From the NCBI GenBank assembly GCA_001769505.1, contig MEOF01000064.1, forward strand, positions 1-50,723: a stretch of DNA of 50,723 bases, given 5' to 3'. The notes below the pieces were generated by a model. That model saw only the letters and a program-made list of their open reading frames with translations. It had not been told where the DNA came from and ran no database searches. A program made the position numbers and the translations under genes. Source of the stretch: Bacteroidetes bacterium GWF2_33_38. Lineage in GTDB: Bacteria > Bacteroidota > Bacteroidia > Bacteroidales > GWF2-33-38. Positions 1-50,723 of the stretch are shown in pieces. The first letter of the stretch is position 1, and each line of letters opens with the position of its first letter.

Positions 1-84
1 AAAAAATTGTAAATTTTCTTCATAAACTTTACATACATAAAAGTAAATTTCTATTAACTTTAACGCCTTAGCCTCTGGAATCAT
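1..84 (-). CDS. Transposase, N-terminal fragment (runs off window edge)
   Basis: An open frame of 28 codons starts at the ATG at 84-82 and continues without a stop through the left edge. The peptide begins MIPEAKALKLIEIYFYVCK and continues with an acidic-aromatic stretch. This resembles, from memory, the first residues of Bacteroidota IS transposases that begin with an IYxYVCxKYEEEL-type helix before a CQRFSNN-like segment; that recall is inference. The next features to the right are also transposon relics. Only the start is visible, so family and integrity cannot be judged. Confidence 0.5.
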   Translation of the reverse strand, partial: MIPEAKALKLIEIYFYVCKVYEENLQFF

Positions 85-209
85 ATCATAAATGTTTTGT
101 TGTTACTACATCTAAGATACTGATTCCTAGGCTATTAACCAAATTTTTATTAACTTATTTTATTGATTGTCAATATTTTATGACTTTTTAATATCTTTGT
201 TTTCAACCC

Positions 210-689
210 TTAATTCGCATTATTAAAATTGATTTGTATTTCGTTTTTATAAAAAACAGGTTTGTCGCTAAAATCAGAAGTGAATTTTTCTCTTGAAAAG
301 TTCTTGTCGAGATATGTATTGAAGAATTTTTCGTGAGCAAAAACATTGTTTATGTGACCAATTAATCCTCTACTTAATAAATTTTCAGTTATTACATCAA
401 CTTCAAGTTCATTGTAAAAAGCAGGCGTGTCAACAAACTTTAAAGTTGTTATAAAATAAGCGTGCAGAATTTCGTGTGTGAAATATTCTATTGATTCATT
501 GTCCAAATAAAATGAAAGTTTAAATGTGTCACCTTGTGGTTGGCACATCCAAATTTTTTTATTCGGAATTCCGTCAGCGTTTAAAATTCTATACAATTCA
601 ATGTTATGTCCTGAATTAATTATAGCATCAACAAATTCTTTATTGCGATGTTTGTCAACGAAAATATTGTGGTCAAGTTGTTCTGTCAT
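210..689 (-). CDS. Small HExxH-motif protein (zincin-like), hypothetical
   Basis: A 159-residue protein with no signal peptide and no membrane segment. Around residue 92 it carries THEILHAYF, a match to the HExxH zinc-binding signature. About 20 residues later NELEVDVITENLL offers a possible third acidic ligand, in a layout reminiscent of short zincins such as the ImmA/IrrE (DUF955) type. No known family was recognised with certainty, so peptidase activity is inference from the motif. It sits between a transposase start and a transposase remnant on the same strand, which suggests mobile-element cargo or a leftover of an accessory island. No clear promoter is visible. Confidence 0.65.
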   Translation of the reverse strand: MTEQLDHNIFVDKHRNKEFVDAIINSGHNIELYRILNADGIPNKKIWMCQPQGDTFKLSFYLDNESIEYFTHEILHAYFITTLKFVDTPAFYNELEVDVITENLLSRGLIGHINNVFAHEKFFNTYLDKNFSREKFTSDFSDKPVFYKNEIQINFNNAN

Positions 690-726
690 ATGTTAATTAT
701 TTAAATTGGTGCTAACGTCAGCTCGT

Positions 727-1302
727 CTAAAAATCACGCTTTATTTTCAAATTTTGATTAAAAATAGCTTGATTATACGAGAGATAAAAATTTCTTGAGT
801 ATAATTTTCTAACTTTTTTACCTTCCTTAGAATGGATAATTTTAAGCTCTAAGAAGTGAAAAATAGTAAAAAAATCAATCAAAAGTACTTCCATGTACTT
901 TTTGAACCTTTCAAAGCCAATTATATTAAAAATTCTTCGAAGGTTATAGGCTGTGAGCATAAATCCTACATCGGAACTTGCTCTCTCTATTCCCTTTTTG
1001 GTAATTATGTAACTAAAACCCCATTGCCGTTTTAAGGTACCAAATGGATGTTCTACGATTGCTTGACGACGTTTATACAACTGTTGATTTTCTTGTACAT
1101 TAATCTTATTGCGTTCAATATTTTCGGTATATTCACTGCGTTCAAGTACTCTTCCATTTTTATTACTTGATGTACATTTTTCACTATCTGTACAGTTTTT
1201 ACATGCCTTTGTTTTATATTGCTTAATTCTTATGATTTCTCTATTATCGCCTCTATTTTTGTTGTCCCAATTGCCAATAGTATAAAGATTAGAAATAAGC
1301 CT
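727..1302 (-). pseudogene. IS1182-type transposase, C-terminal remnant
   Basis: The frame is open from just after a TAG at 1305-1303 down to the stop at 727, about 191 codons, so it extends well upstream of the TTG at 1080. In order it encodes a Cys-containing segment (KACKNCTDSEKCT), then RRQAIVEHPFGTLKR and a helix-rich tail. The VEHPFGTLKR stretch carries the third catalytic Glu of the DDE triad in IS1182/DDE_Tnp_1 transposases. The N-terminal half with the two catalytic Asp residues is absent: the sequence upstream of 1303 no longer matches, and an in-frame stop lies there. It is a dead fragment. No terminal inverted repeats were found next to it. Confidence 0.85.
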
Positions 1303-1385
1303 CTAACTTTGTTTAGCAGTAAATAAACCTAAAATACAAAATTGCAATCAATTAATTATCAGTCAGTTATACTTGAGTTAGATAG

Positions 1386-1525
1386 ATTCTATTTCCATAT
1401 GACACATATGTGATTTTTTAGATTCCCTTTTTCAAGGGAATGTGCCTCAAAAAATTACCACATACCCGCAAAAGCGGGTATCTTATTTTTAAATTGTGTC
1501 GATCACATTGAATCGTAATTGGTAT
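1386..1525 (+). repeat. 140-bp hairpin-rich dispersed repeat, copy A
   Basis: The same element occurs reverse-complemented at 46160-46303. Over about 138 shared bases I count roughly five substitutions and a two-base length difference. It contains three internal palindromes: ACACATATGTG, ATTCCC..GGGAAT and ACCCGCAAAAGCGGGT. The right end is ATTGGTAT. The left ATACCAA end present in copy B is degraded here. Size, lack of coding capacity and partial terminal inverted repeats fit a MITE-like non-autonomous element. The transposase that would move it is unknown. Confidence 0.75.
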
Positions 1526-1545
1526 AAAATGATGTATGTATGAAT

Positions 1546-1582
1546 GTTGCGTCATTGCGAACGCAGTGAAGCAATCAGTCTA
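1546..1582 (+). repeat. Short dispersed repeat of the CGTCATTGCGA..GAAGCAATC type
   Basis: GCGTCATTGCGAACGCAGTG followed by AAGCAATC matches a short imperfect palindromic repeat found in many bacterial genomes, which translates as the familiar spurious peptide RHCERSEAIS. Together with the 140-bp repeat and the terminator it fills the 350-base stretch 1303-1654, in which no gene is visible. Confidence 0.6.
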
Positions 1583-1612
1583 TTAATCGTATGTATAAAA
1601 ATATGCAAAAAA

Positions 1613-1636
1613 AAACGGAGCGATTTTGCTCCGTTT
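1613..1636 (-). terminator. Rho-independent terminator of the 2-oxoacid oxidoreductase operon
   Basis: Arms AAACGGAGC and GCTCCGTTT pair perfectly around a six-base loop. On the minus strand the hairpin is followed by a run of T. It lies 18 bases past the stop of the last operon gene. Confidence 0.85.
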
Positions 1637-1654
1637 AATTATTTGTTGTGTTTA

Positions 1655-2206
1655 TTAAACTTTTTGAATGAGTTTAACATTGTCCATTCCAAGTTGAATT
1701 GCTTGTTCGTTTTGCGGAATAAGATTGTGGTATCTTTCGGGCAATGATTTTTTTAATCCTTTTATTACATTTTCGAGCTTCACAATTGGTTTAATTTTAA
1801 GATATGCACCTAAAACAATCATGTTAAACACTTTCGTATTTCCAGTTTCAGAAGCTTTTGCTGCAGCTTCGATTCTGTAAATGGTAATGTCTTTTCGTTG
1901 TGGATGACGAGTAATTCCATTACTATCGTACAAAAGTATTCCTCCTTTTTTAACGGTACTTTCGAATTTGTCCATCGATTGCTGATTAAGAATAATTGCC
2001 GTGTCGAACTCATTCAAAATAGGAGAACTTACTCTCGAATCGCTTAAAATAACGGTAACATTTGCTGTTCCTCCTCGCATTTCGGGACCATACGAAGGCA
2101 TCCAACTTACTTCTTGATCTTGCATGATTCCTGAGTATGCAAGAATTTTTCCCATTGATAGTACACCTTGACCACCAAATCCGGCTATAATAATTTCTTC
2201 TGTCAT
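1655..2206 (-). CDS. 2-oxoacid:ferredoxin oxidoreductase, gamma subunit
   Basis: A 183-residue protein matching the usual length of the stand-alone gamma (POR/KOR catalytic gamma) subunit. The N-terminal nucleotide-binding-like GFGGQGV motif is at residues 9-15, followed by the typical SWMPSYGPEMRGGTANVTV segment that packs against the alpha and beta chains. With the three upstream genes it forms the heterotetrameric enzyme that oxidatively decarboxylates a 2-oxoacid to the acyl-CoA, reducing ferredoxin; it is cytoplasmic. It is the last gene of the operon, 13 bases after the beta-subunit gene and just before a strong terminator. The substrate cannot be read from this subunit. VOR-like (branched-chain 2-oxoacid) is the common annotation of this four-gene layout in Bacteroidota, with 2-oxoglutarate the main alternative. 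Confidence 0.93.
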   Translation of the reverse strand: MTEEIIIAGFGGQGVLSMGKILAYSGIMQDQEVSWMPSYGPEMRGGTANVTVILSDSRVSSPILNEFDTAIILNQQSMDKFESTVKKGGILLYDSNGITRHPQRKDITIYRIEAAAKASETGNTKVFNMIVLGAYLKIKPIVKLENVIKGLKKSLPERYHNLIPQNEQAIQLGMDNVKLIQKV

Positions 2207-2219
2207 AGCTATTTCTTTT

Positions 2220-2990
2220 TTATTTTTCGGTTGGAACTTTTATATCGCCAAGTGGATAGAATGGGAACATGTTGTTTTCCATCCATATATTCGAATCAAC
2301 AGGCGTCATTTTCCAACCTGAATTACAATTCGAGACAATTTCAACAAAGCTTAATCCTTTTTTTAATTTTTGATTTTCGAAAGCTTGACGAATTGCTTTT
2401 TTAGCTTTTCTAACAGCTGCGGCAGTGTGTACTGCTTGACGCGTACAATAATATACACCTGGAAGCTGTGCAACAAGTTCGGTTATCTTTAATGGATTTC
2501 CCATTATAGCGGTATCACGTCCGTAAGGCGAAGTCGATGTTTTCATTTTCGCAATGGTAGTTGGAGCCATTTGTCCTCCGGTCATACCGTAAATACCATT
2601 GTTGATGAAAATAATAACGATGTTTTCGCCTCGATTGCAAGCGTGAATTGTTTCTGCGGTACCAATTGCTGCTAAGTCACCATCGCCTTGATACGTAAAC
2701 ACAAATTTCTCGGGCATTAACCTTTTTATTGCAGTAGCAACTGCAGGGGCTCTACCGTGTGAAGCTTGTTGTATATCAATATCCATAAATTCGTAAGCAA
2801 GAACCGAACAACCTACTGGAGCAACTCCAATGGTTTCGGATTCAATACCCATTTCTTCGATTGTTTGAAGAACTAATTTATGTGCAGTTCCGTGTCCACA
2901 ACCAGGACAATACGACAAAGCTTTGTCAGTAAATAATTTGGATTTTGAATAAACCAAATTTTCGGGTTTGATAATATCTTTTATATCCAT
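2220..2990 (-). CDS. 2-oxoacid:ferredoxin oxidoreductase, beta (thiamine diphosphate) subunit
   Basis: A 256-residue protein with the conserved YCPGCGHG motif at residues 27-34. The thiamine-diphosphate/Mg motif is GDGDLAAIG at 102-110 with the NNGIYGMTGGQ end at 130-140. This subunit holds the cofactor and, in the larger enzymes of the family, a [4Fe-4S] cluster; the short beta chains of the VOR/KOR type are paired with a separate ferredoxin subunit, which is present here two genes upstream. The start lies five bases after the alpha-subunit stop, showing tight translational coupling. Length and motifs are complete. Confidence 0.95.
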   Translation of the reverse strand: MDIKDIIKPENLVYSKSKLFTDKALSYCPGCGHGTAHKLVLQTIEEMGIESETIGVAPVGCSVLAYEFMDIDIQQASHGRAPAVATAIKRLMPEKFVFTYQGDGDLAAIGTAETIHACNRGENIVIIFINNGIYGMTGGQMAPTTIAKMKTSTSPYGRDTAIMGNPLKITELVAQLPGVYYCTRQAVHTAAAVRKAKKAIRQAFENQKLKKGLSFVEIVSNCNSGWKMTPVDSNIWMENNMFPFYPLGDIKVPTEK

Positions 2991-2995
2991 CTCGA

Positions 2996-4078
2996 TTATC
3001 CTCCAATAATTTTTTGTTCTAATGCGGCTACAATTTCGTCAGGTGATGGAATCATACCACCAACTCTTCCATAATGCTCAACCTTAACTTTTCCGTTTAC
3101 AGCAAGTTGCACGTCTTCAATCATTTGACCTAAGCTCATTTCAACCGTCAACATTCCTTTTACTTGGTCTGCCAACTTATTTAATACTTTTTTAGGGAAT
3201 GGAAATAAAGTTATTGGTCTTAATAAACCAACTTTAATTCCTTTTGCACGAGCTATTTCAATTGATTTTTGGCAAATTCTTGCGCTTGAACCATAGGCTA
3301 CGAAAATATATTCAGCATCGTCGCATTGAATTTTTTCAAAACGCACTTCATTTTCTTCAATTTCTTTGTACTTAGCTCCAAGTTTATAAACGTGTCGTTC
3401 TTGTCTTGCTGGGTCTAAGTCTAAGGAAGTGATAATATTTCTTTCTCTGTCAGGGGTTTTTCCGACAGTTGCCCAAGGTGATATTTTTTTAATTTCTTCG
3501 TTTGTCCATCTTGGCATTTGCTCAAAGAGTTCAACTTTTTCCATCATTTGTCCAATAACTCCGTCTGATTGAATCATAACAGGAGTTCGGTATTTGAAAG
3601 CTAATTCAAAGCCTAGTTTGGCAAAATCGGCCATTTCTTGAACAGAAGCAGGAGCTAGCACGATTAATTTATAATCGCCGTGTCCACCACCTTTTGTTGA
3701 CTGAAAATAGTCGCCTTGTGAAGGTTGAATTGTACCCAATCCTGGTCCTCCCCTAACTACGTTTACAACTAGACAGGGTAATTCTGCTCCAGCCATATAT
3801 GAAATACCTTCAGCTTTTAAGCTAATTCCGGGACTCGATGATGATGTTACTACTTTTTTACCACATCCTGCACCTCCGTACACCATGTTAATTGCAGCCA
3901 CTTCGCTTTCGGCTTGTAACACAACCATTCCAGTTGTTTCGTATGGTTTTTGGGCCATAAGATATTCAAGCACCTCTGACTGTGGCGTGATAGGGTATCC
4001 GAAATAACCATCGGCTCCAGCTCTGATAAAAGCCTCGGCAATAGCTTCGTTCCCTTTCATTAATCTTAATTCCTTCAT
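2996..4078 (-). CDS. vorB: 2-oxoacid:ferredoxin oxidoreductase, alpha subunit (VorB-like)
   Basis: A 360-residue alpha chain with the pyrimidine-binding GYPITPQSEVLEYL segment at residues 27-40, the SSSSPGISLKAEG stretch around residue 80, and a C-terminal transketolase-like domain II (ARAKGIKVGLLRPITLFPFP). This subunit binds the aminopyrimidine ring of the cofactor and the CoA/2-oxoacid pocket. Proteins of this exact type are commonly annotated in Bacteroidota as 3-methyl-2-oxobutanoate dehydrogenase subunit VorB, which is the basis for the symbol. True substrate preference (2-oxoisovalerate or 2-oxoglutarate) is not visible. It starts 17 bases after the ferredoxin subunit. Confidence 0.93.
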   Translation of the reverse strand: MKELRLMKGNEAIAEAFIRAGADGYFGYPITPQSEVLEYLMAQKPYETTGMVVLQAESEVAAINMVYGGAGCGKKVVTSSSSPGISLKAEGISYMAGAELPCLVVNVVRGGPGLGTIQPSQGDYFQSTKGGGHGDYKLIVLAPASVQEMADFAKLGFELAFKYRTPVMIQSDGVIGQMMEKVELFEQMPRWTNEEIKKISPWATVGKTPDRERNIITSLDLDPARQERHVYKLGAKYKEIEENEVRFEKIQCDDAEYIFVAYGSSARICQKSIEIARAKGIKVGLLRPITLFPFPKKVLNKLADQVKGMLTVEMSLGQMIEDVQLAVNGKVKVEHYGRVGGMIPSPDEIVAALEQKIIGG

Positions 4079-4095
4079 TTTTTTAAATTTAATAA

Positions 4096-4326
4096 TTAAG
4101 CTTCTACCTTCATTTTATAAACTGAAATTACTGAATCGGGGCAAACCATTGCACAATTTGCACAACCAATACATGCATCGGGATTTTCCATATAAGCAAA
4201 GTGATATCCTTTTCCGTTTACATCAGTATGTAATTTGATGACTTGAGTAGGACAGGCAACTTCGCAAACGCCGCAACCCTTACATTTTTCAATTTCAACT
4301 ACAATTGCTCCTTTAATTTTTGCCAT
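4096..4326 (-). CDS. 2x[4Fe-4S] ferredoxin subunit of 2-oxoacid oxidoreductase (delta)
   Basis: A 76-residue ferredoxin with two complete CxxCxxCxxxCP motifs, Cys 15/18/21/25 (CKGCGVCEVACP) and Cys 52/55/58/62 (CIGCANCAMVCP). It therefore binds two cubane clusters and passes electrons from the thiamine site to a soluble ferredoxin. Its position directly upstream of the alpha subunit and downstream of an aminotransferase fits the delta subunit of a VOR/KOR complex. No truncation is seen. Confidence 0.95.
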   Translation of the reverse strand: MAKIKGAIVVEIEKCKGCGVCEVACPTQVIKLHTDVNGKGYHFAYMENPDACIGCANCAMVCPDSVISVYKMKVEA

Positions 4327-4352
4327 TATATTTTTGATTTAATTGTTGTTTA

Positions 4353-5690
4353 TTATTTATTGTTTTTATAATGTTCGTGGAATTTTTTCAATCGCGATTC
4401 TAATGCTGGCAAATATTTGCCTTTTACTTGGGACACACAAGCTCTTAATCCATTGGTTCTTTCGCTTCCAGTAATATCTAATGAAATAGCACTTATGCCA
4501 TAGTATAAAAGACGCTCTAATAATTCTGCTCCTGACATATTGCCGTATGAAAAAGTAAAATAAAACCCATCGGCGATTGGTCTATCTTCATCTTTGTCGT
4601 AAACAATTTCGAAGCCGTTGGCTAAAAATAATCTTTTCATTTCGTTAGCTCTGAAGCCATAAGCTCTAACATCGTTTACAAAATTGTATTCGCCGTCATT
4701 TGCTGCTTTTAGCATGGCAGCCAATCCGTATTGTGCCGAGTGAGATGTTCCTGAGGATAAAGAATATACAGCTCCGTAAACCATAGCGTATCCATAATTA
4801 TCGGAAGAAAAAAATCTTTTTAAATCAGGAAATTTGCGATTAAATAATGTGTCGGAAATTATCATTAATCCAACTCGTTGACCAGCATAACTAAACGCTT
4901 TTGAGCTTGATATTAGCAAGGTGTAATTATCGGTATAATTTGCTATTGTTGGTTGGTATGGCCACATTCCGGGAGTAGAATAATCTTGTCGGAAATCCAT
5001 GGCAAAATATGCTAAATCCTCAATAACGATTGCGTCGTATTTGTCAGCAAGTTCAGCAATAATTTTTAATTCATTTTCCGAAAAACAAATCCAAGATGGA
5101 TTGTTGGGGTTTGAATATAGAATTGAAGATATATTTCCTTTTGATAAATATGATTCGAGTTTTTCTCTAAGTTTTTCTCCACGATAATTATAAACGTCGA
5201 AAGAATCATATTTTAAACCCATTACTCGGTGTTGCTGCTTTTGAACAGGAAATCCTGGGTCAATAAACAATGTCGTGTCTTTTTTTATATCTCTTCGTCC
5301 TGCCACCAAAAAAGTTGCCAAGCCTCCTTGCATTGAGCCAACCGTTGGGATACAATTTTCGGGTTTAACAATAATATTTAAGAATAATTTTACAAATCGA
5401 GAGGCTTCATCTTTTAATTCTTGAACACCTTCAATCATCGGATATTTTGACGCAACACCTTTTTTAAGTGCTTCGATTTCTGCATTGGTTCCAAACTCAG
5501 AAGGAGGTAATCCGGGAACTCCCATTTCCATTCGAATGTACTTATCTCCCGTTTCGGTCTCAATTCGATTTACCAATCGGACAAGTTCTCTAATGGTTGC
5601 TTTTCCTACTTGCTCAATACCACTTTCTTGAATTTTTGTTTTTACAACTTCGCAATTAATTGGGGTGTCTTTACTTGATAATTCAATCAT
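4353..5690 (-). CDS. Fold-type I PLP-dependent aminotransferase
   Basis: A 445-residue class I/II aminotransferase. Conserved features are visible: NPNNP at 194-198, the pyridine-binding Asp in EDLAY at 224-228, the Schiff-base Lys264 in SSSKAFSYAGQRVG, and an Arg near the C-terminus (GLRACVS) suited to carboxylate binding. It would convert an amino acid to its 2-oxoacid, or the reverse, with PLP. It is the first gene of the operon that continues into the four-subunit 2-oxoacid:ferredoxin oxidoreductase, 26 bases before the ferredoxin gene. The pair could transaminate and then oxidatively decarboxylate an amino acid, or run in reverse for reductive synthesis. The specific amino acid is not identifiable. 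Confidence 0.9.
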   Translation of the reverse strand: MIELSSKDTPINCEVVKTKIQESGIEQVGKATIRELVRLVNRIETETGDKYIRMEMGVPGLPPSEFGTNAEIEALKKGVASKYPMIEGVQELKDEASRFVKLFLNIIVKPENCIPTVGSMQGGLATFLVAGRRDIKKDTTLFIDPGFPVQKQQHRVMGLKYDSFDVYNYRGEKLREKLESYLSKGNISSILYSNPNNPSWICFSENELKIIAELADKYDAIVIEDLAYFAMDFRQDYSTPGMWPYQPTIANYTDNYTLLISSSKAFSYAGQRVGLMIISDTLFNRKFPDLKRFFSSDNYGYAMVYGAVYSLSSGTSHSAQYGLAAMLKAANDGEYNFVNDVRAYGFRANEMKRLFLANGFEIVYDKDEDRPIADGFYFTFSYGNMSGAELLERLLYYGISAISLDITGSERTNGLRACVSQVKGKYLPALESRLKKFHEHYKNNK

Positions 5691-5779
5691 AATGAAATAT
5701 TTTTTTGAGTATTACAATGTTAAAAAATCTTTTAGAATATAAAAAAGTTAAACATGTATTAAATAACACTTTTCTAAAT

Positions 5780-6637
5780 TTAATTATTTTCAAACTTAAA
5801 TGGAATTGGTTTTACTTCAAGTCCTTTTTTTCGTAGTAATTCGATTACGCCTTCATTTCCATATAAATGAGCTGCCCCAATTGCATTAAAAACACTTTGT
5901 TTTTTAGCGAATTTTGCAATGTTATCAGCCATTTTAATATTTCGCTTCACAATAAATTCTTGATTAAAAACATCGGGCATACTCGTATCATTGGTCAATT
6001 CCATGAGTTTCTTTAGTTCTGCATTCATGTATGCTTCAAGCATTTCATCGAATTTTTCGTTTTCTTCACTTGGGTTTTTAATGCTTTCCATAAGCATTTC
6101 GGCTTGTACAACCAATGGAAGTTTATCTATTGCTCCTATTTGGTCAGAAAAGTCTTCAATTCCAAGTGTTTTTTTGTTATTTTTCTTAGCTATTTCTAAA
6201 AAGTGCATATCGAGAGCAAACTCCATATCTTTACTCATTTCCGACTGCATTAATTGCGACATAATGAAAAAAGGCTTCATCTTTTTATAAAGCAAAATAT
6301 TCATTCCTGTTTTTACTTTAAATACGCTGTCTAGCAAAGCATAATCTGTTTTACAAAGAATTTGATCAAGAGTTTTATCCTCCATTAATATTGCTGCTTG
6401 TGCAACTTCGGGTTGAACATCGTCCATAAGTATTTCCATTGCGTAGGCTTTACATTCTTTGATTTTATCTTCAACAATTTTATCGTATGCAAATACCCTT
6501 TTGTCTTGAATGTGAATTGTGCCATATAAGTAAGACGGAGACTTAAGTCCTTTTCCGGTGATTTCCCAGAGTAAGCTTTGCGAAAAAAGAGCGAAGCCAA
6601 GTAGTAAAAAAAATAAAAATAAAGTAAGCTTTTTCAT
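5780..6637 (-). CDS. TraB/GumN family protein
   Basis: A 285-residue exported protein. Residues 1-20 form a signal peptide (KKLTLFLFFLLLGFALFSQS). The mature part opens with LLWEITGKGLKSPSYLYGTIH, the conserved LWxI..G...SYLxGTxH start of the TraB/PrgY/GumN (Tiki-like) family, and ends with IGAAHLYGNEGVIELLRKKG, the matching GxxHLxGxxGVxxLLxxxG signature. The paired GxxH motifs supply the putative metal ligands. Eukaryotic Tiki relatives are metalloproteases; the bacterial GumN-like members have no agreed function. Localisation is probably periplasmic or outer-membrane-attached. A terminator-like hairpin separates it from the upstream MFS gene. Confidence 0.9.
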   Translation of the reverse strand: MKKLTLFLFFLLLGFALFSQSLLWEITGKGLKSPSYLYGTIHIQDKRVFAYDKIVEDKIKECKAYAMEILMDDVQPEVAQAAILMEDKTLDQILCKTDYALLDSVFKVKTGMNILLYKKMKPFFIMSQLMQSEMSKDMEFALDMHFLEIAKKNNKKTLGIEDFSDQIGAIDKLPLVVQAEMLMESIKNPSEENEKFDEMLEAYMNAELKKLMELTNDTSMPDVFNQEFIVKRNIKMADNIAKFAKKQSVFNAIGAAHLYGNEGVIELLRKKGLEVKPIPFKFENN

Positions 6638-6654
6638 CTTTTATAGATATAAAA

Positions 6655-6677
6655 AAAGGTGCTCATAAAGCACCTTT
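6655..6677 (-). terminator. Terminator of the MFS transporter gene
   Basis: Arms AAAGGTGCT and AGCACCTTT pair perfectly around a five-base loop directly after the transporter stop codon. On the minus strand it is followed by T residues. It sits between the transporter and the TraB/GumN gene, so the two are probably separate or attenuated transcription units. Confidence 0.8.
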
Positions 6678-6683
6678 CAAATT

Positions 6684-8084
6684 TTATTTTGCGTTTGGAA
6701 TATCCAGTCCATAACCTTTTTTCTTATCAATCGCTTTTAGAATTAAACTGAGAAAAATTGCAGCAACACCAAAAGATGCAAAAATTAATTCTACAACCGT
6801 AAAATCGTAAATGGCGGTTACTCCATTGGCAATATTTTCAGCAACTCCGGGGTTTGAATAATTTTTCGCCCAGCCAATTAAAACAGGAACCATTAAGAGT
6901 CCAATATTTTGAATCCAGAAAATTAAACCATAAGCAGAACCTAAATATCGGTCTTCAACGATTTTAGGAATTGATGGCCACAAAGAAGCAGGAACCAACG
7001 AAAAGGCTGTTCCTAATATTATGATTGTTCCGTAAGCAATAGCAGAATTAAATACATCGGCAGGAACCAATCCAAAAATTAAATGTGAAATGGTAAGTAA
7101 AATAGCACCATACATCATCATAGTTGCTCCTTTTCCTTTTTTATCTAGAAAAAATCCAATAAAAGGAGTTAAAATCATTGCTCCGATTGGAAACCACGAT
7201 ACCATTGCAGATGCATCGTTGTCGGGAATACTCAATTTGGTAGCCAATATTTGTGTTGCAAATTTTTGGAATGGAAAAATTGCTGAATAAAACAAAACAC
7301 ATAATCCTGCAATTGCAAGAAATCCTGGATTTGTCATGATTTTTCCAAGGTCGCTAATTTTAAATTCTTCTTCAGGTTCTCCTGTTTTTCCCTCTTCTCC
7401 TATCTGCTTATCAAGTTTTTTGTCCATGAAAGTGTAAATAAAGAAAGTAAGAAAACCAATGGTAATGAATACTAATCCCCAAAGAACTGCATTTGAAACG
7501 CCACCTTGTTCGGCAAAATAAGGAGATAAACGGAATACTGCAAACACGCCCAAACGAGCTGTTGCCATCTCAAGTCCCATTGCCAAAGCAAGTTCTTTTC
7601 CTTTAAACCATTTCACGATTGTTTTCGAAACGGTAATACCCGCCATTTCAACACCTACACCAAAAATTGTAAAACCAATCATTGCTAATTTTGCCGATGC
7701 AGGAATGTATGTCATAAACGAACCGAGTGATTCGGCCAAACCTGATGCAGCAAAAGCGTCTGTTAGAGCATAATATTTAATTGCAGCCCCAAGAGTCATG
7801 GTAATACCAGCTGTAATTAAGGTAAACCGAATGCCCATTTTGTCAAGAATGATACCTGATAAAATTAAAAATACGGCAAATACATTCAAGAAAAATTCAG
7901 ATCCACCAAGCATTCCAAACACTTCGGGTGTCCATTTATAGTTTCCTCCGGCTAAAAGTCCTTCTAGCGGAGCTACAACGTCAACAAAGAAGTAGGCAAA
8001 AAACATGGTAATTGAAATTAGCCCAAGAGCAATCCAACGTGCTGTTTTAGAGTCTTTTAATAGGGCTTGTGCTTTTTGATTCAT
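6684..8084 (-). CDS. MFS transporter
   Basis: A 466-residue polytopic membrane protein with about 12 hydrophobic helices split by a charged cytoplasmic loop near residues 215-245 (MDKKLDKQIGEEGKTGEPEEEF). The N-terminal half has GIILDKMGIRFTL after helix 2, matching the MFS loop 2-3 motif (GxLxDrxGrR), and the second half repeats it as GFFLDKKGKGATMM. The topology fits the major facilitator superfamily in the inner membrane. Substrate is not identifiable; homologues in Bacteroidota are usually left as MFS transporter. It is monocistronic, with a likely promoter at 8124-8154 and its own terminator. Confidence 0.92.
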   Translation of the reverse strand: MNQKAQALLKDSKTARWIALGLISITMFFAYFFVDVVAPLEGLLAGGNYKWTPEVFGMLGGSEFFLNVFAVFLILSGIILDKMGIRFTLITAGITMTLGAAIKYYALTDAFAASGLAESLGSFMTYIPASAKLAMIGFTIFGVGVEMAGITVSKTIVKWFKGKELALAMGLEMATARLGVFAVFRLSPYFAEQGGVSNAVLWGLVFITIGFLTFFIYTFMDKKLDKQIGEEGKTGEPEEEFKISDLGKIMTNPGFLAIAGLCVLFYSAIFPFQKFATQILATKLSIPDNDASAMVSWFPIGAMILTPFIGFFLDKKGKGATMMMYGAILLTISHLIFGLVPADVFNSAIAYGTIIILGTAFSLVPASLWPSIPKIVEDRYLGSAYGLIFWIQNIGLLMVPVLIGWAKNYSNPGVAENIANGVTAIYDFTVVELIFASFGVAAIFLSLILKAIDKKKGYGLDIPNAK

Positions 8085-8123
8085 ATTAAATGAAGTTTTA
8101 ATTTATATTGGTAATTCGGTTTG

Positions 8124-8154
8124 CAAAATTAGAATTTAATTGGAATTATACCAA
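8124..8154 (-). promoter_or_regulatory. Probable housekeeping promoter of the MFS gene
   Basis: On the minus strand TAATTTTG matches the Bacteroidota -7 consensus TAnnTTTG at 8131-8124, and TTGG (consensus TTTG or TTG) lies exactly 19 bases upstream. The predicted transcript starts about 30 bases before the ATG. Confidence 0.45.
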
Positions 8155-8170
8155 TTTTATTTTTTATAAA

Positions 8171-8202
8171 AAAACAACACATATATTGATATGTGTTGTT
8201 TT
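8171..8202 (-). terminator. Terminator of the propeller/SprB secreted protein gene
   Basis: A 14-bp perfect stem (AAAACAACACATAT with its complement) and four-base loop lie about 70 bases after the stop at 8273. On the minus strand a T-rich tract follows. Confidence 0.8.
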
Positions 8203-8272
8203 AGATGTGTTTTTCGAAAATTAATGGGAATATTATTTCGCCATGTTTCTTTTTACAAATTACTAAGTTGCG

Positions 8273-11200
8273 TTACTTAACAAATCTATATGTATAAGAT
8301 TCTGTTTGGTTTGTTAAACGAACAATATACATTCCTCTTTCAAGATTTTGCGTATTTATTCTTAAAGCATCGTTTCCTTGAATATTGTTTTCTGAATAAA
8401 TCATTTGCCCATTTATTCCAAATATCTCAACTTTATCGGCAGAAAGATTGTTTAATTCTACATTAAGAAAATCTTTAACCGGATTTGGATATAATTTGCA
8501 TAAAGGTTGAGAATTTTCAATAATATCGGTTGTAAGTGTTTCAACATGAATATAACTCATATATGTTGCAAGTGCTTTATTTGACTCACAATTAATAGTT
8601 ATGTATATTGCATAACTTCCATTTTCATAACCTAGATAATTGGAATTGACTGTAAATGTTATACTTCCAGATACAAAATTCCATGTTACAACAATTGTGT
8701 TGCCTCCAACAACTTCGACATTTGAAACATAAAAGCTATCAATTGTTCCAAAGCATGTATCAATAGTATTTGTAAATAGAGAGTCAATCAACGGTCCTCC
8801 ATTTTCATCATAAGGCTCATATAGTTGAGCATACAGTTCTACTGTAGGGCAAGCAGGATTAGCGTCAAAAATTGTAACGCTATAAGCTCCTGATGTTAAA
8901 TTATTAATATCTTCAGTTGTAGCTCCATTAGTCCATAAATATGTATAAGGAGATGTTCCATTAAAAACTGTAACATTAATACTTCCATCGTTTGCTCCAA
9001 TATAAGAAACAGGTACTACATTATACGTTGCCGAAAGATTACATGTTACAGAATCATTTTCGTATCCTACATAAAACTGTTCATAAGCGACACAACCATT
9101 TGCATCAATAACTTCAACTGAATATAAACCAAAATATACATTCAATAAGTCTTCCGAAAATGTACTGTCAGACCATGAATATAAATAAGGAGACACTCCT
9201 CCTGTTACAAATAAATCTATAGAGCCATCAGCAGAATTTGCACTTGAACAATTTGTTATACTGTCGTAAATAGCTATATTACAGGAATCTATGTTAGTAG
9301 AATCATTTTCAACTTCTACATTAAATTGACCAGATATTGAACAACCATTTGCATCAAATACATCTACAGAATAAAAACCTGAATAAAGACCTGCCAAATC
9401 TTCAGTAATGCTACTATCTGACCATGAGAAAAAATAAGGTGCTACTCCACCAATTACAGTAATATCAATTGCTCCATCAGATGAATTTGCACTTGAGCAA
9501 TTTGTTACTTCACCTGTAATAATAATATTACAAGAATCTATCGTAAGTGTATCACAATAAGAACTAGAACAGTCGCCTGTGGTAACAATATTTAAGCATA
9601 CACTATAAACACCCGCTGAATTAAAATAAAATACTGGATTTTGCTCATTTGATGTAAAGCTTGTGTCTATTCCAGAAATTGTCCAATTCCATGAAACTAC
9701 ATTTATTTGACTACTATCATTATTTTGTGAATAATCAAAAAAAGCATAAGAACCTGAACTTCCCATTTCAACAGAATCCGGATAATATGTGAAATATGCT
9801 TGACATTGAGTATTTAGTGGTTCACTAAGTTTTGCAACAAAAATATCATTGAACCCAGTATTATTTGCTATAATTGAATCAAAAGCAATGCTGTTACTTG
9901 CAAAGAATCCTGAAACATATATACTCCCTGATGAAAATGATGTTATACTTTTTATCTGCTCATCATTTATTCCGCCAACAGATTTTGCCCATAAAACATT
10001 TAAATTGCCATCATATTTTGTCACAAAAACATCAAATGCTCCATTATTTGACAATATATATGCCCCCATAGTTGTTGGCAAACTACTGCCGAAATATCCT
10101 GCTAAGTAAATATTACCTGTTGCGTCAATGCTTATTGAATTAGTTTGATCATAAGAAGTTCCTCCATCTGATCTTGAGCTTAATATATTTCCACTACTAT
10201 TCAATTTAATAAGAAAAATATCATGGTCACCATTATTTGTTAATGTAGTTGAATCTATAAAAATAGTAGGGCTTCCGAAATAGCCCGCCACATAAATATT
10301 TTGATTATTATCACAGATAATAGATGTTGCATAGTCATCATATATTCCTTTAAAAGACTTAGACCATTCTACAACACCGTTATAGTTATATTTTACAATA
10401 AATATTTCTGGATAACCAGTAACAATATTGATTAGAGTATCTGCACCAAAGACAATAGAATTATCATTAAAATTTCCAGCAACATAAATATTTCCAATGC
10501 TGTCTGTACAAACTGAATTTGCCTTGCTTGTACTTGCAGCTTGTTTTGCCCAAAGAGCATTTCCATTGCTGTCATATTTGGTAACGAACATATTATTAGA
10601 GCTGGAAGTATTATTTTCTAAAGTATCATTCCCGAAAACAATAACACCACCTTTATACCAACCTACAGCAGATATATCACCTAAAAAATCTATATAAATT
10701 GAACTTACTTGATCAATATTCGTGCTACCTGCTGACTTTGCCCAGATTACATTGCCTAATGAATCATATTTTGCAATAAAAATATCACTTAATCCCGTAC
10801 TAAATAAAATAGTTGATCCAAAAACAACAGTTCCTTCAAAACTTCCAGCCAAAACAATATTGCCAAAAGCATCTGTTTTTAGTGAAGATGGGACATCATC
10901 CCCCAGACCTCCTGCTGACTTTGCCCAAATTACATTGCCTATTGAATCATATTTAACAATGAAAATATCATTACTACCATTACTGTTAACATTGTTTAAA
11001 GTAGTTGTTCCAAATGTAACAGGGGAACCTCCAAATTGCCCTACAACAATAATATTACCATTATTATCAGTTGTCATTGAAACAGCAGATTCATTATAAA
11101 TGTTGCTCCCTGCTGTTTCCACCCAACTCCAACTTGGAACTTGCCCAAATGAAATAATTACATTAAACATAATTATTATCATTAATAGTTTATTTTTCAT
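8273..11200 (-). CDS. T9SS-secreted protein: seven-repeat propeller, PKD-like and SprB-like domains, type A sorting domain
   Basis: A 975-residue exported protein. Residues 1-19 are a signal peptide (KNKLLMIIIMFNVIISFG). Residues 25-465 hold seven repeats of about 56-65 residues, each with a core like GNIYVAGxF..DIFVxKYDSxGNVxWAKS. This is the SBBP-type repeat, and seven copies suggest a closed seven-bladed beta-propeller. A PKD/Ig-like segment follows (about 465-555, VVSWNWTISG), then about three SprB-like units (GGVAPYFFSWSDSS, GGVSPYLYSWSDST, GTSPYTYLWTNG), an all-beta segment, and a C-terminal T9SS domain beginning LCKLYPNPVKDFLNVEL and ending in TYRFVK. The sorting domain predicts export through the PorU-type machinery and surface attachment or release. 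It lies downstream of an ECF sigma/membrane-regulator pair and shares the sigma gene's promoter motif. Confidence 0.93.
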   Translation of the reverse strand: MKNKLLMIIIMFNVIISFGQVPSWSWVETAGSNIYNESAVSMTTDNNGNIIVVGQFGGSPVTFGTTTLNNVNSNGSNDIFIVKYDSIGNVIWAKSAGGLGDDVPSSLKTDAFGNIVLAGSFEGTVVFGSTILFSTGLSDIFIAKYDSLGNVIWAKSAGSTNIDQVSSIYIDFLGDISAVGWYKGGVIVFGNDTLENNTSSSNNMFVTKYDSNGNALWAKQAASTSKANSVCTDSIGNIYVAGNFNDNSIVFGADTLINIVTGYPEIFIVKYNYNGVVEWSKSFKGIYDDYATSIICDNNQNIYVAGYFGSPTIFIDSTTLTNNGDHDIFLIKLNSSGNILSSRSDGGTSYDQTNSISIDATGNIYLAGYFGSSLPTTMGAYILSNNGAFDVFVTKYDGNLNVLWAKSVGGINDEQIKSITSFSSGSIYVSGFFASNSIAFDSIIANNTGFNDIFVAKLSEPLNTQCQAYFTYYPDSVEMGSSGSYAFFDYSQNNDSSQINVVSWNWTISGIDTSFTSNEQNPVFYFNSAGVYSVCLNIVTTGDCSSSYCDTLTIDSCNIIITGEVTNCSSANSSDGAIDITVIGGVAPYFFSWSDSSITEDLAGLYSGFYSVDVFDANGCSISGQFNVEVENDSTNIDSCNIAIYDSITNCSSANSADGSIDLFVTGGVSPYLYSWSDSTFSEDLLNVYFGLYSVEVIDANGCVAYEQFYVGYENDSVTCNLSATYNVVPVSYIGANDGSINVTVFNGTSPYTYLWTNGATTEDINNLTSGAYSVTIFDANPACPTVELYAQLYEPYDENGGPLIDSLFTNTIDTCFGTIDSFYVSNVEVVGGNTIVVTWNFVSGSITFTVNSNYLGYENGSYAIYITINCESNKALATYMSYIHVETLTTDIIENSQPLCKLYPNPVKDFLNVELNNLSADKVEIFGINGQMIYSENNIQGNDALRINTQNLERGMYIVRLTNQTESYTYRFVK

Positions 11201-11232
11201 AATATATAATTTTTAGTTTTTTAATCTCATTT

Positions 11233-11264
11233 ATAAAACACAAATTTATAAAAAGGTTGTCTGA
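11233..11264 (-). promoter_or_regulatory. Putative ECF-sigma promoter (target copy)
   Basis: On the minus strand TCAGACAACC, a 13-base T/A-rich spacer, then GTGTTTTAT. The same arrangement with the same spacer length occurs upstream of the ECF sigma gene at 13618-13649. It lies 33 bases ahead of the start of the secreted propeller gene. A -7-like TAAATTTG at 11248-11241 overlaps it, so the housekeeping factor could also read this region. Recognition by the neighbouring sigma factor is inference. Confidence 0.6.
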
Positions 11265-11270
11265 TAAAAA

Positions 11271-13034
11271 TCAAAATTTTATTCTAGCTCCAATTTTTAA
11301 CATAATTGCATTCGATTTTCTTTGTAATATAGCATCTGATTTATACGATGAAATTATTGAATACCTGTATGTTGGTTCAATAAACAAACTTATTTTTTCT
11401 GTTATATTATAGTTAATATTCATATAAATAATTCCTGTTAAACTTATTTTTCTAAATGGTAAGTTTTCAATTGAGACTTCGTTATTTTGTAAATCTTCTG
11501 ATATATTACTCCCCGATTTTTTAAATAAAATTCCTGTAGCTATTCCGCCTCCAGAAGTTATGTCTATATTTCCAAATTGAAATTTGTATCCAACCGTAAA
11601 TGGAATTTCAAAATATGAATACTTGTTGAGATATGATTTGTTTTTCAACGAATCGTAAACAGTTGTTAGCACTGAATCATACATATTTACAAGATTCAAT
11701 TCAGTAATATCAACCCAAGATGAATCACCCACATAAATTATTGAGTCCTGAACATAAGTATAATGATAATATCCGCCAATTGTATCAATGTCGTAATATT
11801 GACCATCTTGCTCAAAATCATAAGGGTTGTTATTAAAAATCAAATCAAGGTTGTCGTGTGGATTATTCAAAATCAATTCGTAATTATAATTTTCTGAAAT
11901 GTTTATTAAATCAAGACCTGCTTGAAATAACATCCTGTTTTTGCTAAAACCACCTCTAAAACCAAATGAATTATACGAAATTGTATTTGAAAATGCATCG
12001 TTTTTTTGCTCAGCTAAAGTTTTAAATTCTTCATTTTCTGTTTTATACGATGTTATTGTAGTTAAAGAAGTCCAGTAAAAATCAACAAACCACGATTTTT
12101 GCTTTTTTATGAATTCTTGAATAAACGAAGTGTCAATCATTGTTCCTGTTAAATAGTAATTTATATTTTTAAGTTCAGTATTTTGGATTAAACCTGACAA
12201 TTTGTTCATTTTATAAATTTGAGAATAGTTGTTTTCTATTGACAAGGTTTCTTCTGAGTTAGATAATTTTGGCGTTTCAAAAATTGTATTTAGCTCATTT
12301 GTGCCTACATTATTTGCGTTTGACGAATATAGTTGAGACTCATCATTTATTTCTTCATTATGTTGATTGCTAAGGTCTTTTGCTGTAATATCTTTATTAA
12401 TTATAATAGAAGGGCCTAGATTCGTTGAGGGATTAGGAATATTATTTAAATAATTCTCTGAATTCGCATTTTCATTAATTGATAAATTTCCCTTTTTTGA
12501 ATCTGAATCAGATTTATCAATATTTTGTTCTGATTTAATTACAGATGCTTCTTCGGATTTATCATTTTTAACTGGTATTTGATTCGCAGTTTTAACTTTG
12601 TCTAATTCGTTATTAATTGATTCTTGATTTGAAATCGTTTTTGTTTGTAAAGTATTGTTGTGTTCTATTTCTTTTTGAATATTAGAATTATTTTCTGTTT
12701 GTGATTCTGTAATTAGATTTTTATGATTTGAAATATTAGAATTTTTAGAAGGATTCGCATTTTCATTAAAAGCAATTGAAAAATTGTTCTGATTATTAGA
12801 TTCAATTAATTCAGCATTTTTTAATGCGTTTTCGTTTGACGGAAAATAAAAAATTCCAAACAAAATAAAGCAAATGAGGCAAACCACAAGTGCTATTTTC
12901 GTTTTATGAAAGTGAATAAGATTGACAAAAAACATTTTTCTATCAATTCTAGTCTTGAGCATTTCAGAAGGTTGAACCTCGAACGTTTCAAACGAATCTG
13001 AAATAAAATCTTCTATGTTTCTTTTCTCGCTCAT
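11271..13034 (-). CDS. Membrane regulator with anti-sigma-like N-terminus and C-terminal beta-barrel
   Basis: A 587-residue protein in three parts. Residues 1-43 are charged and cytosolic-looking. Residues 44-64 form one hydrophobic helix (TKIALVVCLICFILFGIFYF). Residues 66-290 are an Asn/Ser/Glu/Lys-rich, low-complexity linker. Residues 305-587 are alternating aromatic/hydrophobic beta-strands with the YFEIPFTVGYKF motif typical of PorT/OMP_b-brl_2 barrels and a terminal ...GARIKF ending in Phe, the usual outer-membrane barrel end. Its ATG overlaps the stop of the ECF sigma gene by four bases, the standard layout of sigma/anti-sigma pairs, so residues 1-43 may bind the sigma factor. No zinc-binding HxxxCxxC motif was seen, so it is not a ZAS-type anti-sigma. 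Function is inference. Confidence 0.75.
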   Translation of the reverse strand: MSEKRNIEDFISDSFETFEVQPSEMLKTRIDRKMFFVNLIHFHKTKIALVVCLICFILFGIFYFPSNENALKNAELIESNNQNNFSIAFNENANPSKNSNISNHKNLITESQTENNSNIQKEIEHNNTLQTKTISNQESINNELDKVKTANQIPVKNDKSEEASVIKSEQNIDKSDSDSKKGNLSINENANSENYLNNIPNPSTNLGPSIIINKDITAKDLSNQHNEEINDESQLYSSNANNVGTNELNTIFETPKLSNSEETLSIENNYSQIYKMNKLSGLIQNTELKNINYYLTGTMIDTSFIQEFIKKQKSWFVDFYWTSLTTITSYKTENEEFKTLAEQKNDAFSNTISYNSFGFRGGFSKNRMLFQAGLDLINISENYNYELILNNPHDNLDLIFNNNPYDFEQDGQYYDIDTIGGYYHYTYVQDSIIYVGDSSWVDITELNLVNMYDSVLTTVYDSLKNKSYLNKYSYFEIPFTVGYKFQFGNIDITSGGGIATGILFKKSGSNISEDLQNNEVSIENLPFRKISLTGIIYMNINYNITEKISLFIEPTYRYSIISSYKSDAILQRKSNAIMLKIGARIKF

Positions 13035-13600
13035 AATAAAGAATTTGATTCTACTGACTGACGACTAAGTCTTTCTTTTAAATACTTTTTTGATTTCAAC
13101 AATTGTGATTTCGAAGTGCTTACGCTAACTCCAAGAGAATCAGCTATTTCTTGATGACTAAATTTTTCTATTACAAACATATTAAAGACAAGTCGATAAC
13201 CATTTGGCATTGACTCAACTATTTTTAGAATTTCAGAAGGTTCAATGTAAGGATAACTGCTTTGTTCTTCAACATTGGCTATATTATCTGAGAGAGTATC
13301 GTCATCAATATCTACATGAAAAGCATGTTTAAGATTATCTCTCAAATAATTCAATGCTGTGTTAACTGTAATTCTTTTTGCCCAAGAATACAAAGAACCT
13401 TCGTTTTTGTGTTCAAACTTTTTAATACTAATGTAAATCTTAATAAAAGCATCATGCAGTACATCTTCAGCCTCCATTCTATTTTTTATATAACGAATAC
13501 ACACGCCTAACAGAAGTGCTGCATACTTTTCGTACAACAAATTCTGAAATCGTTTTTTTCCCTTTTTACAGCCTTCAACTATTTCCTTTTCCGAAAACAT
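13031..13600 (-). CDS. ECF-family RNA polymerase sigma factor
   Basis: A 189-residue sigma-70 family protein of extracytoplasmic-function type. Region 2 is visible at about residues 22-90 (AALLLGVCIRYIKNRMEAEDVLHDAFIKIY, then the WAKRITVNTALNYLR helix that reads the -10 element). Region 4 is at about 125-180 with a helix-turn-helix (EKFSHQEIADSLGVSVSTSKSQLLKSKKYLKERL). Region 3 is absent, as expected for the group. It overlaps the downstream membrane-regulator gene (ATGA). Its own upstream region carries the motif shared with the secreted-protein gene, consistent with autoregulation. The activating signal is unknown. Confidence 0.95.
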   Translation of the reverse strand: MFSEKEIVEGCKKGKKRFQNLLYEKYAALLLGVCIRYIKNRMEAEDVLHDAFIKIYISIKKFEHKNEGSLYSWAKRITVNTALNYLRDNLKHAFHVDIDDDTLSDNIANVEEQSSYPYIEPSEILKIVESMPNGYRLVFNMFVIEKFSHQEIADSLGVSVSTSKSQLLKSKKYLKERLSRQSVESNSLL

Positions 13601-13617
13601 GTATTCGTTTCTATTTA

Positions 13618-13649
13618 CTAAAACACTAAAGTTAAAAAAGGTTGCCTGA
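13618..13649 (-). promoter_or_regulatory. Putative autoregulated ECF-sigma promoter
   Basis: On the minus strand TCAGGCAACC, a 13-base spacer beginning TTTTTT, then GTGTTTTAG, ending about 18 bases before the sigma ATG. It matches the element upstream of the secreted propeller gene in 9 of 10 and 8 of 9 positions of the two boxes, with the same spacing. An AAC-containing -35 box is typical of ECF promoters. Confidence 0.6.
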
Positions 13650-13789
13650 AATATTTGATTAATTTCTTATTTTTCGATAGTAACAAAAAAATGGATAGTA
13701 TTTACTTGGTAAGTAGATATCGCTCCGAAAAAGCGCGGAGAGTGGGAAATAGTTTTCTAAACCGAAAAAAAACGATAAAACTATATTTA

Positions 13790-13820
13790 AAAAAAGCAGA
13801 TGGGTTTCATCTGCTTTTTT
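13790..13820 (-). terminator. Terminator of the PepD gene
   Basis: Arms AAAAAAGCAGATG and CATCTGCTTTTTT pair around a five-base loop 38 bases past the PepD stop. The stem has A/T tails on both sides, so it could work in either direction. The rest of 13650-13789 shows no gene. Confidence 0.85.
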
Positions 13821-13858
13821 CGTATTGCTTATAGTTGAGGACTTTAAAAAGTGTCCAA

Positions 13859-15316
13859 TTATTTTGTTGGTGCATATTTAAGTGTTTCTACCAAAAAGTC
13901 CCAGAATTTTTGCACCGAAGCAATATGTACTTTTTCGTCAGGTGAATGTGGATATCTGATGGTTGGTCCAAAGGAAATCATGTCCATTTTAGGATAAACA
14001 TTTCCCAACAAACCGCATTCTAGTCCTGCGTGAATGGCTTTAACTTCAGGAATTTTTCCATATTTTTTGTTGTATCCTTCTTTCATGGTTTTTAAAATTG
14101 GGGATTCAACATTTGGTTTCCATCCTGGATATGCTCCTTCGTGTTTTACGTTTGCCCCAGCAAGTGCAAATACATTTTCAACCATGTGCGAAAGGTCTTC
14201 TTTTGCTGAATCAACAGAGCTTCTTAATAAACAATTAACTTCAATGGTATTTTCTTTAGATTTTACGATGGCTAAATTAAGCGAAGTCTCTACCAATCCT
14301 TTCATATCATCGCTCATTCGCATAACTCCATTCGGGCAAGCATAAAGAGCACTTAGCAAATTTTGTGTTGTTGTTGCATCAATTAAATCAGTTGGCATTT
14401 GAGCTTTTACAAGTTCAAATTTGAATTCTGGCTCGGTTGAAGCAAGTTCTTTTTTAATAATTTGGTAATACTCGTCGGCATATTTCAAAAGCTCTTTCTC
14501 ATTTGATTTCGAAATCGTAACAACCGCAAATGCCTCGCGAGGAATTGCATTTCGCAAGCTACCGCCCTCGAAACTTGCCATACGAAGATTTAAGTTTCTG
14601 TAAGCATTCCACATAAAACGAGTCATAATTTTGTTTGAATTTCCTCGTTGAAGTATGATGTCTAAACCAGAGTGCCCCCCTTTTAATCCTGTAATAGAAA
14701 TTTTATAGGCTACAGAATCAGCTGGAACGCTGTCTTTAGTAAACGTAAATTCGGCATTTGTATCAACACCTCCTGCACAGCCAATGTATAATTCGCCTTC
14801 GTCTTCTGAGTCGAGGTTCATTAGTATTTCGCCATCAAGTAGGTTTGGTTTTAATCCAAAAGCTCCAGTCATTCCGGTTTCTTCGTCGATTGTAAACAAT
14901 GCTTCAATTGGACCATGTGCAATGTCTTTCGACTGCAATACAGCCATTGCTGCAGCACAACCTATACCGTTGTCTGCTCCTAATGTGGTTCCTCTTGCGG
15001 TAATCCATTCGCCATCGATATACGCATTAATTGGGTCTTTCACAAAATCATGGTTGGTGTCGCTGTTTTTTTGAGGAACCATATCAAGATGACCTTGTAA
15101 AACAATTCCTTTGCGATTTTCCATTCCCTTAGTTGCTGGCTTTTTAATAATTACGTTTCCAACTTCATCAACTATTGTTTTCAAACCTAAATCTTGTCCG
15201 AATTTTTTAACAAACTCAATAATAGCACTTTCGTGTTTCGATGGATGAGGAATGTTGCATATGTTTTGGAAATTTTCCCAAATCACTTTTGGTTCTAAGT
15301 TTCTAATTTCGCTCAT
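13859..15316 (-). CDS. pepD: Aminoacyl-histidine dipeptidase (PepD, peptidase M20)
   Basis: A 485-residue cytosolic metallopeptidase matching the usual PepD length of about 485. Metal and catalytic motifs of the M20 family are present: HLDMV with His76 and Asp78, the bridging Asp115 in LGADNGIG, and the general-base/ligand pair Glu145-Glu146 in DEETGMTGAFGL. A dimerisation-domain stretch (ITGLKGGHSGLDI) and a C-terminal PHSPDEKVHI ligand region are also recognisable. It hydrolyses dipeptides such as Xaa-His (carnosine-type). It appears to be a single gene with its own terminator. Confidence 0.95.
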   Translation of the reverse strand: MSEIRNLEPKVIWENFQNICNIPHPSKHESAIIEFVKKFGQDLGLKTIVDEVGNVIIKKPATKGMENRKGIVLQGHLDMVPQKNSDTNHDFVKDPINAYIDGEWITARGTTLGADNGIGCAAAMAVLQSKDIAHGPIEALFTIDEETGMTGAFGLKPNLLDGEILMNLDSEDEGELYIGCAGGVDTNAEFTFTKDSVPADSVAYKISITGLKGGHSGLDIILQRGNSNKIMTRFMWNAYRNLNLRMASFEGGSLRNAIPREAFAVVTISKSNEKELLKYADEYYQIIKKELASTEPEFKFELVKAQMPTDLIDATTTQNLLSALYACPNGVMRMSDDMKGLVETSLNLAIVKSKENTIEVNCLLRSSVDSAKEDLSHMVENVFALAGANVKHEGAYPGWKPNVESPILKTMKEGYNKKYGKIPEVKAIHAGLECGLLGNVYPKMDMISFGPTIRYPHSPDEKVHIASVQKFWDFLVETLKYAPTK

Positions 15317-15390
15317 TTGATTTTATGTTTATGTTATTTTGATTTTAAAATTACTTTCTTTTTTCGAATGATTTTAGTGTTTCGATATTT

Positions 15391-15852
15391 TTATTTTTCA
15401 AGTTTTCGTTTTAAAGCATTATAAATTTTTTCCTTCTCTTGTTTTTTGAGAGCCGATAAACTTATGGGGGGATATTCAATGTTTTTATTTTTTACATTTT
15501 GAACCAAAATGATTTCTTCTCGTAGGTTTAAATATTGTTGAATTTTGTAACCGAGGAATTTGTCTTTTGGAATTTCAATCGCTTTATATTTTCGAGCAAT
15601 TATTCGAATAGGATAATAACGAAATGTTATTTTATCGCCAGAATTGTTAAAATAGACATACGAAAATTTGAATAATGAGATGAAAAACAATACAATAAGA
15701 TAAAGAACCACAACAGAAACGATTGAGAATATTCTTATATCCTTAAAATAATCTGTCATTGCAACGACTCCCATTATTGCGATAAAAGCAATGTTGATTA
15801 AAAGTAATTTTTGTTTGATTTTTCTAATGGTGCCTAAATTTACGGTTTCCAT
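15391..15852 (-). CDS. Small membrane protein, two helices, PH-like domain possible
   Basis: A 153-residue protein with a short cytosolic N-terminus, two hydrophobic helices at about residues 17-34 and 41-62 (FSIVSVVVLYLIVLFFISLF), and a basic soluble tail with alternating beta-like strands (ITFRYYPIRIIARKYKAIEIPKDKF). The layout of two helices plus a small beta-rich cytosolic domain resembles bacterial PH-like (bPH2/YdbT-type) membrane proteins, but no diagnostic motif is present. It lies 74 bases upstream of pepD on the same strand. Function is unknown. Confidence 0.7.
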   Translation of the reverse strand: METVNLGTIRKIKQKLLLINIAFIAIMGVVAMTDYFKDIRIFSIVSVVVLYLIVLFFISLFKFSYVYFNNSGDKITFRYYPIRIIARKYKAIEIPKDKFLGYKIQQYLNLREEIILVQNVKNKNIEYPPISLSALKKQEKEKIYNALKRKLEK

Positions 15853-16183
15853 ATTGCGAATGTTAATTCATTTAAAACACAATATTAGTGAAATTTTTAC
15901 AATACGAGTTTGCGATTTTTGACAAGCTTGTATTATTCTCAAAAAATTATTTTTATTGGAGATGTCGTTGAGCCGGTTTTAAATGTACAAATCACATACG
16001 GAAGAATCGAAACACGATTTATACCGATTAAACATCAAAATGTCGCATACTTTCACTTCGTTCTGTATGCTTGTTTTGCTTTAATATCGGTATTAACCAT
16101 TGTTGTTCCAAAATTTCTTTAACAATCATTTTGAAACACAATTGGTATTATATGAAATAATATACAAGAATCCAGAATTAAAA
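15853..16183. other. Intergenic stretch with a weak plus-strand open frame
   Basis: This 330-base gap lies between the small membrane protein and the M16 peptidase genes, both on the minus strand. A plus-strand frame from 15910 (TTG) to 16122 reads as a 70-residue peptide with a credible hydrophobic helix near its end, but it lacks an ATG, a promoter and a recognised family. It could be debris of a membrane-protein gene. Otherwise no RNA, repeat or terminator was recognised. Confidence 0.4.
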
Positions 16184-19069
16184 TTATTCTTTAAAAACAT
16201 CTCCAACATTCAGCTCAACAATTTTTCCGAACCTTGCCAGTTCTAGCATATTTATTTGCGACTTATCACCCACAATGGTAATAATATACTTTCTATTTGC
16301 TACGTTTTTACTGTAAAACTCGCGAATATTATGTAAAGTCGCTTGTTTGAAGATGCTTGTTTTATGAACAATCGGATCGGTTTTTAAACCTTGTAATTGC
16401 CACCATTCAACAAATTCTGACATGTTTCTTTTTCCAATCGATTTACAGTTTGCCGACTGAATAAACCTATTTTTTATATTTTCGATTTCGTGTTCCGAAA
16501 ACTCAATGTTTGTCATATTTTTAAGCAAAACCTCTAAGGCATTAATCGTTTTGTCGCTTTGTGTGCTTAAATATGCAATGTTGTATCCTTTTTCGAAATC
16601 TCTGAAACCATTTTCGAATGAATAATAGCTTGTATATGCCAATGAATGAAAATCGCGGATTTCGCTGTACAATTTCTCGTCCAAATAATTTGTAAAAATA
16701 TCTCCAATGGCTTGTTCTGAACTATCATTTACTTCGCCCTCAACGTAATAATAAATTTGACTTTGAATGGCTTCGGGCATATCAATCACAAAAATTGTAT
16801 TTTCTGTAACTGGATTTCTTTTATAAAAAATAGGAGATTTAGATTTTTGAGTTTTATAAACAGTTATATTTTCTTGCAGCAAATTGGAAACTAACGAAAT
16901 TGGAAGATTTCCCGAATAATGAACACTACTTTCTACCTTGTTTAATAACTCAAAAAGCTGTAATAAATTTTCATCGGTAAGACTTTTTAATTCTGCATTC
17001 GATAAGCGTTTTAAGTATGGTGAATTATTTCCATACAAAGCATACGATGTCAAAGCATCGCCGATTGTGTATGGGTCTTGTTGCAAATATTCGCGTTCGT
17101 AAATCTCAACATCCGCAAGTTTCATAAGAGCTCGATTATCGATGTATGCGTCGTTGAGTAAATTGTTTGCAAACTCAATGGCTTGTTTGAGATTTTGGTT
17201 AAAGCCCTCTAGCGAAATTTCAAAAAAATGATTTGTGCAATTTGCGTCAATCGAAATCCCCAAACTTTCGAGTTTTTGATAAAACTTATTTATCGGGAAC
17301 TCTTTTGTTCCACACGAATTCATGTAATAAGCCAAATATTCCAATTCGGGCATTTCTTTTTTCCCGATACCAATATTGATTTTCAGATGAAATAATTCGT
17401 TAAAATCGAAATATGTGTGATATAAAACCAAATTCGAGTCAATCGGGATTTTTGTGATATCTTTTGAAAAAGATATGTGTTTTACTTGGCTTTCGGTTTC
17501 AATATTACGTCTAAAATTCTTCGCGAATTCCGACTCTTTGTTTTCCGACTCAATTACTACGGGATCGAATGCTGGTTTGCCGAGTTTTTGTATTTCTTGT
17601 TCTCCCTTTTTTGAAAAAACCGCGATATAGTTTTCTGTAAAATATTTCGAAGCAATCGAAACCACATCTGTTTTTTGAATTTCATCGATTTTTGAGGTAT
17701 TATCCGACAAATCGTTCCATGTTTTATTGCACAAAAAAAGTTCGGTGATTAAATCCAATCGCCCAAAATTTTCACCTTCACTCTGATAATCGTAAACATA
17801 TTCAATCGTTTTTAGCTTTTCTTTTTTCAAAAACCTTTTGGCTGCATTGAGCTGAGCATCGGAAAAGTTTCCGTTTTTTAATTGTTGAATAGCGTCGATA
17901 ATTAGTTTTTCGGATTTTACAAAATTTGAACTTTTGTTTGGCGAAAATTCAATAATAATATCCCCGTAATCAACTCGATGATTTTGATAAATCGAAACAT
18001 CAAGAATCTTTCCTAGTGTACTCAACGAATCTAGCTTTCCGGTTCCCATATCGTTTTCGAGCAAATAGCTGCAAATTGTCAGAAGATTTTCGTCGGCATG
18101 CAACATTGGCACAGAGCGAAATCCAAGAACTCCATATTCAACCGGACTTATCGCAACTTCGTAAACCTCACGACCATCTATTTCACTTTCAATTGGTTTC
18201 GTGATGTTGATGTCAGGTGATTTTTTCCACGAACCAAATTCCTGTTTTATGATTTGCTTGGCTTCAGTTGTCGAAAAATTACCGCAAAGAATAATCGCCA
18301 TGTTGTTCGGAACATAAAACTTTTCGACGTATTTGTAAAGTTTGCTAATCGATGGATTTTTTAAGTGTTCAATTGTTCCCAAAACCGTCTGCTGACCATA
18401 GGGATGATTCTTGTACATTCGGCGGCTATATTCTTCATAAAATTGATTAAAGGGTTCGTCAAGCGACATGTTTTTTTCTTCGTACACAACTTCCAATTCA
18501 TTTTGGAACATACGAAAAACAGGCTTTTCGAATCGATGACTATATATTTCGAGCCATTTCCCGATTTGATGTCCGGGAAAAACATTATGGTAAACTATGG
18601 CATCTTCCGATGTATATGCATTAATATCAAGACTTCCGATATCTTTCAGCAAGTTGTCGGTTTCGTTTAATATCACAAATTTCGAGGCTTTTTGCGATAA
18701 TTTATTAATTCCCATTTGATATTTTAATCGCAACAGCTCATCGTTGGTTTCTGCAATTTTGTTATAAAGAAGCGATATACTATCTAAAAAAACTTTTTCG
18801 GCTTGATAATTTGTTGTTCCTATTTCCTCGGTTCCCTTAAACATAAGATGCTCCATGTAATGGGCAATACCTGTTGCATCTTTCGGGTCGTATTTACTCC
18901 CACCTTTTACAGCGACGGCACCAAAAACGAATGGAATATCATGGTCTTCGTTTAGATATATTTTCAGTCCATTATCTAGCGTATATTCCTCAATATTAAT
19001 GTTTTGAGAAAATGTATTTGTAAAGATTGTTACAAGATATACTAGAAATATAATTGTTATTTGTTTCAT
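16184..19069 (-). CDS. M16 family (pitrilysin-type) zinc metallopeptidase, exported
   Basis: A 961-residue protein with a signal peptide at 1-21 (cleavage near NTFSQ) and the full two-half M16 architecture. The inverted zinc motif HxxEH is HYMEH at residues 70-74, within GIAHYMEHLMFKGTEE. The downstream ligand Glu is in NELEVVYEEKNMS. A second, inactive half follows from about residue 530 (NLVLYHTYFDFNELFHLKINIGIG), so it is the fused clam-shell form. It probably degrades peptides in the periplasm or on the outer membrane. It stands alone, with no obvious partner gene. Confidence 0.94.
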   Translation of the reverse strand: MKQITIIFLVYLVTIFTNTFSQNINIEEYTLDNGLKIYLNEDHDIPFVFGAVAVKGGSKYDPKDATGIAHYMEHLMFKGTEEIGTTNYQAEKVFLDSISLLYNKIAETNDELLRLKYQMGINKLSQKASKFVILNETDNLLKDIGSLDINAYTSEDAIVYHNVFPGHQIGKWLEIYSHRFEKPVFRMFQNELEVVYEEKNMSLDEPFNQFYEEYSRRMYKNHPYGQQTVLGTIEHLKNPSISKLYKYVEKFYVPNNMAIILCGNFSTTEAKQIIKQEFGSWKKSPDINITKPIESEIDGREVYEVAISPVEYGVLGFRSVPMLHADENLLTICSYLLENDMGTGKLDSLSTLGKILDVSIYQNHRVDYGDIIIEFSPNKSSNFVKSEKLIIDAIQQLKNGNFSDAQLNAAKRFLKKEKLKTIEYVYDYQSEGENFGRLDLITELFLCNKTWNDLSDNTSKIDEIQKTDVVSIASKYFTENYIAVFSKKGEQEIQKLGKPAFDPVVIESENKESEFAKNFRRNIETESQVKHISFSKDITKIPIDSNLVLYHTYFDFNELFHLKINIGIGKKEMPELEYLAYYMNSCGTKEFPINKFYQKLESLGISIDANCTNHFFEISLEGFNQNLKQAIEFANNLLNDAYIDNRALMKLADVEIYEREYLQQDPYTIGDALTSYALYGNNSPYLKRLSNAELKSLTDENLLQLFELLNKVESSVHYSGNLPISLVSNLLQENITVYKTQKSKSPIFYKRNPVTENTIFVIDMPEAIQSQIYYYVEGEVNDSSEQAIGDIFTNYLDEKLYSEIRDFHSLAYTSYYSFENGFRDFEKGYNIAYLSTQSDKTINALEVLLKNMTNIEFSEHEIENIKNRFIQSANCKSIGKRNMSEFVEWWQLQGLKTDPIVHKTSIFKQATLHNIREFYSKNVANRKYIITIVGDKSQINMLELARFGKIVELNVGDVFKE

Positions 19070-19154
19070 GCAAATCCTTTAAAGAAAATTTTAACGAAAA
19101 TATCGAAATTAAAATGGTTTATAATATTTATTCCGCGAAAGATATTCACAGACT

Positions 19155-19186
19155 AAACCTCCAAGGTTTTAAAACCTTGGAGGTTT
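19155..19186. repeat. REP-like perfect palindrome (AACCTCCAAGG type)
   Basis: A 32-base perfect palindrome, arms AAACCTCCAAGGTTTT and its complement with no loop. It is about 90 bases past the start of the M16 gene, in the 466-base gap 19070-19535, which holds no gene. A degenerate single arm (AACTTTTCGAAAGTT) lies at 19209-19223. Confidence 0.85.
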
Positions 19187-19351
19187 GAAAATGATGGTTT
19201 AAAGACAAACTTTTCGAAAGTTTTTTATTGGGGCTTTTTAAACAAAGAAAACAGCATAAAAATGTGAACCTAAAATTTAAAATACTCGTCATTTGAAAAT
19301 ATCCTATCGTCAAAAAGAACTTATTTAAACTTAAAATAACTATTTGATTTG

Positions 19352-19382
19352 TTTGTAGATAAAAAAAATCTTGCTAATTTAC
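19352..19382 (+). promoter_or_regulatory. Possible promoter of the DUF1566 surface-protein gene
   Basis: TTTG at 19352-19355, a 19-base spacer, then TAATTTAC (consensus TAnnTTTG, two mismatches). If used, the leader is about 150 bases long and contains two palindromes. Confidence 0.35.
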
Positions 19383-19399
19383 ACGGTTAAAGAGCGTCT

Positions 19400-19437
19400 C
19401 CATACCTCCAAGGTTTTCAAAAACCTTGGAGGTATGG
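19400..19437. repeat. REP-like palindrome (AACCTCCAAGG type, longer)
   Basis: An 18-bp perfect stem with arms CCATACCTCCAAGGTTTT and complement, two-base loop. It shares the CCTCCAAGGTTTT core with the palindrome at 19155-19186 but extends it with a different outer segment. Confidence 0.85.
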
Positions 19438-19463
19438 AAAAAAGCGAAAAACAAAGAACCTTG

Positions 19464-19497
19464 AACTTTGCCAAAGTTCCAAAACTTTGGCAAAGTT
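19464..19497. repeat. REP-like palindrome (AACTTTGnCAAAGTT type)
   Basis: Arms AACTTTGCCAAAGTT and AACTTTGGCAAAGTT are complementary around a CCAA loop. Each arm is itself a near-palindrome. It lies 38 bases before the start codon of the DUF1566 gene. Confidence 0.85.
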
Positions 19498-19535
19498 TGA
19501 AAAAGAAGAAAAAAAACAAATAAAAAACCAAGCAT

Positions 19536-20903
19536 ATGAAAAAACTATTTACGCTACTAACAATCGCCATCTGCACATTGTGCATAGTCGAAACACAAGC
19601 TCAAAATTATTATTACGCTGTAATGGTAGGCGATACAGTTGAGTTATCGGTTACTAATGCCAATGGTAGCATTCAATGGCAACAAGCCGACGACACTCTA
19701 AGTGTTTGGACAAACATTGCCGGAGCTACTACAAGTCCATACACACATTTAACCGAAAGTTCGGGCACCGGTTTTAAATATTACCGAGCCGAAGTTACCA
19801 ATCCTGCAACTTGTGTTTCGGTCTGGTATTCCGATACCATTAAACACCGAATAATTACAAGCACCACCGAATTGCAAATTGGCGATTTTTATGGTGGCGG
19901 TTTTGTTTTTTATAACGATAATGGTAGTGGGCTAATTGCTGCACCAAGCGACTATGGAACTTTACTACAATGGGGTTGTAGCTCTCAATTAATGACTGGA
20001 GCTGATGGTTTAATCATTGGAACAGGTAACCAAAATACGATAGATATAGAGCTTGGTTGCACGACACCAAATACTGCCGCTGATGTTTGTGCTAATTTGG
20101 TGTTAAATTCATATTCAGATTGGTTTCTTCCATCAAAAGAGGAATTACATGCCATGTATTCCAACTTAAAAATAAATGGAATTGGAAATTTTGGTATAGG
20201 GGAATATTGGAGTAGCTCAGAATTTGGATTAGGAACTGCGTGGTTAGAAGGTTTTGAGTTTGGAACTCAGTATGATTTTGGAAAAGGAAATACATTTAAT
20301 GTCCGTGCAATCCGTTCTTTTTCACCACCACCCTCAGTACAAGATAGATTAATGGGAGGTGAAACCCCAAAACAAATTTACGATTCAGGAGTACAAATAG
20401 ATTCTCTATGGGGCAAAACCTACCAAGGTGGATTGATTTTTTATTTGAACATAACCACCGGTGCAGGTTTAGTTGCGGCTACTGCTGATTTAGACTCGGC
20501 TCAATGGGGTTGTTGGGGAACTGAAATAACCGGAACTCTTGGCGATATTGGAGTTGGTTTAACAAATACAAATGCGATTGTAGCTTTTCACGATGGGCTA
20601 ATCAATTATTATGGCGACCCAACCCAATGCGATAACGAAAATGACGGTTCTGTGGCGGCAAAATTATGTGCCGACTATACCGATGGAACCTACAATGACT
20701 GGGCTTTACCAACAAATACTGATTTGAATTTAATGCGAGCAAATCTGCATATGCGAGGTTTTGGAAATTTTATTAGCTCAGACTCTTATTGGTCGTCCAC
20801 CGAACTTGACAGGAAAATAGCTTATTATTACATTTTTACGGGAACAATGGGCTCTCAAGATAAGTTTATCGTTTCGCACGTTCGTCCGGTAAGGGCATTT
20901 TAA
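19536..20903 (+). CDS. Exported protein with Ig-like domain and two DUF1566 (Lcl_C) domains
   Basis: A 455-residue protein with a signal peptide at 1-22 (KKLFTLLTIAICTLCIVETQA). Residues 30-110 look like an Ig-fold (VTNANGSIQWQQADDTLSVWTNI). Two DUF1566 domains follow, at about 118-265 and 288-455. Each has the GGxIFYxN..GLVAA entry, a Cys-containing NDWxLPTxxELxxM core and a YWSSTE..VRxVRAF ending. The domain is common in exported bacterial proteins and related to C-type-lectin-like sulfatase-modifying folds; binding partners are unknown. No T9SS sorting domain is visible, so export may stop at the periplasm or outer membrane. It is followed within eight bases by a RAYT-type palindrome. Confidence 0.88.
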   Translation: MKKLFTLLTIAICTLCIVETQAQNYYYAVMVGDTVELSVTNANGSIQWQQADDTLSVWTNIAGATTSPYTHLTESSGTGFKYYRAEVTNPATCVSVWYSDTIKHRIITSTTELQIGDFYGGGFVFYNDNGSGLIAAPSDYGTLLQWGCSSQLMTGADGLIIGTGNQNTIDIELGCTTPNTAADVCANLVLNSYSDWFLPSKEELHAMYSNLKINGIGNFGIGEYWSSSEFGLGTAWLEGFEFGTQYDFGKGNTFNVRAIRSFSPPPSVQDRLMGGETPKQIYDSGVQIDSLWGKTYQGGLIFYLNITTGAGLVAATADLDSAQWGCWGTEITGTLGDIGVGLTNTNAIVAFHDGLINYYGDPTQCDNENDGSVAAKLCADYTDGTYNDWALPTNTDLNLMRANLHMRGFGNFISSDSYWSSTELDRKIAYYYIFTGTMGSQDKFIVSHVRPVRAF

Positions 20904-20910
20904 CATTGGC

Positions 20911-20944
20911 AACTTTGACAAAGTTTTGGAACTTTGTCAAAGTT
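20911..20944. repeat. REP-like palindrome upstream of the RAYT gene
   Basis: Arms AACTTTGACAAAGTT and AACTTTGTCAAAGTT around a TTGG loop, 34 bases. The identical 34-base sequence recurs at 21667-21700 on the other side of the RAYT gene. Confidence 0.9.
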
Positions 20945-20965
20945 AACAAAACAAAAAAATAAAAA

Positions 20966-21574
20966 ATGAACCACAATCTTCCACTAGAACCCGAAAAATA
21001 CTACCACATTTACAACCATGCGGTAGGAAACTCGAATTTGTTCGAAACGGAAGATAATTATTATTTCTTTCTCGAAAAATACAAACAATATATATCACCT
21101 TATGTCGATACATTCGCATATTGCTTAATGCCTAACCATTTTCATTTGGCGGTTCGTATCAAAGACCTGACAGGTTTTGAAAACCTTGATATACCAACTT
21201 TGACAAAGTTCGATGAAGATAGTTTCAGCGAATTTGTAAGCAAACAGTTTTCGAATTTCTTCAGTAGTTACTCGCAAGCGTTCAACAAGCAACAGAGTCG
21301 CAGAGGCTCATTATTCGAACGACCCTTCAAACGCAAACACATCACAACCGACGAATATTTCAAAATCTTAATCCATTATATACATTACAATCCCGTACAT
21401 CTCGAATTTGTTAACGATTTACGAGATTGGAAATATTCATCTTACGAAAGTTATTTTTCGTCGAAAACAACTCTTATAAAACGCGATGAAGCCATTTCGT
21501 GGTTTGGCGATGTAAAGAATTTCGAGGAATTTCATAAACAAAAAATAAACGAAAAAATTTTAATTGAAATATAA
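20966..21574 (+). CDS. REP-associated tyrosine transposase (RAYT, IS200/IS605-like Y1 family)
   Basis: A 202-residue Y1 (HUH) nuclease. The HUH motif is HFH at 58-60 in AYCLMPNHFHLAVRIK. The catalytic Tyr lies in the C-terminal helix IHYIHYNPVHLEF at about 136-148. The GSLFERPFKRKHI stretch is typical of RAYTs. RAYTs are single-copy, domesticated relatives of IS200/IS605 transposases that act on REP hairpins; this is established for proteobacterial members. Here the gene is bracketed by identical 34-base hairpins. Between residues 66 and 82 the coding sequence itself contains palindromic arms of the same families (DLTGFENLDIPTLTKF). All catalytic parts are present, so the protein is probably active. 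Confidence 0.93.
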   Translation: MNHNLPLEPEKYYHIYNHAVGNSNLFETEDNYYFFLEKYKQYISPYVDTFAYCLMPNHFHLAVRIKDLTGFENLDIPTLTKFDEDSFSEFVSKQFSNFFSSYSQAFNKQQSRRGSLFERPFKRKHITTDEYFKILIHYIHYNPVHLEFVNDLRDWKYSSYESYFSSKTTLIKRDEAISWFGDVKNFEEFHKQKINEKILIEI

Positions 21575-21593
21575 AAATATAAAATATAAAAAT

Positions 21594-21627
21594 AACTTTC
21601 CGAAAGTTTTAGAATTTTCGGAAAATT
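21594..21627. repeat. REP-like palindrome (AACTTTCCGAAAGTT type)
   Basis: Arms AACTTTCCGAAAGTT and AATTTTCGGAAAATT around a TTAG loop. Two positions have changed to G-U-compatible pairs, so the fold is preserved. It lies 20 bases after the RAYT stop. Confidence 0.8.
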
Positions 21628-21666
21628 GAAAAAAGTAAAAATTAAAAACAAGTATATATGAATTAG

Positions 21667-21700
21667 AACTTTGACAAAGTTTTGGAACTTTGTCAAAGTT
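21667..21700. repeat. REP-like palindrome downstream of the RAYT gene
   Basis: An identical 34-base copy of the hairpin at 20911-20944, 34 bases before the start codon of the giant adhesin gene. A TTG inside it (21690) is in frame with that gene, but the ATG at 21735 with its signal peptide is the credible start. Confidence 0.9.
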
Positions 21701-21734
21701 GAGTAGAGAAAGAAGAAAAATTAAACAACAAAAT

Positions 21735-24700
21735 ATGAAAACAACAACCATCAAATCAGCCCTTAGCATTGTAGCAATGTTAATGTTTTTTAATCTGGCT
21801 CAAGCTCAGCAATTAAAAGTTATTTGCGAAACTCAAGTTACTCGTGAGCCAATTCCCGCACAAGTTGTAACTCAACCTGTCAACACTTCGGTTTACGAAG
21901 GAGAGGCGGCAACTTTTATCATCTCAGCCATTGGCGATGACACCATTGTGTATCAATGGCAAAATTTCGATGGTTTTGTTTGGAATAATATGAGCGAAGG
22001 TCTCTATTCAGGAACCGATAACGATACACTTGTAATATTAAACGCCTTAATCGGATTTAATGGATTTCAATATCGTTGCATTGTAAACAATAGTTGTGGA
22101 ATCGACACCAGCGACGCTGCAAACTTGAATGTAAATTTGGCTGCTATTGCTGGTCTAAGCGGAAACTTTTGCCCCGACCAAACATTTGGTACAAACGGCG
22201 AAGTAATTCATCATTACAACGACATTTACAACTATTACTTCAAAACATTGGTGCAACCCAATGGAAAAATTGTTTCAGCGGGAAGTACGCAAGCATTTTC
22301 TGATGATTTTAATGTATTATTGGCTCGTCACAATGCCGACGGAACTCCCGATTTATCTTTCAACGCAACCGGATTTGCTACATTCGATGCCGGATTTTCC
22401 GACAACGACGAAGCATACAGCCTTGCACTTTACCCCGGTGATAAATACGTAATTGCGGGACGAGCCGACAACGGAGCAGGACAAGATGTCCTTATTATGC
22501 GTTTTAATAACGATGGTACCCTTGATAATACATTCAATGGTAATGGAATTTTCTTAACAGATGTTTTGTTAGAAGATGACTTAGTCTACGATATAGCAGT
22601 ACAATCTAACGGAAAAATTCTTGTTTGCGGAAATTCGGTTACCAGTTCTGAACAGCATTTATTGGTAATTCGGGTGAATGCTGATGGTTCTCTTGACAGT
22701 TCTTTCGATAGCGACGGAATACTAACTATACCTAATGCTACCTATGATAATAAACTCAAAGCGATTGCTTTAACATCGACTGAACAAATTGTGGTTGCTG
22801 GTTATTTAAGCGATGGTAGTTGTTATGTGGCAAGATTAAATAACGATGGCAGTTTCGATACCAATTTTAACGGCACTGGATACAATATCAACCATTTCAG
22901 CACTTATGCCGATGGGTTCAACGACCTCGCAATAGTAAACGATACTATTTATGCTGCAGGTTATTACAGCGAATATACGGCAGAGCCGACCAACAACTCA
23001 CAGTTTTTGCTTGCACGATTCGCTACAGATGGCTCACTTGATATTAATTTCAACGCATTGGGTTATAATGTTGCCGATTTGGGAGCTCTTTCCGATGTAG
23101 CAAATGCAATAACAATACAATCCGATAATAAAATACTACTGGGAGGATTAAACTGGACCGATGTTTCTACATTCAAAACAAATTTCGGACTTGCCCGATT
23201 TACTCCAAACGGAAACATCGACATCACATTTAACGAAATAGGAATATTAACTGCTCCGCTTAGTTCCGACTCTGCCCAATGCGTATCAATAGCTTTAATG
23301 CCCGACAATACTATTATAGCCGCTGGTGCAATGTTTTTTAATGGTAATTACGATGCTACGTTGGTGAAATATGAGGTGTGCCCTTGTATTGTAAATATAC
23401 CCGATGCAAATTTTAAAGTTGCATTAGTTGGCAATTCATTAATAAATACAAATGCCGATGGTGAAATTCAATGTTCTGAAGCAAGTGCATATTCTGACAC
23501 CTTAGATATTAATAGTTTAAATATTTCCGACTTAACAGGCATTGAGGCATTTACTTCAATTACAAATTTATATTGTTTCAATAATCAATTAACATATTTA
23601 GATTTATCATCGAATACTGCTCTTGTCGAACTAAAATGTTACGATAATCTGCTTACAACCTTAGATTTATCTGCAAATACGGCACTTACTTATGTTGACT
23701 GTTTTAGTAACTTACTTACAAATCTGAACATTTCTAATAATTTATCTTTAAATTCTTTAATATGTTCTATTAATCAATTGACAAATATTAATACATCTGC
23801 CAACACATCTCTTTCAGGTCTAGCATGTGACAATAATCAATTAACAAGTTTGGATTTATCAAATAATACAAATTTAAGTTCATTAGATTGCTCTTATAAT
23901 AACCAATTGTCAAGCGTTGATGTGTCAAATAATTCAGCATTAATATATCTTGATTGCAGTTACTCTAATTTATTAAGTTTGAATGTAAAAAATGGTAATA
24001 ATATTAATTTCAGTTGGTTTGATGCAACATATAATTCATTACTTTCATGTATTCAGGTTGATGATACAACATGGGCAAATGCAAACTGGACAGTTGCAAA
24101 TGGAAATATTGATGCAACGGCAAATTATAGTGTTGATTGTGTTGCCGAATGTATTGTAAATATACCTGATGCTAATTTCAAAACAGCTTTAGTTGGTAAT
24201 CCTGCAATTAATACAAATACAGATGGGGAAATTCAATGTTTAGAAGCTACAGCTTATTCAGGAACAATAGATGTTAATAGTTTAAGTATTTCTGATTTAA
24301 CAGGTATTGAAGCATTTACATCGCTTAATGCCCTTTATTGTTGGAATAATCAATTAACAAGTATAGATGTTTCTGCCAATACTGCTCTAACAATATTGAA
24401 CTGTTACACAAATCAATTATCAAGTATTGACCTTTCGTCAAATACTGCTCTTTTTGGTTTTAATTGTTATAATAATCAATTTACAAGTTTAGATATTTCT
24501 GCAAATACAGGACTTTCTGAATTGAGCTGCAATGGTAATCTATTAACAAGTTTAGATGTTTCTTCTAACACAGCTCTTACTTATTTGGACTGTAGCAATA
24601 ATCAATTGACAAACTTGGATTTTTCAACAAATACAGTTCTTGCTATCTTAGAATGTTTTAACAATCAACTAACAAGCTTGAATCTTAGTGCCAATACAGC

Positions 24701-27700
24701 ACTTACAATTTTAGAATGTAGCGATAACCAATTAACAAGTTTAAATGTAAAAAATGGTAATAATATAAATTTTACAGATTTTTTTGCCAACAACAATCCT
24801 CTTCTTGGTTGTATTCAGGTTGATAATGCCACCTGGTCAAATGCAAACTGGATAAACATTGATGCAAGTGCAAGTTTTAGTGAAGATTGTAGTGCTATAA
24901 TAGTCTCATCAACCATCACCAACGCCACTTGCTTTGGCTCTTCCGATGGTTCAATAGATATAACAGTTACAGGTGGCACAGCTCCTTATACATACGCGTG
25001 GTCAAATCTGTCAGGTCTTGAAGACCTGACAGGTTTAGCAGCTGGCGAGTACATTGTAACTGTTACCGATGCATTAAGTGCAAACTTGGTTGATACATTT
25101 ACAGTAACAGAGCCTGCTCAACTCTTTGCCGTTACTGCCGTTCAGACAAACGAAAGTTGCTATGGAGCAAATGATGGAAGCGTTGATGGAAGCGGAATGG
25201 GAGGCGTTTCTCCTTACACTTTTGCATGGTCAACCCTAGAAACAACGCCTTTAATCGGTGGCTTGGCAGGTGGCTCATATGATTTAACTGTAACTGATGC
25301 TAACGGATGTACAGCTTCAACAACTTTTAGTATTTTTGGGGCAACTCAAATTACTTTATCTCCTTCATCAGTTGATGCCACATGTGGCAATTATGATGGT
25401 TCAGCTACCGTAATTCCTTCGGGAGGTACAACTCCTTACACATATTCTTGGTCTGATGCTCAAACGACTCAATCGGCAAGCGGACTTTTGGCCGGTTCGT
25501 ACGAGGTTACCGTAACCGATAACAATGGATGTACGGCTTCCATAATTATCGGGGTTAACAATGTTGGCGGTCCAAGTGTATCTATCGATTATCAAACCAA
25601 TGTGTTGTGTAATGGCGGAAATACAGGGTCGGCGGCTTTAATCTATTTTGGAGGAACATCTCCATATAATTTTATTTGGAGCGATGGACAAACCATTCAA
25701 GATGCTATAAACTTGCCTGCAGGAACTTACACGGTTACGATGACCGACGCAAGCTCTTGTATAGCAACTACAAGCGTAACAATTACAGAGCCAGCTTTGC
25801 CTCTTTTAGCAAATATGAGTGTAACTAACATTAGCTGTTTTGGAAATGTCGACGGAGTTGCAACATCAAACCCAACCGGAGGAACGGCTCCATATACGTA
25901 TGCATGGTCGAATTCTTCTACATTGCAAACCATTTCAGGTTTAATGGCAGGAATTTACAATGTAGTTGTTACGGATGATAATGGTTGTACAAATTCAAAT
26001 GGAATAACAGTTTTTGAACCATCACTTTTGTCAGTCAACGTAAACACTGTAAATTCAAATTGTGGACAATCAGATGGTGCTGCTGAGGCTGTGCCAAGCG
26101 GTGGTACCATGCCATTTACTTATAACTGGTCGGTTGCGGGAGGTGGCAATACATTGAGCAATTTATCGATAGGAAACTACGACGTAACCCTTACCGATGC
26201 AAATGGATGTACAGCTACAAACAACTTCACTATTTCTGAAAACTCACCATTGGCGGTTTCGTTCATGACATCAACCAATGTTACTTGTTTTGGTGGTAGC
26301 GATGGCGGAATAACTGGAATGCCGTTGAATGGAGTGTCTCCATATACATATTTATGGTCGAATGCTGAAACAACTCCTGTGTTATCAGGAATTGTCGCTG
26401 ATACTTATACCCTAACCATAACCGACGGAGCTGGTTGTATCGCTATTGATTCGATTCAAATTACAGAACCTACGCAAATTATAATTACTGGAACAGTTTC
26501 CGACGAAAACGCAGGAAGTGATGGAGCTATTGATTTAACTGTTTCGGGAGGTACAGCTACTTTTACATATGCTTGGTCAAACCTGTCAGGTCTTGAAGAC
26601 CTGACAGGTTTAGCTGCCGGAACTTATACGGTTACAGTTACCGATGGAATTGGTTGTACAGCGATAGACTCCTTCGTAGTTAATCCTGCTTGTAATATTT
26701 TGGTAGATGCCGGAAGCGACCTAACAATTTCAGCTTCTGCCGGAAGTGTAATGCTTTCAGGAACCGTTAGCGGAAATACTTCAACAGGTATTTGGACAAG
26801 CGATGGAACAGGAACATTCTCGCCATCAGATACCGATTTAAATGCAATGTATATCTTTAGCCCGGCTGATACAATGGCAGGTAGCGTAACATGTACATTA
26901 ACTTCAACCAACAACGACATTTGTGCAGTAATGGCTGACGGCGTATTTATAACAATTACTTCTGCATCAACATTGACTTTGTCTGTTTCACAAACATTTG
27001 GGGTTTCTTGTTTTGGATTATCAGACGGAGCTGCTTTAGTAACAGCAAACGGAGGAACGACTCCATACTCATATTTATGGAGCAATGGTTCTCCTAATGC
27101 AAATGCAGGAACACTTACTGCCGGTTGGTATCACGTAACCGTTACCGATGCAGCAATGAATACAGTTGTTGATTCGGTGGAAATTACACAGCCAATCGCT
27201 CTTATGTTGAGCACAAGCTCTGCAAATCCATTGTGTTATGGTAATACAAATGGGTCAGCTTCAGTGATTGCTTCGGGTGGCACAACGCCATATTCGTATA
27301 ATTGGAGCAATGGAGCAACTACTCCTGATATTTACGGCATAGGAGATGGAGGCTATAGTGTTACGGTAACCGATAGTCATGGATGTTTTTTAACAACATC
27401 AGCAACGCTGTCGCAACCACCATATTTGAGTCTGATGACAAGTTCACTTACAAATGAATCTACTTCAGGGGCTTGCGATGGAAGTTTGACCGTGTACGCA
27501 TCGGGTGGAACGGGATTATATACATATAATTGGAATCCTTCTGTTTCTTCTTCTGATATTGGAACAGCTTTATGTGCAGGAACTTACGACATTACAGTTT
27601 CCGATATTAATGCTTGCACTGCCACATTAAACGAAATAATTACTTCGGGATCTTGCACCATGTATGCAAGCTTTACTTCAATGGTCGATGCTACTTGTTA

Positions 27701-30700
27701 CGGAATGAACAACGCACAAGGATCCGTAACAGTAGTTAACGGAACTGCACCTTTTGATTACGAATGGTCGAACGGATATTCAGAAATTGATGCTGCAATT
27801 ACGACTAGTACCAACACAACTTTAGGTTCGGGAGTTCAATATGTAACGGTTACCGATGGAATGGGTTGTACTTATACAGCCGGCGAAGGATTTGGAGAGC
27901 CAGCAGAACTTGTTGTTCAGTTAATCGATATTTTCGACGAATCTTCATTGGGAGCTTGCGACGGTTCAATTAGTATGTCAGCAAGTGGAGGAACAACGCC
28001 TTACACATATTTATGGTCAAATGCGTCAACCGAATCATTTGTAGATATGCTTTGTGCCGAAAGCTATACTATTACTGTTACAGATAATAATGGATGTACC
28101 GCAACCCGAACTGAAATTATAAATTCTGGAGGAGCTTTACCTATTGTTGATTTTTCAGCAAATAATACCAATATTACAGTTGGTTCATCGGTAGCATTTA
28201 CCGATAATTCAACAGGAAGTCCAACTTCGTGGTTCTGGGAATTTGTCGGAGGAACTCCATCAACATCAACAAGTCAAAATCCTACGGTTGTTTACAATAC
28301 AGCTGGCATATATGATGTAACTCTTGTTGTTTCAAATATTTATGGCTCTGATACATTGACAAAAATCGGCTATATAGTAGTAAATAATCCTGGCTGTGCT
28401 ATGTCTGCAACTTTTACTTCGGTTAACGATTTAACTTGCTTTGGAGTGAACAATGGAACTGCGACAGTTAACGTTGCAAACGGAACAGCACCATATGATT
28501 ATGAGTGGTCAAATGGATTTAATGTTTTATCAAGTTTGAATGTAAACAATACAGCAACAGGCTTAGCTGGAGGTGTAATTATGGTTACCATAACAGACGA
28601 CAACGGTTGTGCTTTTACCACTGGAGAAAGCATAATGGAACCAGCAGAAATAATTATCGGCACAACATCAACCAACGAATCTTTCGATGGAGCTTGCGAT
28701 GGAACAATAACGACAACTGTAAGCGGAGGAACATCTCCTTATTCTTACCTTTGGTCAAATGCAGCCTCAGCCAATGCAATTGCTAACTTATGTGCAGGGA
28801 CTTATATGTTGACAGTAACGGATAATAATGCTTGTACGTCAACACATCAAGGTATTATCGCAACTGGCGTTGTTTGTGCAATTACGACAAGCGTAACATC
28901 TGAAAATGTAAGTTGTTTTAATGCTGTAGATGGTAGCATTTCAATAATAGTCATGGGCGGACAAAGTCCATACACATATATTTGGCAAAACGATTCAACC
29001 ACAAATCAATTAAGTAACATTTCAGCAGGTCCTTATACTGTAACGATTACAGATGCAATTGGCTGTCAGAAAACAGAAACAATTGTTATTACACAACCAT
29101 CATTGTTAGCTGCAAGCATTACAGCAACACCTGTTTCGTGTTTTAGCGGTATTGATGGTTCATTGAGTATGAATGTTTTTGGAGGAACTTCGCCATATTC
29201 TTATGAATGGTCAACTGGAGACACTTCTGCAACCATTCAAGATCTGTCAGCAGGATTATATTACGTTACCTTAACCGATGCAGGTGGTTGTCAAACAGAA
29301 AGGAGTAAAACAGTAAGCCAACCATCGCAAATTTCGGCGTCAATTGTAAGTAGCAATGTTTCTTGCTTTGGTTTATCTGATGGAATTGCAACAGCAACTT
29401 TATCAGGCGGAACTGCTCCATATTCATATAATTGGTCGAATGGTAATACAACGTCAACTGCCACTTTATTGGCAGCAGGTTCATATTCGTTGACCATGAC
29501 CGATGCAAATAACTGTACTTATTTTGGTTCAACTACTATTGAAGAACCTACTATTTTAGAAAGCACAATACTTAGTACGATTCCAGCTAGTTGTAATGGA
29601 AGTAACACTGGTTCGGCAACTATATTTGCTAATGGAGGAACTTCTCCATACACTTATATTTGGGATAATGGGCAAATAGGCACAACAGCAAATTATTTAT
29701 CCGCTGCAAGTCATACGGTTACCATCACCGACGATAATTCATGTGAGCTGGTTAAAACAGTAGAAATTACACAATCAGGCACATCAGTTCTTTCTGGAGT
29801 TGTACAATATTCAGGAGGTTTTATTGCTAAAAGCGATGGATTTGTTACGCTTTACAATGCCAATATACAGCCGTACCAAGAGATTGCACAAATTGACATT
29901 GATACAAACGGAACATTTGTTTTTAACAATGTGATAAGCGGAAATTATGTCGTAAATGTAAAATTATATAACCATGCTTATCAGACTTATCAAGGAGTAA
30001 TGCAAACGTATTACAATTTAACCCATAAGTGGCAAGATGCATTAGCAATATCTGTTAGCTGCGAAACTGAAGAATTTATTCTAGTGGAAATGGTTGAAAA
30101 TCCTGCAGCAAATTCAGGCAACGGAGTAGTTTCTGGAAATATAAACTATGCATTGAATGGAAACAAATCAATCGCAGGAGAACCAGTTCCTGGTGCTGAG
30201 GTTACACTTGAACAAGAACCAGACGACGAGCCTATAAGCAATACTCCAACTGACGAAGTCGGCGGCTACGAATTTACGAACGTTCCAACCGGATTGTTCT
30301 CATTACGTATAGATATCCCTGGTATTCCACAATTTTCGACTCATACTATTATTTTAACCGACGATGACCCAAATCATAATAATATGGATTTTATTGTTGA
30401 TACGAATGCAACCAGCATGGGGATTTTAACTGATAGCACTACTTCTGCACCGATAATAATTAGTGAAAGTTTATTAATCAATGTTTATCCAAATCCAGCT
30501 GACGATTATATAAACATTTATTATCAATCAACTGATTTTGAAAGAATTGAAATAGAGGTTATTAATATCGAAGGAAAACTTGTAATGTCTCCAATTATTG
30601 TTGATAATATCGAGAAAGAAAACACAATTAATATTAATTTGAAAGAAGCCGTTCCAGGCACGTATTTTGTCAAAATACAAGCAAAATCAACAATCTATTT

Positions 30701-30722
30701 GAAAAAGATTGTTGTTAAGTAG
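21735..30722 (+). CDS. Giant T9SS-secreted adhesin with propeller, LRR and about 19 SprB repeats
   Basis: 2995 residues from the ATG at 21735, chosen because a signal peptide follows at once (KSALSIVAMLMFFNLAQA). Domain order by approximate residue: Ig-like 42-135; a delta-60-type propeller 146-545 with seven DxxFNxxG repeats; leucine-rich array one 551-802 and array two 806-1052, each opened by a CIVNIPDANFK header; SprB units 1-8 at 1055-1650; an Ig-like insert 1652-1742; SprB units 9-13; a PKD domain at 2136-2219; SprB units 14-19 to about 2685; two carboxypeptidase-regulatory-like domains to 2885; and a T9SS type A sorting domain from 2912 (LLINVYPNPADDYINIYY) to the end. SprB of Flavobacterium johnsoniae is a gliding adhesin, so a cell-surface adhesin is likely. 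The LRR part is more AT-rich than the rest. Confidence 0.93.
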   Translation: MKTTTIKSALSIVAMLMFFNLAQAQQLKVICETQVTREPIPAQVVTQPVNTSVYEGEAATFIISAIGDDTIVYQWQNFDGFVWNNMSEGLYSGTDNDTLVILNALIGFNGFQYRCIVNNSCGIDTSDAANLNVNLAAIAGLSGNFCPDQTFGTNGEVIHHYNDIYNYYFKTLVQPNGKIVSAGSTQAFSDDFNVLLARHNADGTPDLSFNATGFATFDAGFSDNDEAYSLALYPGDKYVIAGRADNGAGQDVLIMRFNNDGTLDNTFNGNGIFLTDVLLEDDLVYDIAVQSNGKILVCGNSVTSSEQHLLVIRVNADGSLDSSFDSDGILTIPNATYDNKLKAIALTSTEQIVVAGYLSDGSCYVARLNNDGSFDTNFNGTGYNINHFSTYADGFNDLAIVNDTIYAAGYYSEYTAEPTNNSQFLLARFATDGSLDINFNALGYNVADLGALSDVANAITIQSDNKILLGGLNWTDVSTFKTNFGLARFTPNGNIDITFNEIGILTAPLSSDSAQCVSIALMPDNTIIAAGAMFFNGNYDATLVKYEVCPCIVNIPDANFKVALVGNSLINTNADGEIQCSEASAYSDTLDINSLNISDLTGIEAFTSITNLYCFNNQLTYLDLSSNTALVELKCYDNLLTTLDLSANTALTYVDCFSNLLTNLNISNNLSLNSLICSINQLTNINTSANTSLSGLACDNNQLTSLDLSNNTNLSSLDCSYNNQLSSVDVSNNSALIYLDCSYSNLLSLNVKNGNNINFSWFDATYNSLLSCIQVDDTTWANANWTVANGNIDATANYSVDCVAECIVNIPDANFKTALVGNPAINTNTDGEIQCLEATAYSGTIDVNSLSISDLTGIEAFTSLNALYCWNNQLTSIDVSANTALTILNCYTNQLSSIDLSSNTALFGFNCYNNQFTSLDISANTGLSELSCNGNLLTSLDVSSNTALTYLDCSNNQLTNLDFSTNTVLAILECFNNQLTSLNLSANTALTILECSDNQLTSLNVKNGNNINFTDFFANNNPLLGCIQVDNATWSNANWINIDASASFSEDCSAIIVSSTITNATCFGSSDGSIDITVTGGTAPYTYAWSNLSGLEDLTGLAAGEYIVTVTDALSANLVDTFTVTEPAQLFAVTAVQTNESCYGANDGSVDGSGMGGVSPYTFAWSTLETTPLIGGLAGGSYDLTVTDANGCTASTTFSIFGATQITLSPSSVDATCGNYDGSATVIPSGGTTPYTYSWSDAQTTQSASGLLAGSYEVTVTDNNGCTASIIIGVNNVGGPSVSIDYQTNVLCNGGNTGSAALIYFGGTSPYNFIWSDGQTIQDAINLPAGTYTVTMTDASSCIATTSVTITEPALPLLANMSVTNISCFGNVDGVATSNPTGGTAPYTYAWSNSSTLQTISGLMAGIYNVVVTDDNGCTNSNGITVFEPSLLSVNVNTVNSNCGQSDGAAEAVPSGGTMPFTYNWSVAGGGNTLSNLSIGNYDVTLTDANGCTATNNFTISENSPLAVSFMTSTNVTCFGGSDGGITGMPLNGVSPYTYLWSNAETTPVLSGIVADTYTLTITDGAGCIAIDSIQITEPTQIIITGTVSDENAGSDGAIDLTVSGGTATFTYAWSNLSGLEDLTGLAAGTYTVTVTDGIGCTAIDSFVVNPACNILVDAGSDLTISASAGSVMLSGTVSGNTSTGIWTSDGTGTFSPSDTDLNAMYIFSPADTMAGSVTCTLTSTNNDICAVMADGVFITITSASTLTLSVSQTFGVSCFGLSDGAALVTANGGTTPYSYLWSNGSPNANAGTLTAGWYHVTVTDAAMNTVVDSVEITQPIALMLSTSSANPLCYGNTNGSASVIASGGTTPYSYNWSNGATTPDIYGIGDGGYSVTVTDSHGCFLTTSATLSQPPYLSLMTSSLTNESTSGACDGSLTVYASGGTGLYTYNWNPSVSSSDIGTALCAGTYDITVSDINACTATLNEIITSGSCTMYASFTSMVDATCYGMNNAQGSVTVVNGTAPFDYEWSNGYSEIDAAITTSTNTTLGSGVQYVTVTDGMGCTYTAGEGFGEPAELVVQLIDIFDESSLGACDGSISMSASGGTTPYTYLWSNASTESFVDMLCAESYTITVTDNNGCTATRTEIINSGGALPIVDFSANNTNITVGSSVAFTDNSTGSPTSWFWEFVGGTPSTSTSQNPTVVYNTAGIYDVTLVVSNIYGSDTLTKIGYIVVNNPGCAMSATFTSVNDLTCFGVNNGTATVNVANGTAPYDYEWSNGFNVLSSLNVNNTATGLAGGVIMVTITDDNGCAFTTGESIMEPAEIIIGTTSTNESFDGACDGTITTTVSGGTSPYSYLWSNAASANAIANLCAGTYMLTVTDNNACTSTHQGIIATGVVCAITTSVTSENVSCFNAVDGSISIIVMGGQSPYTYIWQNDSTTNQLSNISAGPYTVTITDAIGCQKTETIVITQPSLLAASITATPVSCFSGIDGSLSMNVFGGTSPYSYEWSTGDTSATIQDLSAGLYYVTLTDAGGCQTERSKTVSQPSQISASIVSSNVSCFGLSDGIATATLSGGTAPYSYNWSNGNTTSTATLLAAGSYSLTMTDANNCTYFGSTTIEEPTILESTILSTIPASCNGSNTGSATIFANGGTSPYTYIWDNGQIGTTANYLSAASHTVTITDDNSCELVKTVEITQSGTSVLSGVVQYSGGFIAKSDGFVTLYNANIQPYQEIAQIDIDTNGTFVFNNVISGNYVVNVKLYNHAYQTYQGVMQTYYNLTHKWQDALAISVSCETEEFILVEMVENPAANSGNGVVSGNINYALNGNKSIAGEPVPGAEVTLEQEPDDEPISNTPTDEVGGYEFTNVPTGLFSLRIDIPGIPQFSTHTIILTDDDPNHNNMDFIVDTNATSMGILTDSTTSAPIIISESLLINVYPNPADDYINIYYQSTDFERIEIEVINIEGKLVMSPIIVDNIEKENTININLKEAVPGTYFVKIQAKSTIYLKKIVVK
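25004..25036. repeat. REP-like palindrome inside SprB unit 1
   Basis: A 33-base near-perfect palindrome centred on G25020, arms containing TGTCAGGTCTT and AAGACCTGACA, with one T-G pair near the outer end. It encodes LSGLEDLTGL in the frame of the adhesin. It recurs, fully paired, in SprB unit 8. Confidence 0.85.
26579..26611. repeat. REP-like palindrome inside SprB unit 8
   Basis: A 33-base palindrome centred on G26595 with 16 perfectly complementary bases on each side (AAACCTGTCAGGTCTT and complement). It encodes the same LSGLEDLTGL peptide as the copy at 25004-25036. Confidence 0.9.
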
Positions 30723-30738
30723 TTAAACATGTGTTAAG

Positions 30739-30766
30739 AAAAGACCGAAATAATTTTCGGTCTTTT
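30739..30766 (+). terminator. Terminator of the giant adhesin gene
   Basis: Arms AAAAGACCGAAA and TTTCGGTCTTTT with a four-base loop, followed by further T. It lies 17 bases after the stop codon. Confidence 0.9.
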
Positions 30767-30859
30767 TTTGTTAAAAAAGAAGTTGATAAACTTTTTCGAT
30801 TGTTAATAAAAACGACTTTTGACAATTGTATTCTACATCGTATTCCCTTCTTTTTTTTG

Positions 30860-30867
30860 TACCTTTG
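30860..30867 (+). promoter_or_regulatory. -7 element of the gyrB promoter
   Basis: TACCTTTG matches the Bacteroidota -7 consensus TAnnTTTG, 25 bases before the gyrB ATG. No good TTTG -33 box lies at the standard distance. Confidence 0.5.
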
Positions 30868-30886
30868 CAACCTATTGAATAATTAA

Positions 30887-32860
<1,974 letters not shown>

Positions 32861-32880
32861 AAATTTGTGATAGATATTTA

Positions 32881-32912
32881 AAACCCTTAATGTTTGTAGA
32901 GCTTAAGGGTTT
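32881..32912. terminator. Convergent terminator between gyrB and the glycosyltransferase gene
   Basis: Arms AAACCCTTAA and TTAAGGGTTT with a 12-base loop. T residues follow on the plus strand and a shorter A/T tract flanks the other side, so it serves mainly gyrB. Confidence 0.75.
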
Positions 32913-32914
32913 TT

Positions 32915-34048
32915 TTATGTTAACTTTTCTCTAAGGTCTAAAATTGCATTAACCATACTTTTCCAAGAAAATTTTTCTTTTTCTATGGCTGCATTCTTCG
33001 AAAATTTTTCTTCACGATTGTTGCTGTAAAAATCAAAAATAGCATCTGCGATATCCTTCGGTTCTTTTTCGGTAACATAACCAACTACATTGTGAGGAAC
33101 TATTTCGGCAAGCCCTCCGACATTCGTAACCAACATTGGACGGTCGAAATTATAAGCAATTTGCGTAACCCCACTTTGAGTGGCTGTATGATAAGGCTGA
33201 ACCACAATATCCGAAGCACAGAAATAATATTTTACTTCTTCGCTCGGAATAAATTTTTCGGTAATGATTACATTCTCATTAAGATGCATTTCGTTAATCA
33301 TTTCCAAATAACGAGTTTTGTCTTCGTAAAATTCACCCGCAATTATTAGTTTGATATTAAGTGGCTTAAGCATTTCATTTCCTAAAGCTTTTATTAACAA
33401 ATCAAGTCCTTTGTATTTTCTGATGATTCCGAAAAACAATATAGTTTTATCTTTTGGCTCAAGTTTCAGATAGCTTTTTGCCTCGCTTTTTTCAACCTTA
33501 TTTCCAAAAATATTATAAATGGGGTGTGGAATAAAAACTGCATTCGGGTTTGACGTAAATTCTTTTAAATCGTCGAGAACTGATTTTGCTAAAGCAATAA
33601 AACCATCGCAAGAATGCACAAAATAATTTGTCAGCTTCTTGTCTCCAATTCTTTTTTCATGAGGAATTACATTGTGCATAATTCCAATAACCTTACAGTT
33701 CGTTTCAGTTGAAACTTTTCGGGCAATTCGACCTAAAGCAGGAGCCATAAAAGGCATCCAAAACATAACAATTAAAATGTCGGGCTTTTGTTTAGAAATA
33801 TAATTTGCAGCTTTGTTCCACGAAATTGGGTTTACCGAATTTATCATTCGTGTAATTTTTAATCCCGAAGGTCCATTTCCTTCTGCAAATTGAGTTTTGC
33901 CAGGAAATAAAAATCCAGGATACTGCATGGTAAAGGTTACTATTTCAGCGTCAATATTGTTTTCGATAAACGATTGACACAAGGCTTCGCTAAAATTTGC
34001 AATTCCTCCTCTGAAAGGATGAGCTGGCCCGACAATTATAGCTTTCAA
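32915..34048 (-). CDS. Glycosyltransferase, GT4 (GT-B) family
   Basis: A 377-residue GT-B fold enzyme. The N-terminal donor-free domain opens with GPAHPFRGGIANFSEAL, whose GG loop is typical of GT4. The C-terminal domain has the Rossmann segment TILFFGIIRKYKGLDLLIKAL and the nucleotide-sugar motif region VVQPYHTATQSGVTQIAYNFDRPMLVTNVGGLAEIV, the usual E-x7-E area in modified form. It would add a sugar to a lipid-linked or polysaccharide acceptor on the cytoplasmic face of the membrane. It lies three bases after the GT2 gene, so they are co-translated. Donor and acceptor are not identifiable. Confidence 0.9.
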   Translation of the reverse strand: MKAIIVGPAHPFRGGIANFSEALCQSFIENNIDAEIVTFTMQYPGFLFPGKTQFAEGNGPSGLKITRMINSVNPISWNKAANYISKQKPDILIVMFWMPFMAPALGRIARKVSTETNCKVIGIMHNVIPHEKRIGDKKLTNYFVHSCDGFIALAKSVLDDLKEFTSNPNAVFIPHPIYNIFGNKVEKSEAKSYLKLEPKDKTILFFGIIRKYKGLDLLIKALGNEMLKPLNIKLIIAGEFYEDKTRYLEMINEMHLNENVIITEKFIPSEEVKYYFCASDIVVQPYHTATQSGVTQIAYNFDRPMLVTNVGGLAEIVPHNVVGYVTEKEPKDIADAIFDFYSNNREEKFSKNAAIEKEKFSWKSMVNAILDLREKLT

Positions 34049-34051
34049 GGT

Positions 34052-35008
34052 CTAAAAATTAATTTTCTTTTCGATTAAATAATGATTTCTGTCGGCTGAG
34101 CTTCGCGAAATCATTTCGCCCAAAAATCCGGCAAGAAAAAGTTGAGTTCCAATTACCATGGTGGCTAAGGCGATGTAAAAATAAGGACTATCGGTTACTA
34201 AAGCAGCTTTCACGCCTATACTTAAATGATATAGTTTTAAGGCTCCTAGCCATGCTGATGCAGAAAATCCAATTAAAAACATTAGGGTTCCCCAAATGCC
34301 GAAAAAGTGCATCGGACGTTTTCCAAACTTTGTAATAAATGTTACAGAAAGTAAATCCAATGGACCACGAATAAATCGTTCAATTCCGAATTTTGTAACG
34401 CCATATTTTCGTTCCTGATGTTGAACTACTTTTTCACCAATCTTTTTAAATCCTGCTCGTTTAGCCATTACAGGAATGTATCGGTGCATGTCGCCATAAA
34501 TCTCGATACTTTTTACAACTCTGTTTCGATAAGCCTTAAGTCCGCAATTGAAATCATGAAGATTAATTCCGCTCATTCGACGAACTGTCCAATTGTAAAA
34601 TTTACTTGGGATATTTTTGGTTAACACAGGGTCGTGACGTTTCTTTTTCCATCCCGAAACAAGGTCAAACCCATCTTGAGTAATCATTTTGTAAAGTTCA
34701 GGGATTTCGTCGGGCGAATCTTGTAAGTCGGCATCCATTGTAATAACAACATCGCCTTTTGCAACATCAAATCCAATATGCAAAGCTGGTGATTTTCCGT
34801 AGTTACGTCTAAATTGAATTCCTTTTATATTTGGATTTTCGCCCGATAATTTTTCGATTATATCCCACGAATTATCTGTGCTTCCGTCATCGATTAGCAC
34901 AACTTCGTAAGAAAACTTGTTTTCGTCCATTACTTTTTTAATCCAACGTAAAAGTTCAGGTAAGGATTCAGCTTCGTTGTATAATGGTATTACTAGTGAG
35001 ATATTCAT
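34052..35008 (-). CDS. Glycosyltransferase, GT2 family, membrane-anchored (GtrB/DPM1-like)
   Basis: A 318-residue protein. An N-terminal GT-A domain has the LVIPLYNEAESLPELL start, DDGSTDNSW and the DxD-containing MDADLQDSPDEIP. Two C-terminal helices (about 235-260 and 275-300) anchor it. This architecture is that of polyprenyl-phosphate sugar transferases such as GtrB and DPM1-like enzymes, which load a sugar on undecaprenyl phosphate in the inner membrane. It starts exactly where the DUF4199 gene ends and runs three bases ahead of a GT4 gene. A role in surface glycan or protein glycosylation is inferred. Confidence 0.92.
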   Translation of the reverse strand: MNISLVIPLYNEAESLPELLRWIKKVMDENKFSYEVVLIDDGSTDNSWDIIEKLSGENPNIKGIQFRRNYGKSPALHIGFDVAKGDVVITMDADLQDSPDEIPELYKMITQDGFDLVSGWKKKRHDPVLTKNIPSKFYNWTVRRMSGINLHDFNCGLKAYRNRVVKSIEIYGDMHRYIPVMAKRAGFKKIGEKVVQHQERKYGVTKFGIERFIRGPLDLLSVTFITKFGKRPMHFFGIWGTLMFLIGFSASAWLGALKLYHLSIGVKAALVTDSPYFYIALATMVIGTQLFLAGFLGEMISRSSADRNHYLIEKKINF

Positions 35009-35608
35009 TTATTCGGTTTTTTCAGTTGAATCATTAACTTCGGTCATTGCATCAGCAAAGGCATTGTTGTTTTTCTTTTTTACAAAAATTGAGGTTAACA
35101 ATGAAACGATAAATGTAAAAATTATTGTGCCCGGAATACTCATTAAAGCTGCATTAATAGGTGTTGGGATTTCTCGTGCATCGAAGGCTGCCATTTGTTG
35201 TTCGACCATTTCTTCCGACAATCCTGCTGAAAGCATGTATTCTTCAGTCATCGCCGCAATTTTTTCCATTGTTATTTTTTGATAATCGGGGTCAATTATA
35301 GTGTTAAAAATAATTTGATAAAGGGCAGATATTAATGACGCAAAAACGCCGATTAAAATACCGAATTTTAGGGAATTGCCATAAGTAATGTACCCACCAA
35401 GTATTTTGTTTCGATAGTTTTTGCTTAATACAAAAATGATGATAAAATACAGAATCAAATTGATAACTCCGATATAAAATCCGGCAAATAAACTCATGGT
35501 TACTAAATCAAAAACGTAAATAATCACGCTGATAATGACAAGGATTAATCCTAAAATCAAACCTGAGTTTGCCGCTTGATACCAAATCGATTCTTTATTT
35601 GTATTCAT
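35009..35608 (-). CDS. DUF4199 family membrane protein
   Basis: A 199-residue integral membrane protein with four predicted helices at about 13-33, 38-60, 80-102 and 155-180. Between helices 3 and 4 is a charged extramembrane stretch (residues 106-150) with a conserved-looking MEKIAAMTEEYMLSAG helix. This topology and the YxxYGNSLKFGILIG segment match DUF4199, a Bacteroidota family of unknown function often found beside GT2 enzymes. The stop codon abuts the GT2 ATG directly. A -7-like TATATTTG at 35644-35637 on the minus strand lies 29 bases upstream. Confidence 0.85.
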   Translation of the reverse strand: MNTNKESIWYQAANSGLILGLILVIISVIIYVFDLVTMSLFAGFYIGVINLILYFIIIFVLSKNYRNKILGGYITYGNSLKFGILIGVFASLISALYQIIFNTIIDPDYQKITMEKIAAMTEEYMLSAGLSEEMVEQQMAAFDAREIPTPINAALMSIPGTIIFTFIVSLLTSIFVKKKNNNAFADAMTEVNDSTEKTE

Positions 35609-35686
35609 TTTGAGGTTTATTTTAAACTTTATAGAACAAATATACAGTTTTTGCTAAATAAATTTCACAAATCTAAAAAGATATGT

Positions 35687-35694
35687 TACTTTTG
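35687..35694 (+). promoter_or_regulatory. -7 promoter element of the SRP RNA gene
   Basis: TACTTTTG matches TAnnTTTG exactly and ends five bases before the predicted 5' end of the RNA. Confidence 0.65.
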
Positions 35695-35698
35695 CGTT

Positions 35699-35795
35699 GG
35701 GTAAGTCTCATACGACCAGCTCCTGCTGAATCCCCCCAGGACCGGAAGGTAGCAAGGGTAGGTGGTCGTAGCGGTGCGATATGAGTAGCTTGCCC
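35699..35795 (+). ncRNA. ffs: Signal recognition particle RNA, small bacterial type (4.5S)
   Basis: A 97-base RNA with the universal domain IV signature: CAGGACCGGAAGGTAGCAAG holds the GGAA tetraloop and the asymmetric loop that binds Ffh. The 5' end GGGTAAGTCTCAT pairs with the 3' end ATGAG..CTTGCCC, closing a single long hairpin of the small bacterial SRP type. A T-rich tract follows at once as terminator. The RNA scaffolds Ffh for co-translational membrane targeting. Confidence 0.95.
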
Positions 35796-35876
35796 ATTTT
35801 TTATTTATATTTGCCAATCTTCTGAAATAAAATTTTTCGAGAACATTTTTTTCAAAATAGAAGGAGTACGAGCGAG

Positions 35877-36575
35877 TTATTCCATTTCAAGATTATTGTT
35901 GTCGACTAAACTAAGTTTTTCGGCAAAACATTTTAAGGTTCGAGCCGGAAATTTTTTGATTAAGGAATAATTATGAGTTGCCATAACCACGGCTTTTCCG
36001 TTTCGGCTAATATTTATAAGCAATTGCATTATCTCGCTCGAAGTTTCTGGATCGAGATTTCCAGTTGGTTCATCTGCCAAAATCACATCAGGTTCATTTA
36101 ATAAAGCTCTTGCAATTACTACGCGTTGTTGTTCGCCACCCGATAATTGATGTGGCATTTTATTTTTTTTGTCAAGCAAATTGACTTTATCTAACACTTC
36201 GTCAACTCGTGCGTCCATTTCTGGTTTGTTTTTCCAGTTTGTAGCTTTCAGCACAAATAGTAAATTTTGATAAACGGTTCGGTCGGTCAGCAATTGAAAA
36301 TCTTGGAATACAATTCCTATTTTTCGTCGAAGTTGAGGTACGAATTTGTTTTTTAGACCAACAAGGTTGAAATCAACAACTCTTCCTTCGCCTTCAATAA
36401 GTTTTAGCTCGGCATATAATGTTTTGATTAAACTTGTTTTTCCGCTTCCAACTTTTCCGATTAAATATACAAATTCGCCTTTTTTAACTTCAAAATTAAT
36501 CTGGGATAATACTCGATTTTCTTGCTGATAAATAGAAGCGTTGTATAATTCGATAATATTTTCTGTTTCTGACAT
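35877..36575 (-). CDS. ftsE: Cell-division ABC ATPase FtsE
   Basis: A 232-residue ABC ATPase. Walker A is GKVGSGKTS at 40-48, the Q-loop is in [14 protein letters not shown] at 88-101, the signature LSGGEQQR is at 144-151 and Walker [13 protein letters not shown] is at 164-175. [11 protein letters not shown] and [11 protein letters not shown] are typical of FtsE. FtsE with the membrane protein FtsX controls peptidoglycan hydrolases at the divisome. FtsX is not adjacent, which is common in Bacteroidota. The preceding 65-residue gene ends three bases before it. The assignment rests on motif similarity; a LolD-type ATPase is the main alternative. Confidence 0.85.
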
Positions 36576-36578
36576 AAG

Positions 36579-36776
36579 TTAAAGTTTATATAAAATACCA
36601 AATGGAAGTTTGTGATTAATGTATTCGGCTTTTTCTTTGCTGATACTATAATCAATACGTTCAGAAATTTCTGAGGCGTTGTTTAGCTTAAAGTGATTTA
36701 CTAAAATAAAATTTTCGTCTCGAATTTGAACAAAATCAGGGATTTTGAATGTTCCTTTAGTTTTTATGATATACAT
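36579..36776 (-). CDS. Small protein co-transcribed with ftsE, unknown function
   Basis: A 65-residue soluble protein (MYIIKTKGTFKIPDFVQIRD at the N-terminus) with an alternating beta-like start and an acidic/basic C-terminal half ending HKLPFGILYKL. It has no signal peptide, helix anchor or recognised family. Its stop lies three bases before the ftsE ATG, which supports a real, translationally coupled gene. A -7-like TAATTTTG lies on the minus strand at 36824-36817. Confidence 0.65.
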   Translation of the reverse strand: MYIIKTKGTFKIPDFVQIRDENFILVNHFKLNNASEISERIDYSISKEKAEYINHKLPFGILYKL

Positions 36777-36911
36777 GAATGTTTTCGATAAATGAAATGT
36801 ATTTACTTATACTGAACAAAATTAGAAAAATTATTAATAGGAATGACAAATAATTATTTTTTGATAATAATCGATTTATCATTCTGTACTATTCCGAAAT
36901 ACACCAAAAAC

Positions 36912-39900
36912 TTATTCTACCACAACCCTCACTCCTTCGCTGTGCGAAGTAAATTCGGGAGCATACATACATTGAATAGTTGTAATTCCGTTTGAGAAAT
37001 TGCCTTCGTGGTTGATTCGTAACGGATATTCAAAAACATAAGTTCCTTTATTCAATCTATCGAAGAAAAAGTTTGTCGAGCCATCTTTGGTCGTTTGGTA
37101 ATATCCAAGCCCATCTTGCCAACGGTAACCAGAAAATACATTAAGCGGTTCAAAACCAGAAGCTCGCATATCTTTCATGTGAACGTAATCCATATCTCTA
37201 TCCACACGAAGTTCAATACGTACAATAATTTTGTCGCCAAGTTTGAGTTTTGTGCTGCTCGAAATAGGCTCAATCACTTTTCCTTTATCTGAATTCTTTT
37301 CGATGAAAAGCTTTTTGTTAAGTTTCAATGGTGTTTCGTGTGGCGTGATTTTGTCTAATTGTTCAAAATATTGCCAATAAACAGCTCCCCAAGCAACACC
37401 ATCATTAGCCTTAGTAACACTGATATTTCCCATTTCAGCTTGTATTTCATTTGCTGTCCACGATTTTTTAAAATAACCAGTACCTGCTTCAGTTTTAATA
37501 TTTTTGTCGTTGGTTGGGTCAACCACAATGCTTCCGAGTGTAACTTTTACCAATTCGGTATTGTTGAGCCAATCTTTTCCGGTAACCAGTAGAGCATAAA
37601 CAGCCTCAACCGTAGCTTTGGTTGTTTTCCAATCCTGTGTTTGTTTTTGTTTCAACAACCAAACTTTTAAATCTTCAACTGTGTTTTGCTCGTTGGTTGT
37701 TTCGTTAAACAATTCAATCATAATCGCTTGTGTTTCAATTGGTGCTTGATACCAGTAATATCCCGAAACATTATCTTTCCAATACATTCCCATTTCTTCA
37801 GAAGTAAGCGAATGTTCTTTCAACGACTTGGTAATATCAGCAGGCGTTTTTAAATCGGATTTACGAAACAAAGCGAGTCCGATTAAAGCTTGTGAATATT
37901 TATCTTTATTCAACCAATATTTTTGAGCTTGTGCAAAATAATAATCGTAGGCTTCTTGCTCTTTTCCATTGAGTTTTATATCTTGAAAGAAACTTCGAGT
38001 ATATAAATATTGAATTTGAATTTGTCCGATATGATCGAGTTTCATTTCTTCGGAAGTATAGTATTTTTTCAAATATTGATAATCCTCAAGTATTCGTTTG
38101 TCTAAATACGGAATGGCATTACTGACCATCGACCAAACATCGTTGTTTTCGCGAGATTTCACGACATTTAATTTGTCCAAATGTCCAAAGCCGCAAACAA
38201 TATGTTGAGTTATGTATCTACTATCTGGCATTCCTTCAAACCAAGGCCAACCTCCGTTTGAAACTTGAAGTTTTTTCAATTTTGTAATTGCTGACCTTAA
38301 CTCATTCGACATTTTATTCAAATCGAACAATAATCCAATACGTTTTTTTCGTTCAGTCTCATCTTGGGCATCGATTACCCAAGGAGTTTCTTCGAGCATT
38401 ACGCTTTTTAGTTCTTGATTTTTCTCTAAATTCGACAGCAAAGCTTTTGAATCGGGCTGATTCTTCCACGAGTCGAAAACGCTTTTTATTTTAGGGTTTG
38501 AGTTCGCAATATAGCTAGCAATGCTGTTTGCGTAATATCTGCTAAAAGTTTGCTCGGCACACTCGTATGGATATTCGATTAAATATGGCAAAGCTTGAAC
38601 GGCATACCAAGCAGGATTGGAAGTGAACTCCAATGTAAAATTATGGTTGCGGATAGTAGTCGAATTTTTTGAATTCAAAAGTTTGGTAAACTCAAAATTC
38701 TGTGTTCCTTTTCTGCGAACAGGTAGTGGCAACGATTCGGTTACGAGCATGCGATTGGTCATAACAGGAATCACATTTTCTTCGCCATCGGAAAAAATAT
38801 TTGATTTTGCAATTACCTTATAACCAATTGCAAAAACACCTTCTGGTATATTAAGTGTCCATTTTATAACTGCATTTTTTCCAGCTTCAACGGTAACTTT
38901 TTGCGTGATTTGCGATTTTGTTACGATTGGTGTAATATCTTTCATCGTAATTGCGTCGTAAAACGAAACCGAAACATCGCAAACTTGTGTTTTATCGGCA
39001 ACATTCGATATTTTAGCCGGAAATACAATCTTGTCGTTTTCTCTAAAAAATCGTGGAGCATTTGGCATTACCATTAGTTCTTTCTGTGTAACCAATTCGT
39101 TTTCGATGTACCCAGACATCAAATCTTTTGTATGTGCAAGACCCATCATTTTCCATTTGGTAAGACTCTCAGGAATAGTAAATTTGATTACTACTTCGCC
39201 ATTTTCGTTGGTCTGTAAATTTGGATAGAAAAATGCCGTTTCGTTAAAATTTGTACGAACTTTTACTTCGCCACTGGAGTTTCCAGCTCTTCCTTCAGCA
39301 AGTAATCCTTGTTGATTTGCCTCAGTGCGATCTACGACTTGTTCTCCTTCTGCATCTCTTTTATCGACAACATCTTCAAGAGTACCTGTAACAGCTTGTG
39401 CTGATGCCGGAGCCGGCATCGATTCTCCTTTTGCGGTAACTCCGTCCATTTCGGCATACTCTTCTCTCGACATAGTAGAATCTTTATATTTTGCAGCCGT
39501 TTTGCCTCCGCTATTTGAATGACCATTTCGATAATATCCGTAGCTATAATAGCTGAATCCATACCAATTCAAATAATCGTAATATTGTGAAGGGTAATAA
39601 AAATAGCTTCCATTTTGCTTTAAATTTGTCGAAGCAATAGAGTTAAAAACATCGGAGCGTGAACTCAACGACGAATAGTACGACCTGAAAATATTGAACG
39701 ACCAATAATTTTGTCGAAAATTGTCTAACGATGCATCGTAAAGAGTTGCAAGCATTTCAGCTGCAACCTTTTCTCCTTTTTTCCCCTTTAATACAAGCTT
39801 CCACTCTTCTTTTTCACCTGGATAAAGTTTATTACGGAAGGTTTCAAATTTAATATCAAGTTGTTTGTTGGTAAACGGAACATAAATTACATCGTCGTAA

Positions 39901-42900
39901 TTATAAAACCTATTGTCGATGATAAAAGTGAAGTGAGCAGAAACATTTCCACGATAATCTTCGATAATTGGCAAAATTATTTTTTTCTGTTCTTTGTTTA
40001 GTGTCAACCATTCGGTTTTAATTATTTTTTCTTTGTGTTCGATTTCGTAAAGAACTTTTACGTTTTCTTTACTGCTCCCAATAAAAATTTCGGCATTTTC
40101 GCCTGGCTCAAAACTTTTGTAGTTTGTTGCGTGCCAAGCCGTTGTGTTTAAAGGCATTTGAATCGATTTTTCGGAATAAATTTTAAATCGTTTTTCGTAG
40201 TTTATTGCATTTCCGAACGAATCTTTCGATTGAATTTGAACAATATATGCACCTTCTTTCCAATTTTTTATGGCTTCTACTTTAAATTCTTTCGTAAGAG
40301 ATGTTTTATATTGTTGTTCATAAACTAGGCTTCCTTTTTCAAAATTTTCAAGCTTGTTTTCGTCTTCGAATACATTTCCTGCATACAATTTTTGCCAGTC
40401 GGCTTTTGAATAATATGCTTGGTCGGGTTGAGACCACAAACGGTTTCGTAGTGGCTCGGCGACATCTTTTAAGGCAAATATCTTTATGCTTCCCTCCGAT
40501 TTTATGTCTTCATAATTCAAATTTTGACTAATTACGTAATATTCCAATGTTTTGTCTTTGTTAATCAAATCTAAGATATTGGTACTCACATCAAGAGCAA
40601 CGTAGCCAACGCGAATGTTTTTTTGAGTGCTTTGTGTTTCTCCGTTAATATCAGTTACATCAATATAAGCCGAATAATTGAACGATACATCTTGCTTTTT
40701 AGGATAACGCAAATCGGGAATTGCATTGAACGAAATTTTGTATTCACCGGCATCATCGGTTTTGCATTCACCACTCAATATTTCGGTTGTGGTGCTTCCA
40801 TAATTGAAATACCACCAGCTTCGCCAAACTGGTTCACGAACAATTCGATATGCAACTTTTGCATCGGTAAGTGCAGCTCCTGAATAGGCTTTGGCTTTCC
40901 CAATAATTTCGATTGTTTCATTCAATAAATAGTTTCCTTTTAAGGGATTTACAACAACTTCGAATTTTGGTCGTTTATACTCTTCAACCGAAACGAATTT
41001 TGAACCATAACTCGTGTTAATCTGAATTTCGCCATTCAACAAGCCAGTCGGAATTTCAAAAGTTCCGTTGAATGTTCCGAATTCATTCGTTGTTAGTTCA
41101 ATATCGCTTATTTTTTGATAGTTCACATCATACAGGGTAACTGTTTGTTTGAAATTAGGAACTATTTCGCGTTTATCGCCAACTTCGTGAATCAAAATTC
41201 CTTTAAAATATATGGTTTGTCCTGGACGATAAATAGCTCTATCGGTAAATATATGAGTCGAATATCGAGTATCGTCAGAATAATTATCGGAATATAAATA
41301 ATACGAATAATCAGAAAACAGCACATCATTTCCGGAAACGATTTCAACATAAAAATTATTTTCGTTTTTAATTTCTGTTGACGTAATCTTTACATATCCT
41401 TGCTCATTGCTAACAAACGAATTTCCTTTGCTTAGCTGATATCGGCGAGTTGTATAGTTATACTCACGATAAAATAAATTTACTTTTACGTTTTGTAATG
41501 GCGTGCCCGACTTTCGATTTACGAGATAATAATCATATTCTTGAGAATTATTGTTTTTATAGAAATAACTCAAATTTGTACTCGAAACAATTTGGTACGA
41601 AACGGTTTTTGCGTTGTAACTAAACTCTTTGTTATCGGAAACCACTATCAAATATAAACCCTGCGGCAATTTGTCAAAAACGATTTCGGTCGAATGGGGA
41701 TTAAAGTCATTATCGTTGGGCAAGGCAATTTCTTTAGTGCTTAGTAACTCGGCAGACTTATATATTTTATCGTACAATTCGTACGAATAATCGTTTTCTT
41801 TTATCTTTTTAACCTTTTCGTAATCGAGTTTTGCAATACGAACATAAGCTTTCGGAGTATTTTTATAGCTTATTTTTACAGCGAAATTTTCGTCGGGAAT
41901 AATATAATGTTCGGTTTCAAACGAAATAGTTTTATCGGTAATGTTGTTGAGTAAATACTTGCTCTTTTGAGCAACAACCGAGTTAGAGTCTTTTTCTATA
42001 ATCGAATTGCATATTTTAAAAGCCTTTTGTTTATACCATTTATACTTTTCGGTTTCTTTTTGCAAGCCATTGTATGCTGTACTTTTTTCGTTATAAAATT
42101 GTGCAATTGCATGCGAAACTTCATCAATGTATTTATTATTGGCAAACTCATTTTCAAGTTTGAGTAAGGCACTTAAATACAAACTATCGTTTAAATCGTG
42201 AACCGAATTTTTGTGAACAAAATTTAATCGACATAAATCAGCATCGATTAGAGCTTCGTTATTTTTTTCTTCGAAATGAAATTTAAGCAGTCGTTGAAAA
42301 AGCGTAATGACATGAAATTTTGTTGATGACGAATCTTTCGTTTTAATCTGACTATTTATGAAATCTTGGTTTTCGGCAAAGTAAAAATCTTCTTTTATTT
42401 CGAAATAATCAGCCGGCTTTGAAACACTTAATTCCTGATTCGACAAAACAGTAATTGCTCTGTTTGCCAAAAAGTCGAACAAAGTTGGTCGAATGTTTTC
42501 GGGGTAGGTTCCCTTATTAAGAATGTCGTTGAAATCCTGAATTTGAGCTCGTTGGAGGCTATCGACGTTATCTATCGAAAGCAAAAATTCTTTAATAATA
42601 TTATCCGAAAGCGTATTCAAATCCCATGTTTTCATGTCGTTCATTTCGAAATTCACGGTTGTAGAACGGTTATAGAATCGCCAACGATTGTTTTGATAAT
42701 ACATCCAATACATTTCGGCAAGAATTGAGTGCATAATCGAATTCATGGGAAAACTTGCGAGTTTTATTTCGTCGTTTATTTCGTAAATTAGATTCTCGAA
42801 GGCATCTTCTTCGTTCGAATTTTTGTATTTCAAACGATGAAGCAAGGCTTTAATAAATTGATTGTGATTTTTTGTTTTTCGTGAATCGTTATATATTTTC

Positions 42901-43097
42901 TCGACTATTTCTAAAGCCGACTTTGGTAAGCCTTTTTGTTCAAACGAATCGACCTTTGCCCACTCTTTTTCGTAGGTTTCGTAGGTTTTAAAAACCAATG
43001 GTTCTTTTTTCACATACGCTTCGGGTTGCGTTAAGGTATAGCCTATTAATACGAGCAAAATCAATGGCAACAGTGTAAATAAATATTTTGTTTTCAT
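36912..43097 (-). CDS. Alpha-2-macroglobulin family protein with intact thioester motif
   Basis: A 2061-residue exported protein with a signal sequence at about 1-23 and no lipobox Cys. The macroglobulin-like MG domains include the conserved IFTDRAIYRPGQTIYFKGI stretch near residue 620. A Ser/Ala/Glu-rich, flexible region around 1195-1270 looks like a bait segment. The A2M domain (ETAFFYPNLQTNENGEVVIKF, then PESLTKWKMMGLA) follows. The thioester domain holds PYECAEQTFSRYYAN at about residue 1508, a complete CxEQ motif. The C-terminal receptor-like domain closes the chain (YVFEYPLRINHEGNFS). Bacterial relatives trap invading proteases. Inner-membrane or periplasmic location is likely. It stands alone, without the pbpC neighbour seen in proteobacteria. 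Confidence 0.93.
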   Translation of the reverse strand: MKTKYLFTLLPLILLVLIGYTLTQPEAYVKKEPLVFKTYETYEKEWAKVDSFEQKGLPKSALEIVEKIYNDSRKTKNHNQFIKALLHRLKYKNSNEEDAFENLIYEINDEIKLASFPMNSIMHSILAEMYWMYYQNNRWRFYNRSTTVNFEMNDMKTWDLNTLSDNIIKEFLLSIDNVDSLQRAQIQDFNDILNKGTYPENIRPTLFDFLANRAITVLSNQELSVSKPADYFEIKEDFYFAENQDFINSQIKTKDSSSTKFHVITLFQRLLKFHFEEKNNEALIDADLCRLNFVHKNSVHDLNDSLYLSALLKLENEFANNKYIDEVSHAIAQFYNEKSTAYNGLQKETEKYKWYKQKAFKICNSIIEKDSNSVVAQKSKYLLNNITDKTISFETEHYIIPDENFAVKISYKNTPKAYVRIAKLDYEKVKKIKENDYSYELYDKIYKSAELLSTKEIALPNDNDFNPHSTEIVFDKLPQGLYLIVVSDNKEFSYNAKTVSYQIVSSTNLSYFYKNNNSQEYDYYLVNRKSGTPLQNVKVNLFYREYNYTTRRYQLSKGNSFVSNEQGYVKITSTEIKNENNFYVEIVSGNDVLFSDYSYYLYSDNYSDDTRYSTHIFTDRAIYRPGQTIYFKGILIHEVGDKREIVPNFKQTVTLYDVNYQKISDIELTTNEFGTFNGTFEIPTGLLNGEIQINTSYGSKFVSVEEYKRPKFEVVVNPLKGNYLLNETIEIIGKAKAYSGAALTDAKVAYRIVREPVWRSWWYFNYGSTTTEILSGECKTDDAGEYKISFNAIPDLRYPKKQDVSFNYSAYIDVTDINGETQSTQKNIRVGYVALDVSTNILDLINKDKTLEYYVISQNLNYEDIKSEGSIKIFALKDVAEPLRNRLWSQPDQAYYSKADWQKLYAGNVFEDENKLENFEKGSLVYEQQYKTSLTKEFKVEAIKNWKEGAYIVQIQSKDSFGNAINYEKRFKIYSEKSIQMPLNTTAWHATNYKSFEPGENAEIFIGSSKENVKVLYEIEHKEKIIKTEWLTLNKEQKKIILPIIEDYRGNVSAHFTFIIDNRFYNYDDVIYVPFTNKQLDIKFETFRNKLYPGEKEEWKLVLKGKKGEKVAAEMLATLYDASLDNFRQNYWSFNIFRSYYSSLSSRSDVFNSIASTNLKQNGSYFYYPSQYYDYLNWYGFSYYSYGYYRNGHSNSGGKTAAKYKDSTMSREEYAEMDGVTAKGESMPAPASAQAVTGTLEDVVDKRDAEGEQVVDRTEANQQGLLAEGRAGNSSGEVKVRTNFNETAFFYPNLQTNENGEVVIKFTIPESLTKWKMMGLAHTKDLMSGYIENELVTQKELMVMPNAPRFFRENDKIVFPAKISNVADKTQVCDVSVSFYDAITMKDITPIVTKSQITQKVTVEAGKNAVIKWTLNIPEGVFAIGYKVIAKSNIFSDGEENVIPVMTNRMLVTESLPLPVRRKGTQNFEFTKLLNSKNSTTIRNHNFTLEFTSNPAWYAVQALPYLIEYPYECAEQTFSRYYANSIASYIANSNPKIKSVFDSWKNQPDSKALLSNLEKNQELKSVMLEETPWVIDAQDETERKKRIGLLFDLNKMSNELRSAITKLKKLQVSNGGWPWFEGMPDSRYITQHIVCGFGHLDKLNVVKSRENNDVWSMVSNAIPYLDKRILEDYQYLKKYYTSEEMKLDHIGQIQIQYLYTRSFFQDIKLNGKEQEAYDYYFAQAQKYWLNKDKYSQALIGLALFRKSDLKTPADITKSLKEHSLTSEEMGMYWKDNVSGYYWYQAPIETQAIMIELFNETTNEQNTVEDLKVWLLKQKQTQDWKTTKATVEAVYALLVTGKDWLNNTELVKVTLGSIVVDPTNDKNIKTEAGTGYFKKSWTANEIQAEMGNISVTKANDGVAWGAVYWQYFEQLDKITPHETPLKLNKKLFIEKNSDKGKVIEPISSSTKLKLGDKIIVRIELRVDRDMDYVHMKDMRASGFEPLNVFSGYRWQDGLGYYQTTKDGSTNFFFDRLNKGTYVFEYPLRINHEGNFSNGITTIQCMYAPEFTSHSEGVRVVVE

Positions 43098-43439
43098 CTT
43101 ACATAAAATTTAATGTTCGGCACAAGGATACAAGATACATCAAAATTCCATAAAAAATAAAAAAATAAATTACGATGAGGCGGATTAGTTGAAAAATGAA
43201 GGATAGTTAAGAGTTAATGAAGAAAAAAAGATGAAGTGAAAATTTATCACTTCATCTTTTCTAGTAGCAAGGAAAATTGAAAATTATAACCGTTTTGTTG
43301 AAGATGCAAATAGAATAATGAAGTTTTTTGAATGGATAGGAGAAGAAAATATTGTAATGTGAATTTTAGTTATTGTATTCCCCTTAAGCTGATTTTTGAA
43401 TTAAATGTATGATTATTTTAAGAAATATACAGAATATTT
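43098..43439. other. Intergenic stretch with terminator and a short coding-like remnant
   Basis: The 342-base gap between the alpha-2-macroglobulin gene and the three-gene cassette. It holds one strong hairpin at 43226-43260. On the plus strand a frame ending at the TGA at 43360-43362 reads ARKIENYNRFVEDANRIMKF and continues with FEWIGEENIVM; it looks protein-like but has no start and no recognised family, so it is probably debris of a lost gene. Nothing else was recognised. Confidence 0.45.
43226..43260 (-). terminator. Terminator downstream of the three-gene cassette
   Basis: A 14-bp perfect stem (AAAAGATGAAGTGA with complement), seven-base loop. On the minus strand it runs into a T tract. 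It lies 180 bases past the last cassette stop. Confidence 0.75.
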
Positions 43440-43898
43440 CTACTCAATATTCTCTTTCCCCTCCCATTTTGTTGAGTCTGGATTTTGGTCTTCATAGAAT
43501 CTTGCTTTACGAGTCATTTCATCAACTTTGAACTGAAATTCTGCGGGAAGTTGTTTCCCTTGTTCAGCAATAAAACCAATTTTGATGTCAGCATGATAAG
43601 GATTTGATGTTTTTCTTGGTGTAAATTCAATTTCAGCATCACATTCAAAAACTTCTTTTGCATTTAGTAAAGCAAATCCACAAAAATTTCTTCGATTATA
43701 AGGATTTTGAATCTCTTTACCATACTTCTTGCAAAAATTAGCATCACAAAAATCAAATCTTATTACTGATACTTCATCCTCGCCTGGTTTTGATTTGAAT
43801 GAATTTGATTTAAGCTTCATTGAACTATTAAAATTCATAGGGTGAAATACAACTCTAAGTATTTTTTCAGCAACACTTATTTCTTTAGGAATAGACAT
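43440..43898 (-). CDS. Third protein of TIGR04255 cassette, unknown function
   Basis: A 152-residue soluble protein. Visible features: an N-terminal amphipathic stretch ISVAEKILRVVFHPMNF, a beta-rich middle with four Cys (RFDFCDANFCKKYG, RRNFCGFALL, VFECDAEI) and a charged C-terminus. The HPxxF plus VSVIRFDFC arrangement recalls short uncharacterised proteins found next to TIGR04255-like genes, but that is weak memory, not a family match. It begins eight bases after the NWDGYGA-motif gene and is the last gene of the cassette. Confidence 0.7.
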   Translation of the reverse strand: MSIPKEISVAEKILRVVFHPMNFNSSMKLKSNSFKSKPGEDEVSVIRFDFCDANFCKKYGKEIQNPYNRRNFCGFALLNAKEVFECDAEIEFTPRKTSNPYHADIKIGFIAEQGKQLPAEFQFKVDEMTRKARFYEDQNPDSTKWEGKENIE

Positions 43899-43906
43899 AA
43901 TATATG

Positions 43907-44581
43907 CTAAAGGGATTTTACAAATTCCGAGAGTTTTAAAACTTCGCTTTTGCTAATATTAACATTATTGAAAAATTGAGGTTTTAATGTGTTTAATTTT
44001 AAATAGTAAGACATAGACTCGTTTCCAATTTCTAGGGACAATCTTTCATTTGAATTATTTTCCCATAAGAATGAAATCGTTCCATTAGGGTTTGTTGAAA
44101 TATCAGAAATTAAACCAACAACAAAATCGTCTATTAGATTTAAAAAAGAAACAGCATTCGATGCACTTTCAACTTCTAAGGGGACTGCTCCATAACCATC
44201 CCAATTGTTCTCTAAACTTCTAAATGATATAATGCTTTTTATTACATCATTTCTATTAGTATTTAGTTTTTTTACTGAAAAAGATTTAATTTCATCGAGA
44301 TACTGTTTTTCAATATTACTTATATTTTCAGCTAGTATAGCTACTTCATCAATACTTGAATCATTATTCTTTATAATATTTTTCGCTACTAAATCACCAA
44401 AAGAAGAAAAAACAATTGCTCCAGTTACTATAAAATGAGGAATTGCACCACTACTAAAACATCGTTTTATCGTTACGTTTTCATTAGCTGTAATAGAATA
44501 TTCAGAAATAGCTTCCTCAACATAGCTAAAAGCATCTATGTAATTGCTATCATCTAAAAATATGACTCCATTATTTCCCAT
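43907..44581 (-). CDS. NWDGYGA-motif protein of TIGR04255 cassette
   Basis: A 224-residue protein. Residues 45-70 form a hydrophobic stretch (GAIPHFIVTGAIVFSSFGDL) that could be a membrane-interacting or buried helix. A helical, charged segment follows (80-120). Near residue 128 is LENNWDGYGAVPLEVESASNA, then TNPNGTISFLWENN and LSLEIGNESMSYYLKL. The NWDGxGAxP motif followed by a G-I-x-F-x-W strand and an l-x-l-E-I-g strand is a recurring signature of uncharacterised proteins encoded beside TIGR04255 proteins. It starts one base after the upstream gene's stop, so translation is coupled. Function is unknown. Confidence 0.75.
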   Translation of the reverse strand: MGNNGVIFLDDSNYIDAFSYVEEAISEYSITANENVTIKRCFSSGAIPHFIVTGAIVFSSFGDLVAKNIIKNNDSSIDEVAILAENISNIEKQYLDEIKSFSVKKLNTNRNDVIKSIISFRSLENNWDGYGAVPLEVESASNAVSFLNLIDDFVVGLISDISTNPNGTISFLWENNSNERLSLEIGNESMSYYLKLNTLKPQFFNNVNISKSEVLKLSEFVKSL

Positions 44582-44582
44582 A

Positions 44583-45371
44583 CTAACTTTTTAAGTGAAT
44601 TATTGCTTCTTCGTTAAGCGTCCAGCAGAATATGTTGAATATTTCTTTGTTGATTGATTTGGATATTTTATTTAAATCTTTAACCTTATTATTTCTTTTA
44701 TCAATCAAATCAATGTCAATAACAATCTGACCATTATTTGATTTTACATTTGGGGTAATTAAGCCATACTTTAAATTCAGTAAATTATCTTCATTAATAA
44801 AGTTTATGTTATGAATATTATTTTTAATAAATTGCTTGTTTGGAAAATAGTTTAAGTTACTTAGTAGGTCTGAACTTAATACCATACTTATAACATCCAT
44901 AGAACAAGATTTTTCAGTTTCAGGGATTTCAAAATCAATAATATTAATTTTTCTTATAGCAATCCTTTTAAGCACATTAATATTGCAAAGTTTAAAAACC
45001 TCTTTTACTCCAGATATCTCATAAAAAAATTCGTCAAAGGTATTATAATCCTTTCCCGAACTAATGAAATTTATTGTATCACTTGAAAAAGCAATTGTAC
45101 TTTGTCCATTTTGTGTCCGCATTTCATAACCAGCATTTTTATCTGAAATTGGGTGTACAATTGGGGTTTGGTTTGCATTCATTTTCAATTCAAACCCTTT
45201 AGAAATTGTATCTTGAACCCTCGGAAAAGTGCTAATAAAAATCTTTTTAATTCCTTCTTTCTCTATAATGATATTATCATTTGTGTCGAATTGAATCTGG
45301 AAAACAACGGACTTTAAAAAGTTTCTTTTGAAACTTGTTCTTGAATGACAGCTATTTGGAAACCCAAACAT
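44583..45371 (-). CDS. TIGR04255-like sporadically distributed protein
   Basis: A 262-residue protein. After an N-terminal FLKSVVFQIQF strand it has GYEMRTQNGQSTIAFSSDTINF, then a Y-x-T-F-D-E-F segment and VLKRIAIRKINIIDF. This matches the layout I recall for TIGR04255 (GYrf-s-dG...I-f--d...Y--we-F...RIglRyiN). TIGR04255 is defined as sporadically distributed and has no assigned function. It is the first gene of a minus-strand three-gene cassette. A -7-like TACTTTTG lies at 45408-45401 on the minus strand, about 30 bases upstream. Confidence 0.75.
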   Translation of the reverse strand: MFGFPNSCHSRTSFKRNFLKSVVFQIQFDTNDNIIIEKEGIKKIFISTFPRVQDTISKGFELKMNANQTPIVHPISDKNAGYEMRTQNGQSTIAFSSDTINFISSGKDYNTFDEFFYEISGVKEVFKLCNINVLKRIAIRKINIIDFEIPETEKSCSMDVISMVLSSDLLSNLNYFPNKQFIKNNIHNINFINEDNLLNLKYGLITPNVKSNNGQIVIDIDLIDKRNNKVKDLNKISKSINKEIFNIFCWTLNEEAIIHLKS

Positions 45372-45400
45372 TATTCTTTTACTTTTATTTAAATATAGTG

Positions 45401-45408
45401 CAAAAGTA
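45401..45408 (-). promoter_or_regulatory. -7 element of the TIGR04255 cassette
   Basis: On the minus strand TACTTTTG matches the -7 consensus TAnnTTTG exactly, 30 bases ahead of the first ATG. No -33 TTTG box is at the standard 19-base spacing. Confidence 0.45.
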
Positions 45409-45559
45409 TTAAAAGAATTTTACTTTTTGAATTAAATTATAACTTTTCATCAACAGTCAGTTGTTAAACAGATTCTTCACCTTCTGAAAAGTTTTAGTGC
45501 TTTTTCTGTTTAAATTTCGCATTTTAAAAAATGAAAAATGGCAACAATTATAAATATTA

Positions 45560-45691
45560 TCAATACTCTACAAGAATAGCATTAACAGCTTCTATAAATT
45601 CATCATAAATTTGATTGATTTTTTTTGGATGTCTTACTTTAATCACCTCTTCAGATGCACGGCGATTGATTTTTTGCAGTAAATTATCAAT
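45560..45691 (-). pseudogene. C-terminal coding remnant of an unidentified gene
   Basis: The minus-strand frame reads IDNLLQKINRRASEEVIKVR, then HPKKINQIYDEFIEAVNAIL and a TGA at 45562-45560. The helical, charged composition and natural codon pattern suggest the end of a real protein. Upstream, the frame runs into the palindrome at 45701-45725, so the 5' part is lost or disrupted. No family was recognised. The rest of 45372-45559 shows no gene beyond a 20-codon basic open frame that I do not trust. Confidence 0.45.
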
Positions 45692-45700
45692 CCCCGAAGC

Positions 45701-45725
45701 TACCGCAAGGCTCTGCCTTGTGGTA
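45701..45725. repeat. Palindrome (ACCGCAAGGC type)
   Basis: Arms TACCGCAAGGC and GCCTTGTGGTA pair with one G-U around a three-base loop. It is the first of three unrelated palindromes within 130 bases and interrupts the remnant coding frame to its left. Confidence 0.7.
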
Positions 45726-45768
45726 ATAATCTAACATCTTAAAAAAAAATTATTAATTTTCCTTCCCA

Positions 45769-45794
45769 GCAGTGTCTCCTGCAAGGGACACTGC
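45769..45794. repeat. Palindrome (GCAGTGTC type)
   Basis: Arms GCAGTGTC and GACACTGC with an inner partly paired segment CCTGCAAGG. It is the second member of the cluster. Confidence 0.65.
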
Positions 45795-45804
45795 GTAATT
45801 GAAC

Positions 45805-45832
45805 GCAGAGTTCAAAGGAATTGAAACTCTGC
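45805..45832. repeat. Palindrome (GCAGAGTT type)
   Basis: Arms GCAGAGTT and AACTCTGC around a loop with extra partial pairing (TCAA with TTGA). It is the third member of the cluster; no gene follows before the tRNA terminator. Confidence 0.65.
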
Positions 45833-45958
45833 TTGAGAACAAAACCTAAGCTATTCCCGCCCTTCCGAATTGTCTCGGTAGTCTAATTGAATGCTTCATA
45901 AAGTTATGGAATGTTCCAAGATTTCTAGATTTAACAGGGATTTCCGTGGAACAAAAAA

Positions 45959-45988
45959 AGAAGGGTCGGAATATTTTCCGACCCTTCT
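45959..45988 (-). terminator. Terminator of the initiator tRNA gene
   Basis: A 13-bp stem (AGAAGGGTCGGAA with complement), four-base loop, followed on the minus strand by seven T. It starts eight bases past the tRNA 3' end. Confidence 0.9.
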
Positions 45989-45995
45989 GACCTAG

Positions 45996-46067
<72 letters not shown>

Positions 46068-46102
46068 ATATATTTTAAGAAAATTCTTTTTTTACAAGAG
46101 TG

Positions 46103-46133
46103 CAAATATAGCTGTTTGTTTTCGATAATCAAA
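46103..46133 (-). promoter_or_regulatory. Consensus housekeeping promoter of tRNA-fMet
   Basis: On the minus strand TTTG at 46133-46130, a spacer of exactly 19 bases, then TATATTTG at 46110-46103. Both boxes match the Bacteroidota primary sigma consensus fully. Transcription would start about 30 bases before the mature tRNA. Confidence 0.85.
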
Positions 46134-46159
46134 ATCATTTTTTCATAAACATGAAAATA

Positions 46160-46303
46160 ATACCAATTACGAATCAATGTGACCGACACAATTTAAAAAT
46201 AAGATACCCGCTTTTGCGGGTATGTAGTAATTTTGAGGCACATTCCCTTGAAAAAGGGAATCTAAAAAAACACATATGTGTCATATGGAAATAGATTTGG
46301 TAT
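46160..46303 (-). repeat. 140-bp hairpin-rich dispersed repeat, copy B
   Basis: The inverted second copy of the element at 1386-1525. Both ends are intact: ATACCAA at the left and TTGGTAT at the right form a 7-bp terminal inverted repeat. Internal hairpins are at 46204-46223 (ATACCCGC..GCGGGTAT), 46242-46261 (ATTCCCTT..AAGGGAAT) and 46270-46281 (ACACATATGTGT). It lies 41 bases past the end of the capsule operon, so its hairpins may also end that transcript. Confidence 0.8.
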
Positions 46304-46344
46304 AAGATTCCATGTATGGCACCAATTAAGTCAAAAATCAAGAT

Positions 46345-47088
46345 TTATATTTTGTGATTCAACAACTTACCCGATTCAATTAATTTAATCAGATGCTTAT
46401 TGTCGAGAAGCGTTTTTATGGTTTCAATATGGTGCATATTATGTAAATCAGAACCTATAAAATCGACCATGTTTTTTTTAATCAGTGTTTCTACTGTTTT
46501 TTTCGATGATGGGGAATACTCTCCCGACAAGGAATTTATATTGATTTGAAAGTAAACATCTCGGTCTTTTAAGCGTTCGTACATTTCAAAATTATTATTC
46601 CAATAAATGTATCGTTCGGGATGAGCTAAAATAGTTTTATATCCGTTTGTTTGAAGGTTAAATATTACATTTTCAATAGATTGTGGAGGGCTTAAGTACG
46701 AAAGTTCAAATAAAATATAATTATCACCAAGAGTTAAGAATTTTTCCGTTCCTATTTTTTTTTGAAATTCGTAGTCAAGATAATATTCTGCAGCGGCTTC
46801 TATTGTTACAGGGAGTTTTAATATTTCTAATTCTCGTCTCAATCTTTCTAATCCAGCTAAAATAATTTCTGGAGTATTTTTGTAATAGTCGCTCATAATG
46901 TGAGGTGTGGTTACAATTTTATGATAACCAAGCTCATATAATTCGTGTATTAGCATTAACGATTCTTCAACCGACTTTGAGCCATCGTCAATTCCGGGTA
47001 TTAAATGCGAATGAATATCCGTTCCGATTATTGATAAATCAGGCAGTAACTTTGTGATATTTTTATTTAAAAAGTCGAAGAATCCCAT
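46345..47088 (-). CDS. CpsB/YwqE-type Mn-dependent tyrosine phosphatase (PHP domain)
   Basis: A 247-residue PHP-fold protein. Metal-binding motifs are visible: HSHLIPGIDDGSK (His26, His28, Asp34 region), TTPHIMSDYY near residue 60, AHPERYIYW near 157 and DLHNMHH near 215. The order matches the CpsB/CapC/YwqE family, which dephosphorylates the bacterial tyrosine autokinase controlling capsule or exopolysaccharide export. It is the last gene of a four-gene nucleotide-sugar operon, 10 bases after rfbB. The cognate kinase (Wzc-like) is not in the window and may lie further upstream in the locus. Confidence 0.92.
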   Translation of the reverse strand: MGFFDFLNKNITKLLPDLSIIGTDIHSHLIPGIDDGSKSVEESLMLIHELYELGYHKIVTTPHIMSDYYKNTPEIILAGLERLRRELEILKLPVTIEAAAEYYLDYEFQKKIGTEKFLTLGDNYILFELSYLSPPQSIENVIFNLQTNGYKTILAHPERYIYWNNNFEMYERLKDRDVYFQININSLSGEYSPSSKKTVETLIKKNMVDFIGSDLHNMHHIETIKTLLDNKHLIKLIESGKLLNHKI

Positions 47089-47098
47089 TCTTTTTAGA

Positions 47099-48154
47099 TT
47101 ATCTTTTTGTGTACTGTTGAGAGTAATATTTTTCGTATTCGCCCGAAATTACATTCTTCAACCAAGTATCGTTTTTCAAATACCAATCAACTGTTTTTTC
47201 GAGTCCGATTTCAAATGTCAACGAAGGTTTCCAATTTAATTCGCGTTTTAGTTTTGTTGAATCTATTGCATATCTCATATCGTGTCCAGCTCTATCTTTC
47301 ACGAATGTGATTAATTTTTCGGATGCTCCTATTTCTCGATTCAACTTTTTATCCATCACCTTGCAAAGCATGCGGATTAAACTAATATTCGTCCATTCGT
47401 TATCGCCACCAATATTATATGTTTCGCCTATTTTGCCGCTATTAAAAATGACATCGATTGCACTTGCGTGGTCTTCGACAAATAGCCAATCGCGAATATT
47501 TTCGCCTTTTCCGTATATTGGAATACTGTTGTTATTTTTTATGTTGTTTATCGATAGAGGAATAAGTTTTTCGGGGAATTGATTCGGACCATAATTGTTC
47601 GAACAATTTGATATAACAATCGGAAGTTTATAGGTATGAAAATATGCCCGAACCAAATGGTCAGAACTTGCCTTCGATGCCGAATACGGACTACGAGGGT
47701 CGTAAGCTGTTTCTTCGGTAAAAAAACCTGTATCACCCAGCGAGCCATAAACTTCATCGGTTGAAATATGATAAAATCGTTTGTTTGCACTATTTTCTTT
47801 CCAAGAATTTCTAGCAGCATTCAACAAATTTATGGTTCCTACAATGTTGGTTTTGATAAATGCTCCCGGATTGGTAATTGACCTATCGACATGAGATTCG
47901 GCAGCAAGATGTATAACTCCATCAATATTATTTTCGGCAAAAACTTGATTAATCGCATTTTCGTCAGTAATATCTGCTTTAATAAACGTATAATTTGCTT
48001 TATTTTCAATATCCCGAAGATTTTCAAGATTTCCAGCATAGGTCAATGCATCAAGATTGATAATATTACAATCTGTGTATTTATTCACAAACAATCGCAC
48101 CACATGAGAGCCTATAAAGCCGGCACCGCCGGTAATTAAAATGGTTTTATTCAT
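47099..48154 (-). CDS. rfbB: dTDP-glucose 4,6-dehydratase
   Basis: A 351-residue extended short-chain dehydrogenase. The NAD motif GGAGFIGSH is at residues 9-17. The catalytic STDEVYG follows, and the YxxxK pair is in SPYSASKASSDHLVRAY. The NNYGPNQFPEKLIPL and GKGENIRDWLFVEDH stretches are diagnostic of RfbB/RmlB. It converts dTDP-glucose to dTDP-4-keto-6-deoxyglucose, the precursor of rhamnose and related deoxysugars. RmlA, C and D are not in the window. Its ATG overlaps the galE stop by eight bases. Confidence 0.96.
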   Translation of the reverse strand: MNKTILITGGAGFIGSHVVRLFVNKYTDCNIINLDALTYAGNLENLRDIENKANYTFIKADITDENAINQVFAENNIDGVIHLAAESHVDRSITNPGAFIKTNIVGTINLLNAARNSWKENSANKRFYHISTDEVYGSLGDTGFFTEETAYDPRSPYSASKASSDHLVRAYFHTYKLPIVISNCSNNYGPNQFPEKLIPLSINNIKNNNSIPIYGKGENIRDWLFVEDHASAIDVIFNSGKIGETYNIGGDNEWTNISLIRMLCKVMDKKLNREIGASEKLITFVKDRAGHDMRYAIDSTKLKRELNWKPSLTFEIGLEKTVDWYLKNDTWLKNVISGEYEKYYSQQYTKR

Positions 48155-49181
48155 TCTTTTTTGAATTATACTGTTTTTCCCAATTCCATGCTGACAATAA
48201 GGTTTCTTCGAGAGATCTTTCCGTTTTCCACCCTAATTCGTCGTTGGCATACTTCGAGTCTGACCAAACTTTCTCTACATCTCCGTCGCGTCTGCCAACA
48301 ATTTTATAATTAACTTTTTGTCCGGTTGATTTTTCAAATGTATTCACAATTTCTAATACAGAAACTCCGATTCCTGTTCCCAAATTGAAAGTTTCGAAAT
48401 TTTGTTTTGTTTTTTTTGCTAGAAGTCGTTTTAATGCAACTACATGGGCTTTTGCCAAATCAACTACGTTGATATAATCGCGAATACATGAACCATCAGG
48501 CGTATGGTAATCATTTCCAAATACGGATAATTCTTTTCTTTTTCCGATAGCTGTTTGGGTAATGTATGGAACTAAATTATTGGGTGTCCCAATCGGAAGT
48601 TCGCCTATTAATGCAGACTCATGAGCTCCAATCGGGTTGAAATATCGCAAGGCAATTGCTTTTAAATTATCATCCGAACAAATTAAATCGTAAATTATTT
48701 CTTCCGAAATCTGTTTGGTATTTCCATAAGGCGAATTTGCTTTTTTAATGGGAGCTTTTTCAGTAACAGGAAGCTCGTCGGGCTGACCATAAACTGTACA
48801 CGAAGATGAAAACACGAGATTTTGAATCTGTTGCCTTTTCATGTTTTCTAAAATATTCATGAGCGATATCAGATTATTCTGATAATACATCAATGGCTTT
48901 TGAACCGACTCGCCAACTGCTTTAAACGCAGCGAAATGAATTACCACAGCTATTTCCTTATGTTTTTGAAAGAAATTTGTTGTTTTTACTGAGTCACACA
49001 AATCAAACTGCTCAAACTCAGGTCTAATTCCAGTTATTTTAGTAATCCCATCAAGTACAGAAATTACCGAATTTGATAAGTTATCGACGATTACAACATC
49101 GTATCCTTCATTTTGTAATTCAACAACCGTATGAGAACCAATATATCCGACACCTCCGGTAACGAGAACTTTTTGTTTCAT
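48147..49181 (-). CDS. galE: UDP-glucose 4-epimerase
   Basis: A 344-residue enzyme from the ATG at 49181. The longer frame starting at 49208 would overlap the upstream gene and add nine residues that do not fit the family, so the start just before KQKVLVTGGVGYIGSH is preferred. The NAD motif GGVGYIGSH, the SSSCTVYG segment and the YxxxK pair in SPYGNTKQISE are present. It interconverts UDP-glucose and UDP-galactose, or the N-acetyl forms, for surface glycans. It is the second gene of the visible operon, 14 bases after the dehydrogenase. Confidence 0.95.
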   Translation of the reverse strand: MKQKVLVTGGVGYIGSHTVVELQNEGYDVVIVDNLSNSVISVLDGITKITGIRPEFEQFDLCDSVKTTNFFQKHKEIAVVIHFAAFKAVGESVQKPLMYYQNNLISLMNILENMKRQQIQNLVFSSSCTVYGQPDELPVTEKAPIKKANSPYGNTKQISEEIIYDLICSDDNLKAIALRYFNPIGAHESALIGELPIGTPNNLVPYITQTAIGKRKELSVFGNDYHTPDGSCIRDYINVVDLAKAHVVALKRLLAKKTKQNFETFNLGTGIGVSVLEIVNTFEKSTGQKVNYKIVGRRDGDVEKVWSDSKYANDELGWKTERSLEETLLSAWNWEKQYNSKKNE

Positions 49182-49195
49182 GCTATGAGCATTTT

Positions 49196-50485
49196 TTATA
49201 AGCTCCAATATGAAAACTTATTAATCTTGTTTTTGTAAATTCCTTTAATATCAACAAGAATTCCGTCTTGCTTCATTATTTGCATAAAATAATTCTCATC
49301 AAGAGCTACATAATCAGAGTGATTAACCGCAACTATTACAGCATCATAATCGTTTGCAGGCTTGGCTGTTAAATTAAATCCATATTCTTTATAAACTTCT
49401 TTTGAAGAAGCGTGTGGATCAACAACATCAACGTTAACCATAAAGGATTGAAGTTCTTTATAAACATCAACAACCTTTGAGTTTCGAATATCAGCAACAT
49501 TTTCTTTAAATGTTACTCCCATAATAAGAACTTTTGCATTTCTGATATTTTTATCTTTTGCAATAATTCCTTTAACCGTTTCTTTTGCAATGTATCCGCC
49601 CATTGAGTCGTTGATTGCTCTTCCGGCATTAATTATTTGTGCATGATAACCATACTCTTTCGCCTTATAGGTAAGATAATATGGATCAACGCCTATACAA
49701 TGTCCACCAACCAACCCCGGGACAAAAGGCAAGAAATTCCATTTTGTTCCTGCAGCCTTCAATACATCAAAGGTATTGATATTCATTTTGTTGAATATAA
49801 TTGAGAGTTCATTCATTAAAGCGATATTAACATCTCGTTGAGTGTTTTCAATAATTTTTGCAGCTTCGGCAACTTTTATCGATTCAGCTCTATGAATTCC
49901 AGCTTTTATAACTAGTTCGTAAACTTTCGCAACCTGCTCTAACGACTCATTGTCGCAACCCGAAACAACTTTTTTAATGCTTGTTAGCGTATGATGTTTA
50001 TCGCCAGGATTAATTCTTTCGGGAGAATAGCCAACCTTAAAGTCGGTTATAAATTTAAGTCCCGACATTTTTTCTAAAATAGGTACACAATCTTCTTCGG
50101 TACAGCCTGGATAAACAGTTGATTCAAAGACAACATAATCGCCTTTTTTCAAAATTTTGCCAACCGTTTCCGACGCTGCTAAAAGTGGGGTTAAATCGGG
50201 TAAATTATGACTGTCGATTGGAGTTGGAACTGCAACAATATGGAACGAAGCATTCTTTAAATCTTCTAAATTAGATGTAAATAATATATCGCAACCTTCA
50301 AATTCTGATGAATTGAGCTCTTCACTTGGGTCGATATTGTTTTTCATCATTTCAACCCTTTCAGGCTTAATATCAAATCCTATAACCGAAGTTTTTTTGG
50401 CAAACTCTAAGGCAATTGGCAAGCCCACATATCCTAATCCAATAACAGATATTTTCTTCTCTTTTTTAAGTATTTCGTTAATCAT
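49196..50485 (-). CDS. Nucleotide-sugar dehydrogenase (UDP-GlcNAc/GalNAc 6-dehydrogenase, TviB/WbpA-like)
   Basis: A 429-residue enzyme from the ATG at 50485; an upstream ATG at 50506 would add seven residues and is possible. The N-terminal Rossmann motif is VIGLGYVGLP. The catalytic segment GGHCIGVDPYYLTYKA contains the nucleophilic Cys. The C-terminal nucleotide-binding domain (KVLIMGVTFKENVADIRNSKV) is present. It oxidises a UDP-hexose(amine) to the uronic acid in two NAD steps. GVDPYYLTYKA favours the TviB/WbpO-type N-acetyl sugars over plain UDP-glucose. It is the first gene of the operon seen here. A -7-like TATTTTTG at 50517-50510 suggests transcription starts close by. Confidence 0.93.
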   Translation of the reverse strand: MINEILKKEKKISVIGLGYVGLPIALEFAKKTSVIGFDIKPERVEMMKNNIDPSEELNSSEFEGCDILFTSNLEDLKNASFHIVAVPTPIDSHNLPDLTPLLAASETVGKILKKGDYVVFESTVYPGCTEEDCVPILEKMSGLKFITDFKVGYSPERINPGDKHHTLTSIKKVVSGCDNESLEQVAKVYELVIKAGIHRAESIKVAEAAKIIENTQRDVNIALMNELSIIFNKMNINTFDVLKAAGTKWNFLPFVPGLVGGHCIGVDPYYLTYKAKEYGYHAQIINAGRAINDSMGGYIAKETVKGIIAKDKNIRNAKVLIMGVTFKENVADIRNSKVVDVYKELQSFMVNVDVVDPHASSKEVYKEYGFNLTAKPANDYDAVIVAVNHSDYVALDENYFMQIMKQDGILVDIKGIYKNKINKFSYWSL

Positions 50486-50611
50486 TTCATTAAAAATTTG
50501 ATGCACCTACAAAAATATAAAAATTATTATAAACCCCTTTGATTTTATTATTTTAATGTTGATGATGCTGTTAATCAATTTTTAGAAGTGATTAATGACT
50601 ATAGTTCGTTC

Positions 50612-50694
50612 AACTTTGCCAAAGTTGATTTTAAACAAAGTATAACACACTGATAATCAGCGATATTCCAACTCTTCACAAGCTTTGGCAAAGC
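50612..50694. repeat. Split RAYT-type palindrome
   Basis: AACTTTGCCAAAGTT at 50612-50626 and AGCTTTGGCAAAGCC at 50680-50694 correspond to the left and right arms of the hairpin at 19464-19497, but are separated by 53 unrelated bases instead of four. It lies upstream of the capsule operon in the last 217 bases of the window, where no gene is visible. Confidence 0.6.
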
Positions 50695-50723
50695 CCCTAT
50701 AAAAACGATTTAAAATGATAATA

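Follow-up and report, generated by a model that had tools for sequence, protein, structure and literature searches.

Paired ECF-type promoter motifs upstream of a sigma factor gene and a T9SS cargo gene in Bacteroidetes bacterium GWF2_33_38

Background

What does it mean that one two-box sequence stands both before the gene of a sigma factor and before that of a secreted protein? On the minus strand of contig MEOF01000064.1 of Bacteroidetes bacterium GWF2_33_38, an ECF sigma gene is followed by the anti-sigma gene that adjoins it and then by a T9SS cargo gene (Table 1). A preliminary description of this DNA had proposed that the sequence is an ECF promoter and that sigma factor, membrane sensor and surface cargo form a closed circuit. 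Here the proposal is compared with the window, that is, the whole analysed stretch of 50,723 nucleotides, and with related genomes.

Table 1. Features of the sigma, anti-sigma and cargo cassette, with positions in the window
Feature	Positions	Strand	Remarks
Candidate ECF promoter, sigma copy	13619..13649	-	Upstream of sigma gene; end 18 bases from ATG
Boxes of sigma copy	13640-13649; 13619-13626	-	-35 region TCAGGCAACC (13640-13649); 13-base spacer; -10 region GTGTTTTA (13619-13626)
ECF sigma factor, 189 aa	13031..13600	-	Sigma70_r2, Sigma70_r4_2
Dma/Reo-like dual membrane-spanning anti-sigma factor, 587 aa	11271..13034	-	4-base overlap with sigma gene
Anti-sigma inner-membrane helix (predicted), residues 44-66	12837..12905	-	Structure model and hydropathy
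Anti-sigma tether, Asn/Ser-rich, disordered, residues 84-300	12135..12785	-	pLDDT mostly <50
Anti-sigma 8-stranded outer-membrane barrel (predicted), residues 313-586	11277..12098	-	Model and Foldseek
Anti-sigma loop between barrel strands 3 and 4, about 80 residues (386-465)	11640..11879	-	Model
Candidate ECF promoter, cargo copy	11234..11264	-	Upstream of cargo gene; start 7 bases past anti-sigma stop
Boxes of cargo copy	11255-11264; 11234-11241	-	-35 region TCAGACAACC (11255-11264); 13-base spacer; -10 GTGTTTTA (11234-11241)
T9SS type A cargo, 975 aa	8273..11200	-	SBBP propeller, PKD-like and SprB repeats, sorting domain
Cargo Cys-pair, PKD/Ig-like domain, residues 804-886	8543..8791	-	Directly N-terminal of sorting domain
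Cargo T9SS C-terminal sorting domain	8282..8494	-	PF18962 and TIGR04183, both above cut-off

The motif in the window and in the genome

The motif had been given as TCAGRCAACC, 13 bases and GTGTTTTA, before both the sigma and the cargo gene. Both minus-strand copies are present with a spacer of exactly 13 bases; the sites were placed correctly, but their starts, put at 13618 and 11233, were one base off and are corrected here to 13619 and 11234. No match was found in 100 dinucleotide-preserving shuffles. The window indeed lacks a third copy, also when 3 mismatches are allowed, where the shuffle mean is 0.10.

How specific is the motif in the genome as a whole? The core RCAACCTTTTT-N8-GTGTTTTA was searched in the 3.93 Mb genome with the reversed pattern as control. 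At 0 mismatches only the two window copies appear, and the next two sites have 2 mismatches. At up to 3 mismatches the genome has 21 sites, the window copies included, and the reversed control has 19. Three-mismatch matches are thus noise, only exact or near-exact ones are informative, and no wider regulon can be claimed. The two copies remain the sole close matches in 3.93 Mb, which speaks against random scatter. The window was also scored on both strands with a matrix built from 126 ECF upstream regions of other loci (105 yielded a site), the window and two same-family loci being left out. The two copies rank first and second with 17.6 and 14.2 bits, the next site having 12.8 bits, so that the margin for the cargo site is small; it also lies under the 15-bit threshold on this matrix.

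Conservation of the motif across genomes

Gene order and both motif copies recur in two genomes of the same family. Across the three genomes, which represent two genera, the common pattern gives 6 sites without mismatch, all before an ECF or a cargo gene; the 4 remaining matches all differ from it at 3 positions, and 9 matches in total come from the reversed control. The 6 sites share a CAAC(C/T) -35 box and the fixed 13-base spacing, in line with the AAC-type -35 box and conserved spacing that had suggested an ECF promoter. When the relatives' stretches were searched alone at 3 mismatches, their sites stood out weakly from shuffles (at least 3 matches in 1 of 200 shuffles for L052, at least 2 in 20 of 200 for L053).

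One check that had been suggested is whether the motif precedes exported proteins elsewhere. Among 393 genomes of the order, its exact 17-position form occurs at 9 sites in 8 genomes, with 0 for the reversed control. Four of the 9 are before an ECF gene and four before a T9SS type A cargo gene, and the ninth lies just past an ECF-anti-sigma-cargo cassette without a clear gene downstream. A looser form is widespread: 47 of 50 related ECF genes carry it shortly upstream of the start, by a matrix trained on these same 50. In this training set the spacing of the boxes varies by 1-3 bases, and they lie 10-25 bases upstream of most ECF starts. Scores above 15 bits were obtained for 39 of 76 ECF upstream regions in the named loci and for 42 of 55 in the first set. 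The loci sampled were 40 stretches taken from the best-scoring downward and 13 more, one contig-end locus (G187 contig 364) being omitted. At the loci of 133 unique ECF genes (1.55 Mb per strand), 122 sites above 15 bits, training sites included, fall on the cassette strands and 2 on the opposite strands.

By its sequence, the motif is taken to be a form of an autoregulatory promoter general to this ECF group (CAGGCAACCTT ... GTCTTA). The -10 box is GTCT(T/A) in most relatives and GTC/CGT in the usual group form; the window form has GTGTTTTA as its -10 and a spacer 1-2 bases below the usual. This atypical -10, together with the fact that the sites are known from sequence only, leaves some room for another reading, in which the common element is an operator for some other regulator or a structural DNA or RNA signal, and a third factor co-regulates sigma factor and cargo. 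We consider this very unlikely. Against it, the two boxes keep a nearly constant spacing, lie close to most ECF starts in the training set and are found almost only on the coding strand. Such an arrangement is that of an ECF -35/-10 pair, and it goes with the ECF gene in many families. A C-to-T shift of the -10 box matched within sigma/cargo pairs was also considered (Fisher p 0.06 in 12 hand-sorted pairs, three of them from one family and the ambiguous pair L118 omitted); it is suggestive only, not significant, and is not used as support.

Candidate promoter copies at cargo genes

Is the cargo gene transcribed from the second site, or only together with the regulators? The next ORF is a T9SS cargo gene in 49 of 73 barrel-type cassettes. 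Type A cargo genes at least 40 bases past the preceding gene have a site of their own in 9 of 27 cases and none above 15 bits in the other 18, compared with 7 sites for 250 genes without a sorting domain at such gaps (Fisher p 1.5e-6, a significance overstated because loci across the order are related). Directly past the anti-sigma gene, a site is found for 4 of 14 type A cargo genes and 4 of 54 genes without a sorting domain by the matrix that omits the window and its two same-family loci, the first matrix giving 8 of 14 and 3 of 52.

It may be argued that the cargo gene is transcribed only by operon read-through or from a primary-sigma promoter, next to a second motif copy that is decayed or neutral. 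The 70-base gap between anti-sigma and cargo gene, where the cargo copy lies, contains no terminator-like site. In the cassette loci, 38 of 65 type A cargo genes are less than 40 bases past the preceding gene; read-through must serve there, and 0 of the 38 has its own site. In addition, the cargo spacer is overlapped by TAAATTTG (11241-11248), which fits TAnnTTTG, described as the primary-sigma -7 box (PMC9723704, PMC7366714). This match is probably due to chance, since TAAATTTG is missing from the cargo spacers of the two same-family relatives, and a primary-sigma promoter in the spacer was rejected as a candidate. Sigma-70-type hexamers hardly exceed the shuffle level, with 43 in the DNA and 39.7 in shuffles; their consensus differs from the one described for Bacteroidota (PMC7366714). 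A decayed copy is also hard to reconcile with a cargo site that follows the common pattern without mismatch in all three genomes, which belong to two genera, and with exact copies before the cargo genes of G130, G162 and G320. For G320, tblastn (E 0.001) found no relative of the sigma gene within the 16 kb examined, which leaves no such operon there to supply read-through. Transcription without the second site is, in our judgement, very unlikely. We conclude from the sequence comparisons that the two sites are, with high probability, promoters of one ECF sigma factor, one for its own operon and one for the T9SS cargo gene. Conservation in three genomes, the motifs of related ECF genes and the scan of 393 genomes all support the autoregulation and common cargo promoter proposed at the outset.

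The anti-sigma factor and the cargo protein

Assignment of the sigma factor to TIGR02985 was rejected, its 85 bits being below the 126-bit cut-off. At E 0.01 the anti-sigma factor is matched by neither Pfam nor NCBIfam, but Pfam OMP_b-brl_2 appears in 13 of 50 relatives. The window protein has a conserved helical N-domain common to those found in the anti-sigma position, modelled at a pLDDT of only about 64-73. This domain is followed by a model helix with a hydropathy peak at residue 46 and by the tether, which has no secondary structure in the model. The C-terminal part is modelled as a barrel with eight long strands and a C-terminal Phe (blockwise pLDDT mostly 83-98); its best PDB match by Foldseek is OmpA (E 2.4e-7). 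By prediction, the protein thus extends from the cytoplasm as far as the outer membrane, and with its C-terminal barrel its predicted architecture matches the published Dma/Reo design. The strand 3-4 loop, where model confidence is low (pLDDT 38-65 by block), is predicted from the strand count to face outside; it is well conserved in comparison with a same-family protein, and the tether is not (alignment judged by eye). In a sister class, 15 of 50 by Pfam, the anti-sigma factor has a T9SS type B sorting domain at its C-terminus.

The cargo protein begins with a sequence that by eye resembles a signal peptide, and its sorting domain scores 55.1 bits for PF18962 (cut-off 27) and 49.7 bits for TIGR04183 (cut-off 23). 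The genome has 142 sorting-domain matches at E <=0.001 and the translocon gene sprA (surface_SprA, 2681.5 bits, positions 2-2318 of 2319). Compared with proteins of the same family, the last 360 residues of the cargo are conserved and the first ~440 are not. The Cys-pair stretch of the window cargo has no Pfam match; hits to PDB 6aem (E 0.0098) and, for 3 of 10 sequences, to Pfam PKD_4 (E <=1) make the domain a remote PKD/Ig-like fold at best. Twelve of its 26 matches lie behind a cassette of this type. The idea that it is common to all cargo failed, as it is encoded by only 9 of the 49 type A cargo genes that come right after an anti-sigma gene.

Discussion

How might such a circuit work? The sigma factor would bind the first site and transcribe its own operon, sigma gene first and anti-sigma gene second, and would transcribe the cargo gene from the second site. 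With a second promoter in the gap, the cargo could exceed its regulators in amount under the same switch. The anti-sigma factor would be one polypeptide in which cytoplasmic helices hold the sigma factor, followed by the inner-membrane segment, the disordered tether and the outer-membrane barrel with its large outward loop. An event at the surface or outer membrane, such as a ligand, envelope damage or the presence of cargo, might be felt at the barrel and free the sigma factor. We infer that sigma factor, sensor and cargo would in this way form a closed circuit.

Then what is the signal? Two possibilities bear on this question only, and both are compatible with two promoters of one sigma factor. 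The first is that the anti-sigma factor senses general outer-membrane stress and the cargo forms a protective surface layer with no sensing role, to which we give a little less than an even chance. Reo/EcfO of Phocaeicola vulgatus, with the same predicted architecture as here, is reported to be induced by envelope-targeting toxins and to drive surface lipoproteins (PMC9308784, PMC13114119), and general outer-membrane stress sensing has been proposed for Reo. Against a generic output, the association of the Cys-pair domain with such cassettes suggests a specific partnership. The second possibility makes use of this partnership: the outward loop would recognise the cargo via its Cys-pair domain, and the sigma factor would be freed when the cargo is missing, bound or damaged. 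Domain and cassette do co-occur, and it is the cargo C-terminal part and the anti-sigma loop that are conserved, not the cargo N-terminal part or the tether. The domain is nevertheless confined to a minority of the cargo genes directly past an anti-sigma gene, and such feedback seems rather unlikely.

Barrel and type B sorting domain may also be two interchangeable C-terminal modules by which the sigma factor reads the state of secretion or cargo, a speculative idea that is more likely wrong than right. Both module types would follow the same N-domain, transmembrane helix and disordered stretch in one anti-sigma family. A tethered anti-sigma factor engaged by the T9SS, or a barrel touching the Cys-pair domain of the cargo, could then report export to the cytoplasm, and the report would set transcription of the same cargo from its private promoter. 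If true, the T9SS would have a transcription circuit coupled to secretion, with a logic comparable to that of flagellar FlgM.

This locus provides a two-promoter circuit that can be put to the test: in a genome with 142 sorting-domain matches, a single sigma factor seems to act for one secreted surface protein. The conserved cargo domain and the conserved outward loop offer a handle on the signal of two-membrane sensors, and with the sister class, whose anti-sigma factors themselves carry a sorting domain, it can be tested directly whether T9SS regulation is coupled to export.

Comparison with known systems

The sensor design is known, and its tie to the T9SS seems new. In the literature searched, mostly at the level of listings and abstracts and largely confined to open-access journal papers, no T9SS link is described for Dma/Reo-type anti-sigma factors. 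New here are the linkage to T9SS cargo, the Cys-pair domain before the cargo sorting signal, and the sister class with a type B sorting domain.

The Dma anti-sigma factors are built in the same order, from an anti-sigma domain through a transmembrane helix and a long disordered tether to a C-terminal barrel, and likewise adjoin an ECF gene (PMC13088901). In B. thetaiotaomicron, that study addresses OMV output and PULs and reports genes near dma2 among the most upregulated in a dma2 deletion mutant; its main text has 0 mentions of T9SS (PMC13088901). The linked output here is instead a T9SS cargo with its own promoter copy, which would carry the recently named Dma/Reo design beyond the control of vesicles and PULs, to the T9SS in many families of the order. 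EcfO-Reo of Bacteroides fragilis and Phocaeicola vulgatus likewise combines an ECF sigma factor with a two-membrane anti-sigma factor, and its output includes surface proteins (NigD); it differs in that surface lipoproteins and LPS-related genes are among its reported outputs (PMC9308784, PMC13114119). The EcfO motif is already published, according to PMC7366714.

A T9SS-tied ECF sigma factor, with a sorting-domain protein upstream in signalling, is also found in the PorXY-SigP and PorA system of Porphyromonas gingivalis, but SigP governs the secretion machine itself and owes its activation to a two-component system, and porA homologues are reported only in Porphyromonas (PMC7712824). The sigma factor described here is linked with a single cargo and with a barrel anti-sigma factor, and no two-component system or T9SS machinery genes lie within the three-gene cassette. 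Finally, the SM6 promoters of Flavobacterium psychrophilum are ECF-like, have mapped starts, and stand before T9SS genes and an ECF/anti-sigma pair; they have a CGT -10 box and cover T9SS machinery (PMC9723704), whereas the boxes described here differ from these and are specific to the locus.

Two copies of the motif and their conservation

The motif consists of TCAGRCAACC, 13 bases and GTGTTTTA, and its two copies on the minus strand of the window end 18 bases from the ATG of the ECF sigma gene and 33 bases from the ATG of the cargo gene. These copies and their 13-base spacing, first reported in a preliminary description, are borne out, and no third copy was found in the window, as had been stated, even with up to 3 mismatches allowed. 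In 100 shuffles of the window sequence there were 0 matches. A genome-wide search, which the same description had proposed, was done with a 27-base form on the window's own genome (3.93 Mb, 99.1% complete). The only sites with 0 mismatches are the two of the window, one before the ECF gene and one before the cargo gene, and two further sites have 2 mismatches. All sites at up to 3 mismatches number 21 versus 19 for the reversed control, and this full list is thus no longer than that of the control. On both sides of the three-gene unit, which lies on the minus strand, hairpins resembling terminators were called on the plus strand, at 13790-13820 and 8171-8202.

Features of the three-gene unit and of a split cassette in another genome of the order
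Feature	Location	Strand	Remarks
ECF sigma gene	13031-13600	-	189 aa
Regulator (anti-sigma) gene	11271-13034	-	587 aa; 4-base overlap with sigma gene
T9SS type A cargo gene	8273-11200	-	975 aa; SprB and SBBP repeats
Motif copy before sigma gene	13619-13649	-	TCAGGCAACCTTTTTTAACTTTAGTGTTTTA
Motif copy before cargo gene	11234-11264	-	TCAGACAACCTTTTTATAAATTTGTGTTTTA
Split cassette, locus L260	G091 contig 119:3689-7684		ECF sigma, 239-aa, 316-aa, Cys-pair-domain cargo

Two genomes of the same family, both of one other genus, have the three genes in the same order as the window, with a motif copy upstream of the sigma gene and of the cargo gene in both. When these stretches were searched alone at 3 mismatches, the motif was weak versus shuffles. 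A common pattern gave 6 zero-mismatch sites in the three whole genomes, all before these sigma and cargo genes, and 4 remaining matches with 3 mismatches each; the reversed pattern gave 9 matches with at most 3 mismatches. A scan of 393 genomes from the order for the exact form CAGRCAACC-N13-GTGTYTTA gave 9 sites in 8 genomes, and the reversed control gave 0. Four of the nine are upstream of ECF genes (window, G001, G002 and G200, the last with a tblastn E of 3.9e-36 for the gene) and four upstream of T9SS type A cargo genes (window, G130, G162, G320). The ninth, in G372, is directly 3' of an ECF-anti-sigma-cargo cassette with no clear gene behind it; this site after a complete cassette (L276:6221, contig 129) possibly belongs to a small RNA or a short ORF.

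The motif as probable promoter of an ECF group

Is the motif the promoter of a larger ECF group? Relatives of the sigma factor at E 1e-30 or better occur in 153 of 198 genomes of the order. We read 53 high-scoring stretches from whole genomes and 80 named loci from one scan, which with the window gave 133 unique ECF genes at E 1e-30. A first two-box matrix, trained on 50 sigma upstreams, has the consensus CAGGCAACCTT, 11-13 bases, nnGTCTTA. A site of at least 11.6 bits is present in 47 of the 50, and one of the other three (L104) is cut by a contig end. Over 1.55 Mb per strand, sites above 15 bits number 122 on the cassette strands, training sites included, versus 2 on the opposite ones. ECF upstreams above 15 bits are 42 of 55 in the first set and 39 of 76 in the named set; a considerable share of the more distant members therefore rely on another element, or their start is wrongly placed.

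A second matrix was built without the window's family from 126 upstreams, of which 105 have a site. On this matrix the window's sigma and cargo sites rank first and second in the window with 17.6 and 14.2 bits, and the next best position has 12.8 bits, which leaves a small margin for the cargo site. The -10 box of the window's clade (GTGTTTTA) and its short spacer are unusual for the group: both window sites fall into the shortest spacer class, in which only 2 of the 105 are found. As far as the sequence can tell, the shared ECF promoter of the preliminary description is the right reading: the two boxes are very probably the promoters of one ECF sigma factor, for its own operon and for the cargo gene. 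The small margin of the cargo site lowered our confidence in this explanation by a very slight amount.

Seven loci have tandem ECF-anti-sigma cassettes, two each (L095, L100, L103, L108, L148, L150, L202), and in the first four the first ECF gene has its site some 190-230 bases before the start codon assigned to it. ECF-like matches also lie inside long open frames of 582 and 417 aa in G002 (contig 273:10124-10591) and G033 (contig 34:4254-4814), which recall Dma3, a fused sigma and anti-sigma factor (PMC13088901).

T9SS cargo next to the cassettes

An ORF occupies the anti-sigma position in 126 cassettes. In 73 of these the anti-sigma factor is of barrel type, a label set by size (at least 380 aa) and lack of a sorting domain, with the next ORF in view; the barrel itself was modelled for the window protein only. 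By a profile built in this analysis, 49 of these 73 have a type A sorting domain on the next ORF, versus 9 of 321 frames of at least 200 aa on the other strand of these loci. For the first set, profile and Pfam agreed and gave 27/50 and 27/48 type A next ORFs, 2 and 4 type B next ORFs, and 16 and 15 type B domains among 50 anti-sigma factors, respectively. The type A domain of the window cargo exceeds both curated cut-offs.

Then how are the cargo genes linked to the sigma promoter? Type A cargo genes less than 40 bases behind the preceding gene have their own site in 0 of 38 cases. At larger gaps the number is 9/27, versus 7/250 for genes that lack a sorting domain (Fisher p 1.5e-6); leaving out the window's family gives 9/24 versus 7/246. 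By eye, six of the seven among the 250 start with a signal or lipoprotein sequence. For genes directly after the anti-sigma gene, the numbers are 4/14 for type A cargo and 4/54 for those without sorting domain. The first matrix gave 13/31 at larger gaps (one site counted twice), and 8/14 versus 3/52 directly after the anti-sigma gene. A site above threshold is absent from 18 of the 27 separated cargo genes. This dependence on the gap suggests that cargo can join the sigma promoter by its own copy or, at short gaps, by read-through. A partial SprA match (positions 773-1190) lies in a 570-aa frame beside a sorting-domain match in the window's genome (contig 32:27193-28470), and the full-length SprA is separate, on contig 47.

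Compared with the same-family cargo, the window cargo is 51% identical over 367 columns at the C-terminal end and 45% identical in a second stretch, and nothing matches its first ~440 residues well. An 83-residue Cys-pair, PKD/Ig-like domain directly precedes the sorting domain in the window cargo. At E 1e-4 it was matched 26 times, in 17 of 198 genomes, and 12 of these matches are behind an ECF-anti-sigma cassette. The 14 non-cassette matches include solitary ones with a promoter-like site, either directly before them (G128 contig 154, G070 contig 13) or near (G192, G146, G070 contig 72, G000 contig 5), ones that follow a barrel-like gene at the end of a contig (G011 contig 222, G128 contig 109), and ones with neither (both in G049, G158, G011 contig 286). 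Among 31 strong profile hits, which include one protein twice, 29 have the end of the domain 87-107 residues from the C-terminus; the remaining two are a protein cut at the stretch end and L265. Since only 9 of 49 type A cargo proteins directly behind an anti-sigma factor have the domain, recognition of cargo by the barrel is hypothesised for a subset only, the window among them. A gene pair elsewhere in the window's genome (L266, contig 5, 5678-10619), whose second gene has a distant copy of the cargo domain, is preceded by a weaker family-type promoter site of 15.0 bits.

Anti-sigma factors with a type B sorting domain

The T9SS type B signal CHU_C was found in 15 of 50 first-set anti-sigma factors (Pfam, E 0.01). 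Of eight matching proteins examined one by one, seven exceed the curated cut-off and have the domain at the C-terminus (L057, L096, L097, L099, L110, L119, L123), and L111 is below. By our profile, 40 of 126 are type B, 39 of which have a hydrophobic helix and 38 of which are matched by the N-domain profile of the barrel type; this profile matches 10 of 435 other downstream ORFs, 8 being the anti-sigma factor of a second cassette in the locus. The model of one such protein (L151) has helices, a helix at 47-69, a disordered part at about 80-193, and beta domains to the C-terminus. Its PDB matches, with low TM-scores of 0.2-0.26, include Aureispira grappling-hook protein fragments (rank 1) and PorU (rank 9). 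On a quick sigma tree the barrel and type B anti-sigma factors are clustered, yet at least 6 changes between them are needed; strongly supported branches alone force 1.

Behind type B anti-sigma factors, 0 of 37 next ORFs are type A; in 9 of 37 cases at least one of the two following ORFs encodes a type B protein. The ORF after the anti-sigma gene is an M16 peptidase in 8 of 48 scanned cassettes, which by size and place seem to belong to the type B class. At L097, L098, L099, L110, L119, L120, L122 and L127 the next ORF is M16-peptidase-sized and is followed by a large secreted-type protein.

Architecture of the regulator and comparison with known systems

Neither Pfam nor NCBIfam gave a match to the 587-aa regulator at E 0.01. 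Its AlphaFold2 model with 39 sequences (mean pLDDT 61.9, pTM 0.47) has helices in residues 7-42, a helix at 44-66 where hydropathy also peaks, a disordered part at 84-300, and then, within residues 313-586, eight long strands with pLDDT mostly 83-98 by block and a low-confidence loop of about 80 residues after strand 3. The best PDB match by Foldseek is OmpA (E 2.4e-7). Identity to the same-family protein is 40% over 591 columns; by eye, conservation is good in the predicted barrel and its loop and poor in the tether. At the split cassette a 239-aa protein in the anti-sigma position and a separate 316-aa protein, with a signal-like start and a barrel-like end, are encoded by neighbouring genes before a cargo, which fits candidate modules that are fused elsewhere. 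Short proteins of 241-251 aa in the anti-sigma position, with ends type A-like by eye, are present at L059 (contig 58 of the window's genome), L060 and L061; the one at L059 has no Pfam match.

The predicted layout of the window regulator is that published for Dma2 (PMC13088901) and described for Reo (PMC9308784, PMC13114119), and on its model the regulator is of a known kind. Anti-sigma factors carrying a sorting domain had no published description in the part of the literature searched. New compared with the known systems are this sorting-domain class, the T9SS linkage of a known kind of regulator, and the probable private promoter of a single cargo gene where the genome has at least 142 sorting-domain matches (150 of 258 candidates scored).
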